The notes beneath the pieces were generated by a model that was given only the letters and a program-made list of their open reading frames with translations, searched no databases and had not been told where the DNA came from. Below, one piece after another: positions 1 to 48,790 of a stretch of DNA of 48,790 bases. Source of the stretch: Akkermansiaceae bacterium (GTDB taxonomy: Bacteria > Verrucomicrobiota > Verrucomicrobiia > Verrucomicrobiales > Akkermansiaceae). The translations under genes and the position numbers were made by a program. The stretch's first letter is position 1, and every line of letters begins with the position of its first letter. Where the stretch lies: NCBI GenBank assembly GCA_947462535.1, contig CANHPN010000011.1:1-48790 (forward strand). The letters are read 5' to 3'.

Positions 1-57
1 CTCATCGAGATCTCCGAGACATGGGAAACCGGCAAAACCTACCTCACTCCCAGCTAA
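1..57 (+). CDS. C-terminal tail of an unidentified protein (partial)
   Basis: Frame 1 is open from the window edge to a TAA at 55-57 and encodes 18 residues ending in TGKTYLTPS. Codon choice (ATC, GAG, ACC, CTC) matches the GC-rich genes of the window, whereas the following 150 bases are AT-rich and non-coding in character. I do not recognise the protein. It could be the 3' end of a gene on the island that precedes the methylase remnant. The piece is too short to exclude chance. Confidence 0.3.
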   Translation, partial: LIEISETWETGKTYLTPS

Positions 58-171
58 CAGAAAACAAACCGAAAAAACAAAACCAACCACCTTCAGAAAA
101 AGTCATCAGCCACTTTTACAGAAAAAAATTTGCGCGGCCGGTTAAAAAATCCCCTCCCTCTGATCTCTCTT

Positions 172-224
172 CCTCTGTGCTCTCTGTGTCCTCTGTGGTT
201 AAAAATTCTTCATCCTCCGTGGTG
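172..224. repeat. Degenerate CTCTGTG/CCTCYGTGG repeat before the methylase fragment
   Basis: Four imperfect copies of a short motif lie in a row: CCTCTGTG (172-179), CTCTCTGTG (180-188), TCCTCTGTGGTT (189-200) and TCCTCCGTGGTG (213-224). They are separated by AT-rich spacers. The strand bias (T, C and G with almost no A inside the copies) is unlike the flanking coding DNA. The last copy runs directly into the methylase reading frame at the GTG at 222. It may be a mobile intergenic repeat; that reading is inference. Confidence 0.5.
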
Positions 225-707
225 AGAGCAAAGCTGGATGACCTCTTCGCCTACACCGAGAAAGAGCACGCCTTCACCCCGGCCGAAGTCGCCACCCTCA
301 TCGCCGCCATCGATGCACTGAAAATCCTCGACCCCGCCTGCGGTTCCGGTGCCTTCCCCATGGGCGTCCTCCACAAGCTCGTCTATATTCTCAGCAAACT
401 CGATCCCGACAATGTCGAGTGGGAGAAACTGCAAATCGCAAAGGTGCAGGAAATCGCCGATACCGAGGAACGTCGCAGAAAACTTGCTGAAATCGCCAGC
501 AACTTCGCCGACAACAACGACGACTACGGCCGTAAGCTTTACCTCATCGAAAACTGCCTCTACGGCGTGGACATCCAGTCCATCGCCATCCAGATCACCA
601 AACTCCGCTTCTTCATCTCCCTCGTCTGCGACCAGAAGACCAACCGCAACAAAAAGGACAACCACGGCATCCGCCCCCTGCCCAATCTGGAAACATCGGT
701 AGCGTGA
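222..707 (+). pseudogene. Fragment of Eco57I/PglX-type adenine DNA methylase
   Basis: The frame contains the SAM-binding motif I, DPACGSGAFPMG, of class N6-adenine DNA methylases. It is followed by the helical region and the YGVDIQSIAIQITKLRF stretch typical of Eco57I-type restriction-modification or BREX PglX-like enzymes, which are normally about 1000 residues or more. Only about 160 residues remain. The N-terminal part is absent: the frame emerges from a non-coding repeat. The C-terminal part stops at PNLET, followed by three unrelated residues and a TGA, so the catalytic NPPY motif is lost. It cannot be a working methylase. It is best read as a remnant of an island-borne restriction-modification gene. 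An ATG at 21 opens the same frame, but the 67 codons before 222 look non-coding. Confidence 0.72.
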
Positions 708-736
708 GCGCGGGTGCCGATCATTTGCGATATTTG

Positions 737-2059
737 TCAGAGCGGCGCGGTCAACATCCACTGCCATGCGGGGAGGATTTGGATGGGAGCCGGAACCTCA
801 GGGAAAGGGAGGCGCGATTCGAGAGTAAGGAGCGATTGGCTGGCGCGGGGATGCTCTGCCGCCGCGTCTTGAAGTGCCCGGACTTCGCGGGTGAGGGTGT
901 CAGGGTCATCGACGGAGGCGCAGACTTGGATGAGATCCTCCGATCCATCGATGTTGCGGGCGAGAAAATCCACTTCGAAGCCGTTTGGCGTCTTGACGTA
1001 GGCGACCTCGGATCGGCGGCGCTGGAGTTCGATGAAAACGGCGGTTTCGAGGGCGTGGCCGGTGTTGGTTTTGCCGCTACGGTCGAAGACGGGGATGAGG
1101 GCGGTATCGGCAGGATAGGCTTTGCGGGGATTCACCTGACGACGTTTCTCCGAGTCGGTGGCGACCGGAATGGTTTGCAGGAGAAACGCGTCCTCCAAGT
1201 GGGAAAGGAATTCGTAAAGGTGCTCGCGGCCCACGGAGATGCCTTGGGACTTGAGATCGGCGGAGAACTTCGTCACCGAAAAAAGACCGGCGGGTGAGCT
1301 GAGCAACCTGCGAACGAGCCAGCGAAGCGCGGTGACGTTGGCCACGCCATGGCGCTCGATGACATCGCGAAGGAGCAGCACGTCGATGTAGCCTTGGAGA
1401 AGCTGCCGACGGTTTGCGGCGGACAAATCCTGGGCTTCAGGGAATCCTCCGGTTTCCAGATAATTGGCGAAATGGTGATCGAGGGCGGTGCGCTTGCGAG
1501 TGGTGAGGGCGTCCGGATTCTCCGGGATTTCTTTTTGATGGTGCCGCAGGAATTCGCGGAAACTAAACGGGTGGATCGGGATTTCCCAGGCGCGTCCCCG
1601 CATGGAGGTTGCGATTTCCCTGCTCAGAAGCTTGGCGGAGGAACCGGAGAGGAAGAGTTCGTAACCCGGAGTGTCGAGAAGACGGCGGATGAAGGTTTCC
1701 CAGCCAGAGACGAGCTGGATTTCGTCGAGGAAAAGCGTGACCGGTTCATCGGCGGGCTCGGGAAAGAGGCGCAAATGAGTGTCCGGGATGAGGTGGAGTT
1801 GTCCGGCCTCCATGTCGCCCAGGCGCTCGTCCTCGAAATTAAAATAGAGCAGACGACCCGGGCTGCGACCCGCAGCGATCAGTTCGGCGCGGCATTGGTG
1901 AAGGAAACTGGTTTTCCCCGCCCGGCGCATCCCGATGACAGCGGCCGCTTTTCCTTTGAGTGGCGGAAGCATGGCGTCGCGCCTGGTCAGCACAGGCAGG
2001 CCCGCCTCCACCGAAGCGAGAATCTTGTCCTGGATGATCTGGTTGAGTTGGTCTGCCAT
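737..2059 (-). CDS. AAA+ ATPase with C-terminal DUF4143 domain
   Basis: This 440-residue protein has a P-loop GMRRAGKTS near residues 43-51 and a Walker B strand TLFLDEIQ near 110, followed by sensor-like LFLSGSSAKLL. This is the AAA_14 type ATPase domain. The C-terminal half fits DUF4143, with a PD-(D/E)XK-like core: ALETAVFIEL, then VDFLA. Such proteins are common in bacteria and archaea, frequently on mobile DNA, and their role is largely unknown. The start ATG lies 22 bases from a palindrome at 2082-2102. The gene points away from the HTH gene, is separated from it by about 100 bases, and sits inside the putative island. The family assignment is firm; function is unknown. Confidence 0.9.
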   Translation of the reverse strand: MADQLNQIIQDKILASVEAGLPVLTRRDAMLPPLKGKAAAVIGMRRAGKTSFLHQCRAELIAAGRSPGRLLYFNFEDERLGDMEAGQLHLIPDTHLRLFPEPADEPVTLFLDEIQLVSGWETFIRRLLDTPGYELFLSGSSAKLLSREIATSMRGRAWEIPIHPFSFREFLRHHQKEIPENPDALTTRKRTALDHHFANYLETGGFPEAQDLSAANRRQLLQGYIDVLLLRDVIERHGVANVTALRWLVRRLLSSPAGLFSVTKFSADLKSQGISVGREHLYEFLSHLEDAFLLQTIPVATDSEKRRQVNPRKAYPADTALIPVFDRSGKTNTGHALETAVFIELQRRRSEVAYVKTPNGFEVDFLARNIDGSEDLIQVCASVDDPDTLTREVRALQDAAAEHPRASQSLLTLESRLPFPEVPAPIQILPAWQWMLTAPL

Positions 2060-2081
2060 TGCAGGCTTTAATAAGTCGTAA

Positions 2082-2102
2082 TTAGACCTGAATCAAGTCT
2101 AA
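2082..2102. promoter_or_regulatory. Near-perfect 21-bp inverted repeat upstream of the DUF4143 ATPase
   Basis: On the minus strand the arms are TTAGACTTGA and TCAGGTCTAA around a single central T, with one mismatch in ten pairs. It lies 22 bases before the ATPase ATG. A TTGATT hexamer inside the palindrome and a TTATTA 16 bases downstream make a weak -35/-10 pair. A repressor bound here would therefore cover the promoter. The operator role is inferred from symmetry and position only. Confidence 0.45.
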
Positions 2103-2157
2103 ATAAATACAAGTGGCGAATATGGGTGAGGGCTCGGCTGATCGATCTTTGAATCCA

Positions 2158-2379
2158 TCACCCCATCCCCATCCGCTCAAGCGCGGCATCCAACTCGGAT
2201 TTCCGGAACCGCACGGCACGGCCGATTTTGAAGTAGGGGACCAGTCCGGCCATGCGCCAGCAATAGAGGTTGCGCTTGCTCACGTTGAGGTAGGCGCAGG
2301 TTTGTTTTTCGGTCATGAGGGCGGCGTGGTCTTCGGTGCGCGGCGAATCAGTTGGCGTGTCCATGCCGGTGTTGGCCAT
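2158..2379 (-). CDS. Excisionase-like helix-turn-helix protein (HTH_17 type)
   Basis: About 73 residues. The C-terminal 50 (LMTEKQTCAYLNVSKRNLYCW, then VPYFKIGRAVRF and KSELDAAL) form the winged MerR-like HTH_17 fold found in excisionases and small DNA-binding proteins of mobile elements. The upstream frame extends to 2478 but runs through repeats and looks non-coding. I chose the ATG at 2377-2379; an ATG at 2362-2364 is equally possible. It lies 150 bases from the tRNA attachment scar, as expected for a recombination directionality factor. No integrase is visible in the window, so the Xis role is inference. Confidence 0.78.
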   Translation of the reverse strand: MANTGMDTPTDSPRTEDHAALMTEKQTCAYLNVSKRNLYCWRMAGLVPYFKIGRAVRFRKSELDAALERMGMG

Positions 2380-2393
2380 GTCAACTCGGGCCG

Positions 2394-2480
2394 TGGTGAC
2401 AAATGGTGACAATCCGTTTGCCTCGGATGTTTCAGTTGGCCAAAATGGCTTCAAATACTGATGGCCAACAGCCGCCAACT
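2394..2480. repeat. Cluster of short direct and inverted repeats between the HTH gene and the tRNA scar
   Basis: TGGTGACA occurs at 2394-2401 and 2404-2411, ten bases apart, which places both copies on one DNA face. AGTTGGC at 2434-2440 pairs with GCCAACT at 2474-2480, and GTTGGCC at 2435-2441 with GGCCAAC at 2463-2469. This spacing resembles the arm-type and Xis sites beside tyrosine-integrase attachment sites. No protein binding can be shown from the sequence. Confidence 0.35.
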
Positions 2481-2534
2481 AAGGCAAAAAAATATCACAA
2501 CAAGTTGATTGCCAATATGTTAAGACATTATACG

Positions 2535-2574
2535 AATCAAAAGGTTAGGGGTTCGAGTCCCTTCGGGCGCACCA
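2535..2574 (+). tRNA. 3' half of a tRNA gene (attachment-site scar)
   Basis: The segment reads as the 3' part of a tRNA: an AATCAAAAGG stretch matching the anticodon-loop/stem end and variable region, and a T-arm AGGGG-TTCGAGT-CCCTT with five pairs including one G-T. An acceptor 3' strand CGGGCGC, discriminator A and encoded CCA (2572-2574) follow. The matching 5' strand GCGCCCG, D-arm and anticodon are absent upstream; the sequence there is AT-rich island DNA. This is the usual attR product of integration into a tRNA 3' end. The intact tRNA should lie to the left, outside the window. The layout resembles tRNA-Lys, but the identity cannot be fixed without the anticodon. Confidence 0.72.
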
Positions 2575-2580
2575 CTCTTA

Positions 2581-2614
2581 AAACCCTGCAAATCAAAAGG
2601 TTGCAGGGTTTTTT
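2581..2614 (+). terminator. Rho-independent terminator of the tRNA
   Basis: An 11-bp perfect stem (AAACCCTGCAA with TTGCAGGGTTT) closes a 9-base loop and runs into six T residues. It starts six bases after the tRNA CCA, so it is probably the original tRNA terminator left with the 3' fragment. The loop contains AATCAAAAGG, the same sequence as the start of the tRNA fragment. Confidence 0.87.
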
Positions 2615-2649
2615 GTGGCCATTTTTGCGAGTCCTGAAAACCTTTCAAA

Positions 2650-2701
2650 TGCACGGAAATGCGGGTTTTAACGCGTTCTATTGCACGGAGTGTTGCACGG
2701 A
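2650..2701. repeat. Three TGCACGGA repeats in the 2615-2882 gene-free stretch
   Basis: Exact TGCACGGA copies lie at 2650-2657, 2682-2689 and 2694-2701, and a variant TGCGCGGA at 2774-2781. They sit just outside the tRNA scar. No gene is visible in 2615-2882. They may be protein-binding sites or remains of an older insertion at the same tRNA; neither can be decided here. Confidence 0.35.
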
Positions 2702-2882
2702 AGAATTTGTGCGTGCGGGCCGCGAGTTATTCCGTCGATACCGCCGGGTTCAGAGTGCCATGCAATAGACCGTTGCGCGGAAAGCCCGGGGCGGGAGCTG
2801 CGTTGACCGCTCTGCGCTGTCGGGATAGAATGAAAACCATGGAGCCGGCGGCCATGAATTGCACTGGATGCTCATTTGGCAC

Positions 2883-3662
2883 TCAAAACCGGTATTCTAA
2901 TCCCAGCAGAAAGCCGTGGCTTGTTACGTCGTAGTTACTGCCGCCGCTGGTGTAGTCGGTGCTGATGGCGCGGTAGCCAAGTCCCAGGGAAGCCTTGTCG
3001 TGAATGCGATATCCGAGCGAGACCATGGCCTGCCAAGTAAGGTCTGACGAGATGTCGAAGCCGCCGATGTCGGCCAATGCACGGACAAAGAACTTGCCCG
3101 TGAGATCATGATGAACGCGGAAGCCGATGATCGGGTCCACCCAGGTCTTGTCGGCGGATTCATTGATGTCCACGACACCCGGAACTTTGCCTTTGATCTT
3201 CACATCCGTTTCCATCCAGTTAACGCGGGCACCAGCATATGCGTCCAGGCGTGTCGTGGGATTTTCGACGACGTGGTAGAACACCGCGAAGTTGCCGATG
3301 AATTGCTCGATCTGGGAGTCGAAGTCGGCCTGCGGGGTGGAAACCGAGGGCTCCAGCTTGGCGTAGAAGATATCGGACATGAAGCTCCATTTGCCTTTAC
3401 CAACTTCCATGAGTCCCATGAAGGTGAACTTAAGGTTGTCGAAAATCTTGTTGAAGGGAACATCCACCGGGACGGTTGTGCCGTGGATCGTCATGTCGCC
3501 GTCAAGGCGGGTGGTCCACACATACATCGAGGTGCTGACACGCCAACCGGAATCGGTGGTGCCGGTGATCTGGGGTTGATCGAGTGCGGCGATGGTGGTG
3601 CCTGCGGCTGCGGGGAGCCCTGCGAGCAGGACGGCGGAGGCGAGGATGGTCTTGAGTTTCAT
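2883..3662 (-). CDS. Outer-membrane beta-barrel protein
   Basis: 259 residues from the ATG at 3660-3662, chosen because it begins a clean signal peptide (MKLKTILASAVLLAGLPAAA). An upstream frame to 3725 adds a polar stretch that would block export. After the signal come alternating aromatic/polar beta strands with glycine turns, and the last residues LGLEYRF end in Phe, the BAM-recognition signature of outer-membrane barrels. It resembles YfaZ/OmpW-like small porins of unknown substrate. It stands 80 bases downstream of the sulfatase on the same strand and may be co-transcribed. The barrel class is confident; the transported compound is unknown. Confidence 0.8.
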   Translation of the reverse strand: MKLKTILASAVLLAGLPAAAGTTIAALDQPQITGTTDSGWRVSTSMYVWTTRLDGDMTIHGTTVPVDVPFNKIFDNLKFTFMGLMEVGKGKWSFMSDIFYAKLEPSVSTPQADFDSQIEQFIGNFAVFYHVVENPTTRLDAYAGARVNWMETDVKIKGKVPGVVDINESADKTWVDPIIGFRVHHDLTGKFFVRALADIGGFDISSDLTWQAMVSLGYRIHDKASLGLGYRAISTDYTSGGSNYDVTSHGFLLGLEYRF

Positions 3663-3742
3663 GATGGGTCGCGGAGTTTGGTTTTGGTTTGAATGCGAGT
3701 TGGTGTGCAGGATGGATTCCCGCATGGAACTGAAAGGCTTGT

Positions 3743-5446
3743 TTATTCGGCTTGGTCCGTCTTCTTTGGTAGATATGGTCCGTCACCCGTCAGGATGACT
3801 CCGTTGTGTTTCACGTATTCGTCCCAAAGACCGATCATCGCTGTCCGTTTCTCCGGGTGTTTGGCGGACAGGTCGTTCAATTCGGCGGGATCGTTCTTGA
3901 GATTGAACATCTCCCAATCGCCAGTGCCACCGGCAGCTGGATAGAGGTAAAGCAATTTCCAATCGCCCTGACGGATGGCGCGGTTGCCGAAGAGTTCCCA
4001 GCCAAGCCAGTCGGACCCGGTGCGGATGGCGGACTCCTTGCCGGCGAGCAGCGGCCACAATGATTTGCCCTGGAGCGGGGCGAGTGTGGAGCCGTCCAAG
4101 CCTGCGGGATGTTTCACACCGGCGGCTTCGATGAAAGTGGGGGTGAGATCCATCACGTGAAGCGGCGAGCGGTTGGTGGAGCCGCGATGTCGCACGCCAG
4201 GACCGCTGACGATCAACGGCAGGCAGATGCCGCCATTGGCAGGCACGCCCTTATAGAGGCGGAACGGCACGCTGCCGACCTGTGCCCACGCCGGACCATA
4301 TTCCACGCAGGAACCCGGGCGACCGATGTTTTCAAGGCGGTTGTCGAAGGTTTTTCCGAACCACCCGCGCGCGGTGGGGGCCAATTTGCCGATCATTTCG
4401 CCCAAGTCCTCGCCGGCCGCGCCGTTGTCGGAGAGAAACACGATGAGCGTGTTGTCATATTGGCCCGACTCCTTGAGGAACGAGACGAGGCGGCCGATCT
4501 GGTCGTCCATGTATTCGACCATCGCGGCGTAGACCTCCATCTTGCGCGTGGAGATCCTGCGTTGCTCTTCGCTGAGTGCGTCCCATGCAGGAATTGCGGG
4601 CAGCCGTGGGAAACCAACGACATCCTTGGCGACGATGCCGAGTTCCTTCTGGCGGGCGAGACGCTCGGTACGGAGGGCATCGTAGCCCTTGTCGTAGCGA
4701 CCCTTGTATTTGTCGATCCAATCACTGGGCGCGGCGAGGGGGCCGTGCGGTGCCTGATAGGCGAGGTAAGCGAAGAACGGTTTGCCGCTGGTGGCGTTCT
4801 CCGTGAGATTCCCGATGATGGACTCGGTGAAGTTTTTCGACGAGTAGTAGTCGGCGGGCAGGCTGCCCCCGAGCTTGCCATCGCGGGTGTAGGTGACCTT
4901 GGGCTCGGAGGGCAGCAGGCCCTTCATATCGGCCCAATGGCTGCCGGCACCTTGGAGGAGCGTGAAATCGCGCTCAAAACCGCGGGCGGCGGGCCATTCA
5001 TCGGGCTTGTCGCCGAGGTGCCACTTGCCTGCCATGCAGGTGAAGTAACCGGTACTGCGCAGCAGGGTGGCTACGGAAACCGCACGGCTGTTGAGGTGGC
5101 CTTCGTAGCCTGGTTTGCCTTTTTGGGTGGGACCCATCCACTCAGCCATGTTGCCGATTCCGGCGATGTGGTTATCGGTGCCGGTGAGCATCATCGAACG
5201 CGTTGGCGAGCAGCTCGGTGCCACATGGAAATCCGTGGCCCGGAGGCCACCGGCGGCCAGGGCGTCGATGTTTGGCGTGTTTATTTCTCCGCCGAAGCAG
5301 CCGAGGTCTGAGTAGCCCATGTCATCTGCGACGATCAGCAGGAGGTTTGGCTTGGTCTTGGCTCCTTCGGCAACGGTTGAAACAACGGTTCCGATTGCCA
5401 GAATTGCTGACACTGTGCCTAAAGTCCCGAATCTCATGGCATGCAT
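3743..5446 (-). CDS. Arylsulfatase (secreted)
   Basis: 567 residues with an N-terminal signal sequence and the sulfatase motif CSPTRSMMLTG. Cys79 is the residue normally converted to formylglycine; the CxPxR pattern is complete. The metal-binding pair Asp41-Asp42 (VADDMGYSDLGC) and the lysine/histidine motif GKWHLG are present. Length and layout match the Pseudomonas AtsA type of type I sulfatase, which hydrolyses aryl or sugar sulfate esters. Sulfatases are numerous in Verrucomicrobiota, where many act on sulfated polysaccharides. No formylglycine-generating enzyme is visible in the window. A second ATG three codons in (5437) would serve equally well as the start. The substrate cannot be inferred. 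Confidence 0.93.
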   Translation of the reverse strand: MHAMRFGTLGTVSAILAIGTVVSTVAEGAKTKPNLLLIVADDMGYSDLGCFGGEINTPNIDALAAGGLRATDFHVAPSCSPTRSMMLTGTDNHIAGIGNMAEWMGPTQKGKPGYEGHLNSRAVSVATLLRSTGYFTCMAGKWHLGDKPDEWPAARGFERDFTLLQGAGSHWADMKGLLPSEPKVTYTRDGKLGGSLPADYYSSKNFTESIIGNLTENATSGKPFFAYLAYQAPHGPLAAPSDWIDKYKGRYDKGYDALRTERLARQKELGIVAKDVVGFPRLPAIPAWDALSEEQRRISTRKMEVYAAMVEYMDDQIGRLVSFLKESGQYDNTLIVFLSDNGAAGEDLGEMIGKLAPTARGWFGKTFDNRLENIGRPGSCVEYGPAWAQVGSVPFRLYKGVPANGGICLPLIVSGPGVRHRGSTNRSPLHVMDLTPTFIEAAGVKHPAGLDGSTLAPLQGKSLWPLLAGKESAIRTGSDWLGWELFGNRAIRQGDWKLLYLYPAAGGTGDWEMFNLKNDPAELNDLSAKHPEKRTAMIGLWDEYVKHNGVILTGDGPYLPKKTDQAE

Positions 5447-5852
5447 TTTTCAGTTTTCACGGCAGGGTGGCTTGAGCTATCCAAGATTCATCCCAGTCCA
5501 CTCATCATTCCTGCTGCGGACTCTGAACGTGCTTTGCATGGATACTTCCCTCGCCACCCCGTTACGAGGAAAAATTGTATCCGCATTTGGTGAAATTTGG
5601 TGAAATCATCAAAACCAGACACTCCAACGACCCTGTGGTTGATCGCGGGACGCCGGATCTCACCTCGCATTGGCATCCGGCGCGCCCGAGGCTCCGCAGC
5701 TTTCGCCATTCCGCCCCATCCAGTGCGGAACAGCCGCTCACGCCTCTCTCAGATGAAATGGCTCTGGAGTCAACGCACCAGGCCGGGAAATGGTTCTGTC
5801 CTCGGCCCTTGACGGATCCAGTGGGGTGAATCACCTTGGACTCGCCGTGAGC
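5447..5852. other. Gene-free stretch with a 10-bp tandem duplication
   Basis: About 400 bases between the sulfatase start and the toxin-antitoxin remnant. The only distinct structure is ATTTGGTGAA repeated exactly at 5585-5594 and 5595-5604. No convincing reading frame is present on either strand; the frames that exist lack codon bias and known motifs. It presumably holds the sulfatase promoter. Confidence 0.5.
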
Positions 5853-6020
5853 ATGGTTTCAATTCGCGATCTCCGCACGTCCTTTCCCAAGGTCGAGGCG
5901 CTATTGAACGCGGGCGAGGAGGTCGGTTCCGAGAAGGCGGGCAAGGCGGATCAATTCTTTTCGTTTGACGATCGTCTGGACCATCTCGCCAATGCAGAGG
6001 GGATGAAGTTAATTCGCTAG
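5853..6020 (+). pseudogene. Chimeric remnant of a Phd/YefM-type antitoxin and PIN-domain toxin
   Basis: The 55-codon frame from the ATG at 5853 begins MVSIRDLRTSFPKVEALLNA, the N-terminal DNA-binding segment of Phd/YefM antitoxins. After about 24 residues it switches to FFSFDDRLDHLANAEGMKLI, the C-terminal end of PIN-domain (VapC-like) toxins, where the phenylalanine-rich SFDxR strand and LAxxxGxK helix are characteristic. The antitoxin C-terminus and almost the whole toxin, including its acidic catalytic residues, are missing. A deletion of roughly half a kilobase that kept the frame would explain this. It cannot act as a toxin and probably cannot neutralise one. Confidence 0.65.
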
Positions 6021-6035
6021 ATCCTCATTTCCGCC

Positions 6036-7394
6036 ATGCGCCTCGCCGTCATCAATCTCGTCGGACTTTCCCGCTCGCTGCTGGGCGCGAACATGCCGGG
6101 TTTGACGGAGTTCGCGGAGAAGCGCGGGCTGCAAAGTTACGCGCCCGCGTTTCCAGCGGTGACCTGCACGGCGCAGTCGTCGATCGTCACCGGGACCTCG
6201 CCGGCGGAGCACGGGATCGTGGCGAACGGCTGGTATGACCGGGAGAGCGCGGAGGTGCGTTTATGGAAGCAGAGCAACCATCTGGTCCGGGGCGAGAAGC
6301 TGTGGGACAAGCTGCGCAGCGAGGTTCCCGGCTTCACCTGCGCGAAATTGTTCTGGTGGTATAACATGTATTCGTCGGCGGACTTCTCCATCACGCCGCG
6401 GCCGCTCTATCCGGCGGACGGGCGCAAGGTGTTCGACGTCCACACCCAGCCGATGGGGATGCGCGACGAGTTGAAGAACGAGCTCGGCCCGTTTCCCTTC
6501 CCGGCGTTCTGGGGGCCGGCGGCGGGGATCGCCTCGTCCGAATGGATCGCCGCCTCCGCGAAATGGGTGGAGGAAAAGCACTCGCCGACGCTAAGCCTCG
6601 TCTATCTGCCGCATCTCGATTATCCGCTGCAGAAGGACGGGCCGCTGGCGGCTAACATCCCGGAGGAGCTGCGGAAGATCGACGCGCTGGCGACGGATCT
6701 CATCGGTTATTACGAGTCGCGCGGCGTGCGGGTGCTGGTGCTTTCGGAGTACGGGATTTCCCCGGTCAGCCGGGCGGTCCATCTCAACCGCCTGTTCCGA
6801 GAAAAAGGCTGGATTCAAATCAAGGACGAGCTCGGCCTGGAGACGCTCGACTGCGGGGCGTCGCGCGCCTTCGCCGTGGCCGACCACCAGGTGGCGCATG
6901 TTTACGTGAATGATCCTGCGATCCGCGATCAAGTGCGGGATTTGCTAGAAAACACTCCGGACATCGACGAGGTCCGGACGGCCGCTGAAATCTGGGGCGA
7001 TGGCGTGGCGACCGGGCGCGGCGGGGACTTCATCGCCATCGCCGCGGCGGATGCGTGGTTCACTTACTATTTCTGGGAGGACGACGCGGTCGCGCCGGAC
7101 TACGCGCGGACCATCGATATCCACCGCAAGCCGGGCTATGACCCGTGCGAGCTGTTCATCGAACCGGCGCTCAAGTTTCCCAAGCTGCGGATCGCAAAAT
7201 TCCTGTTGAAGAAAAAGCTCGGGCTGCGTGGCTTGCTCGATGTCATTCCGCTGGACGCCTCGCTGGTGAAGGGCTCGCACGGCCGGGACATCGTGCCGGA
7301 TGGCGAGCGACCGGTATTGTTAGGTTCGGCGTATCCGGTGAGCACGGCGGAGGACGTCCACCGGGCGATCCTGGCGGCATTCAGCGCGGGCTGA
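6036..7394 (+). CDS. Alkaline-phosphatase-superfamily phosphodiesterase (nucleotide pyrophosphatase-like)
   Basis: 452 residues, cytoplasmic with no signal peptide. The motif FPAVTCTAQSSIVTG near residue 40 carries the threonine nucleophile of the type I phosphodiesterase/nucleotide pyrophosphatase family, followed by EHGIVANGWY. Metal-binding positions appear in LPHLDYPLQ, in VLSEYG and in KGSHG near the C-terminus. The first metal-ligand site reads NLVGL, where classical members have a DG motif. From memory this variant is typical of the subfamily also found in ebo gene clusters. It stands alone here, starting 16 bases after the toxin-antitoxin remnant. The substrate is unknown; a phosphodiester or pyrophosphate is likely. 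Confidence 0.85.
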   Translation: MRLAVINLVGLSRSLLGANMPGLTEFAEKRGLQSYAPAFPAVTCTAQSSIVTGTSPAEHGIVANGWYDRESAEVRLWKQSNHLVRGEKLWDKLRSEVPGFTCAKLFWWYNMYSSADFSITPRPLYPADGRKVFDVHTQPMGMRDELKNELGPFPFPAFWGPAAGIASSEWIAASAKWVEEKHSPTLSLVYLPHLDYPLQKDGPLAANIPEELRKIDALATDLIGYYESRGVRVLVLSEYGISPVSRAVHLNRLFREKGWIQIKDELGLETLDCGASRAFAVADHQVAHVYVNDPAIRDQVRDLLENTPDIDEVRTAAEIWGDGVATGRGGDFIAIAAADAWFTYYFWEDDAVAPDYARTIDIHRKPGYDPCELFIEPALKFPKLRIAKFLLKKKLGLRGLLDVIPLDASLVKGSHGRDIVPDGERPVLLGSAYPVSTAEDVHRAILAAFSAG

Positions 7395-7521
7395 TGACCA
7401 CGGCGTTGTCGTCGTAGCGGACCTTGGCGCCGGTTTGATCGGAGAGGTATTTCATCACCGCCCTGGTGGGCATGCTCTTGAGATTGGGGACTCCAAGAGC
7501 TGACACCCGTTCCGGGCGGAT
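7381..7521 (-). pseudogene. C-terminal remnant of an unidentified protein
   Basis: A minus-strand frame ends at a TGA at 7381-7383 and encodes about 46 residues, including VPNLKSMPTRAVMKYLSDQT, GAKVRY and NAVVISPR. This resembles the end of secretin/STN-like modules of Verrucomicrobiota proteins, where a helix is followed by a YxDxAVVI strand. An in-frame stop lies just upstream (7522-7524) and no start or longer homologous part follows. The last 14 bases overlap the end of the phosphodiesterase gene on the other strand. It is most likely a gene tail left by a deletion, since no intact source is nearby. Confidence 0.45.
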
Positions 7522-7547
7522 TCAAGCGGCAAGTTCCGGGTGGCGAC

Positions 7548-8516
7548 TCAGTGGGTCTGGTTGGCGGATTCCGGTGGGGTGACCACGACTGCGGGCTTGA
7601 GCAGCGCTTCGAATTGCTCGCCCCACTCGCGGGCGGCGGGATGGGCGATGTATTTCTCCAGATGGGCTAACATGCGGACCGCCGCGCCGCTCTCGTCGCC
7701 GTTGCGGAAGAGGTCGCACTCCATCTCCCACTGGAGTTTCGGCTGAGTCTCGGCGAGGAATTTCTCGTAGGCGGGCGATTGCATCGAGGATGCCATACCG
7801 ATCCTTTTTTCCTCCTTCGGGTTTTTAACAATTGCCTTCCAATGCTCGATCTTGGCGCCTTCTTGCTGGATGCGCTTGATCCACGCGGCCCGCAATTCGC
7901 TCAGGCGGTTGGGATTTCGATAGGGCGGCAGCAGGACCTGGTCGTAAACCTGGCCGAGTTCGACGGGTGAGAGCGGCCAGTTTTCCACCTTCACGCTGTT
8001 GATGTCATAGGCTCTGGCAAAAACGGACGAGGTCACCGCTTGGTTGAGGACGGTTTCCTGGTTTTTGAATTTCGCGGGCTCGCGGAAAATGGAATCGACG
8101 ATTTCCTCCGCCTCCACTGCCAGCTTGGCACGATCGGCTTTTTCGGACGAGGCCTGGAGCGTGAGGACGAGCCAGCGGAGTTGTTGGCGGAGGGCGAGTC
8201 GGAGGCCGGGATCGGAGAGTTGTTCGGCTTCCTTGCGCTTCCATTCGCGGAAATCGGCGGACTTTTTTTGCTGGTCCTCGAAGCTCACCTTTTCCATGCA
8301 GTTGAGGTAGAGGTCGATGGCGGCATCGTCACTGCCGATGGCCACGCGGAAGGCTGCGAGGGCGACGCGGAATCTGGCGTCCACTTTGGCGTTCGCGGAT
8401 TCCCTGAGTTTCTCAAGATTTTCCAACAGCGATTCGCGATCCGCGTCGGACAGGGCATCCGCCCGCGCGCCGTTGAGGCTGATGGCGGCACAAACCAGGA
8501 GAATGGGAACTCGCAT
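7548..8516 (-). CDS. Secreted hypothetical protein
   Basis: 322 residues from the ATG at 8514-8516, which opens a signal peptide (MRVPILLVCAAISLNGARA). The longer upstream frame is polar and was rejected. The mature protein is mainly helical, rich in charged residues, and resembles tetratricopeptide-like or helical-bundle secreted proteins; no catalytic motif is visible. I do not recognise a named family. It is divergent from the HtrA protease gene with about 140 bases between the starts, so a shared regulatory region is possible. Confidence 0.75.
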   Translation of the reverse strand: MRVPILLVCAAISLNGARADALSDADRESLLENLEKLRESANAKVDARFRVALAAFRVAIGSDDAAIDLYLNCMEKVSFEDQQKKSADFREWKRKEAEQLSDPGLRLALRQQLRWLVLTLQASSEKADRAKLAVEAEEIVDSIFREPAKFKNQETVLNQAVTSSVFARAYDINSVKVENWPLSPVELGQVYDQVLLPPYRNPNRLSELRAAWIKRIQQEGAKIEHWKAIVKNPKEEKRIGMASSMQSPAYEKFLAETQPKLQWEMECDLFRNGDESGAAVRMLAHLEKYIAHPAAREWGEQFEALLKPAVVVTPPESANQTH

Positions 8517-8659
8517 GGCCGGGTTCTTCGCAAAATTAGCGGGCAGGGCCAAGGGGGAAGAATAAATAGTTTGCGGCTGCGGCGTGCGGGTCGGCGCGGT
8601 TTCCGCGCTTGGATTTTCGCGATTCCGGCGCATGGTTGGCCGCGTCACCCACCCTAGCC

Positions 8660-10174
8660 ATGAATCACGCTTTCCGTCGCTTGCTGGCGCTTGCCGCCGT
8701 TTTCCTCACCGCGTTTGTCGCCGTCTCCGCGCTGCGGACGTGGCGGTCCGGCGGCGATTTGCGCAGCTTGATCCCCGGTTTCTCGAAAAAGACCGGACAG
8801 TTCCAGCCGGAAGCTTTCACGCTGCCGGACAAGGCTCCGCTGGACCTAGGCGATGTGGAGCTGCTGTCCCGCCTCAACAACGAATACGCGCGGCTAACCG
8901 AAGCGGTGGTGCCCTCGGTCGTGAGCATCGACACGGCGGGCATCCGCAGCGAGCAGTTGCTAGACATCTGGGGCCAGACGCGGGTCCGCAACTATCCGAC
9001 GCAAGGCCAGGGCTCGGGCGTGATCGTCACCAAGGAGGGCCACGTGGTGACGAACCATCACGTGATCGCCGGGCAACAGAAAATCCAGGTGACGCTCCAC
9101 GGCGGCAAGGCGTACACCGCCCGTCTTATCGGCGAGGACACGCTGTTGGACATCGCGGTGTTGAAAATCGATTCCAACGAGGCTTTCACGCCGCTGAAAA
9201 TGGGGGATTCGTCGCAGGCCCAGGTCGGGCAGATCGTGCTGGCGCTGGGCAATCCGTTCGGGCTGGGCGAGACGGTGACCCAGGGGATCATTTCCGCCAA
9301 GGAGCGCTCGCTCTCGGACAACCAGCGGGATCTCTTCCAGACGGACGCGGCGATCAATCCGGGAAATTCCGGCGGGCCGCTGGTGAATTTGCGCGGTGAA
9401 GTCATCGGCATCAACGTCGCGATTTTCTCCCAGGACAAGCAGAACCCCGGCTTCCAGGGCGTGGGCTTCTCGATCCCATCTAACGACGTGAAGGAGGCGC
9501 TGTTCCAAATCCTCGAACGCGGCCGGCCGATCCGCGGGTTCCTCGGCCTGCAAATGCGCGATCTCGACCCGACGGTCCGCGCCGCGCTCGGCTACGAGGA
9601 AGACCACGGCGCGATGATTCTGGGAGTTTCCCCCAGCTCGCCTGCGGAGGCCGCCGGGCTGCAACCTTGGGACGTCGTCCGCTCTCTGAACGACGAGAAA
9701 ATCCACACCGCCACCCAGCTGTTCTCGCTGGTCCAGCGCTCGCGCGTCGGCGACGTGATCGTTCTCGACGTCTGGCGCAAGGGCGAGTGGTCGCAGGTCA
9801 AAGCCACCATCGCCGAAAGCGGCGCGGCGGCCTCCGGGCAGCTTCCGTCCGCCGCCGCCAGCCAGGGCCGCACGCGCGATCCGGAGGAAGTGTTGGACGC
9901 GATCGGGATCCAAGTCCGCGATTTATTGGTGCCCGAACGGCTGCGCGGTTATCGCGGCGTGGCGGTGACCGCCGTCGCGGAAAACGGCATCGCCGCGTCG
10001 CAGGTGAGGGTTGGCGATCTCATCCTCGGGGTGAACAATTCGCGGATCAGCAGCGCCAGCGAGTTTTTCCTGCACCTCGCCGCCTCCGCCGCGGTGCAGG
10101 ACACCAGTCTCCAGGTCTTCCGCGAAGGGCAGGTGCTCCGCCTCAATTTGCCGGCGCTTCCGCAGCAGGAATGA
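8660..10174 (+). CDS. HtrA/Deg-family periplasmic serine protease with two PDZ domains
   Basis: 504 residues from the ATG at 8660, followed by an uncleaved or cleaved hydrophobic N-terminal segment (residues 5-24). The trypsin-like domain has the full triad: His134 in VVTNHHVI, Asp164 in DTLLDIAVLK and Ser237 in NPGNSGGP. PDZ domains follow at about 275-365 and 415-495, with carboxylate-binding loops FLGLQ and YRGVAV. Deg proteases degrade or refold damaged envelope proteins. An OmpA-domain gene starts 40 bases downstream on the same strand, so an envelope-maintenance operon is plausible. The family is certain; DegP, DegQ and DegS roles cannot be separated by sequence alone. Confidence 0.94.
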   Translation: MNHAFRRLLALAAVFLTAFVAVSALRTWRSGGDLRSLIPGFSKKTGQFQPEAFTLPDKAPLDLGDVELLSRLNNEYARLTEAVVPSVVSIDTAGIRSEQLLDIWGQTRVRNYPTQGQGSGVIVTKEGHVVTNHHVIAGQQKIQVTLHGGKAYTARLIGEDTLLDIAVLKIDSNEAFTPLKMGDSSQAQVGQIVLALGNPFGLGETVTQGIISAKERSLSDNQRDLFQTDAAINPGNSGGPLVNLRGEVIGINVAIFSQDKQNPGFQGVGFSIPSNDVKEALFQILERGRPIRGFLGLQMRDLDPTVRAALGYEEDHGAMILGVSPSSPAEAAGLQPWDVVRSLNDEKIHTATQLFSLVQRSRVGDVIVLDVWRKGEWSQVKATIAESGAAASGQLPSAAASQGRTRDPEEVLDAIGIQVRDLLVPERLRGYRGVAVTAVAENGIAASQVRVGDLILGVNNSRISSASEFFLHLAASAAVQDTSLQVFREGQVLRLNLPALPQQE

Positions 10175-10214
10175 TTCGCCTTTCCCGTCCGTCTCTTTTT
10201 ATACCAAGTCCTTC

Positions 10215-11504
10215 ATGCAACGTTCCAAGCTTCCCCATTTTTTCCTCGGCCTCGCAGCGGTGATCGCCCTCGCCGCCATCGTCATCCTGATCACCCGGCC
10301 AGGGCTACCCACCAAGGCTCCCGCAGCGGTTGCGGCGCTGCCGGAAAATCCGGTGACGGCACCACCAATCGAAAGGCCCGCCATCCCGCAAAATCCGGAC
10401 ACGTCAGCGGCAACCGTCGGCAGCGCGGCGGATCCCGCCCTGCTCGTCGCGCAAATCGCCCAAGCCCTGGAAGCGGGCGATCTCGCTAAGCTCTCGCACT
10501 TGATCGGCAAGGCCGCGCTCGATTCCGAAAACAGCGCCCGGCTCCAAGCACTTGCCGCCAGCCCGCTGCGGTTGCGCCAGCCCGACGGCATCCGCGAAGT
10601 GGGCGAAATCGAACTCAACGCGCGCTCCCGCTGGGCGCTCGAACTGGATGGCCAGCCACCCGGCCGCGACCGCATTTTCCTCGATCTCCGCCGCCAGAAT
10701 GGCAAGTGGGCGGTGGAGAAAATCACCCTCCCGCCGGGGCCGGACGAGCCGATTCCGAAAGCCATTCCTGCGGACTCGCTGAACGTGGCCGACGCGTTTC
10801 TCCAAGCGGTCTTGAAGCAGGATTTCGAGCGCGCACGGGCCTTCGTGGACCCGGCGACCGTCTCGGACGCCAAGATCGCCGGACTTTGCATCCTATTTGA
10901 AGAGGGCGAATACCGGCTTCGCAAGTCCAAGCCGCTGCGCGCCATGTTCCAGCGCGACGACACCGCCGGCTATCTCGCCTACGTTGAAACCCGCGATGGC
11001 AAACAAAGCGCCCAGTTCGCCATCACCCTGAAACAAGCGACCGCGAAATGGATCGTTTCCGAAATCAACCTCAACCAGCTGCTCGCCGACTACGCCCGCC
11101 GCGTCGCCGGAGGGGATCTCTACTACACGCCTCTCGTCAAAAACCCCGGCGGCGGCGACACGCTCGCGCTCTATTTCGAGTTCGACGAAGACGAAATAAA
11201 CCCGCGCACCAGCCGCCAGCTGGAGATCGTCACGCTCATCCTGCGCTCCGACCCCGGCAAGAAAATCACTCTCAGCGGCCACACCGACGCCCTCGGCACC
11301 GTCGGTTATAACAACAGTCTCTCCTCGCGCAGGGCCGACGTGGTCCGCGATTATTTGATCAAAGCGGGAGTCGATGCGCGCCAGATCGTGACCGTCGCCA
11401 AGGGTGCCAGCCAGCCGCGCCGGCCGAATGTCACGGAGACCGGCGTCGATGATCCGGAAGGCCGCCGGGCTAACCGGAGGACGGAAATCTATCTGGATTT
11501 CTGA
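10215..11504 (+). CDS. OmpA-family peptidoglycan-binding protein
   Basis: 429 residues. A single N-terminal membrane anchor (about 8-27) is followed by an Ala/Pro-rich linker and two NTF2-like or DUF4878-like repeats, near residues 75-185 and 190-290. The C-terminal OmpA domain is at about 315-428, with the signatures LYFEFDEDEI, LSGHTDALGTVGYNNSLSSR and RRANRRTEIYL. The Asp and Arg that bind diaminopimelate in peptidoglycan are present. The N-terminal anchor suggests inner-membrane rather than outer-membrane attachment. It follows the HtrA protease by 40 bases. The combination of a membrane anchor, folded repeats and OmpA is less common than the plain OmpA barrel. Confidence 0.9.
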   Translation: MQRSKLPHFFLGLAAVIALAAIVILITRPGLPTKAPAAVAALPENPVTAPPIERPAIPQNPDTSAATVGSAADPALLVAQIAQALEAGDLAKLSHLIGKAALDSENSARLQALAASPLRLRQPDGIREVGEIELNARSRWALELDGQPPGRDRIFLDLRRQNGKWAVEKITLPPGPDEPIPKAIPADSLNVADAFLQAVLKQDFERARAFVDPATVSDAKIAGLCILFEEGEYRLRKSKPLRAMFQRDDTAGYLAYVETRDGKQSAQFAITLKQATAKWIVSEINLNQLLADYARRVAGGDLYYTPLVKNPGGGDTLALYFEFDEDEINPRTSRQLEIVTLILRSDPGKKITLSGHTDALGTVGYNNSLSSRRADVVRDYLIKAGVDARQIVTVAKGASQPRRPNVTETGVDDPEGRRANRRTEIYLDF

Positions 11505-11543
11505 CGGGAGTAAGTTCGGGCCGCTCCAGCCCGTAGAAGAAGC

Positions 11544-11571
11544 CGCGCTTTTGCACTTTTGCCAAAGCGCG
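11544..11571 (+). terminator. Hairpin between the OmpA gene and the efflux operon
   Basis: CGCGCTTT (11544-11551) pairs perfectly with AAAGCGCG (11564-11571) around a 12-base loop. No long T run follows, so factor-independent termination would be weak. It separates the OmpA-domain gene from the start of the efflux operon at 11599. Confidence 0.4.
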
Positions 11572-11598
11572 CACTAGTGGAGTGTCATCAGACTACGC

Positions 11599-13011
11599 AT
11601 GAATTCTGTCCGTCTCTTTCTGTTTTCGAGTCTCGTCCTCATCGGATCGAGCGGTTGCGGCGTGCGCTCCGTGTCGATGCGCGGCGAGGTTTCCGTGGCG
11701 GCGGAATGGAAAAACGCCGCGGGATTCCCCGTCGCCTCGCCATCCCGCGACCTCTCGCGCTGGTGGAAGCGCTTCGACGATCCCGGCCTCAACCGGATCA
11801 TTTCCGACGCACTCGGAAACAGCCCGGATATGGCATCGGCATCGGCGCGCATTCGCGAAGCCCGGTCGCGGCGGGATGCGGAGGTCGCCCTGCTTTTCCC
11901 CACCCTCCGCGGCGCGTTTTCGGCCGGTGCCAGCAGCACTTCAAGTGATGGCGTCGGGTCGGGTTGGAATGGCGGCTCGTCCTCCGCCGCCGCGCTCAAC
12001 GCCTCGTGGGAAGCCGATCTTTTCGGGAAACGCCGCAGCACCATCGAAGCCGCCACCGCGCAAGTCGGCGCCACCGAGGAGAATTTCAATTCCGTCCAAG
12101 CCGCCCTCTCCTCGGAAATCGCCATCGCCTACACCCAGCTCCGGGTCGCGGAAGCCGCGCTTGAAGTGCTGTTACGCATCGTCTCGACCCGCGAGGAAAC
12201 CTCGAAACTCGCCAGCTGGCGAACCCAGGCGGGCGAGGCGGATTCGCTCGAATCCAGCCAGGCCCTCAGCAGTCTCGAACAAGCGCGCGCCGGTGTGCCC
12301 GCGCTGCGACAAGCCATTTCCCAATCCCAAAACCTCCTCGCCCTCCTCGCCGGCCGCACGCCCGGCAGCCTCGACGGCATCCTTGCCTCCGGCAAACAAA
12401 GCATCCCGAATCCAGCCAGCAGTCTCGCCGTCGGCATCCCCGCCGACACGCTCCGCCAGCGCCCCGACGTCCGGCTGGCGGGCTATCAGCTGCTCGCCGC
12501 CGCCGCCCAGACCCGTGCCGCCGATGCCGAGCGTTTCCCTTCGCTCGACCTAACCGGCACTCTCGGCGTCAACGCGCTCGGCGCGGGAAAAATCTTCAAC
12601 CCGGACACCGCCAGCGCCGGAATCATCGCCGGCCTTACCGGCCCGATCTTCGACGCCGGACGCATCCGCGCCAACATCGACGCCCAGAGCGCCGTGGAGG
12701 AGCAGACCTTCCAAACCTACCGCTCCACTGTCCTCACCGCACTCTCGGAAGTCGAGGACTCGCTCATCGCCTGCCGCCGCACCACCGAGCGGTTAGCCAC
12801 GCTGGAAAAGGCCGCCGCCGCCGCCCGCGAAGCCGCCAAACTCGCCCAGCAACGCTACGAAGCCGGCGAAACCGACATTCTAACTGTCCTCGACGCGCAG
12901 CGCTCGCTGCTCGGCCTGGAGAGCAACCTGTTCAACGCCCGGGCCGACCGGACGAACTCCTACATCCAGCTCTACAAGGCACTCGGCGGCGGCTGGTCGG
13001 CCGGCTCGTGA
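11599..13011 (+). CDS. NodT/TolC-family outer-membrane efflux lipoprotein
   Basis: 470 residues with a lipoprotein signal: LIGSSGC puts the acylated cysteine at residue 20. Two outer-membrane efflux repeats follow, each with long helices, and the family-typical LRQRPDVRLAGYQL segment near residue 290. The C-terminal part has ALSEVEDSL and QRYEAGETDILTVLDAQRSL, standard for NodT-type outer-membrane channels that complete RND or MacAB pumps. The adaptor, ATPase and permease follow at once on the same strand, so the four genes form one tripartite exporter operon. The exported substrate is unknown. Confidence 0.93.
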   Translation: MNSVRLFLFSSLVLIGSSGCGVRSVSMRGEVSVAAEWKNAAGFPVASPSRDLSRWWKRFDDPGLNRIISDALGNSPDMASASARIREARSRRDAEVALLFPTLRGAFSAGASSTSSDGVGSGWNGGSSSAAALNASWEADLFGKRRSTIEAATAQVGATEENFNSVQAALSSEIAIAYTQLRVAEAALEVLLRIVSTREETSKLASWRTQAGEADSLESSQALSSLEQARAGVPALRQAISQSQNLLALLAGRTPGSLDGILASGKQSIPNPASSLAVGIPADTLRQRPDVRLAGYQLLAAAAQTRAADAERFPSLDLTGTLGVNALGAGKIFNPDTASAGIIAGLTGPIFDAGRIRANIDAQSAVEEQTFQTYRSTVLTALSEVEDSLIACRRTTERLATLEKAAAAAREAAKLAQQRYEAGETDILTVLDAQRSLLGLESNLFNARADRTNSYIQLYKALGGGWSAGS

Positions 13012-13039
13012 ATTCATTTCCCACCCTTCATCCCATTCC

Positions 13040-14371
13040 ATGTCATCGCCCGATTCAGCCGAAGATCTTGCCACCATCGTCGCCAGCGGCGCCTCACGCC
13101 CGGTGAGGAAATGGGTGTTCATCACTCTCGCAGTCGCCCTGATAGGCGCGGGTGCCTGGTACTTTTTCCAACGTCTCGGGAATGGCGAGGAGAAGATGGA
13201 ATATCAAACGCTGGAGTCCAAGACCGGCCGCATTTCGCTCATCGTCACCGCCGCGGGCAATCTCGCGCCGACCAACCAGATCATCGTCGGCAGCGAACTT
13301 TCCGGCACCGCCAAGGAAGTGTTAGTGGACACCAACGACCAAGTGAAAAAGGGCCAGCCCCTCGCCAAACTCGACACCTCCAAGCTCGACCAGCAGACCG
13401 AGCGCAGCCGCGCCGCGCTGCTCGCGGCGAAGGCCAGGGTCAACCAAGCCGAGGCCACCGTCGCGGAAAGCAAAGCCTCCTTGGCACGTCAGGAGGAGCT
13501 CCACGATCTCAGCAGCGGAAAAACCCCTTCGCGCGCCACCATGGAAACCTCCCGCGCCACCCTCGCCCGCGCCCAGGCCGATCTCGCAAGCGCCCAGGCC
13601 GCAGTGGCCGGCGCGGAGGCGGAAGTCCGCGCCTTTGAAAGCGACCAGGCGAAAACTATCATCCGCTCGCCGGTGGATGGCATCGTGCTCGCGCGGTCCA
13701 TCGATGTCGGCCAGACTGTCGCCGCCTCGTTCACCGCGCCCACGCTTTTCACCATCGCGGAGGATTTGAAAAAAATGGAGCTCCTCGTGAATGTTTCCGA
13801 AGCGGACATCGGGCGCATCGAAACCGGCCAGAACGCCGATTTCAGCGTCGATGCCTGGCCATCCCGCAAATATTCCGCCAAGGTCAAAAAGGTGGCGTTC
13901 GGCGCGGTCGGCACGGGCACCCCCCCCAAGGAAGGCACCGCCGCGTCCAACACCGTGGTTACCTACAGCACCGAGCTCGAGGTCGCCAACGAGGACCTCT
14001 CCCTCCGTCCCGGCATGACCGCCACCGTCGATATCGCCATCGTGGACAAGCCCGACATCCTCGTCGTGCCCAACGCGGCGCTCCGCTTCGATCCCGTGGC
14101 CGCAACCGCAATCGCCAAGCCGGATGATTCCAAGAAAACCCTCGTCCAGAGCCTCTCGCCGGGCGGCGGAAGGCGCTGGCGCGGAACCCCACCGCCGAAA
14201 GCGGGTTCCTCCGACGCCACCCCGAAGGTCTGGACTCTCAAGGACGGCGAGCCTTCGGAAATCGAGGTCACCACGGGAATCACCGACGGCCGTTTCACTG
14301 AAATCACCAGCGGAGAACTGACTGCGGGCACCCCCCTCATCATCAGCGTCAAGCCACCCAAGACCGAATGA
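13040..14371 (+). CDS. MacA-like periplasmic adaptor (HlyD/RND membrane fusion protein)
   Basis: 443 residues with a membrane anchor at about 24-44, a lipoyl/barrel-sandwich half (GNLAPTNQIIVGSELSG) and a long alpha-helical hairpin at about 110-205 rich in Ala/Glu/Arg. The second lipoyl half (IIRSPVDGIVLARSIDVGQTV) and beta-barrel domains follow. A Gly/Pro-rich insert near 370-390 (GGGRRWRGTPPPK) interrupts the membrane-proximal domain. It links the inner-membrane ABC permease to the NodT channel. It starts 28 bases after the channel gene, and its stop overlaps the start of the ATPase gene (ATGA), which indicates translational coupling. Confidence 0.93.
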   Translation: MSSPDSAEDLATIVASGASRPVRKWVFITLAVALIGAGAWYFFQRLGNGEEKMEYQTLESKTGRISLIVTAAGNLAPTNQIIVGSELSGTAKEVLVDTNDQVKKGQPLAKLDTSKLDQQTERSRAALLAAKARVNQAEATVAESKASLARQEELHDLSSGKTPSRATMETSRATLARAQADLASAQAAVAGAEAEVRAFESDQAKTIIRSPVDGIVLARSIDVGQTVAASFTAPTLFTIAEDLKKMELLVNVSEADIGRIETGQNADFSVDAWPSRKYSAKVKKVAFGAVGTGTPPKEGTAASNTVVTYSTELEVANEDLSLRPGMTATVDIAIVDKPDILVVPNAALRFDPVAATAIAKPDDSKKTLVQSLSPGGGRRWRGTPPPKAGSSDATPKVWTLKDGEPSEIEVTTGITDGRFTEITSGELTAGTPLIISVKPPKTE

Positions 14372-15063
14372 ACGCCGAAACGCTCATTCAACTCCAAGGC
14401 ATCACCAAGCGCTACGGCACGGGTGAAGCCGCTTTCCTCGCCCTCTGCGGCGTGGACCTAACGATTCAGCGCGGCGAGTTCGTCGCCATCATGGGCCCCA
14501 GCGGGTCGGGGAAATCCACACTCATGAACCTGCTAGGTTGTCTCGACACACCCACCGCAGGCTCCTACCGCTTCAAAGGCATCGAGGTGGAAACCCTCAA
14601 CAAGGACCAGCGCTCGCTGCTCCGTCGGCACGCGCTGGGATTCATTTTCCAAGGATTCAACCTGCTAGCCCGCACCTCGGCGCTGGAAAACGTCGAGCTT
14701 CCGCTGCTCTATCGGGGCTACTCGCGGAAGCAACGCCACGAGATGGCCCGCGAGGCGCTGGCCCAAGTCAGCCTCTCGGACAAAGAGCGCAACACCCCGG
14801 CCGAACTCTCCGGCGGCCAGCAGCAGCGCGTCGCCATCGCCCGCGCCATCGTCACCAATCCCGACACCCTTTTCGCCGACGAACCCACCGGCAACCTCGA
14901 TTCCAAAACCACCGTCGAAATCATGGCACTCCTTCGCAAGCTCAACACGGACCGCGGCATCTCCATCATCATGGTCACTCACGAGGATGAGGTAGCCGCC
15001 TGCACCCGCCGCATCATCAGCGTGAAGGACGGGCTGATCTCCAACGACATCATCACCCGCTAG
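14368..15063 (+). CDS. MacB/LolD-type ABC transporter ATPase
   Basis: 231 residues with every ABC motif: Walker A GPSGSGKST near 44, Q-loop in FIFQGFNLL, signature LSGGQQQRVAIARA near 147, Walker B LFADEPTGNLD and H-loop MVTHE. The DEPTGNLDS pattern is typical of MacB/LolD/FtsE-class ATPases. It drives the permease encoded nine bases downstream. In MacB proper the ATPase and permease are fused; here they are separate genes, the common layout in many phyla. Confidence 0.95.
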   Translation: MNAETLIQLQGITKRYGTGEAAFLALCGVDLTIQRGEFVAIMGPSGSGKSTLMNLLGCLDTPTAGSYRFKGIEVETLNKDQRSLLRRHALGFIFQGFNLLARTSALENVELPLLYRGYSRKQRHEMAREALAQVSLSDKERNTPAELSGGQQQRVAIARAIVTNPDTLFADEPTGNLDSKTTVEIMALLRKLNTDRGISIIMVTHEDEVAACTRRIISVKDGLISNDIITR

Positions 15064-15072
15064 ATTCCCGCC

Positions 15073-16281
15073 ATGATCTTCAACGCCCTGCTCATCGCCA
15101 TCCGGGAAATCCGCAGGAATCTCATGCGCTCGTTCCTCACCGTGATCGGCATCGTCATCGGCGTGGCAGCCGTCATCACCATGGTCACCCTCGGACGCGG
15201 AGCCACCGAGACCGTCAAACAACAGATTTCAAAAATGGGCAACAACCTGCTCATTCTCCGCCCCGGCCAGGGCTGGCGTGGCGACGGCGCGCCGATGTTC
15301 AGCCTGGCCGACGTCGAAGCGGTCCGCGACCAAGTGCCCGGCATCGCCTCGGTCGCGCCTCTCATTTCCAACAGCGCCCAGATGGTCTACCAGGAAAACA
15401 GCAGTACCTTCGACATCCAGGGCACCACGCCTAACTATTTCGGCATTGCGAACTGGACCCTCAGCAGCGGTCGCTTCTTCACCGAGCAGGAGCTGGCCGA
15501 ATCCTCGCCCGTCTGCGTCATCGGGGAATCCATCCGCAAGGAACTCTTCGGCGCAGGCGTGGACCCCATCGGCAGCAAGATCCGGGCGAAAAACATGACG
15601 ATGGAAGTCATCGGCGTCACCGCCGTGAAAGGCCAGGGCGGCTTCGGCGACGACTTGGACGACAACATGATCACCCCCTACACCACCATCATCCACCGCC
15701 TCTCAGGCCGCCAGGGCGGCAGGAATTTCAACCAGATCATGATCTCCGGCGAACAGGACTACCCCGGTGCCAACATCGTTGCCGACGTCGCCGCCCTGAT
15801 GCGCGAGCGCCGGAAAATCACCGCCAACGAAGATGACGACTTCAACATCTTCGATTCCCAGCAACTCGCTGAAGTGATCAGCTCAAGCACCAAGGTGATG
15901 ACCTCCCTGCTAGGCGCGGTGGCCGGCGTGAGCCTGCTCGTTGGCGGCATCGGCATCATGAACATCATGCTCGTCTCCGTCACCGAGCGGACCCGGGAAA
16001 TCGGCATCCGTCTCGCCATCGGCGCGCGCGCCCGCGAGGTGCTGCTCCAGTTCCTGGTAGAAGCCGTCACCCTCTCCTGCATCGGCGGAGTCGCCGGCGT
16101 CACGCTCGCTTGGTTCCTCTGCATTTCCCTCGCCAAAGTCGTCGGCGCGCCGTTTTTGTTCGATCCGAAAATCAACATGATCGCCTTCGTCTTCTCCGCC
16201 GCCATCGGCATCCTCTTCGGCTTCATGCCCGCCCGCCGCGCCGCCGGACTCGATCCCATCGACGCGCTGAGGCATGAGTGA
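15073..16281 (+). CDS. MacB-type ABC transporter permease
   Basis: 402 residues: an N-terminal membrane helix (about 18-40, in RSFLTVIGIVIGVAAVITMV), a large periplasmic MacB_PCD domain (about 45-240), then a FtsX domain with three helices. It carries GGIGIMNIMLVSVTERTREIG, the hallmark of MacB-class permeases, and ends in ARRAAGLDPIDALRHE. These mechanotransmission permeases do not carry substrate through the membrane. They drive expulsion of periplasmic compounds such as macrolides, peptides or siderophores through the outer-membrane channel. It is the last gene of the efflux operon. Confidence 0.95.
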   Translation: MIFNALLIAIREIRRNLMRSFLTVIGIVIGVAAVITMVTLGRGATETVKQQISKMGNNLLILRPGQGWRGDGAPMFSLADVEAVRDQVPGIASVAPLISNSAQMVYQENSSTFDIQGTTPNYFGIANWTLSSGRFFTEQELAESSPVCVIGESIRKELFGAGVDPIGSKIRAKNMTMEVIGVTAVKGQGGFGDDLDDNMITPYTTIIHRLSGRQGGRNFNQIMISGEQDYPGANIVADVAALMRERRKITANEDDDFNIFDSQQLAEVISSSTKVMTSLLGAVAGVSLLVGGIGIMNIMLVSVTERTREIGIRLAIGARAREVLLQFLVEAVTLSCIGGVAGVTLAWFLCISLAKVVGAPFLFDPKINMIAFVFSAAIGILFGFMPARRAAGLDPIDALRHE

Positions 16282-16299
16282 GTTGATGATCTACCCTTC

Positions 16300-16497
16300 T
16301 CAGACTTGTTTGAAATTCACCCCGCGGGTCATCGTCAAGCCATCGTCTCGGTCATAGTGTGCATCGCGGGCCGCCAGCGGCATTCCGAGTTCCAGTTTCA
16401 ACGCACCTTTCAACAGCTCTCCCAGAACGGTCAGGAGATAGAGAATGCCTGGCCGGAGGTGGCGGCAAAGCGTCGTGGGGTATCCGGAGAACTTGGT
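16300..16497 (-). other. Possible decayed reading frame in the 16282-17033 gap
   Basis: A 65-codon minus-strand frame without a start, bounded by in-frame stops, encodes LRPGILYLLTVLGELLKGAL followed by LELGMPLAARDAHYDRDDG. Composition looks coding, but I recognise no family. It could be the end of a lost gene, or chance. The rest of the 750-base gap holds only the transposase-like remnant at 16566-16856 and about 180 non-coding bases before the kinase gene. Confidence 0.22.
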
Positions 16498-16565
16498 TCA
16501 CCTTGACTGGTCCAGCGAATGGCCTCCGTGATTCATGCGCGATACCCATTCCTTTGTGTGACTGC

Positions 16566-16856
16566 ATGACGGTGAACTCCCTCGCTTTCACTATTTCGTG
16601 CTGCCCGTTCCCGGCAGTGCTTCCCTTGAAGTATCGCCCATGGTACCGCTGGATAAATTCACTCCGGGCGGTTAGTGCGGTTTTGGAGGGATTGCTCGAT
16701 GATGCAAAAATCCATGAGACTCTTACCCGTTTCCGGCAAATAATTATCAGGCAGACAACTCCCCTGAGGCGGAAGCGAACTTGTCCGCGCAAGGTCCGCC
16801 AGCCAGTGAATAGTTGGCCAACACTGACAGGTAATGAATCAAATGAATTCAGTTAG
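16566..16856 (+). pseudogene. Transposase-like C-terminal remnant (possibly IS4 family)
   Basis: A 96-codon frame ends with a helical segment (PWYRWINSLRAVSAVLEGLL) and the basic tail KRTCPRKVRQPVNSWPTL. This tail resembles the C-terminus of IS4-type DDE transposases, where a CPRxVRxPVxxWP motif is usual. No DDE catalytic core, intact start or terminal inverted repeat is visible, so it would be a dead fragment. Its moderate GC and lack of codon bias contrast with the neighbours. The assignment rests on remembered similarity of the tail. Confidence 0.42.
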
Positions 16857-17033
16857 TTGTTTCAGATTATCAATCTTCCCTAAAGGTGTTGTGCCCGGAC
16901 CGCAAAATGACGCGGAAGATTCTTGCCATCATCTCTTCCTCATGGCAAATGATGATGATCCGTCAAGCGGATGAATTTTCACGTCGCTGCGCGGCTCTTC
17001 CGCTCTAACGTGTTCTGGCCGATTGGAAAAATC

Positions 17034-19970
17034 ATGAATGTCCCACCTGCTCCCGCCAGCCACCCGACAAGCCGCGCCACGTCCACATGGATCGCCGGGT
17101 TGGCGGTAATCATCGGCGTGGGTGTGTTCCTGACGATCTCCGGCTACCCGGCCGGACTGGGTGGCGGCCGTCACGGCTGGGATCTGTCCACTGGGTCGAT
17201 TTCCGCAGCGTCGTTTTGCTTAGTGATCGGCTTGTCGATGCTCCGCGCCGGGTGGCGGGAGGCGGGGATTCGCTGGTTGATCAGTCCGTGGCGCACTGCG
17301 GGTGTCGCCGGCGGGCTGGCCTTGCTGCTGGTTATCGCGGCGTTTGCACACCGGAGTTCGAGAGATCTGGCAGATGCCGCCGCGCGGGAGCAACGGTCCT
17401 ATCAAGTCATCGCCAGGATCAGCGAGCTGCGGAGCCACATCGATGAATCGCGGGACGCGGTGCGCGGATATGTGATCACGGGGCGGCAGGAATTCCTAAC
17501 AATTTTTAACAAGGGGCTTCCCAAGTGGGAGGAAAACATCCGGGAGTTGCGTGAAATGACGGCGGACAATGCAGGGCAACAGGCGCGGCTCGCCAAGGTC
17601 GACGGGCAGATCGCCGGGGAGTTCGAGGCCATGCGGCGGATGGCAGACATTCGCCGGGACGCAGGTTTTGAAGCGTCGGCGCTGCTGATAAGCGACGGCG
17701 GCGGTGCCGAATCCGAGGGGGTTCGCAAGGGCCTTCACGAGATGACGGTAGAGGAAAAGCGGGGCCTCGTCGTGGGCGAGGCGGAGCGGGGCGCGCTCAA
17801 CGGCCGCGCGTTCGCCATCCTCCCTGTCGGCGTGCTGGTGAGCGTGGTGCTCCTCAGTTCCAGCCTGCTGCGGCTCAACAGGGAGATGGCTACCCGCCAG
17901 CACGGCACCCGAGTGTTAGCCTGGGAGAAGGGCGCGCTGGAACTCATCGGCAGCGCCGCCTCGCTCCGCGAGGTCCTGGACGGACTGCTGCTAGGTCTTG
18001 AAAAACAACTGCCCGGAGCGCTCGGTGTCGCCCGCCTCCTCGAGGACGGGCATTTGCAATCCGCGGCGGCGCCCAGCCTGCCGGAATCCTTCAACCGCGC
18101 GTTCGACGGCTTGATCCCTGGCCCCGCCACAGCCTCCTGCGGCAAGGCGGCGCATTTCGACACGCAGGTCATCGTCCCGGACATTCTCGGTGACCCGCTG
18201 TGGGCCGAATACCGCGGCCTGGCGCTGGGCCACGGTCTGCGCGCCGCCTGGTCCACGCCGATACATGATCATGCCGGCGGGCTTCTGGGAACCTTTTGCA
18301 TCTACTATCAGGAACCCCGCCGTCCCGGCCATACCGACCTGGATCTGATAGCACGGGCGGTGGACGTCATGCGCATCGCCATCGAGCGCAAGCGGGCGGA
18401 GAAGGAAATCCGCAAGCTCACCGCCGGACTCGAGCAGCGGGTGGCGGAGCGCACCGCCGAACTGCAAGCCGCCAACGCGACCCTAGGCGATTTCAAGGCC
18501 GCGCTTGATAGACACGCCATCGTCGCCATCACCGACGCCCGCGGAATAATCACCTACGCCAACGACAAGTTCTGCCAAATCTCCCGATATTCGCGCGAGG
18601 AGCTGGTCGGGCGGGATCACGGCCTGGTGAATTCGGGGCATCATCCGGATGAATTTTTCAAGGATCTCTGGCAGACAATCACCAGCGGCCGCGTGTGGAA
18701 GGGCGAGATCAAGAATCGCAGGAAAGATGGTTCCTGCTACTGGGTGACCAGCACCATCGTTCCTTTCCTCGGGCCGGACGGAAGGCCGGCCCAGTTCATA
18801 GCGATCCATAACGACATCACCGAGCGCAAGCGCGCGGAAGAGGCCTTGCGCGAGAGCGAGGAGCGAGTGCGGCTCGCCACCGACACGGCCCGCATCGGCG
18901 TCTGGGAGCGCGACCCGAAGAGCAACCTGCTACGGTGGGACGCCCGGATGTTCGCGATTTATGGAATGCCTGCCAAGCCGGATGGACTGGTCTCCTACCT
19001 CGACTGGCAGGCGCGGGTACTCCCGGCCGATCTCGCCGCGCAGGAGGCGCGGCTGCAGCGCACCATCGGGACTTGCGGCGAGGATCAGCGCGAGTTCCGA
19101 ATCGTGCGCGCATCCGACCAAGCCGTGCGCGTCATCCAAGCCGCAGAAAGAGTCATCCCCGGAGTCAATGGCGAGGCGGCGCGGATCGTGGGTGTCAATC
19201 TCGACATCACCGAGCGCAAGCAGTCGGAGGAGGAAATCGGCGGGCTGAACGCCGATCTCCGGCGCCACGCTGCGGAGCTGATCGAGTCTAACAAGGAGCT
19301 GGAGGCGTTCAGTTATTCCGTCTCCCACGACCTGCGCGCGCCGCTGCGGGCGGTGGATGGTTTCTCGCGGATGGTGCTGGCCGACTATGCTCCCAAGCTC
19401 GACGACGAAGGCCGCCGGATGCTCGGCGTGATCCGCGGCGAGGCGCAACGGATGGGACGGCTCATCGACGATTTGCTCGCTTTTTCCCGGCTCGGCCGAC
19501 AGCCGATAGAATCGGTGTGGATCGAGATGGAGGGAATGGCGCGGTCGGTTTTCGACGAGTTGACCGCGCGGGAGCCGAACGAACGGTTGCGGCTCGCTCT
19601 GCCGCCGCTGCCGCCCGCCCGCGGATCGGAAGCGATGATCCGACAGGTGTGGGTGAATCTGATAGAAAACGCCATCAAGTTCACGAAAGAGCGCGAGGTC
19701 GCCGAGATCGAGATCGGTGCCCGGGATGGCGGAAACAACGGGCAGGTTTACTACGTCAGGGACAACGGCATCGGCTTCGACATGTGTTACGTGGACAAGC
19801 TTTTCGGAGTCTTCCAGCGCCTGCACAGCCAAGAGGAATTTCCGGGGACCGGCGTCGGGCTGGCCCTCGTCCAGCGCATCGTGAAGCGCCACGGCGGCCG
19901 CGTCTGGGCCGAGGGGCAGGTCGATCAAGGCGCGACTTTCTATTTCACACTCCCCAGTCAATCCTCATGA
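17034..19970 (+). CDS. Membrane sensor histidine kinase (CHASE3-GAF-PAS-PAS-HisKA-HATPase)
   Basis: 978 residues from the ATG at 17034; an ATG at 16971 in the same frame adds 21. Three N-terminal hydrophobic helices precede a CHASE3-like extracytoplasmic sensor (about 100-255) and a further helix (about 260-282). GAF follows (about 300-450), then a short coiled coil, PAS (about 485-600), PAS/PAC (about 605-730) and the dimerisation domain. The phosphoaccepting histidine is His765 in YSVSHDLRAPLRAVDGFSR, and the ATPase has ENAIKFTKE, DNGIGFD and GTGVGLALVQRIV. The HDLRAPLRAVDGFS form is that of phytochrome-like kinases. The GAF has no evident chromophore-binding signature. Its stop overlaps the start of a receiver gene (ATGA), so kinase and receiver are coupled partners. 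Confidence 0.93.
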   Translation: MNVPPAPASHPTSRATSTWIAGLAVIIGVGVFLTISGYPAGLGGGRHGWDLSTGSISAASFCLVIGLSMLRAGWREAGIRWLISPWRTAGVAGGLALLLVIAAFAHRSSRDLADAAAREQRSYQVIARISELRSHIDESRDAVRGYVITGRQEFLTIFNKGLPKWEENIRELREMTADNAGQQARLAKVDGQIAGEFEAMRRMADIRRDAGFEASALLISDGGGAESEGVRKGLHEMTVEEKRGLVVGEAERGALNGRAFAILPVGVLVSVVLLSSSLLRLNREMATRQHGTRVLAWEKGALELIGSAASLREVLDGLLLGLEKQLPGALGVARLLEDGHLQSAAAPSLPESFNRAFDGLIPGPATASCGKAAHFDTQVIVPDILGDPLWAEYRGLALGHGLRAAWSTPIHDHAGGLLGTFCIYYQEPRRPGHTDLDLIARAVDVMRIAIERKRAEKEIRKLTAGLEQRVAERTAELQAANATLGDFKAALDRHAIVAITDARGIITYANDKFCQISRYSREELVGRDHGLVNSGHHPDEFFKDLWQTITSGRVWKGEIKNRRKDGSCYWVTSTIVPFLGPDGRPAQFIAIHNDITERKRAEEALRESEERVRLATDTARIGVWERDPKSNLLRWDARMFAIYGMPAKPDGLVSYLDWQARVLPADLAAQEARLQRTIGTCGEDQREFRIVRASDQAVRVIQAAERVIPGVNGEAARIVGVNLDITERKQSEEEIGGLNADLRRHAAELIESNKELEAFSYSVSHDLRAPLRAVDGFSRMVLADYAPKLDDEGRRMLGVIRGEAQRMGRLIDDLLAFSRLGRQPIESVWIEMEGMARSVFDELTAREPNERLRLALPPLPPARGSEAMIRQVWVNLIENAIKFTKEREVAEIEIGARDGGNNGQVYYVRDNGIGFDMCYVDKLFGVFQRLHSQEEFPGTGVGLALVQRIVKRHGGRVWAEGQVDQGATFYFTLPSQSS

Positions 19971-20413
19971 ACACTCCCCTCGAAATCCTCCTGGTAGAAG
20001 ACAACCCGCACGACGCGGAGCTCGCCATTCTCGCCCTCAAGCAACGCAATCTAGCGAACCGCCTCGTCCACGTGGAGGACGGGCGGGCGGCGCTCGATTT
20101 CCTGTTCGGCGTCGGCACCCACAAAGGCCGCGATGTCGGACTCCAGCCCAAAGTCGTGCTGCTCGACCTGAAGCTGCCGAAGGTGGACGGGATCGAGGTC
20201 TTGCGCCAGATCCGGGCGGACGAGCGCACCAAGCTGGTTCCCGTCGTGATCCTCAGCTCCTCCCGGGAAAGCCGCGACGTGGCCATGGCCTACCAGCTCG
20301 GGGCGAACAGCTACATCGTGAAACCCGTCGACTTCGAGAACTACTGCGACGCCGTGACCAATATGGGAATGTATTGGCTGGTACTGAACGAAATACCGCT
20401 CATGAAACCATGA
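19967..20413 (+). CDS. Single-domain response regulator (Rcp1-like receiver)
   Basis: 148 residues, one CheY-like receiver with acidic pocket ED at 11-12, phosphoacceptor Asp67 in VVLLDLKLPKVDG, the Ser of VILSSS, and the conserved Lys in IVKPVDF. There is no output domain. It resembles Rcp1-type receivers that are encoded directly after phytochrome-like kinases and take phosphate from them. The start overlaps the kinase stop and its own stop overlaps the next gene's start, both as ATGA. It probably shuttles phosphate or binds a partner protein. Confidence 0.92.
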   Translation: MNTPLEILLVEDNPHDAELAILALKQRNLANRLVHVEDGRAALDFLFGVGTHKGRDVGLQPKVVLLDLKLPKVDGIEVLRQIRADERTKLVPVVILSSSRESRDVAMAYQLGANSYIVKPVDFENYCDAVTNMGMYWLVLNEIPLMKP

Positions 20414-21696
20414 ACACTGCTGAAAACGCCAGCCTCCGCATCCTGTCCCTGGAGGACTCGGAGCTGGATGCGGAATTGATCCTGCGCGAGCTCAAACAGG
20501 GAGGGCTCGAGTTCGTATCGACTCGCGTGCAGAACGGCGACGACTTCGAGCGGGCGCTCGCGGAATTCCGGCCAGGCCTGGTTCTAGCGGACTACAAGCT
20601 GCCGACCTTCAACGGCGCGCAGGCCCTCGCCATGGCGAGGGAGCGCTGCCCGGATGTGCCGGTCATCATCATTTCAGGCGCGGTGGGCGAGGAGACCGCA
20701 GTGGAGCTGCTCAAGAATGGCGCGACGGATTTCGTGCTGAAAGACCGCATCCACGGCCGCCTCGTGCCGGCGGTGCATCGGGCGCTGCGGGAAGTCGCCG
20801 AGCGCGACGCCCGCTGCCAGGCGGAGGCCGACCTGCGCGCCCTCAACGAGCAGCTCGAACAACGCGTCGTCGATCGGACGCGCGAGCTGTGGGCGAAAAA
20901 CGCGATCATGGAGGAGGACCTGGACATGGCGCGCGAACTCCAGATGGCGTTCCTTCCCCAGCATTTCCCGACGCTTCCGCGCGGTGTGGAGCAAGCTGCC
21001 AGCGCCGTGAAATTCTGTAGCATCTTCCACCCGACCAGTTCAGTTAGCGGGGACTTTTTCAACGTCGTCCGCGTCTCGGACACCGCCGTCGGCGTCTTCA
21101 TCTGCGACGTGATGGGCCACGGCGTGCGCGCCGCGCTGGTCACCGCGATGATGCGTGCGCTGGAGGAGCAGCTCGGCGAGCTGGCGGGCAATCCCGGCGC
21201 GCTACTCACGGAAATGAACCGGGCCCTGCGCGGTATTCTGCGGCAGTTGGGCACCACGCTTTTCACCACCGCCTGTTATATCATCGTGGACGTCGCCAAC
21301 GGGCGGCTCACCTTCGCCAACGCCGGCCATCCGAGCCCGCTGCTGTTGCACGGCTCTCCCCGCGGGGTCGAGCCCATCACCGCCCGCCGCGTGCCGGGCC
21401 CCGCGCTCGGCCTGATTGACGATGTGGAGTACATCACTCACGAGCTGCCGATCGCGGCCGGTGACCGGATCCTCGCCTTCACCGACGGCTTGTTCGAGGT
21501 CGAGAACGCGAATGCCGAGCCCTTCAGCGTTGACCGCCTGCGCGAGTTGATCCGCAGCCGCGCGGGGCTGCCGCTGGCCGAGCTGTTGCAGGATGTTTTC
21601 GACGAGGTCGAGCACTTCGCGGAGGGTCAGGAATTCTCCGACGATGTCTGCCTCATCGGCATGGAAATCTCGCGGCTGGCCGCCAGCGCCGCGTGA
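20410..21696 (+). CDS. Response regulator with PP2C/SpoIIE-type phosphatase output (RsbU-like)
   Basis: 428 residues. The receiver domain (about 8-130) has phosphoacceptor Asp61 in LVLADYKLPTFNG. A coiled-coil linker (about 145-185) is followed by a PPM/SpoIIE phosphatase domain with metal-binding motifs SGDFFNVV, ICDVMGHGVRAALV and FTDGLFEV, and a final DDVCLIGMEI. In known systems such proteins dephosphorylate an anti-sigma-factor antagonist and release a stress sigma factor. No STAS antagonist, anti-sigma kinase or sigma gene lies in the window, so the target must be elsewhere. The gene is the third of a tightly coupled operon with the kinase and the stand-alone receiver. Confidence 0.93.
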   Translation: MNTAENASLRILSLEDSELDAELILRELKQGGLEFVSTRVQNGDDFERALAEFRPGLVLADYKLPTFNGAQALAMARERCPDVPVIIISGAVGEETAVELLKNGATDFVLKDRIHGRLVPAVHRALREVAERDARCQAEADLRALNEQLEQRVVDRTRELWAKNAIMEEDLDMARELQMAFLPQHFPTLPRGVEQAASAVKFCSIFHPTSSVSGDFFNVVRVSDTAVGVFICDVMGHGVRAALVTAMMRALEEQLGELAGNPGALLTEMNRALRGILRQLGTTLFTTACYIIVDVANGRLTFANAGHPSPLLLHGSPRGVEPITARRVPGPALGLIDDVEYITHELPIAAGDRILAFTDGLFEVENANAEPFSVDRLRELIRSRAGLPLAELLQDVFDEVEHFAEGQEFSDDVCLIGMEISRLAASAA

Positions 21697-21865
21697 CGGC
21701 CCCGCCGATGAAGGTGAGGCCGGCGAGCAATCCCGCCTCGCCCGCCTCGCCCAGCTCGCGCAGAATGTCGTGATGCAGCAGTTCCTTCTCCACCACCGGG
21801 CGCAGGGTGGATAGATCGGCGCGCGATTTCAGCGCCTCGTCCACTAACTGGTCAAACAAGCTCAC
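21653..21865 (-). pseudogene. Truncated AbiEii/AbiGii-type toxin
   Basis: From a GTG at 21863-21865, which overlaps the AbiEi gene end, the frame reads SLFDQLVDEALKSRADLSTL, RPVVEKELLHHDILREL and LLAGLTFIGG. These are the N-terminal helix and the start of the nucleotidyltransferase core of AbiEii toxins. Intact members continue for about 200 residues past FIGG with the GS and DxD catalytic motifs. Here homology stops near 21700, and the frame then runs antisense into the phosphatase gene and ends. It is therefore catalytically dead. A 9-bp unit CGCCTCGCC is duplicated inside the frame and adds GEA to the usual sequence. Confidence 0.72.
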
Positions 21866-22373
21866 GCGCCGCCTCCTCGTCCACGAGTTCCATGTCGCGC
21901 AGCGCTTGTCGCACCGAAGCGCGCCACAAATGTCGCTCGGCATCATAGGTCAGCTCGCCGCCAACGTCGTCCGGCTGCTGCGCCGTATGGACGAACTCGA
22001 TGTGGCCATAATCGCCGCAATCCACCACATGGCTGCGCCCGGAAGTCATGAGGCTGATCCAGTTCATCGGCACCTGCGAGATTACTCCCGCATCGCTCAA
22101 CACCGTTTCCAAGCTGATGCAGTTGAACTCGTCGGCCCGCAACCGCGCCGCCGCGTGAAACAGCAGGTTTCCAGACGGATGATCCGGCACCGGATAAAAA
22201 TAGATTCCCCGGCAGACCCGCTTCAGCAGGCCCGCCTTCGTCGCCCGTGACAAAAGCACCGCCAATTGCCCGCACCCCGGCACCGCCGCCGCCAGGTCCG
22301 ACGGCGCGAACACGCAATGCTCCGGACCCGCCAGCGAGCGGAGCGTCTCGGAAAGTTGCTTGAGTGGCTGCAT
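21852..22373 (-). CDS. AbiEi-family antitoxin (type IV toxin-antitoxin)
   Basis: 173 residues: an N-terminal winged-helix segment (FAPSDLAAAV, then LAVLLSRATKAGLLKRVCRGIYFY) characteristic of AbiEi, followed by the C-terminal antitoxin region (LISLETVLSD-like, MTSGRSHVVDCGDYG). AbiEi antitoxins repress their own operon and block an AbiEii nucleotidyltransferase toxin without direct binding. The neighbouring toxin is truncated, so this antitoxin is an orphan. It may survive through its DNA-binding function or be in the process of loss. Upstream DNA (22374-22471) is AT-rich, and its TTACAAAACATTGCAAAAG stretch is a candidate operator. Confidence 0.85.
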   Translation of the reverse strand: MQPLKQLSETLRSLAGPEHCVFAPSDLAAAVPGCGQLAVLLSRATKAGLLKRVCRGIYFYPVPDHPSGNLLFHAAARLRADEFNCISLETVLSDAGVISQVPMNWISLMTSGRSHVVDCGDYGHIEFVHTAQQPDDVGGELTYDAERHLWRASVRQALRDMELVDEEAARELV

Positions 22374-22471
22374 GGCAGAACTTTACAAAACATTGCAAAA
22401 GCGCAGTGTTTTGTAGAGCGAAAGTATTTAAGGTTTTCAAATGAACCTGGAAAAGCCAGTCGCTTCTATCG

Positions 22472-23980
22472 TCATTCCTTCTTCCACTGCAACGCCGTGC
22501 CCGCAGGCATCAGGCGTGCGGCGCGGGCGATGTCCCAGTTGCTGAGGCGCAGTCCGCCGATGCCTTCTAACTTCATCCGCGCGGGGATGCCGGTGCCGTG
22601 CAATCCGTAGGGCAGGGGATCGGTGCTGCCGGACTTGGCGAGGTTGATCCAGATGACACCGACAGGGTTGTTAGGACCGGGTGCGAGGAATTGGTCCTTT
22701 TCCAGCGGAGGGTCGATCACGGGTTCCGGACCAGCCACGAAATCGCCGGCCGGCGCGGGCTTGGGTTTCGGAATTTCCCGGGGTTCGCGTCTGGTGGCCA
22801 GGCGCGGCTGTGGGATGGCGTCGAGGACGGTCCATTTGTCGCGGCCACGAAGCCCCGGGCGCGCGGTGGTCAGCGGCATGACGGCGATGAGTTTTCCCTC
22901 ACACGAGATTTCCAGCCGGGACAATAACACCACTGCGGCGGTGACGGGCTTCTGCGGATCGGCGGCCGGTTGCAGCGGGGCGGCGAGCGCTTTTTCGATT
23001 TCAAACGGAACGACGTTAGGCACTTGGAACCCGGTGCCGACGGCGGGCGTCGCTTTCAGTTGGGGATTGATGTGATGCAGAAACACCTCGTCGCAGTGGA
23101 AACGTTCGGCGACGAATTCCCACGCGCTCGTGTAGCCGAGGAAGTCCGCGGCGACCAGCTCGTCGATCGTGACCGGCGGTGGCAGTGGCGCGGGCGCGGC
23201 GGTCTTTTTCTTGGAGGATGACTTGCCGTTCCGGGAGGCCACCGGCTCGTCCTTGGGTGGCTTGATGAATTTAAAATCCTCCGCGCGCAGGGTATAGGTC
23301 GTGTAAGGCTGCGTCACCGTGGCCTCGGCTTTCGCTTTCAACAGGCAAGGACTCGCGGCGTCCGGGTGCGTGCGCTGATAGATCTCGCTGGCTTTCAGGA
23401 ACGTCGCGCCGGACTTGCCGTCGATCATGCCCGGAGAAAACATTTCCCTGTCGAGGAAGACCTGTAGCCGCACGTTATCGAGTTCCATCCTGGCCTCGAA
23501 GTCGGCATCGAAACCGAGGTCCGTCACGCCTGCTGGTGGGTTGGGTTCCGCTTTCGGTTCCGGTGGCGGCGGGATCAGCGTGAGCAAGTGCTCGTGCGTG
23601 GGGATGCGCAGTGTCTGGCCGATCTGAATGCGGTCGTCCTGCAGGTCGTTGAACTGCTTCAACTGCGCGGCAGTCATGTCGAACTTCCTCGCGATTTTGA
23701 TGATGGCGTCGCCCTTTTTCACGTCGTAAGTCTCCGGCCGCGGCGCAACGGGCTTGCCTGGTTCGATCGCGCCGGGCGGCTTGGGCAGCAGCGCCTCCGG
23801 CAGCGGCATGCCCCACTCCGTTTTCTCCGGCGGCGCGACCCACCATTTCCAATTCACGGCAAGCTCGAGTCCCGGCTCGATTTTGGACGAGGGTTTCACC
23901 ACGGTTTGGGCAAACAAACTTCCGCAGGTGAAACCGGCGATCGCGATTGATGATAGAGGACCTACAAATGAGAGTCGCAT
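22472..23980 (-). CDS. LysM protein with degenerate L,D-transpeptidase (YkuD-like) domain lacking the catalytic Cys
   Basis: 502 residues. A signal peptide (MRLSFVGPLSSIAIAGFTCG) precedes a LysM domain at about 84-130 (YDVKKGDAIIKIARKFDMTA to IGQTLRIP). A peptidoglycan-binding-like middle part follows (about 165-300), with a Lys/Pro-rich linker, and then a YkuD-like domain at about 365-490. The domain keeps His461 in YGLHGTG and the Arg478 region. Where active enzymes have SHGCIR, this protein has GIGGLR: the catalytic Cys position is Gly476 and the Ser/His positions are Gly473 and Ile474. It should not catalyse 3-3 crosslinking by the known mechanism. A structural or binding role at the cell wall is inferred. 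Confidence 0.82.
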   Translation of the reverse strand: MRLSFVGPLSSIAIAGFTCGSLFAQTVVKPSSKIEPGLELAVNWKWWVAPPEKTEWGMPLPEALLPKPPGAIEPGKPVAPRPETYDVKKGDAIIKIARKFDMTAAQLKQFNDLQDDRIQIGQTLRIPTHEHLLTLIPPPPEPKAEPNPPAGVTDLGFDADFEARMELDNVRLQVFLDREMFSPGMIDGKSGATFLKASEIYQRTHPDAASPCLLKAKAEATVTQPYTTYTLRAEDFKFIKPPKDEPVASRNGKSSSKKKTAAPAPLPPPVTIDELVAADFLGYTSAWEFVAERFHCDEVFLHHINPQLKATPAVGTGFQVPNVVPFEIEKALAAPLQPAADPQKPVTAAVVLLSRLEISCEGKLIAVMPLTTARPGLRGRDKWTVLDAIPQPRLATRREPREIPKPKPAPAGDFVAGPEPVIDPPLEKDQFLAPGPNNPVGVIWINLAKSGSTDPLPYGLHGTGIPARMKLEGIGGLRLSNWDIARAARLMPAGTALQWKKE

Positions 23981-24040
23981 GACTATCTACATACCGCACC
24001 CGGGACTTTCGGCAAAGCGGAATCAGCTCCGGGTCCGGGC

Positions 24041-24078
24041 CGCAGCAGGCTGCGACGCCCAAAGCGGCAGCAGGCCGC
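24041..24078. repeat. Twin-hairpin (REP-like) element
   Basis: Two GC-rich hairpins stand ten bases apart: CGCAGC-AG-GCTGCG at 24041-24054 and GCGGC-AGCAG-GCCGC at 24064-24078. Both contain GCAGCAGGC at the tip. They lie between two minus-strand genes, just downstream of the sugar-isomerase gene, where they could terminate or stabilise its mRNA. There is no T run. The paired, related stems look like a repetitive extragenic element; whether copies exist elsewhere cannot be seen here. Confidence 0.45.
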
Positions 24079-24089
24079 CGCATTCCATG

Positions 24090-24878
24090 TCAGACGCTGC
24101 ATGTCTCCACGCCTCGGCGGAGGCTGGCGAGCGGGTCGGTGGCTAACGGGATGAACTCCTGGCCGACGAAGCCCTGATAACCGGTGTCCGCGATGGCGCG
24201 CATGATGGCGGGGTAGTTGAGCTCCTGTGTTTCGTCGATCTCATTACGTCCGGGGCAGCCGCCGGTGTGGTAGTGGGTGAACCAGCGGTGGTTCTCGCGG
24301 ATGGTGCGGATGACGTCGCCCTCCATGACCTGCATGTGATAGATGTCGTAGAGCAGGCCGAAATTTTCGCTGCCGAGCGTCTCGCAGAGCCGCACGCCCC
24401 AGGCGCTGCGGTCGCACTGATAGTCGGGATGGTCGATCTTGCTGTTGAGCAGCTCCATGCAAAGCGTGAGGCCGAGTTCTTCGGCGAGCGGGAGCAGGCG
24501 GCGGAGGCCGGTGGCGCAGTTTTGGATGCCTTCCTCGTCCGAAATGCCCTCGCGGTTGCCGGAGAAGACGATGACGTTTTTCGCACCGGCGGCGGCCGCC
24601 GCCTTCATGTGCGGCTGATAGATTTCCACGAGCGTGTCGTGGTGTTCGAGGCGGTTGAAGGCTTTCTTGATGAGCCCGACTTCGGTGCCATCGGGAGTTT
24701 TTCCGACCGGGAAGCTGATCATGGCGCAGCCGAGGCCGTGTTTTTCCAAGACCGGCATGTCGTCGGGCATGACGAGTTCGACGGATGAAATGCCGATGTC
24801 TTTGGCGGCGACGCAGAGGGTTTCTAGCAGCATTTCGCCGTAACACCAGCGGCAAACAGAGTGCTTGACGCGGCTCAT
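24090..24878 (-). CDS. Hydroxypyruvate isomerase-like TIM-barrel protein
   Basis: 262 residues with the xylose-isomerase-like TIM-barrel fold. Metal-ligand candidates are Glu in CMELLNSK, Asp in LLYDIYHMQ, His in FTHYHTGG and Glu in VGQEFIP, the pattern of hydroxypyruvate isomerases (Hyi) and related sugar-phosphate isomerases/epimerases. Unlike many Verrucomicrobiota relatives it has no Tat signal, so it acts in the cytoplasm. Its start overlaps the ybeY stop (ATGA), which suggests co-translation although no functional link is known. The substrate could be hydroxypyruvate or another small ketose; this cannot be settled by sequence. Confidence 0.85.
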   Translation of the reverse strand: MSRVKHSVCRWCYGEMLLETLCVAAKDIGISSVELVMPDDMPVLEKHGLGCAMISFPVGKTPDGTEVGLIKKAFNRLEHHDTLVEIYQPHMKAAAAAGAKNVIVFSGNREGISDEEGIQNCATGLRRLLPLAEELGLTLCMELLNSKIDHPDYQCDRSAWGVRLCETLGSENFGLLYDIYHMQVMEGDVIRTIRENHRWFTHYHTGGCPGRNEIDETQELNYPAIMRAIADTGYQGFVGQEFIPLATDPLASLRRGVETCSV

Positions 24879-25354
24879 TTCAGGAAATCGGGATTGAGTC
24901 GTTCGCGGAGTTCGGGTGTCCAGAGTCGGGCGACGATGGTTTCCTGGGCGGCTTCCATGGTGGCGCGCTCGGCGGGCTCGCCGTCTTCGTGGCCGGCGAG
25001 GTGGAGGAGGCCGTGGACCATGTAGCGCAAAATTTCGCGGGCGAGCGGCTCGTCGTATTCGGCGGCTTGGCGCTCGGCGACTTCGGCCCCGATGACGATC
25101 TCGCCGTGGTGGAAGGTGATCACGTCGGTGGGCCCCTCGGTGTCCATGAAGTCACGGTGGACCTGGTCGCTGGTGGCGTCGTCCACGATGGCGATTTCCA
25201 GAGTCGCGAGGTGGAAGAGCGGGGAATCCTCCTCGGCGGCGTTTTGCAAGGCGAGCCGGGCGGCTTCGTGGGCGACGCCTTCGAGCGCGGTGAGCCAGCT
25301 TTCCGGGATTTCGGTGGCTTCCTGGTTGTTGCCTATGATGACTTCGAGCGACAT
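24875..25354 (-). CDS. ybeY: Endoribonuclease YbeY (16S rRNA maturation)
   Basis: 159 residues, family length. The metal site is HGLLHLAGHED: two histidines are in the HxxxH spacing, and the third ligand position, His in E. coli, is Asp here, with an extra His two residues before it. A similar GYDD form is common outside Proteobacteria. The upstream conserved strand VDDATSDQVHRDFMDTEGPT, then DVITFHHGE, matches YbeY. The protein processes the 16S rRNA 3' end and takes part in ribosome quality control. It lies 20 bases after the pgpH-like gene, the usual neighbour of ybeY in many phyla. Confidence 0.92.
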   Translation of the reverse strand: MSLEVIIGNNQEATEIPESWLTALEGVAHEAARLALQNAAEEDSPLFHLATLEIAIVDDATSDQVHRDFMDTEGPTDVITFHHGEIVIGAEVAERQAAEYDEPLAREILRYMVHGLLHLAGHEDGEPAERATMEAAQETIVARLWTPELRERLNPDFLK

Positions 25355-25374
25355 GGCGGTGTGGGGTTGGAGAA

Positions 25375-27048
25375 TCAGGCGCGCTTGGGCATGGGGATGA
25401 CGCGGCCGCCTTGGGTGGCGTCGCTGGCCAGGCGCTTGATGGAGGTGTCGTCCTTCGGGTAGTCGATGCGACTGTGGAGCATGCTGCGGAGGGTGCCGGT
25501 GAAGCTTTCCTTGACGATGGCGAGGTCGCGGAGGGTGAGCGGGCAGTCGTCGAGCTGGCCGTCGTTGATCCTGGCATTGACGAGGTCATCGACCATGGCG
25601 CGGATTTTCGCGGGAGTCGGTTTTTTGAGGGATCGCGAGGCGCTCTCGACGGTGTCGGCGAGGGCGATGATGCCGCTCTCGCGCGAACTCGGACGCGGGC
25701 CGGGGTAGCGGAAATTTTTCTCATCCACGGCGGGGAGGTCCTCGGGATTTTCGAGGCGGCGACCGACTTTTTCCATCTCGGTCTTTTTCTGTTCCTGGGC
25801 GCGGTGGTAGAAATAATAGACGAGCGAGTCGCCGTGGTGCTCTTGGATGACGTCGATGATCCGGGGGTTGAGCTTGTGCTTCACGGCCAGATCGACGCCG
25901 TCCTTGACGTGGGCGATGATGATCAGGGAGCTCATTGTGGCGGTGAGGGCGTCGTGGGGGTTTTCTCCGCCGTCGTGTTGGTTTTCGATGAAATAGCCGG
26001 GCTTCTTGAGTTTTCCCACGTCGTGAAAATAGGAACAAACGCGGCACATCGTGGCGTTGGCACCGATTTTCTCGGCGGCGGCTTCGGCGAGGGCGGCGAC
26101 GACGAGGCTATGGTGGAAGGTGCCGGGCGCTTCGAGCTGCATCTGACGGAGCAGCTTGTGATTCAAATCGCTGAGTTCCAGCCAGCTAATGTCGGTGGTG
26201 AGGTGGAAGGCACCTTCGAACAGTGGAAGCAGCCCGCTGATAAGCAGCGCGGTCATGACGGCAGTGCCGAACGCGGCGGCACTACCGGAGCCAAGAAGTT
26301 GCAGGTGACTCATTGAGTCCGGGCCGAAAATCGCGGGGACGTCCAAGCGCCCGAGAACCATGCCGATGACCAAGGTAACCGCCCCGACGTAGATGCCCGC
26401 TTGCAAGAGTTGGAGCCGCTTGCGGACTTGATAGGCGAGCAAGACGCTGGTCATTCCGCAGACCAGACTGAGGATCATGTATGGGAGCACCTCGCCTTGA
26501 GGAACGAGCAGGCAGCCGATCAAGGTGACATAGACGACGGAAAACGAAGCGACCGCGCGGCCGAGCAGCACGCCGTGGAGCATGGGCGCGAGGGCGAATG
26601 GCACCGCGAAAAACCGGAAGATTTCCGGAATCGAGCCGACATCGACCAAGCCCATCACTGCGCGGACCATCAATAGGTGACCGACCAGTCCGCCGAGCAC
26701 GAGGACGACGCGGCTGTTGCGGCGGCAGCGGTCCTGCAAGCTGACTTGGAACATCACGATGGCGGTGACGGCGATGATAAATCCGTAAGACGCGCCCTTG
26801 AGAGGATCGGCGGCGAAGGCCGTCCCGGCGGAGGACTTGAGGATGAGCGCGGCGCTGCCGACCGCGAAGGTGGCGTATAGCGCGAGCTTGAGCCAAAAGC
26901 TGTCTTCCAATGCCTGAATGACCGGATTTTCGCTGTGCACCCGGCGCTTTTTTCCCGACGAGAGTCCCTCTCGGGCCAACCGCCAGCGTTTGATGGCATC
27001 CAAAAATCCCACGGAGGTGTCGTATTCGGTTCGTCGTGCGGGCACCAA
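25375..27048 (-). CDS. Membrane HD-domain phosphohydrolase (PgpH-like, short form)
   Basis: 557 residues: a cytoplasmic N-terminus, then about seven membrane helices (about 52-275), then an HD domain with HHSLVVAALAEAAAEKIG, YFHDVGKLKKPGYFIENQ and VIQEHHGD, the signatures of the 7TM-HD (PgpH) family. Known members cleave cyclic di-AMP. Typical PgpH is about 700 residues because an extracellular 7TMR-HDED domain sits between helices one and two. That domain is essentially missing here. No ATG is near the start: TTG 27046-27048 or GTG 27043-27045 are both possible. It heads the pgpH-ybeY-TIM barrel run. Confidence 0.88.
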   Translation of the reverse strand: MVPARRTEYDTSVGFLDAIKRWRLAREGLSSGKKRRVHSENPVIQALEDSFWLKLALYATFAVGSAALILKSSAGTAFAADPLKGASYGFIIAVTAIVMFQVSLQDRCRRNSRVVLVLGGLVGHLLMVRAVMGLVDVGSIPEIFRFFAVPFALAPMLHGVLLGRAVASFSVVYVTLIGCLLVPQGEVLPYMILSLVCGMTSVLLAYQVRKRLQLLQAGIYVGAVTLVIGMVLGRLDVPAIFGPDSMSHLQLLGSGSAAAFGTAVMTALLISGLLPLFEGAFHLTTDISWLELSDLNHKLLRQMQLEAPGTFHHSLVVAALAEAAAEKIGANATMCRVCSYFHDVGKLKKPGYFIENQHDGGENPHDALTATMSSLIIIAHVKDGVDLAVKHKLNPRIIDVIQEHHGDSLVYYFYHRAQEQKKTEMEKVGRRLENPEDLPAVDEKNFRYPGPRPSSRESGIIALADTVESASRSLKKPTPAKIRAMVDDLVNARINDGQLDDCPLTLRDLAIVKESFTGTLRSMLHSRIDYPKDDTSIKRLASDATQGGRVIPMPKRA

Positions 27049-27172
27049 GGGAGGTGACCTGCGGGGCGGTGAAGCTAAGCGCGGTTCGGGCTGTTGGCAA
27101 TCCGCAAATCTTGTGGGTGAGCGGGCTGATTTTGCAGTTTCCGAGGGCGGATCGGGGCCTTAGCGTCGGCGG

Positions 27173-28120
27173 GTGACGACGAACTCGGGAGGAGTGCTGG
27201 TGGCTGCGCCGGAGCGCTGGGACGAAGCGTGTTTCGCCGTGCCGACGCTGCGGGCGCTGGTGGCGTCGGGCTTGGGCACGGGGGTGCTTTGTGCGGCGGG
27301 GCAGCGGGAATTTTGGGAAACGGTGGAAGGGCTGGCGGTGATCGATTTCCCGCTGAAGGCGAGAGCGCGTGGGGTGGCGGCGGAGATTTCAGGAAACTGG
27401 GAGGCGTCGCTGGCGTGGGAAGCCAGCTGGGCGGCGGAGGTGTTCAAAATCGCGACGATCCCGCGGCGGCTCGGCGCGGACGAGCGGAAGCTGGCAAGAC
27501 TGCTGACGCATCCACTCGGATTTTCGACGGGGCCGCTGGAGCACCGGGTGCGGCATTATCTGGCGGCGGTGGAGGAAATGGGCATCGAGACGGGGCGGGC
27601 GGAATTTTTCGCACCGGCGGCACTGGGGATCAAGCCGGTGCCGGGAGCGGTGTTGCTTTGCCCGGATTCGGACTTCGGGCCAAGCCACGAATGGCCGGTC
27701 GAGCGGTGGGTGGAAATCGGGCGGAAGCTCATCGAAGTCGGTAGGCGCGTCAAAGTCGCAAGCGTGGACGGCGGGCGGGGATTGGGAAGATTTCTAGCGG
27801 GAAATCTCGGCGAAAACGTCGAGATTTTCCAAGCCCCGCCGCTGGCCGGGGCTTTGCCTTTACTGGCGCTCCACGGCTTGGTCATCGCGGCGGATGGTTC
27901 GTTGCCGCATCTGGCCGCGCACGCTGGGGCGACATGCGTCACGCTTTTCGGGCCGAATGATCCTGCATGGAAGCGACCGCTCGGGCGACGGCATGCCGTG
28001 GTCCGGCGGCACGTCGAGTGCGCGCCTTGCCTGCTAGCGAAATGCCCGCTCGACATGCGCTGCCAGAACGAGCTCGAAACCGACCGCGTCTGGCAAGCGG
28101 TGCGGGAAAAGCTGGGTTGA
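27173..28120 (+). CDS. Glycosyltransferase family 9 (heptosyltransferase-like)
   Basis: 315 residues from a GTG at 27173. The C-terminal half shows the GT-B fold of ADP-heptose:LPS heptosyltransferases: LLCPDSDFGPSHEWPVERW, then VIAADGSLPHLAAHAGATCVTLFGPNDPAWKRPLG, and the closing CAPCLLAKCPLDMRC. The N-terminal half is weakly conserved, and the usual GDxxxTTP opening is replaced by APERWDEACFAVPTLRAL. This indicates an LPS-core or cell-envelope glycan transferase of the WaaF type, with an unknown donor. It is divergent from the pgpH-like gene across 124 bases. Confidence 0.87.
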   Translation: MTTNSGGVLVAAPERWDEACFAVPTLRALVASGLGTGVLCAAGQREFWETVEGLAVIDFPLKARARGVAAEISGNWEASLAWEASWAAEVFKIATIPRRLGADERKLARLLTHPLGFSTGPLEHRVRHYLAAVEEMGIETGRAEFFAPAALGIKPVPGAVLLCPDSDFGPSHEWPVERWVEIGRKLIEVGRRVKVASVDGGRGLGRFLAGNLGENVEIFQAPPLAGALPLLALHGLVIAADGSLPHLAAHAGATCVTLFGPNDPAWKRPLGRRHAVVRRHVECAPCLLAKCPLDMRCQNELETDRVWQAVREKLG

Positions 28121-28213
28121 AGATCTAATAGCTCCCGCCTTTCACCCCGGCGCGGCCGGTGACAACGGGGACGACCGGGCCGTCGGTTAGCGCTTCCACG
28201 TGACCGATGAGGT

Positions 28214-28384
28214 GGCACCGTCACCTCCTTCGAGGTGGAAGTGTCCAACAACTTGGTTGACTGGGCACCTGCCGACGCGGGCAACATTGCCACGGCATCA
28301 CCTCCAGGCGGTCACGTGACCTACACCGTGCCAGCCGGCCACGGCATAACGCAGAAATTCCGCCGCCTGATGGTCGTGCCGTAA
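28214..28384 (+). pseudogene. C-terminal fragment of a secreted protein
   Basis: A 56-codon frame, without a start and preceded by an in-frame TGA, encodes GTVTSFEVEVSNNLVDW, AGNIATASPPGGHVTYTVPA and QKFRRLMVVP. The beta-strand pattern SxNLxxWxP...YTVPAG...FxRLxVxxP is typical of C-terminal modules of secreted Verrucomicrobiota proteins. It is a remnant in the 28121-28520 gap. The rest of the gap holds a 30-codon minus-strand tail (EALTDGPVVPVVTG, then GGSY, ending about 28130) and AT-rich non-coding DNA. Confidence 0.45.
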
Positions 28385-28583
28385 GATCCTCCCTTTCCCG
28401 AGTTATTGAGTTTTCTCCGGGATCCGGCGGGGGCGGCGGTGCGCAACGGCAACTCCGCATTTTATTAAAAATCAATGCAAACTTACACCGGCGGATTTTC
28501 GGATTTTCGGACGGCAAGACCTAGGCCAATATCCCTTTAACAACGTTCGCGGGTTCCACGCCGGTGGGCTTGTGGTTGAGGCC

Positions 28584-29960
28584 TTAGAAGCGGAAGGTGA
28601 AGCGGTTGTGATCCATGCCGAGGCAGTGGAGGATGGTGGCGTTGAGATCGCGGATGTGAATGGGGTTTTCGACGATGTTGTAGGAGTAATCATCGGTCGC
28701 GCCGTAGCTGACGCCGCCTTTCACGCCGCCGCCGGCGACCCATGTGCTGAAACAGCGCCCGTGGTGATCGCGGCCGGTGCCTAGTTTTCCCTGGCTATAG
28801 ACGGTGCGTCCGAACTCACCGCCCCAAATGATGAGGGTGTCTTCTAGCAGTCCGCGTTGTTGGAGGTCGGTAATCAGCGCGGCAGTGGGCTGGTCGGTTT
28901 CGCGGCACTGGTTGGCGAGGTGGGTTTGGAGGTTGTCGTGGTTATCCCAGCCACGGTGGAAGAGTTGGGTGAAACGTACGCCGCGCTCGGCCATGCGGCG
29001 GGCGAGTAGACAGTTGTAGGCATAAGTGCCGGAGGTGCGGGACTCCGGGCCATAAAGATCGAAGACCCAATCCGGCTCATCGGATAGATCTGAAAGTTCT
29101 GGGGCGGAAGTCTGCATACGGAACGCCATTTCGTATTGGCTGATGCGGGTGAGGATTTCCGGATCCGCCATTTCGTTGTGGCGGATGTGGTTGAAGGCGG
29201 AGAGATCGTCGAGCATCGCGCGGCGGTCGCTGCGGTTCATGCCGGCGGGGTCGTTGAGGTAAAGCACGGGATCTGCACTGCTGCGGAACTGCACACCCTG
29301 ATGATTTGATGGCAGGAAGCCGCTGCCCCAGAGGCGGGAGAAAATCGGCTGGCCGGGGTTTTTGCCAGTGCCTTGGGAAACGAGGACGACATAGGAGTGC
29401 AGGTTCTCGTTCATGCTGCCGAGGCCATAGGACACCCGCGATCCCATGCTGGGATTGCCTGGGAATTGCGAGCCGGTATTGATAAAAGTGATGCCGGGAT
29501 CGTGGTTGATCGCCTCGGTGTGCATCGAGCGGATCACCGCGATGTGATCAGCCACCTTGCTAGTGTAAGGCAAAAGATCGCTGATCCATTGGCCGCTCTT
29601 GCCGCGCTGCTCGAAGCGGGCGAGGCTTTTGCATACGGGGAGATTTTTCTGGCCGGAGGTCATGCCGGTGAGCCGCTGGCCCTGGCGGACGGAGTCGGGG
29701 AGATCCTGGCCATGGACTTTCTCGAGGTGCGGTTTGTAATCGAAGAGGTCGATGTGCGATGGTCCGCCGGATTGGAAGAGATAGATGACGCGTTGCGCAC
29801 TTGGTGCGAAATGGGAGGGAGCTGGGGCACCGCCGCCTACCAGTGATTTTGCATCGGCGGCGAGCCGCGAGCGGGCGGCCATCGCGCCGATGCCGAGTCC
29901 AGTGAGTCCGAGGAAGCTGCGACGTGAGATCGCGTTGAGGTGGGTGTCGATGGGGTTCAT
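28584..29960 (-). CDS. DUF1501 protein with a premature TAA near its C-terminus
   Basis: 458 residues with a twin-arginine signal (SRRSFLGLTGLGIGAMAA) and the DUF1501 sulfatase-like fold: FQSGGPSHIDLFDYKP, FINTGSQFPGNPSMGS, IIWGGEFGRTVYSQG, GRDHHGRCFSTW. The frame stops with TAA at 28584-28586 right after FTFRF. The same frame continues beyond it for 20 codons (GLNHKPTGVEPANVVKGILA) to a TAG at 28521-28523, exactly the ending usual for the family. A CAA-to-TAA change thus removed the last 21 residues. Its start overlaps the DUF1553 gene stop (ATGA). These pairs are abundant in Planctomycetes and Verrucomicrobiota; function is unknown. Confidence 0.9.
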   Translation of the reverse strand: MNPIDTHLNAISRRSFLGLTGLGIGAMAARSRLAADAKSLVGGGAPAPSHFAPSAQRVIYLFQSGGPSHIDLFDYKPHLEKVHGQDLPDSVRQGQRLTGMTSGQKNLPVCKSLARFEQRGKSGQWISDLLPYTSKVADHIAVIRSMHTEAINHDPGITFINTGSQFPGNPSMGSRVSYGLGSMNENLHSYVVLVSQGTGKNPGQPIFSRLWGSGFLPSNHQGVQFRSSADPVLYLNDPAGMNRSDRRAMLDDLSAFNHIRHNEMADPEILTRISQYEMAFRMQTSAPELSDLSDEPDWVFDLYGPESRTSGTYAYNCLLARRMAERGVRFTQLFHRGWDNHDNLQTHLANQCRETDQPTAALITDLQQRGLLEDTLIIWGGEFGRTVYSQGKLGTGRDHHGRCFSTWVAGGGVKGGVSYGATDDYSYNIVENPIHIRDLNATILHCLGMDHNRFTFRF

Positions 29961-32128
29961 GGTCGGTTGATGAATTCGTCGAGGTTGATGAGGGTGGAGC
30001 CGAGCATGGCGTAAGCGGCTTGTTCCGGGGTGCCGGCGAGCGTTTGCGCGTCAGCTTCGCCAGTGGTGAAACGTTCGAGGTGGCGGGCGAGGGATTTTTC
30101 TAATAGTTTCATTTCTTTGGCCTCCGGATCACGACCGATGACGAGGCGGAAGCCGTAGGTGAGGCGCGAGGTGGGGGATGCGCCGCCCTCCGCGATCATG
30201 CGCTTTCCGAGAGCCGCACCTGCTGCCACAAACTGCGGTTCGTTCATCACGACCAGGGCCTGCAAGGGTGTGTCCGTGGCGTTTCGGACGACCGCGCAAG
30301 TCTCGCGCGTCGGGGCATCGAAAAGAGACAGCACAGGCGGCGGTGAGGTGCGTTTCCAGAAGGTGTAAACGCTGCGGCGCAAGGTCGATGCGTCGCGCCC
30401 CGGCAGGAAAATCTGCGCGGTGAACGGCGGGTTGTAGCTGAAGTGGCTGATCTCGCTCCAAAGATCGTGCTGCGGCGGATGGACTCCCGGGCCGCCGATG
30501 GCGGGGTTAAGCAACCCGCTGACCGCGAGCGCTTGGTCGCGGATGATCTCGGCAGGATGGCGAGTGCGCGGCGAGCGGGCAAGGAGTTCGTTGCGAGGAT
30601 CTTTCTCCAAGTGCTCCGGCGTGGAGGCGGCGGAGCGGCAGTAGGTTTCCGAAGTGAGGATCGTTTTCAGCAAATGGTGCATGTCCCAGCCGTGCTCCAC
30701 GAAATCGACCGCCAATCAATCTAACACCTCTGGATGGGTGGGCCACGAGCCTTGGTTCCCGAAATCACCGGCGGTCTCCACCACGCCGCGCCCGAAGATC
30801 ATTTGCCACATGCGGTTCACGGCGACGCGCGCGGTGAGCGGATGATCCGGGCGAGTGATCCAGCGCGCGAGTTCGAGACGCGTGAGGTTCGCGCTGGCCT
30901 CCAGCGGCGGCAACACGGCGGGTACTCCGGCGCTTACTTCGTCGCCGTGCTGGTCGTAGGCACCGCGGATGAGGATGTGGGTTTTGCGGAGCCCGGGCTT
31001 GTGATCCATCACCATCACCGAGGTGTGGCCACGATCGATATCACGTTTCAGCACGCTGATTTCCGCATCGATGGCTTTGGACGCGTTTTCCATCCGCGAG
31101 GCGAGTTGCGGCGGCGGGTTTGCCTTGAGGGCTTCGAGCTCCGCGACGCGTGCCTTGAGTTGCTGTATGCCGCCATCTCCGAGCGGCGATTTGTAGTCCA
31201 TCACTGGCGGCGAACTTGCGTTGGTAGCTCCTTGCCCAGATTCCGAGGAGGTGTTGAAAAAGGCGTACATCTGGAAAAATTCCTTCTGCGAGATCGGGTC
31301 ATATTTGTGGTCTTGGCACTGGGCGCACTTCATCGTCAGGCCGAGGATGGAGGTGGAAACGGCATCGACCTTGTCGACCGTGTAGTTCACGCGGTATTCC
31401 TCCTCGATGGTGCCGCCCTCGTGGGTGTTCATGCTGTTGCGGAGGAAACCGGTGGCCGCGATCTGATCCGGCGTGGCGTTGGGGATGAGATCGCCGGCGA
31501 TCTGTTCGCGGACGAACTGGTCGTAAGGCTGGTTTTTCCGGAACGCGTGGATCACCCAGTCGCGCCATGCCCACATGTCGCGGTGGTCGTCGATGGAATA
31601 GCCGTGGGTGTCCGAGTAGCGGGCACCGTCCAGCCATGGCAGTGCCATCCGCTCGGCGAAATGAGGCGACTCCATCAGGCGGCTGATGAGTTTTTCCCAA
31701 CGGTCGGACGCGGTGTCGGCGAGGTAGGCATCGATGTCCTGCGGTGTGGGCGGGAGTCCGGTGAGATCGAGATAAAGGCGGCGGACAAGCGTGTTGTTAT
31801 CGGCGATGGGTGCGGCGGTCAGGCTGCCTTCCTTGAGGCGCTTGTTGATGAAATGATCTACGGGGTTCGCAGTAGGTGTTTCCTTTTTTCCCGGAGGAAC
31901 AAACGACCAGTGCGGTTGGTATTCCGCGCCGTTCTCGATCCATTTTTCCAGCATGGCGAGCTGCTCGGCTTTCATCGTGGCCATGTGCGCCTTCGGCGGC
32001 GGCATTACAATGTCGGGATCTTTGGAAACGATGCGCTTGATGATCTCGCTGTTTTTCGGATCGCCGGGGACGATGGCTGCGATGCCGTCGCGAACCGCCA
32101 CGGCCTCCTCGCGGATGCCGAGGCGAGC
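29957..32128 (-). pseudogene. Broken DUF1549/DUF1553 protein gene
   Basis: The frame encodes PGDPKNSEIIKRI, MPPPKAHMAT, the DUF1549 domain (LDLTGLPPTPQDIDAYL, LDGARYSDTHGYSIDD) and the DUF1553 domain to EFINRP. It carries two lesions. First, a TGA at 30716-30718 interrupts HPEVLD-stop-LAVDFVEHGWD, where intact relatives have Trp. Second, the N-terminal signal and cytochrome-like heme part (CxxCH, PSCyt1) is missing: homology begins at RLGIREEAVAVRDG near 32128, directly fused to the tail of another gene. The C-terminal half from 30715 has no good start. Intact members are large secreted proteins partnered with DUF1501; this copy cannot be made whole. Confidence 0.85.
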
Positions 32129-32772
32129 TTGGGAGCGGGGGTGTGGGTGACGCTCACGTCATCGAACGCGACCTGCTGGTTGGTGTCTTTGCCGTTTTTC
32201 CAAACGATCCCGACCCCAACCTCGACGGCACCCCATTTTTTCGCGGCGGCGTGGCTTAGGGTGGCTTGGGTGACGACATAACTCCATGTCCTGCGTTTCC
32301 ACTCACCCGGGGCGGCATCCAGAGTGACGTCCATGGGCGGTGAGTTCAGACCCGAGGAATCGGATGCGTTGAGCCAGAAGTGGGTGTGGGCGGCGCCGGA
32401 AACATCGGGGCGGTAGGTTGTGGATACGGAAATGGTCAGGGTGTCGCCGACGGCAAGGGAGGGCCAGTTGAGTGCGGGCACCTCTTGGGAAATGGCGGAA
32501 TGAAGCCCCACGGTGGCTTGTGCGAGAAACTATCGCCCGCCGCTGGGAGCTTTGTTGTCCGCGCCCAGCAAGGTGGTTTTTGCGGCGTATTTCACGCCGG
32601 TTCCCAAGCCTATCCACAAAGCCGGAACCAAAGCGGAGTGACCGATTGCGGCGGGCTCATCCGCCTCGAAGCCGCTGTTAGTCAACTCTGATTGGGCTGC
32701 GGAGAAGTGCGCGACACCGACCAGTGGGATGATCGTAAATAGGTGGGGTATCGTTTTGTTCGTGATTTTCAT
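32129..32772 (-). pseudogene. Truncated secreted protein with an in-frame TAG
   Basis: From the ATG at 32772 the frame has a signal peptide (MKITNKTIPHLFTIIPLVGV, then AHFSAA) and the LTNSGFEADEP opening typical of carbohydrate-binding-like secreted proteins. At codon 81 a TAG (32530-32532) stops it. The same frame then continues with FLAQATVGLHSAISQEVPAL, the jelly-roll-like LAVGDTLTISVSTTYRP, EWKRRTWSYVVTQATLSHAA and NQQVAFDDVSVTHT. Near 32129-32135 it is joined out of frame to the DUF1553 remnant. The 3' end of this gene and the 5' end of the next were removed by one deletion. Confidence 0.7.
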
Positions 32773-32826
32773 CAGCGCGACGGATTTGGAGCTGTACTCA
32801 TACGTCGTGTAATTTGCATTTTTCTT

Positions 32827-33075
32827 TCAAACTGAAGCATTCTTCGCCTTCGTCGGTGAGAACTCGCTCTGGAGGAGCTTTCCCCGGCGCGCGGGGGCGA
32901 GGCGGACGACCAAGGCGGTTTCATCGACCCACTTCCCCTTGCCGCGCAACTGCGACGCCTCGGTGGGCGCGTCCATTGCGCGCAAGGCGGCCACCACGAG
33001 CCGCTTGGCCCCCGCCACGCTGCCCTTCCTCCGCTTCGGGCGGGCACCTCCGGCGAGCGACTCCAAGTCTCGCAC
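32827..33075 (-). CDS. Small basic hypothetical protein
   Basis: 82 residues from a GTG at 33073-33075, four bases after the ABC-F stop, so probably translated from the same mRNA. The sequence is basic (GARPKRRKGSVAGAKRLVVA) and has a clear folded-looking end (WVDETALVVRLAPARRGKLL). The codon bias matches the neighbours. I recognise no family. An overlapping alternative frame of 103 codons (32772-33083) was rejected for poor composition. A role with the ABC-F protein at the ribosome is possible from position and charge alone. Confidence 0.5.
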   Translation of the reverse strand: MRDLESLAGGARPKRRKGSVAGAKRLVVAALRAMDAPTEASQLRGKGKWVDETALVVRLAPARRGKLLQSEFSPTKAKNASV

Positions 33076-33079
33076 AGAA

Positions 33080-34990
33080 TCAAGCGCCCGCAGCTTCGCG
33101 GATGGCTTCGAGTTCTTCCCAGCGGGTGTAGAGCTTGGCGACCTTGGCCTTGTCGGCGTCCAGTCTGGCGACCAGTTCGGGGATTTCAGCCAAGCGTTTG
33201 GCTTGGAAATCCGGATCGTGGAGTTGTGCTTCCAGCGTCTCGGTTTCCTGCTCGATGGCGAGGATGGCGGTCTCCATGCCTTCGAGCTCGTTCTTCTCGT
33301 TGAAGGTGAGCTTGCGGCCTTTTTTCGCGGCGGGCGCGGCGGTGGCGGCTTTATGGCGGGCAGCGGCCTCGCGCGCGGCGGCTTGCGCCTGGATCCGTTG
33401 GGCAGCTTCGCGGGCCTGGCGCTTTTCCAGATAGTAGGAGTAATTTCCCTCCTGCACGGCGATTCCGTCGTCTTCGAAGGCGATGATCTGGTCGCAGATC
33501 CGGTCGAGGAAATAGCGGTCGTGGGAAACGACGATCACCGAGCCGTCGAAAACAGCGAGCGCTTCTTCGAGCATCCGCAATGAGGGCAGGTCGAGGTCGT
33601 TGGTCGGCTCGTCGAGCACGATGACGTTGCCGCCGTTTTTCAAAACCTTGGCCAACATCAGCCGCGCGCGCTCGCCGCCGGATAGAAGATCGACCCGCTC
33701 GTTGATGCGCTTGTCGTCGAAAAGGAAACGCCGGAGATAGTTCCGCGCGCCGAGCGGCTGGTTGCCGAACATCAGCTTCTCGTTGCCATCGGAAATCTCG
33801 TCCAGCAGCGAGCCGGTGCCGTCGAGCACCATCCGCGTCTGGTCGATGTAGTTCACCTTCACCCGCTTGCCGGTGACGGCGGTGCCTTCGGTCGGATCAA
33901 GCTGGCCGAGGCAGAGCTTGAGCAAGGTCGTCTTGCCCACGCCGTTGCGGCCGACGATGCCGGTGCACTGGCCGGGGCGCAGGCTCAAGGTTAGATTGCG
34001 GAACAACCAGCGCGGCGATTTGTCCGAGCCGACATTCACGCCGGCGCTTTCAAGCTCGACGACGATGTTTCCCAGATCCGGCGGCGGCGGGATGAGCAGG
34101 TCCATTTCCCGCTCCTCGGGCGGCGCTTCCATGCCTTCGATTTCATAAAACTTGTCGAGCCGGGTGCGCTGCTTGGTGCCGCGCGCCTTGACGCCGGAGC
34201 GGACCCATTCGAGTTCCTCGCGCAGGAACCGCTGGCGGCGGCGCTCGGTCTGGCTGGCGATCTGCTGGCGGATCGCCTTGGATTCGAGGAACGCGGTGTA
34301 ATTTCCCGGATGCGAAAACGCGCGACCCTGGTCGATCTCGATGATCCGCGTGGCGATCACATCGAGGAAGTAACGGTCATGCGTCACGAAAATAACAGCA
34401 CCGGGAAAAGTCTTCAGATAATCCTCCAGCCAGCGGATGGATTCGGCATCGAGATGGTTGGTCGGCTCGTCGAGCAGCAGTAAATCCGGCTGGCAGGCGA
34501 GCGCGCGGCAGAGCGCGACGCGGCGTTTTTCCCCGCCGGAAAGCGGGCCGACCATCGCGTCGAGCGGCGGCGTGCCGAGCGCGGTGGAGGCGGCCTTGAT
34601 GCGTGAATCGAGGTTCCAGCCGTCGGCGTGGTCGATGAGATGAAGCAGGTCGTTGAGCTCGGCGTCGCTGCCCTCGCCGTTTTCGTAGCGGCGGATCGCT
34701 TCGACGATGTCAGCCGCGCCCGAGGCGATGTTTTCCTGCACGGTGAGTTCCGAATCGAGCTCGAACTCCTGCGGCAGATAGCCCACGCGGAGGGCGCGGC
34801 GCAGGGAAATTTCCCCGGAGTCCGCCATCTGCTGGCCGGTGAGGATTTTGAGCAGCGAGGTCTTGCCGCAACCGTTGCGGCCGACCATGCCGGCTTTTTC
34901 CCCGGCGGCGATGGCTAGGGTGACGCCATCCAGCAGCGTTTGGTAACCGTAGGTCAGGCGAATTTCGTTGGCGGAGAGGAGAGCGGACAT
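33080..34990 (-). CDS. ABC-F ATPase (Uup-like)
   Basis: 636 residues from the ATG at 34988-34990; the longer frame adds 18 unlikely residues. It has two ABC domains and no membrane segment. Domain 1: Walker A GRNGCGKTS, signature LSGGEKRRVALCRA, LLLDEPTNHLD. Domain 2: GRNGVGKTT, LSGGERARLMLAKV, IVLDEPTNDLD. A linker lies between them, and a C-terminal basic region and coiled coil (about 530-630, with KKGRKLTFNEKNELEGMETA) match Uup. ABC-F proteins act on ribosomes; Uup-type members aid ribosome rescue or assembly and affect transposon excision. It is divergent from the TonB receptor gene. Confidence 0.93.
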   Translation of the reverse strand: MSALLSANEIRLTYGYQTLLDGVTLAIAAGEKAGMVGRNGCGKTSLLKILTGQQMADSGEISLRRALRVGYLPQEFELDSELTVQENIASGAADIVEAIRRYENGEGSDAELNDLLHLIDHADGWNLDSRIKAASTALGTPPLDAMVGPLSGGEKRRVALCRALACQPDLLLLDEPTNHLDAESIRWLEDYLKTFPGAVIFVTHDRYFLDVIATRIIEIDQGRAFSHPGNYTAFLESKAIRQQIASQTERRRQRFLREELEWVRSGVKARGTKQRTRLDKFYEIEGMEAPPEEREMDLLIPPPPDLGNIVVELESAGVNVGSDKSPRWLFRNLTLSLRPGQCTGIVGRNGVGKTTLLKLCLGQLDPTEGTAVTGKRVKVNYIDQTRMVLDGTGSLLDEISDGNEKLMFGNQPLGARNYLRRFLFDDKRINERVDLLSGGERARLMLAKVLKNGGNVIVLDEPTNDLDLPSLRMLEEALAVFDGSVIVVSHDRYFLDRICDQIIAFEDDGIAVQEGNYSYYLEKRQAREAAQRIQAQAAAREAAARHKAATAAPAAKKGRKLTFNEKNELEGMETAILAIEQETETLEAQLHDPDFQAKRLAEIPELVARLDADKAKVAKLYTRWEELEAIREAAGA

Positions 34991-35146
34991 GAAGCGGGGC
35001 GCTTGTTGCCCTATCCCGCGCCAAACGTCCATCGCGGATACCACCCACTTTTCCGCCCTTTCGCCGCTTGCTCCGAAGCCGTCGGAATTTTTCAGGAGAT
35101 TTATGATTGACGCGATCCCTCACGGCAGGCTTTTCTCTCCCCGGCG

Positions 35147-35171
35147 CTTATTGAGAACGCGTCTCATTATT
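35147..35171 (+). promoter_or_regulatory. Fur-box-like palindrome upstream of the TonB receptor
   Basis: TGAGA (35152-35156) and TCTCA (35162-35166) flank ACGCG, inside the longer TTATTGAGAA...TCTCATTATT. Known Fur boxes often read TTGAGAATNATTCTCAA, so arms and flanks fit well while the GC centre does not. It lies 10 bases before the receptor ATG region. Iron-dependent repression of the receptor and TonB genes is inferred. Confidence 0.5.
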
Positions 35172-35180
35172 AAACGATCC

Positions 35181-37235
35181 ATGAAAAGACCATCATCCGC
35201 CCGCCTCGTTGCTGTCACATCCGCCGTCGGCATGTCGCTGTCCATCAGCGCAGCGGCGCAAGATGCGCTCAAAACCCTGGACACGATGGTGGTCACCGCA
35301 GAATCCGAGTCCGACGAGACGAATCAGCAAGGCTGGCTTCCCGATGTGGTCGGCACTGCCATTTTCGCCGGCAAAAAAACCGCGGTGATCGATCTGGACG
35401 CCCAGGCGCGGATTGTCGGCAACAACTACCGCCAAGCGCTTTCCCAGACTCCCAGCCTGCTGCTCGCCGAGGAATCCTCGCCGCTGGTGAGCATCGGCTA
35501 CCGCGGCCTCAACCCGCACCGCGCGCAATTCACCCAGATGCTGCGTGACGGAATTCCGATCCACGCCGACCAGTTCGGCTATCCGGAAGCCTACTACACG
35601 CCGCCGCTCGACACGGTGGACCGCGTTGAATTCCTCCACGGCGGCGCCGCCCTGCAGCATGGCCCGCAACCCGGCGGCGCGCTGAATTACATCACCCACC
35701 GTCCGCGCACCGACAAGCCGTTCTCGCTCCGCACCCAGCACATCGTCGGCAGCGACGACCTCTACTCCACGTTCTCCTCGGCGGACGGCACGGTGGGAAA
35801 ACTCGGCTACTATCTCTATTTCAACCACCGCGAGAGCGAGGGATTCCGCTCTGCCAACAGCGATTACGATCTCAACAACGGCGCGATCAAACTGCTCTAC
35901 TCGCTCGATAACGGCGGGAAAATCATCTTCAATGCCGACACCTACGAGGAGAATCACGGCGAACCGGGCGGGCTCTCCATCGCCGATTTCAACTCCGGCA
36001 GCCTCAAAGCCACTCGCCTCAACGATGAATTATCACTCGACCGCGATTCGGTCTCGCTGACCTACGAAGTCGAACCAACGCCCGATTCATTCTTCACCAC
36101 CAGCGCCTGGTGGGTCGATTACAAGCGTTCCAGCTACCGGCAGGACGGCGGCGGCTTCGGCGTGCCCCCCGCTCCAAGCAAGCCGTTCAAGACTGAAGAG
36201 CAGCAATTCGACACGCTCGGCATCGACTCGCGCTATCGCGTGAACTGGGGTTCGGATTCGCAACACACCTTCACGACGGGGGTGCAGATCTATCATGTGG
36301 ACTCCCCGCGCACCGACTCCATTTCCAACTCCCCAACGGTGAAGAAATCGGAGCGCGAGGTGTTTTATCTCCCGGTCTTTGCGGAAAACAAATTCAGCTT
36401 CGGCAAATTCTCCATCACGCCGGGACTCCGCGTGGAAAACGTCTGGCAGGATGTCGAAAGACTCGGCACCGGGGCGAAGGACGATGACGAAAACCAAATC
36501 CTCCTCGGCGGCCTGGGAGCCGAATACGCCACCGACGCCCGGTCCGCCGTCTATGGCAACATCTCACAGGCCTATCGCCCGAAGGTTTACACCGAAGCGG
36601 TTCCTTCCGATGCTCTCAGCGATGTTCCGGACGACCTCGAGGAAGGAAAGGCGCTCGAATACGAAATCGGTTACCGCACCCGTCCGCAGGATTGGCTGAC
36701 CCTTGACGCGAGCGCCTTCCTGCTCTCCTTCAAGGATCAGATCGGCAAGGTCGGAACCACCACCGCGAATGTCGGCGACTCCATCCACAAGGGCATCGAT
36801 TTTTCCGCCAGCACGGACCTGCTAGAGCTGATCGCGGGAACCGACAGCTATGGAGCCCTGGACTGGTATGTGAACGCCACCCTGCTGGACGCGGAGTTCA
36901 CCAGCGGCGACGCAGACGGAAAAACGCCGCAATACGCGCCGGATTACATTTTCCGCACCGGCTTCAACTACAATCACAAGGACAAGATCAAGGTGAGTCT
37001 CGGCAGCACCTTCCTGTCCGACCACTACGCCAACGACAGCAACGACGCCCAATACGCCGTGCCCGCCTACATGGTCTGGGACCTCACTGCGGAATATAAG
37101 ATCCACGAGAACGTCCGCCTGATCGGCGGCATCAACAATCTCTTCGACGAGAGCTACTACGCCCGCGTCCGCAACGACGGGATCGATCCCGCCAACGGCC
37201 GCAACTTCTACATCGGGGCATCCCTCGAGTTCTGA
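35181..37235 (+). CDS. TonB-dependent outer-membrane receptor (FecA-like)
   Basis: 684 residues from the ATG at 35181, which starts a signal peptide (MKRPSSARLVAVTSAVGMSL). A TonB-box-like TLDTMVVTAE follows near residue 30, then the plug domain (RQALSQTPSLLLAEESSP, SIGYRGLNPHRAQF, GIPIHADQFGY, HGGAALQHGPQPGGALNYIT). The 22-strand barrel comes next, ending in GASLEF with terminal Phe. The plug is closest to Fe(3+)-dicitrate receptors. TonB, ExbB and ExbD homologues are encoded directly downstream, so receptor and energy system are made together. The ligand could be a ferric siderophore or citrate; other metals or vitamins cannot be excluded. Confidence 0.93.
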   Translation: MKRPSSARLVAVTSAVGMSLSISAAAQDALKTLDTMVVTAESESDETNQQGWLPDVVGTAIFAGKKTAVIDLDAQARIVGNNYRQALSQTPSLLLAEESSPLVSIGYRGLNPHRAQFTQMLRDGIPIHADQFGYPEAYYTPPLDTVDRVEFLHGGAALQHGPQPGGALNYITHRPRTDKPFSLRTQHIVGSDDLYSTFSSADGTVGKLGYYLYFNHRESEGFRSANSDYDLNNGAIKLLYSLDNGGKIIFNADTYEENHGEPGGLSIADFNSGSLKATRLNDELSLDRDSVSLTYEVEPTPDSFFTTSAWWVDYKRSSYRQDGGGFGVPPAPSKPFKTEEQQFDTLGIDSRYRVNWGSDSQHTFTTGVQIYHVDSPRTDSISNSPTVKKSEREVFYLPVFAENKFSFGKFSITPGLRVENVWQDVERLGTGAKDDDENQILLGGLGAEYATDARSAVYGNISQAYRPKVYTEAVPSDALSDVPDDLEEGKALEYEIGYRTRPQDWLTLDASAFLLSFKDQIGKVGTTTANVGDSIHKGIDFSASTDLLELIAGTDSYGALDWYVNATLLDAEFTSGDADGKTPQYAPDYIFRTGFNYNHKDKIKVSLGSTFLSDHYANDSNDAQYAVPAYMVWDLTAEYKIHENVRLIGGINNLFDESYYARVRNDGIDPANGRNFYIGASLEF

Positions 37236-37306
37236 TCCGACCTTTGACGAAGCCCGCCGCGGGGATTGTTTTCTTGCCGGACCCGGCCTAGTTTCCGCCC
37301 GCTGCC

Positions 37307-37984
37307 ATGACCGCCCTCTTCCACGCCCTCAATATCGGCACGCTCGCCTGCTGGCTGAGTGTGGCGGCGTTCGGCACCGTGGCGCTGGTCGTTCCGGGTT
37401 TGCGGGAAGCACCTGTCGCCGTGAAAACGGAGGAGGAAACCCACCCGGTCCCGGAGGATTTCACCCTCGGAGACGCTGAAACCGCCGAAGAAATCTCAAC
37501 TGCCACCCCGGTCGAGGCAAACGAAGCCCCGGCGGAAATCCTGCCCGCGCCACCCGAGGTGCCGCAAATCGCCGAGTTCGAGCCCTTGCCCGAAGTTCCC
37601 GAAATCCCGATGCCGGCGGCCAAAGCGGCATCCGCTCCCGCACCACCCACGGCAAGCCCGGCGACGCCTCGCCCCCGCAGAACCACCGCCGCCACCAGCA
37701 CGGGCATTACTAACAACTCTAGTGCTTCCGAAGCCTCCCGCCTCGCCCAAGGCCGGATGCCCAAACCCACCTACCCCGCGCAGGCCAAGCGCGGCGGCCA
37801 GACAGGCACCGTCGTCATCGAGTTCACCGTCGATGCTTCAGGCCGCGTCATTTCCGCTTACGCGAAATCCTCCTCGGGCTGGCCGCTGCTCGATGCCGAG
37901 GCCGTCCGCACCGTCCGCCGCTGGACATTCCCCGCCGGCGGGGTCATGAAGCTCCAGCGCCCAATCGTCTTCCAACTCCGCTGA
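37307..37984 (+). CDS. TonB-family energy transducer
   Basis: 225 residues: an N-terminal membrane helix (about 10-30), a long Pro/Ala/Glu-rich periplasm-spanning linker (about 40-135), and a C-terminal TonB domain with PKPTYPAQAKRGGQTGTVVIE and AVRTVRRWTFPAG, the family signatures. It passes proton-motive energy from ExbB/ExbD to the receptor encoded just upstream. It begins 71 bases after the receptor gene and ends nine bases before exbB. Confidence 0.92.
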   Translation: MTALFHALNIGTLACWLSVAAFGTVALVVPGLREAPVAVKTEEETHPVPEDFTLGDAETAEEISTATPVEANEAPAEILPAPPEVPQIAEFEPLPEVPEIPMPAAKAASAPAPPTASPATPRPRRTTAATSTGITNNSSASEASRLAQGRMPKPTYPAQAKRGGQTGTVVIEFTVDASGRVISAYAKSSSGWPLLDAEAVRTVRRWTFPAGGVMKLQRPIVFQLR

Positions 37985-37992
37985 AAATCACC

Positions 37993-38652
37993 GTGCTTTC
38001 TAACATCGTCGTCGAAACATTCATTGAAGGCGGCTGGGTCATGTGGCCCATCCTCGCCACCTTTTTCCTCGCCCTCTGCGTCATCCTCGACCGCACCGTC
38101 TGGTGGCTGCGCCTCAAGGCAAGCCTCAAGCCGGACCGACAGGAGCAAGCCCGCGTCGCCATCGGCACCGGGGATTTCGCCACCGCGTGGCAGCTCGGGA
38201 AAAACACCAACGAGCCGTTTCTCGCAAACCTCAACGAGGGCATGACCCACGCGCACACTTCCATGCTCGCAGCCATGCAGCTCCACGCCACCCATCTCAT
38301 CGAGAAATCCGAAGCCCGCATGTGGGTCATCAGCACACTCATCACGCTCGCGCCACTGCTCGGATTGTTCGGCACCGTCGTCGGTCTCATGGGCGCCTTT
38401 TATTTCATCGGCGACGATCAACTCGCAGTCACCAAGGTTACAGGCGGCATCGCAGAGGCGCTCATCGCCACCGCCTGCGGCATCGCCATCGCCATCATGT
38501 GCCTGCTTCCTTATAACTTTTTCCGCAAGCGCGTCGCCGTCCTCCGCGGCTCGCTGGAACGCTGGATCAACCACACCGAGCTGCTGGTGAAATCCGCCAA
38601 GGAACACGGTCACGACCTCGAAGCCTTCGCCGCCAACCGCCTCCCGCGCTGA
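37993..38652 (+). CDS. exbB: MotA/TolQ/ExbB proton channel protein
   Basis: 219 residues from a GTG at 37993. Three membrane helices: about 14-35 (VMWPILATFFLALCVILD), about 118-142 (ITLAPLLGLFGTVVGLMGAF) and about 155-175 (GGIAEALIATACGIAIAIMC). The conserved GLFGTVxGxMxAF and GIAxALxxTAxGxxxAI motifs define ExbB/TolQ. With ExbD it forms the proton-driven motor for TonB. Its stop overlaps the exbD start by one base. It is assigned to ExbB rather than TolQ because of the TonB receptor neighbourhood. Confidence 0.9.
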   Translation: MLSNIVVETFIEGGWVMWPILATFFLALCVILDRTVWWLRLKASLKPDRQEQARVAIGTGDFATAWQLGKNTNEPFLANLNEGMTHAHTSMLAAMQLHATHLIEKSEARMWVISTLITLAPLLGLFGTVVGLMGAFYFIGDDQLAVTKVTGGIAEALIATACGIAIAIMCLLPYNFFRKRVAVLRGSLERWINHTELLVKSAKEHGHDLEAFAANRLPR

Positions 38653-39077
38653 TGCCCGTCCAACTCCACAGCCGCTCTTCGGACGACGAGGGCGATGAAG
38701 CGCGGATCGAGATCATCCCGCTCATCGACATCATGTTCTTCCTGCTCGCCGCCTTCATGTTAGTGAGCCTGAGCATGACCCAGCTCCACCGCGTGCCGAT
38801 CAACCTGCCGGAAGCCTCCACCGGCATCGCCGATTCCAAGACCCCGCCGTTCCAAATCACCATCGACGCCAGCGGCGTGACCACCTGGGACGGCAAGATC
38901 GTCACTCTATCTGAAATCACCGCCCGCCTGAAGGCCGGAGCCAAACCGGACGAAACCCGTGTCCTCATCGCCGCCGACGCCGAAGCCCGCCACAAGCAAG
39001 TCCTCAACGTGCTCAACGCCGTCCGCGACGCCGGTGTGGAGAAGGTCAGTTTCGAATCAAAAACTCCCCATCCCTGA
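38652..39077 (+). CDS. exbD: ExbD/TolR family protein
   Basis: 141 residues with a short acidic cytoplasmic N-terminus, one membrane helix (about 22-45) bearing the essential Asp at residue 26 in IPLIDIMFFLLAAF, and a periplasmic domain (ITIDASGVTTWDGK, TRVLIAADAEARHKQVLNVL). It is a partner of ExbB in the TonB motor. The gene overlaps exbB and is followed after three bases by a coiled-coil gene. Confidence 0.92.
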   Translation: MPVQLHSRSSDDEGDEARIEIIPLIDIMFFLLAAFMLVSLSMTQLHRVPINLPEASTGIADSKTPPFQITIDASGVTTWDGKIVTLSEITARLKAGAKPDETRVLIAADAEARHKQVLNVLNAVRDAGVEKVSFESKTPHP

Positions 39078-39080
39078 AGC

Positions 39081-39521
39081 GTGAATTCCCGCGTCCTGCC
39101 CATTCTCAACGCCATCGGCTGCCTCGTCCTAACCGGATTGGTCGTCCTGCAATGGCAGCGGGAACGCGCCCTCTACGAATCCCTGTCGAAGCTCAAAACC
39201 GAGCTCCACGCCGCCAACGCCCAGGCCGCCGCCGAAACCAAGCGCGCCGCCGGACTCGAGCGCGACATCGCCGTGCTCAAGGAATCCATCGAAGCCACCC
39301 AAAAAGCCGCCGAGGCGTCCGCCCGCTTGATGGAGGAAAAGACGGCGCAGGCCGCCGGCCTTGAAAACGAAGTCACCGCCGCCCGCGAGCAGCTGAAAAC
39401 CTGGGAAGCCGCCATCGCCGCCCGCGACGAAAAACTCCGCGCCCTCGACGCGCAACTCACCGCCACCCGCCAGCGGCTGGACGAAGCCATCGCCAAGCTC
39501 AAGGAAGCAGGTGCACGCTAA
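39081..39521 (+). CDS. Membrane-anchored coiled-coil protein
   Basis: 146 residues from a GTG at 39081. One N-terminal helix (about 5-25) precedes a nearly continuous coiled coil (about 30-142) rich in Ala, Glu, Lys and Arg, with repeated heptad-like blocks. It has no catalytic motif and belongs to no family I recognise. Its place between exbD and the MFS gene, with three bases to exbD, suggests a structural accessory of the TonB system or simply co-transcription. It would project into the periplasm. Confidence 0.75.
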   Translation: MNSRVLPILNAIGCLVLTGLVVLQWQRERALYESLSKLKTELHAANAQAAAETKRAAGLERDIAVLKESIEATQKAAEASARLMEEKTAQAAGLENEVTAAREQLKTWEAAIAARDEKLRALDAQLTATRQRLDEAIAKLKEAGAR

Positions 39522-39528
39522 CCGAACC

Positions 39529-40818
39529 ATGCCGGCGTGGCTGGACCGATACCGGCTCTTGCCGAAGCACGTCCTGCAATTCGCCGCCGGACTGTTTCTC
39601 ATCAACCTGATCAACGCGTCGCAATTCCTCCTGCTCAACCTATATCTGAAAGCGCGCGGACTCGATGATCCGGCGATCGCGGCGCTCACGTCCCACCGGT
39701 TTCTAGCAACTTTTTTCCTCGCCCTGCCCGCCGGCCTTTGGCTGCGCGGGCGGCCGCTGCGCAAACCGCTCATCATCGGGGCGATCGCATTTCCACTCAC
39801 CGCGCTGGCAATGCTGGAAGCCGTGCAATTCGGCGCGATGGCCGCGGCCCCGTTCCTGTTTGTCGCCATGGGCTTCGCGGGCCTGATCCTCAACGTCGCC
39901 AGCCTGCCGATGATGCTTCGGATCACCCCGCCCGATCAATCGAGCGAGGCGCTGAGCCTGCTGTTCGCGACCTGGGGAGCGGCCAGCATCTGCGGCGGCG
40001 TGCTCGCCAGCGTCCTCCAGGGCATCGGCCAATTCCATCTCGGAAGCGTCCACCTGTTCTTCGACGAATACTCGACACTGCTCCTCCTAACGATTTTCGG
40101 ATTCGGCGCGCCGTTCCTTTACGCCCGCCTCCCGGACCCGGTGCCGGCGGAAAAATCCAGCCGCCACTGGCTGCACGTCCACCGCGAGGATCTCCCCGTG
40201 CTGCTGCGCGCGCTGGTTCCCACGCTCTGCATCGCGACGGGCGCCGGACTGAGCATCCAGTTCCTCAACCTGTTTTTCAGCAACGTCTATCACCTCGACC
40301 CGGCGAGCTACTCCGCCTTTGGCTCCATCAGTTACGTGCTGGCGTTCATCAGCGGACTGATCGTCCCGGAAGTGCGCCGCCGCCTCGGCTGGCGCGGGGC
40401 CATCATCGGCGTGCAATCCGCCGCCGTGGTCATGCTCGCGCTGATGGGCCTGACCGAATTGTGGAAACACGCCAGCTGGGCGCTGCCCGTCGCGATCGTG
40501 TTTTTCATCTTCCGCCAGCCGCTGATGAACATGGCCGGCCCCTCCACCAGCGAGCTCTCGATGTCCTACGTGGGCGAGCGCAACCGCGAGCTGATGAGTG
40601 CCTGTAACGGCGCGATCTGGAGCGGCTCGTGGTGGCTTGCCGCGCGAATGTTTGAAAACCTGCGCGCCCACCAGCTCCCCTACTGGCAGATTTTCCTGAT
40701 GACCGCCGCGCTCTATCTGGTCGGCACGATTTACTACCTCGGGCTCATCCGGGCGGTGGAACGGCGGGAGCCTGAAGAAGCGCCCCCCGACGCCGCTCCC
40801 GAGCCTGAACAGATTTAG
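39529..40818 (+). CDS. Major facilitator superfamily transporter
   Basis: 429 residues from the ATG at 39529. A GTG at 39511 overlapping the previous gene is an alternative and adds six. About twelve hydrophobic helices split into two halves by the HWLHVHREDLPVLLR loop near 215, the normal MFS layout. Conserved Gly/Arg positions (GLWLRGRPLRKPL and VPEVRRRLGWRG) mark the loops between helices 2-3 and 8-9. The last 20 residues are acidic and Pro-rich. Placement after the TonB genes suggests siderophore or metal-chelate handling, but MFS proteins of this type have varied substrates. It converges on the acylphosphatase gene with a four-base overlap. Confidence 0.88.
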   Translation: MPAWLDRYRLLPKHVLQFAAGLFLINLINASQFLLLNLYLKARGLDDPAIAALTSHRFLATFFLALPAGLWLRGRPLRKPLIIGAIAFPLTALAMLEAVQFGAMAAAPFLFVAMGFAGLILNVASLPMMLRITPPDQSSEALSLLFATWGAASICGGVLASVLQGIGQFHLGSVHLFFDEYSTLLLLTIFGFGAPFLYARLPDPVPAEKSSRHWLHVHREDLPVLLRALVPTLCIATGAGLSIQFLNLFFSNVYHLDPASYSAFGSISYVLAFISGLIVPEVRRRLGWRGAIIGVQSAAVVMLALMGLTELWKHASWALPVAIVFFIFRQPLMNMAGPSTSELSMSYVGERNRELMSACNGAIWSGSWWLAARMFENLRAHQLPYWQIFLMTAALYLVGTIYYLGLIRAVERREPEEAPPDAAPEPEQI

Positions 40819-41090
40819 CGCTCGATCTTGAAGCCCGAACAGTTCTCCAACAGCGGGATTTTCTCCGCAGTCAGGTTCTTGATGTGATGGGCCACAGTGG
40901 ACTCCTCGGCGATCTCCTTGATGAAGGATTCCACCTCGTCCTGCTCGCCCATGACTTGCAGCTCGACGCTGCCGTCCGCTAGATTTCCCACCCAGCCGCA
41001 GACGTCGAAGCCGCGCGAGAGATCCTTGACGGCGTAGCGGAAACCGACGCCCTGGACGCGGCCTTCGAAGATGATTCGTTTGGCGATCAT
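40815..41090 (-). CDS. acyP: Acylphosphatase
   Basis: 91 residues, exactly the family size. The phosphate-binding loop GRVQGVGFRY has catalytic Arg18, and GWVGNLADGSVEL supplies Asn36. It hydrolyses carboxyl-phosphate bonds such as acetyl or acyl phosphates in the cytoplasm. The start lies five bases after the preceding hypothetical gene at 41095, so it probably belongs to that transcript. All active-site residues are present. Confidence 0.95.
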   Translation of the reverse strand: MIAKRIIFEGRVQGVGFRYAVKDLSRGFDVCGWVGNLADGSVELQVMGEQDEVESFIKEIAEESTVAHHIKNLTAEKIPLLENCSGFKIER

Positions 41091-41094
41091 GAAA

Positions 41095-42354
41095 CTATTT
41101 GGACCCGAGGCTGGCGGCGGTGGTGGCCTCGAAGGTGTTGAGGAAACGGACGCGGGTCGGCGATGGCCGGGTCACTTTCACGTGCCGCTTTTCCTGCCGG
41201 GCGGCGAGATCCGTGGCGATCGCCTGGAGCTTGTCCGCAGCCCCGGCGTTTTCCAGCTCGATGTCCCAGAGCACGGCGGACGACGCCTCGCCATCCGGGA
41301 ACAGGACGTAGCGGTCGTTTTTCCAACAGGAGGCGATTTCCAATGCCGCTCCGGCATCGCCGAGCGGTTCGAGCCACAAGCGCAGGCCTAGCAGACCGGC
41401 GGATTCGGTGAGAAAAGGTTCTTCAGGAACGGCGGGCAGCTCCAAGGCCGTCGGCTCGGCAGCAGCTTCGCCTGGGAAAAGAATCGCGCGAGTCGTCTGC
41501 GGCGGATTGCGGAACGCGGCCTGGAACTTGTCGTTGCCTTGCACGTGCAGGGTGTCCGCAAGCCCCTTGCCCTCCGAAGCGGGAAATGTGGTTAGGCCTT
41601 GGAGAAACGGAGAAAGACTGGCGAGAAGCTGCACCGCCTCGGTGTTTTCCTTCATCGGCATGAAGCCGATAGCGCGGGCACCCAACGCGTAGAACCGCGC
41701 CTCGGAACCGGCGGCGGCTCCCTGATGGAGCGCCTCACGGGCGCGCGCAGCGTCATCGCCGGGGTAAGCCGGAGCGGGCGGGAAATGTTGGTGGAGAAGG
41801 ACGCGGGCGAGCAATCGGACGAGCGCGGCCTGGTCCGGAATGTTTTTCAAATCGAAGTGATCGGTGACCCAGCCCTCGCCGGTGACGTCGTCGAACCACG
41901 CCAAAGCCCCGACCGCGCGGACCGAAGCTAACTGGGAGAGCAGGTCGTCTTCCGGACGCAGCCAGCCGATGAGTTTGTAGGCCTCCTGGCGGTCGTCGAT
42001 GCCGGACGGGCCGTAACGACTCTCGATGGCTGCCATGATCCGGCCGCGGAGCTCCTCGCCGGCGAGGCGGTGGACGACGGGGCTTGATAGAAAGTGCAGG
42101 CCGAACTCCTTCTCGGCGCGGTCGATGAATTCCTGCGGCACGGCGAGCTCGCCGCCGCCCTGCGCGAGCGAGCGGAGCGACTCGTTCTCGCGCCGCAGCA
42201 TCTCGTTTTCCTCGCCGGCGATGCGCAGCTGGTTCTCGATTTCCGCTAGATCCGCGGAGTTTCCGGACGAGCGCCAGTGGAGGCCCTGGAGGATGCCGGC
42301 CACGGCGATGACTCCGCCGAGGAGCCAGGGAAGCAAGGTCTGGGGCTTGAGCAC
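41095..42354 (-). CDS. Membrane-anchored hypothetical protein
   Basis: 419 residues. An N-terminal helix (about 8-24) precedes a short coiled coil (about 35-65, ADLAEIENQLRIAGEENEML). A helical domain (about 75-270) and a beta-rich C-terminal domain (about 280-415) follow. No known catalytic motif is present. The middle domain resembles DUF-type periplasmic proteins of Verrucomicrobiota, but I cannot name it. It lies three bases downstream of another secreted hypothetical (42358-42885) and just before acylphosphatase, so the three genes probably share an mRNA. Confidence 0.78.
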   Translation of the reverse strand: MLKPQTLLPWLLGGVIAVAGILQGLHWRSSGNSADLAEIENQLRIAGEENEMLRRENESLRSLAQGGGELAVPQEFIDRAEKEFGLHFLSSPVVHRLAGEELRGRIMAAIESRYGPSGIDDRQEAYKLIGWLRPEDDLLSQLASVRAVGALAWFDDVTGEGWVTDHFDLKNIPDQAALVRLLARVLLHQHFPPAPAYPGDDAARAREALHQGAAAGSEARFYALGARAIGFMPMKENTEAVQLLASLSPFLQGLTTFPASEGKGLADTLHVQGNDKFQAAFRNPPQTTRAILFPGEAAAEPTALELPAVPEEPFLTESAGLLGLRLWLEPLGDAGAALEIASCWKNDRYVLFPDGEASSAVLWDIELENAGAADKLQAIATDLAARQEKRHVKVTRPSPTRVRFLNTFEATTAASLGSK

Positions 42355-42357
42355 GGC

Positions 42358-42885
42358 TTACTTGAAGGGATTCGACTCGAGCGCGGAGGATTTCACGCCG
42401 AAGACCTGCTCGAAGGTTTTTCCGGGCAGCAGGTTGAAAACAATCGGCGCGCTGCGTTTGCCTTCCGCATCGTAGAGATAGACGATCCGCTGCACCGGCA
42501 GCTCCTTGCCATTCGCCGGATTGAGGCGGCGCACCCGCGAGTCGAACATGAGCTCCTCGACCAGCAGGCCGGTCACCTTGTGGTAGCCGTAGCTGACCTT
42601 GAACATCTCATTGTTCTGGCCGTCGCGGATCTTGCACCCTAACGGATTTCCGTTTGAATCCATCCGGTAGGTGGTGACCATGGTGAGCGCCCCGTTCATG
42701 GACGTTTTTTTTGTCAGTGTCCGACTGTCCGGACTGCGGGTGAACTCCGCGCGCGAGCCGTCCTCGTGCTTCATGACGCGCACGTTCGGGCCATCGACGG
42801 CTCCGGCATCGTTTGCGAGGCAGGGGGTTGAAATGAGGAAACCCGCAGCGACCGCGCGGATTTTCCAAGTTGCCAGTGAGTTCAT
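42358..42885 (-). CDS. Secreted hypothetical protein
   Basis: 175 residues from the ATG at 42883-42885, opening a signal peptide (MNSLATWKIRAVAAGFLIST, cleavage after CLANDAGA). An upstream start at 42921 adds twelve charged residues and was rejected. The mature part reads as a beta-meander of the YD/RHS-like or lipid-binding type (GSRAEFTRSPDSRTLTKKT, TYRMDSNGNPLGCKIRD). No function is known. It is first in a three-gene run with the membrane-anchored protein and acylphosphatase. Confidence 0.75.
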   Translation of the reverse strand: MNSLATWKIRAVAAGFLISTPCLANDAGAVDGPNVRVMKHEDGSRAEFTRSPDSRTLTKKTSMNGALTMVTTYRMDSNGNPLGCKIRDGQNNEMFKVSYGYHKVTGLLVEELMFDSRVRRLNPANGKELPVQRIVYLYDAEGKRSAPIVFNLLPGKTFEQVFGVKSSALESNPFK

Positions 42886-42936
42886 GAGGCGCAAAGTAGG
42901 GCTCTCAGGCGGACGCCGCAAGCCGCCAATTTACCG

Positions 42937-43782
42937 ATGATTTGGAAAACACGACGAGGCACGCTTGATCTCACGCAGCGGGCACAGGCGATGGGGATTT
43001 TGAACGTCACGCCGGATTCCTTCTCGGACGGCGGCGACCATTTCGGGATCGAAACCGCGCTGGATCACGCCCGCCGGATGATCGCCGAGGGGGCGGGGCT
43101 CATCGACATCGGCGGCGAATCGACGCGGCCCGGGGCGGTGTCGGTCTCGGCGGCGAAGGAAATCGCCCGCACGGTGCCGGTGGTCGCGGCGCTGCGGGCG
43201 GAGTGGGACGGACTGATTTCCATCGATACGACGAAGGCGTCCGTCGCCAAGGCCGCGCTCGCCGCCGGGGCGGACATCGTCAACGACGTGAGCGGGCTGC
43301 GGGCGGACGCCGAAATGGCCGGAATCTGCGCGACCAGCGGCTGCGGCGTGGTGGTGATGCACATGCAGGGCAGCCCGCAAACGATGCAGGCAGCTCCCCG
43401 GTATGCGGACGTGGTCGCGGAGGTGAGGGCGTTTTTCGCGGAGCGGTTCCAGATGCTAACGGCCGCCGGGATCGAGTCGGCGGCGCTGTGTTTCGATCCG
43501 GGCATCGGTTTCGGGAAAACCCTGGATCACAATCTGGCGCTACTCCGCGCGCTCGGGGAGATTTCCGTGGCCGGCCGGCCGATCCTGCTAGGCGTTTCCC
43601 GAAAATCCTTCATCGGCCGGATTCTCGGAACCGACGACCTCGACGCCCGCGAGTGGCCGACGGTCGCCATCACTTCCAGCGCGCGTGAAAAAGGAGTCAT
43701 GCTGCACCGGGTGCATTCCGTCAGGCCGAACGTGGAGGCGCTGCGGATGACCGAGGCCATCCTCGGCACGGGCAGCCGCTGA
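42937..43782 (+). CDS. folP: Dihydropteroate synthase
   Basis: 281 residues with all family signatures: MGILNVTPDSFSDGG (Asn metal ligand), LIDIGGESTRPGA, ISIDTTKASVA, IVNDVSGL, FDPGIGFGKT and GVSRKSFIG. The last 30 residues include the conserved HRVHSVRPNVEALRM. It joins p-aminobenzoate to 6-hydroxymethyl-7,8-dihydropterin pyrophosphate in folate synthesis and is the target of sulfonamides. The gene stands alone between two divergent or convergent neighbours. It converges on the amidase gene with a six-base gap. Confidence 0.96.
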   Translation: MIWKTRRGTLDLTQRAQAMGILNVTPDSFSDGGDHFGIETALDHARRMIAEGAGLIDIGGESTRPGAVSVSAAKEIARTVPVVAALRAEWDGLISIDTTKASVAKAALAAGADIVNDVSGLRADAEMAGICATSGCGVVVMHMQGSPQTMQAAPRYADVVAEVRAFFAERFQMLTAAGIESAALCFDPGIGFGKTLDHNLALLRALGEISVAGRPILLGVSRKSFIGRILGTDDLDAREWPTVAITSSAREKGVMLHRVHSVRPNVEALRMTEAILGTGSR

Positions 43783-43788
43783 CAGTGA

Positions 43789-44844
43789 TCAATTCCTTGG
43801 CGCGGCACCCGGCTTGGTGCCGACGGCGAAGCGGTATTTGGCGATGGCATCGACGACACCGGCCGCGAGGGCGTTCTGATAGGCGTCGTTCTCGATTAAA
43901 CGGGCCTCGTAGGAATGACTCATGAAGCCGCCCTCGAGTAGGATGGCGGGATGGCGCACTCCGGAGAGCACGCTGAAGCGGGCGCGCTTGATTCCGCGGT
44001 CGAGCGTGTTTGTACCGAGCCGCCGGAGGATCGAGCCGTGGACGGATGTGGCGAGCGCGATGTTCGCGGAGTCGTGCTCGTTGCCGGCGCGGGTTTGCAT
44101 GTCGGCGGCTTTGAAATCGTGGTCGTAGTGCGGCACACCGGGCGGCGAGAGCGTGAAAGTCTCGATGCCGCGGGCCGAAGCACCGCCCGAGTTGAAATGG
44201 ATGCTCACGTAAATCGCCCTCTCCTTGATCGCGTTGGCGAAATCCACGCGCTCCTGAAGCGATAGAAACACGTTGCTCTGGCGGGTCATCACCACCTTGA
44301 AGCCCTTCGCCTCAAGTAGCTTCTTCACCAGCCCGGCGACCTTGAGATTGTATATCGCCTCGGTGCCGAAGGGGTTGGTGGCACCGGGGTCTTTGCCACC
44401 GTGACCGGGGTCCAGCACCACCGTCCGGAAGTCGCCGGCGTTCTGGATGAAATTCGGGCGCAGCACCGGATCGATCAATTTCGCCAGATCGATGCGCGAG
44501 ACGTAAATTTTCTCACCCACCATGGCGGTCGGATGGCTGAAGATGAATTTGACGTTGTTCATCAGGCACTCGTTGCCGCCGACTTTGAGCTTCATTTCAA
44601 CCTTGGCGTTCTCAAGAACCACCGAGGCGCCCAAGCGGGTCATTTTGGCGAAGTTGTAAAACCGCTTGATACTCTCCACCGAGACATACTCGCGGCCCTC
44701 GATTTTCGCGACATCCCAGCCTGTCGCCGGCGCGGCGGAGAGCGCCGGTCCGGTCGCCATGAGCAGCAACGTCACCCACACGAATGCCCGCCGCAAAAAG
44801 GCGGGCGCGCGAAAGGAGATGGGCGTTGGATCGGCAGTCAACAC
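43789..44844 (-). CDS. N-acetylmuramoyl-L-alanine amidase (Amidase_3)
   Basis: 351 residues. A signal peptide (about 18-38) is followed by a copper-amine-oxidase-like or AMIN-like N-terminal domain (about 45-135) and a zinc amidase domain (about 140-340). Zinc ligands are His in LDPGHGGKDPG, Glu in GTEAIYNLKVA and His in VSIHFNSGG. The catalytic Glu is in ILLEGGFMSH. It cleaves the amide bond between MurNAc and the stem peptide in the periplasm during cell separation. It is divergent from the helicase gene across 112 bases. Confidence 0.93.
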   Translation of the reverse strand: MLTADPTPISFRAPAFLRRAFVWVTLLLMATGPALSAAPATGWDVAKIEGREYVSVESIKRFYNFAKMTRLGASVVLENAKVEMKLKVGGNECLMNNVKFIFSHPTAMVGEKIYVSRIDLAKLIDPVLRPNFIQNAGDFRTVVLDPGHGGKDPGATNPFGTEAIYNLKVAGLVKKLLEAKGFKVVMTRQSNVFLSLQERVDFANAIKERAIYVSIHFNSGGASARGIETFTLSPPGVPHYDHDFKAADMQTRAGNEHDSANIALATSVHGSILRRLGTNTLDRGIKRARFSVLSGVRHPAILLEGGFMSHSYEARLIENDAYQNALAAGVVDAIAKYRFAVGTKPGAAPRN

Positions 44845-44956
44845 GGGTTTTGTCGGAACGTATCAACCGAGAATGCCGATGACAACCGGATTTGTCGGTC
44901 GTGTCGAAGGGTCGGGTATTGACGATCCGGGCCATCACTGTCGATGGTCACCCGCG

Positions 44957-47900
44957 ATGTCGCTCGACCTCACCCTTTTCAACCAAGTCCCGGGTCTCCG
45001 TGAATGGATCGTCGCGGACTGGTGGCAAAATGATTTCAACCCGACCACCCTGCTGCGGAGCAAGGCCTACATTTCCGAGCGGACCATCAGGCGAGTCACG
45101 ATCGCCCACGATCCGGACGGGCGCGGAGTCTTTGTCGCAGCCACCGTCGAGGGCACCTCGCCGAGACCCTATCTGACCGACATCCTGTTCCGCGAAAAGC
45201 GAGGTGTTTGGAGCGCCGAGCCCGAGTGCTCCTGCCCGGTAGGGTTCAACTGCAAGCACGCCGCCGCGCTGCTTTCCCTGATCTCGTTCAAGCTCGCCAA
45301 GGGCGGCGGAAACTTTGTCAGCAGCGGTGCGCCGCAGCTCGCGCCCGAGCTGCGCGACTGGCTGAGCGAAATAGAAAAAGCCGCTGAAGCCGACCGCGCC
45401 CATGCCGTCGCGCCGGCCGCCAAGCCCGAGACCCGCTTCCTCGCCTACTGCATCGAGCAGCCGATCTATCGCGAAGGCGCTAAGCTCAACTTCGTCATGC
45501 GCGTGGGCACCCGCCAGAAAAACGGCGGCGTGACCATTTCCGACTCCCGCGCCAACGCCGACCCTTCGAAGCCGCCGAAATACATGGTGCGCGAGGACCT
45601 CGTCATCGCCTCTCTCTATCACCAACGCTACCGCAAGCTCCACCTCTGGAACGACATGCCGCTCCAAGGTTCGGGTTGGGACGACATCCTCGCAGCCGCG
45701 CACGCGACCGGGCGCTTGTTTTACGGACTCGAGTCCTACCGGACGAAACATTCCGCAGACTACCGCCCGGTCTTACTCGGTCCGACGGTGGCCGTGGATG
45801 CCACTTGGGAGACCTTGCTGGATGGCAGCGCCCGGCCCGTGCTGCGTTGCGAAAATCCCGATCTCATCATCCTGCCCACCCAGCCGCCGAGGTATTTCGA
45901 TGCCGCCACCGCCACCCTCGGTCTGCTAGAAAGCGAGCTCCCCGCCACCGTGCTCGCCGCCTGGCAAAACGGCCCCTCCGTCTCCGCCAACAATCTCGCC
46001 GCCGTCTCCACCCGCTTTTCCGCCATTTCCGCCGCCGCCCTGCCCGCGCCCGTCAAGATTGAAACCGAGACCCGGCCCGCCTCGCCGCCGCAGCCCCACC
46101 TCCGCGTCCATTCCCGCGTCCTCGGCAGCAAGTGGGACCAGCAGACACTCACCGTCGGCCATCTCACATTCTGTTATGCCGACAGCCCGCCGCTCTCGCC
46201 GCTCGCCAAGGGCCAGGCCGAGAGCCACGCGGAGATCCGCAGCGGCAAGCGCGTCGTCTGGCCGCGCGATTTCAAGGCCGAGCACACCCTCGCCAAGCGG
46301 TTGATGAAAGCCGGCTTCATCGCCCTATCGGAAATCGTCGCGCCCGTGCTTCTCGACACCACCGCGCTCTACTCCTGTGTCCCCGCCGTGCCCCTGCCCA
46401 CCCCGCAGCTCGCGTGGCTGAATCTCCTCGAAGGCCCGGAAATCCGGAAACTCCGCGACGCCGGATGGACCATCGAGATCGACCCCAAGGCCGGCCTCAC
46501 CGCCCACGACGCCAGCGAGTTCTTCCCCGCCATCGAGGCCGATCCGGACCACGGCATCGACTGGTTCCGCTTCGACATCTCTTTCGAGCTCGGCGGGAAA
46601 AAATTCAGCCTCATCCCCATCATCGCCGACGCCATCCGCCAGGATTTCCCGCCTGCCGACACCCCGGATCTCCCCGAGTTCATCACCCTGCCGTGCGAAA
46701 ATCCAGAGGACGGATTCATCCGCTTTCCAGCCCGCCGCCTGTTGGAAATCGTCGATCAAGTCCGCCACCTCTTCCACGGCAACGGCGCGGGCGACGGCCC
46801 GATCCGAATGGACCGCCTCGCCGCCGCCGACGTCGCCGACACCCTCGCCATCGACTCCTCCGAGACCACCCGCGCCCTCGCCAAACTCGGCCACAGCCTG
46901 AAAAACATCACCGAGCTTCCGCCCGCGCTGGTCCCCAAAACCGTCCGCGCCGAGCTCCGCCCCTATCAGGCGGAAGGCTTCCGCTGGCTCCAGTTCCTCG
47001 CCGCCCACGGTCTCCACGGCATCCTCGCCGACGACATGGGTCTCGGCAAAACCGTCCAGACTCTCGCCCACCTCGCCGCCGAGCGTGCGAAAAACCCCGG
47101 CCTGCCATCGCTCGTCATCGCCCCCACCTCAGTCGTCCCTAACTGGGCGGACGAAGCCGCGAAATTCACTCCCAAGCTCAAGGTGCTCGTCCTCCAGGGA
47201 CTGGAGCGCGCCGCCTTGTTCGCCCAGATCAAAAAGGCCGACGTCGTCCTCACCTCCTATCCGCTCCTCACCCGCGACTTCGAACAACTCTCGAAACAAG
47301 ACTGGCACCTCGTCGTCCTCGACGAGGCCCAATACATCAAAAACCCCAAAGCCCTCGCCGCCCAAAACGCCTGTAAACTCAAGGCCGCCAGCCGCCTCTG
47401 CCTCTCCGGCACGCCCATGGAAAACCACCTCGGCGAGCTCTGGAGCCTGATGCGTTTCCTGATGCCCGGATTTCTATCCGACGAGAAAACCTTCAACACC
47501 CACCTCCGCCGCCCCATCGAGCGCGACCGCTCCGGGGATGCACAGCTCGCCCTCAACCGCCGCGTCTCCCCGCTCATCCTCCGCCGCACCAAGGACCAGG
47601 TCGCCACCGAGCTGCCCGCCAAAACCGAGATCATCCACGGCATCGATCTATCCAAGAAACAGACCGACCTCTACGAATCCGTCCGCGCCGCCATGGACAA
47701 GCGCGTCCGCGACGCCATCGCCGACAAGGGCCTCGCCAAGTCCCACATCATCGTCCTCGACGCCCTGCTCAAGCTCCGCCAGATCTGCTGCCACCCGCAG
47801 CTCCTCAAGTCGCCCGCCGCGCAGAAAGTCACCGACTCCGCCAAGCTCGACTACCTCACCGCCGAGCTCCTGCCCACCCTCATCGAGGAAGGCCGCCGCA

Positions 47901-48349
47901 TCCTGTTATTCTCCACCTTCACTTCCATGCTCGCCCTCATTGAGGAGCATCTGCAAAAGGAAAAAATCCCCTATCTGAAACTCACCGGCAAGACCCAGGA
48001 CCGCGCCTCGCTGGTCCGGAAATTCCAGGAGGGCGAGACCCCCGTCTTCCTCATCTCTCTCAAAGCCGGCGGCACCGGCCTCAACCTCACCGCCGCCGAC
48101 ACCGTCATCCACTACGACCCGTGGTGGAACCCCGCCGCCGAGAACCAAGCTACCGACCGCGCCCACCGCATCGGCCAGACCAAGCCCGTCTTCGTCCACA
48201 AACTCGTCTGCCGCGGCACCATCGAGGACCGCATCCTCGACCTCCAGAAACACAAGTCCGCCCTCGTCGAAGCCCTCCTCTCCGACGAAACCAGCAAGCT
48301 CAAAATCGACGCCGAAACCCTCTCCCACCTGCTCTCGCCGCTGGATTAG
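44957..48349 (+). CDS. SWIM-domain SNF2-family helicase
   Basis: 1130 residues from the ATG at 44957; the frame extends upstream to 44666 but overlaps the amidase promoter and reads as antisense. A SWIM zinc finger is at residues 91-101 (CSCPVGFNCKH). A bacterial SNF2-associated region follows (about 150-640), then the SNF2 ATPase: DDMGLGKTVQTL near 692, DEAQYIKN near 788, SGTPMENHLGELWSLM near 818. The helicase C domain comes last: LLFSTFTSMLALIEEHL, LISLKAGGTGLNLTAADTV, DRAHRIGQTKPVF. The enzyme is a DNA translocase of unknown partner. It is highly expressed-looking in codon choice and complete. Confidence 0.94.
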   Translation: MSLDLTLFNQVPGLREWIVADWWQNDFNPTTLLRSKAYISERTIRRVTIAHDPDGRGVFVAATVEGTSPRPYLTDILFREKRGVWSAEPECSCPVGFNCKHAAALLSLISFKLAKGGGNFVSSGAPQLAPELRDWLSEIEKAAEADRAHAVAPAAKPETRFLAYCIEQPIYREGAKLNFVMRVGTRQKNGGVTISDSRANADPSKPPKYMVREDLVIASLYHQRYRKLHLWNDMPLQGSGWDDILAAAHATGRLFYGLESYRTKHSADYRPVLLGPTVAVDATWETLLDGSARPVLRCENPDLIILPTQPPRYFDAATATLGLLESELPATVLAAWQNGPSVSANNLAAVSTRFSAISAAALPAPVKIETETRPASPPQPHLRVHSRVLGSKWDQQTLTVGHLTFCYADSPPLSPLAKGQAESHAEIRSGKRVVWPRDFKAEHTLAKRLMKAGFIALSEIVAPVLLDTTALYSCVPAVPLPTPQLAWLNLLEGPEIRKLRDAGWTIEIDPKAGLTAHDASEFFPAIEADPDHGIDWFRFDISFELGGKKFSLIPIIADAIRQDFPPADTPDLPEFITLPCENPEDGFIRFPARRLLEIVDQVRHLFHGNGAGDGPIRMDRLAAADVADTLAIDSSETTRALAKLGHSLKNITELPPALVPKTVRAELRPYQAEGFRWLQFLAAHGLHGILADDMGLGKTVQTLAHLAAERAKNPGLPSLVIAPTSVVPNWADEAAKFTPKLKVLVLQGLERAALFAQIKKADVVLTSYPLLTRDFEQLSKQDWHLVVLDEAQYIKNPKALAAQNACKLKAASRLCLSGTPMENHLGELWSLMRFLMPGFLSDEKTFNTHLRRPIERDRSGDAQLALNRRVSPLILRRTKDQVATELPAKTEIIHGIDLSKKQTDLYESVRAAMDKRVRDAIADKGLAKSHIIVLDALLKLRQICCHPQLLKSPAAQKVTDSAKLDYLTAELLPTLIEEGRRILLFSTFTSMLALIEEHLQKEKIPYLKLTGKTQDRASLVRKFQEGETPVFLISLKAGGTGLNLTAADTVIHYDPWWNPAAENQATDRAHRIGQTKPVFVHKLVCRGTIEDRILDLQKHKSALVEALLSDETSKLKIDAETLSHLLSPLD

Positions 48350-48400
48350 GAAATCCAAAACCCGCCCCCCTCGCCACGAAGGCCTCCAAAAAAGTAGTCC

Positions 48401-48414
48401 AGGACTTCAGTCCT
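48401..48414. repeat. Short hairpin after the helicase gene
   Basis: AGGACT-TC-AGTCCT is a perfect six-pair palindrome with two loop bases, 51 bases after the helicase stop. No T run follows at once, so termination would be modest. It may mark the 3' end of the helicase transcript. Confidence 0.4.
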
Positions 48415-48422
48415 ATTCTTCC

Positions 48423-48548
48423 CCACGCCAACGGCCGCTTAGCCCTTCACAACGACTACTTCGGCCTTCGCAACGGCCACTTAAGCCTTCGCAATGACCA
48501 CTTCGGCCTTCGCCGTGACCATTTCGGCACTCTCCACGCCCGTTTCGG
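48423..48548. repeat. Six-copy 21-bp tandem repeat array
   Basis: Six contiguous 21-base units start at 48423, 48444, 48465, 48486, 48507 and 48528. The inner four begin CCTTC and the units carry ACGGCC/ATGACC then ACTTCGG or close variants; the outer two are more diverged. The period is a multiple of three. One minus-strand frame reads as heptapeptides AEMVTAK, AEVVIAK, then stop-VAVAK, AEVVVVK, and plus-strand frames also contain stops, so no frame is open throughout. It lies between the helicase and the methyltransferase start. Confidence 0.85.
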
Positions 48549-48615
48549 AATTTCCCCGTCACTCCGCCTTCATCTTGGCTCGCGGCGACCGGTGATCGCC
48601 GCTACGCTCCGCGCC

Positions 48616-48790
48616 ATGCCGCCGGACGCCATCGAATCCTTCATCACCCGTTGGGAAAACTCCGGCGCCGCCGAGCGTGCGAACTACCAGATGTTCCTCT
48701 CCGAACTCTGCGACATCCTCGAAGTCCCGCGCCCCGATCCCACCTCGCCCGATCCCACGAAAAACCTCCACGTCTTCGACCGCGCCATCA
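48616..48790 (+). CDS. N-terminus of an MmeI-like DNA methyltransferase (partial)
   Basis: From the ATG at 48616 the frame is open to the window edge, 58 codons. It encodes PDAIESFITRWENSGAAERA, NYQMFLSELCDILEVPRPD and NLHVFDRA. This matches the N-terminal helical segment of large class I SAM-dependent DNA methyltransferases of the MmeI/type IIG kind, where FIxxWxxSxxxERAxxQxFLxELCxxLxVPxPD is conserved before a nuclease-like domain. The methylase motifs lie outside the window, so activity cannot be judged. It follows the tandem repeat array by 67 bases. Confidence 0.78.
   Translation, partial: MPPDAIESFITRWENSGAAERANYQMFLSELCDILEVPRPDPTSPDPTKNLHVFDRAI

Follow-up and report, generated by a model that had tools for sequence, protein, structure and literature searches.

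YkuD-type L,D-transpeptidases (PF03734) are the closest described relatives of the protein reported here, and the nearest with solved structures are 8da2 from Acinetobacter baumannii and Bacillus subtilis YkuD (1y7m, 4a1i, 2mtz). Regulation of L,D-transpeptidases is poorly known, and a strongly conserved dead member of the group would offer a natural way into the question, with directly testable predictions. A YkuD domain without the catalytic cysteine occurs in LdtPae1 of Pseudomonas aeruginosa, where it is the second of two domains and reads QLGKIR at the motif; in the passages on that domain, the authors suggest that it perhaps binds peptidoglycan (PMC10434034). A similar logic, the dead wall-enzyme domain, is found in EnvC, NlpD, ActS, and Csd2. 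According to the sections that treat them, ActS joins a LysM domain to a degenerate LytM domain and activates amidases without cutting peptidoglycan (PMC8360153), Csd2 is a degenerate LytM partner of Csd1 (PMC5053510), and NlpD also carries a LysM domain (PMC8360153, PMC5053510). All four have the LytM (M23) fold, whereas the family described below has the YkuD fold. Neither a stand-alone YkuD pseudoenzyme family nor a paper joining YkuD with the word pseudoenzyme was found in the open full-text literature, which omits most subscription papers, and the matching passages of a 2025 review of L,D-transpeptidases do not mention inactive members (PMC12729407).

The window, the whole stretch of DNA that was analyzed, covers 48,790 nucleotides of an Akkermansiaceae contig (CANHPN010000011.1). 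The gene of interest is an open reading frame with an ATG start and no internal stops, and it is laid out as follows.

22472–23980, minus strand: gene for a YkuD-fold protein, very probably a pseudoenzyme, of 502 amino acids (stop included in the coordinates; from the reading frame and orthologues)
23906–23980, minus strand: probable signal peptide, about residues 1–25 (by eye; AQ-type cleavage, lipobox not clear)
23810–23878, minus strand: clade-specific N-terminal motif EPGLExAVxWKWxVxP...WG, residues 35–57 (orthologue alignment)
23600–23728, minus strand: LysM domain, residues 85–127 (Pfam, E 2.7e-13)
23255–23491, minus strand: PG_binding_1-like module, residues ~164–242 (profile match to active paralogues)
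23009–23140, minus strand: middle module, residues ~281–324 (common to active paralogues and 8da2)
22478–22957, minus strand: YkuD-fold domain, very probably a pseudoenzyme domain, residues 342–501 (phmmer, profile, Foldseek, and structure alignments)
22547–22600, minus strand: putative pseudo-active site H461-G-T ... I-G-G476-L-R478 (sequence and orthologue alignment)
22553–22555, minus strand: codon GGA for Gly476, which replaces the nucleophile Cys (codon read and alignment)

The protein is probably exported, judging from its own N-terminus and those of ten orthologues inspected by eye. Its LysM domain scores 50 bits against a curated Pfam cut-off of 20.9 and was found in all 56 aligned orthologues. 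The PG_binding_1-like module takes its name from an active paralogue (L074) that has Pfam PG_binding_1, a domain matched directly in only 2 of the 56 orthologues, and the middle module looks LysM-like by eye only. Both modules also lie upstream of the YkuD domain in 8da2. The same order of PG_binding_1-like module, middle module, and YkuD domain is found in active paralogues from the same phylum (for example L007, from the same genome), which align from residue 164 to the end. Compared with the aligned part of 8da2, the window protein has the LysM domain and the N-terminal Trp motif in addition; W44 and W46 of the latter occur in 56 of 56 aligned orthologues, or in 78 and 77 of 82 when partial rows are counted. 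The chain holds a single YkuD-like stretch, at its C-terminus. LdtPae1 differs both in having its Cys-less domain in tandem with an active one and in having Lys for the Cys; the window protein belongs to a stand-alone family with Gly. No M23 (LytM) match was found in the window protein with Pfam at E up to 1, and an NCBIfam match to ActS was confined to the LysM stretch (18.7 bits against a cut-off of 375).

By predicted fold and by homology, the C-terminal domain is a member of the YkuD superfamily. Pfam sees only the LysM domain in the window protein and returned no YkuD match at E up to 1, although 12 of 56 orthologues match at E ≤ 0.01. In phmmer searches of PDB sequences, residues 428–494 align to the L,D-transpeptidase 8da2 and residues 435–497 to B. 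subtilis YkuD 2mtz; the family profile matches these at E 5.7e-11 and 1.1e-08, respectively, and aligns with the active paralogues over 289 columns (hhalign, probability 100, E 3.6e-55). An AlphaFold2 model built with 56 orthologues has a mean pLDDT of 84.9 over the whole protein and of 92 and 97 in the pair of blocks containing the motif (471–490). Its top PDB match in Foldseek is 8da2 (E 8.7e-13), followed by YkuD 4a1i (E 2.2e-08). Structure alignment of the whole model with VIA-align gave Z 19.4 to 8da2 (rmsd 8.9 Å, 251 residues aligned over 162–501) and Z 13.7 to 4a1i (2.9 Å, 113 aligned). A model of the domain alone (338–502, pLDDT 85.1) is best matched by YkuD 1y7m (Z 15.0, 2.7 Å, 113 aligned), and its best 50 structure matches bear titles that name an L,D-transpeptidase, YkuD, or YcbB in nearly every case; 1zat, 7o21, and 4xxt are titled otherwise. 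The possibility that the domain is not YkuD, raised in the first-pass annotation, therefore fails, as phmmer, profile, and AlphaFold2 all give YkuD. The result is also a warning for annotation, as plain sequence comparison would assign the window protein to the L,D-transpeptidases.

Orthologous reading frames scoring at least 230 bits were collected (n = 152). Leaving out two partial ones (L046 and an N-terminal fragment of L087) and merging repeats gave 82 distinct rows, which include the window copy and five rows without most of the LysM stretch. Of 40 lower-scoring frames, 36 were called active paralogues by a regular expression that requires the Cys, so their Cys is present by construction; 27 of these entered the joint alignment. 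The remaining four comprise two LysM-like frames (L005, L038) and gene fragments from carriers (L088, L162).

Gly at the nucleophile position is a conserved trait of the clade. The first-pass annotation had placed Gly476 (GIGGLR) at the position of the YkuD nucleophile, and the family profile bears it out, with Gly475-Gly476 falling on the G-C of S-H-G-C-I-R in 8da2 and of S-K-G-C-I-R in B. subtilis YkuD. The motif sequence in the window protein is LHGTGIPARMKLEGIGGLRLSNWD. Among the 82 orthologues, all with complete domains and the window copy included, residue 476 is Gly in 81, Trp in one, and Cys in none, so the S-x-G-C-x-R nucleophile of active enzymes is absent throughout. The 81 Gly residues are encoded by GGC (39), GGA (21), GGG (14), and GGT (7); as all four codons are used, the residue has been maintained through codon drift. 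Pairwise identity of the YkuD domain has a median of 55% and a minimum of 34%, and 24 of 159 domain sites, Gly476 among them, are identical in all 82 rows or all but one. The window's own genome serves as a control that was not selected on the motif: each of its nine Pfam-YkuD proteins carries the Cys at the motif position (assigned by eye in L006, L008, and L009, which have divergent motifs). The lone orthologue with Trp at the nucleophile position, L057, reads IGWLR.

Other parts of the active site are kept. The window family resembles 8da2 and YkuD in its fold and in the motifs GPN.PvG..W, HGT, and R..N.D, and differs in the Gly and in a six-residue insertion before HGT, where a PLPY stretch is conserved (P455 in 70, L456 in 76, P457 in 76, and Y458 in 67 of 82). 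The HGT His of active L,D-transpeptidases is retained (H461, 81 of 82), as are G462 (82), T463 (74), G475 (82), R478 (81), N481 (82), and D483 (77). The 56-row alignment agrees, with H461, G476, and R478 each in at least 90% of rows and G475 invariant. An intact gene with a LysM domain, the HGT, and the following Arg, as first described, is thus confirmed by the reading frame, Pfam, and the orthologue alignment. SHGCIR had been taken as the reference motif. The replacement of its Cys by Gly stands; its His does not serve as a mark of activity, since that position is Lys in B. subtilis YkuD and Ser, Ala, or His in active paralogues, and the His that is kept is the one in HGT.

Several motifs of the active enzymes have been given up. 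In the joint alignment (56 pseudoenzyme and 27 active rows), T-P-G of P-x-T-P-G, R and D of W-R-Y-D, the I-G-R before the motif, and the Cys are invariant in the active set and changed in the other. The active paralogues keep S-x-G-C-[IMVY]-R, and their invariant I-G-R, R-x-D, and T-P-G are not so in the window family. Residues conserved in at least 95% of the pseudoenzyme rows and not in the active ones include A348, R374, L377, G379, P492, and W499. In alignment, the lost motifs and the family's own conserved residues look like a new function on an old fold rather than decay. Invariant sites in the 56-row alignment are denser in the middle module (12 of 54) than in the YkuD domain (21 of 159), so the main function need not reside in the latter.

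The protein is very probably a pseudoenzyme. This part of the first-pass annotation, a retained pseudoenzyme, stands on Gly in 81 of 82 orthologues, purifying selection, a single branch in the tree, and the YkuD fold; its suggested roles are matters of likelihood. We infer from the sequence that the protein cannot perform L,D-transpeptidation, and it likely binds peptidoglycan because of its LysM, PG_binding_1-like, and middle modules. With moderate confidence, we read it as a probably exported, multi-module wall-binding pseudoenzyme whose likeliest role is that of a non-catalytic adaptor or regulator. The LysM domain and the two modules common to active relatives would anchor it on peptidoglycan. 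The YkuD domain, lacking the Cys, would form no acyl-enzyme and carry out no L,D-transpeptidation, though it retains its fold as well as the His of HGT and the Arg of the motif, and it could bind stem peptides or a partner enzyme. Such binding might position, activate, or restrain wall enzymes, as the dead LytM domains of EnvC, NlpD, and ActS do for amidases. A more specific proposal is tentative: that this is a dedicated stand-alone family of L,D-transpeptidase pseudoenzymes, Gly-fixed in one class, which activates wall crosslinking or targets it without catalysis of its own. With the same reserve, a factor of this kind might correspond, on the YkuD fold, to the activators with dead LytM domains.

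A conserved operon partner was looked for beside the gene and not found: across 71 non-redundant loci, no family of neighbors is shared by more than 10, and none recurs across lineages. In the window, the gene upstream lies on the same strand at a distance of 110 bp and encodes a xylose-isomerase-like TIM barrel, with YbeY beyond it. Downstream, the gene at 21852–22373 (minus strand) has weak similarity to AbiEi_4 and DUF6088 (5.8e-5 and 3e-5, both below the Pfam cut-offs) and is possibly, by this similarity, an orphan AbiEi-like antitoxin or regulator. None of these three recurs beside orthologues in the 71 loci, and for two flanking frames of the window a relative turned up in a single other locus each (L047 and L154). 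A promoter scan found 0 sites against 0.5 in shuffles; terminator-like sites numbered 4 against 2.4 (sd 1.6).

Elsewhere the surroundings differ by lineage. Loci of the Chthoniobacterales type show two neighbors. Upstream, at ~52 bp, lies a gene for a PolX-like DNA polymerase (9 of 71 loci; Pfam on L062 and L064); downstream, at ~53 bp, lies one for a polysaccharide deacetylase (7 of 71; Pfam on L062 and L083). The deacetylase loci are L062, L063, L065, L066, L082, L083, and L088, six of which also have the PolX-like gene. In nine loci of the Verrucomicrobiaceae type, genes for a GT2 glycosyltransferase, a protein with DUF3313, and an active L,D-transpeptidase lie within ~3 kb (Pfam on L074, with DUF3313 also on L085). 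That active YkuD enzyme (SHGCMR) has a Pro-rich C-terminal tail; its gene lies on the opposite strand, ~1.8 kb past that of the pseudoenzyme, and the GT2 and DUF3313 genes separate the two (L074, L077, L078, L079, L080, L085, L086, L089, and L091). The PolX-like, deacetylase, and GT2/DUF3313/L,D-transpeptidase neighbors are absent from the window locus. Genomes with the gene have 6–20 YkuD matches (51 of 67 known carriers) and those without it 7–17 (27 genomes), numbers not clearly different by eye; these are counted regardless of the Cys, and the pseudoenzyme itself may be part of some totals. One of the active YkuD enzymes may be a partner.

The want of a genomic partner in 71 loci, together with the LysM and PG_binding_1-like modules, also suits a purely wall-binding or structural protein in which the YkuD domain is a stem-peptide recognition module, a decoy or protector, with no enzyme partner; the authors of LdtPae1 propose the same for its Cys-less second domain, in the passages concerned (PMC10434034). 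We consider this rather unlikely, however, as the loss of T-P-G, R-x-D, and I-G-R and the gain of new conserved residues hint at a ligand or partner beyond the ordinary stem.

An enzyme that uses another nucleophile or runs another reaction in the YkuD pocket would explain why H461, G462, T463, R478, N481, and D483 are kept under strong selection. Candidate nucleophiles were sought among the 82 rows, and a replacement Cys was rejected. Cys reaches at least 15% at two positions only, C19 in the signal peptide and C296 in the middle module, outside the YkuD domain; the latter, the only such Cys in the mature protein, is Cys in 63 rows, Ala in 16, Val in one, and a gap in two. The first-pass annotation's own caveat, another Cys in the nucleophile role, falls away with this. 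Residue 473 is no universal nucleophile either, because it is Ser in 51 rows and Gly in 31. Retained catalysis is thus quite improbable, and the non-catalytic adaptor or regulator remains the preferred reading.

Selection on the gene is purifying. Estimates of dN/dS were made from 63 non-independent pairs of 39 sequences that are 80–97% identical, and the medians are 0.260 for the N-terminal part, 0.065 for LysM, 0.151 for the linker, 0.054 for the PG_binding_1-like module, 0.060 for the middle module, 0.104 for the YkuD domain, and 0.067 for its core (430–500). The highest values for single pairs are 0.68 in the N-terminal part, 0.21 in YkuD, and 0.46 in the core. Nine Verrucomicrobiaceae-type genomes carry both genes and give 36 pairs, with a median pN/pS of 0.069/0.445 in the pseudoenzyme YkuD domain and 0.029/0.376 in the active one; constraint on the pseudoenzyme domain is weaker, about half that on the neighboring active enzyme, yet strong. 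A decaying or erroneous gene, through point mutation, sequencing error, or pseudogene formation, has next to no probability and is refuted at the level of the family: the missing Pfam YkuD match, three orthologues whose genes are broken across two frames, and one TGA inside the matches of two genomes (G111 and G122) in the own-family search, gone in the later profile search, are set against orthologues 39–91% identical to the window protein that also lack the Cys, dN/dS far below 1, and 53 of 53 order-level carrier genomes with no stop within the matched stretch (a few matches being partial). The split genes (L087, L088, and L162) reflect decay or sequencing error.

The gene is class-wide yet patchy in its distribution. 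Profile searches scored the best three to four candidates per genome, and at most seven in the first search, which makes a recorded presence more reliable than a recorded absence. In the window's own family, 12 of 195 genomes, its own among them, have a strong match (E ≤ 1e-100), and this patchiness suggests that the gene is dispensable in many lineages. The class search found it in 24 of 384 genomes, with scores of at least 306 bits where paralogues reach no more than 157; there is one exception to the gap, the 239-bit second piece of a split gene (G292). The order search (E ≤ 1e-60) and the phylum search, with one match per genome, found it in 53 of 386 and 9 of 387 genomes. All carriers found in these searches fall in four families (f1, f2, f22, and f32) of the window's class, and named records belong to Akkermansiaceae, Verrucomicrobiaceae, Chthoniobacter/Spartobacteria, and Terrimicrobiaceae. 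Haloferula sp. BvORR071 (L048) and Luteolibacter marinus NBU1238 (L051) are among the strains with the gene.

A quick maximum-likelihood tree was constructed from 92 rows, of which 62 are pseudoenzymes thinned at 85% identity (one identical to the window protein) and 30 are active. One long branch (SH-aLRT 100) parts the two sets, and for this split, in a tree whose root is not inferred, one change of state suffices. Because the active family is widespread, we infer that the Cys was lost rather than gained. Three rows from the window's genus (L019, L020, and L021) branch near Verrucomicrobiaceae rows and apart from other Akkermansiaceae, with a joining support of 80, a placement that may reflect horizontal transfer.
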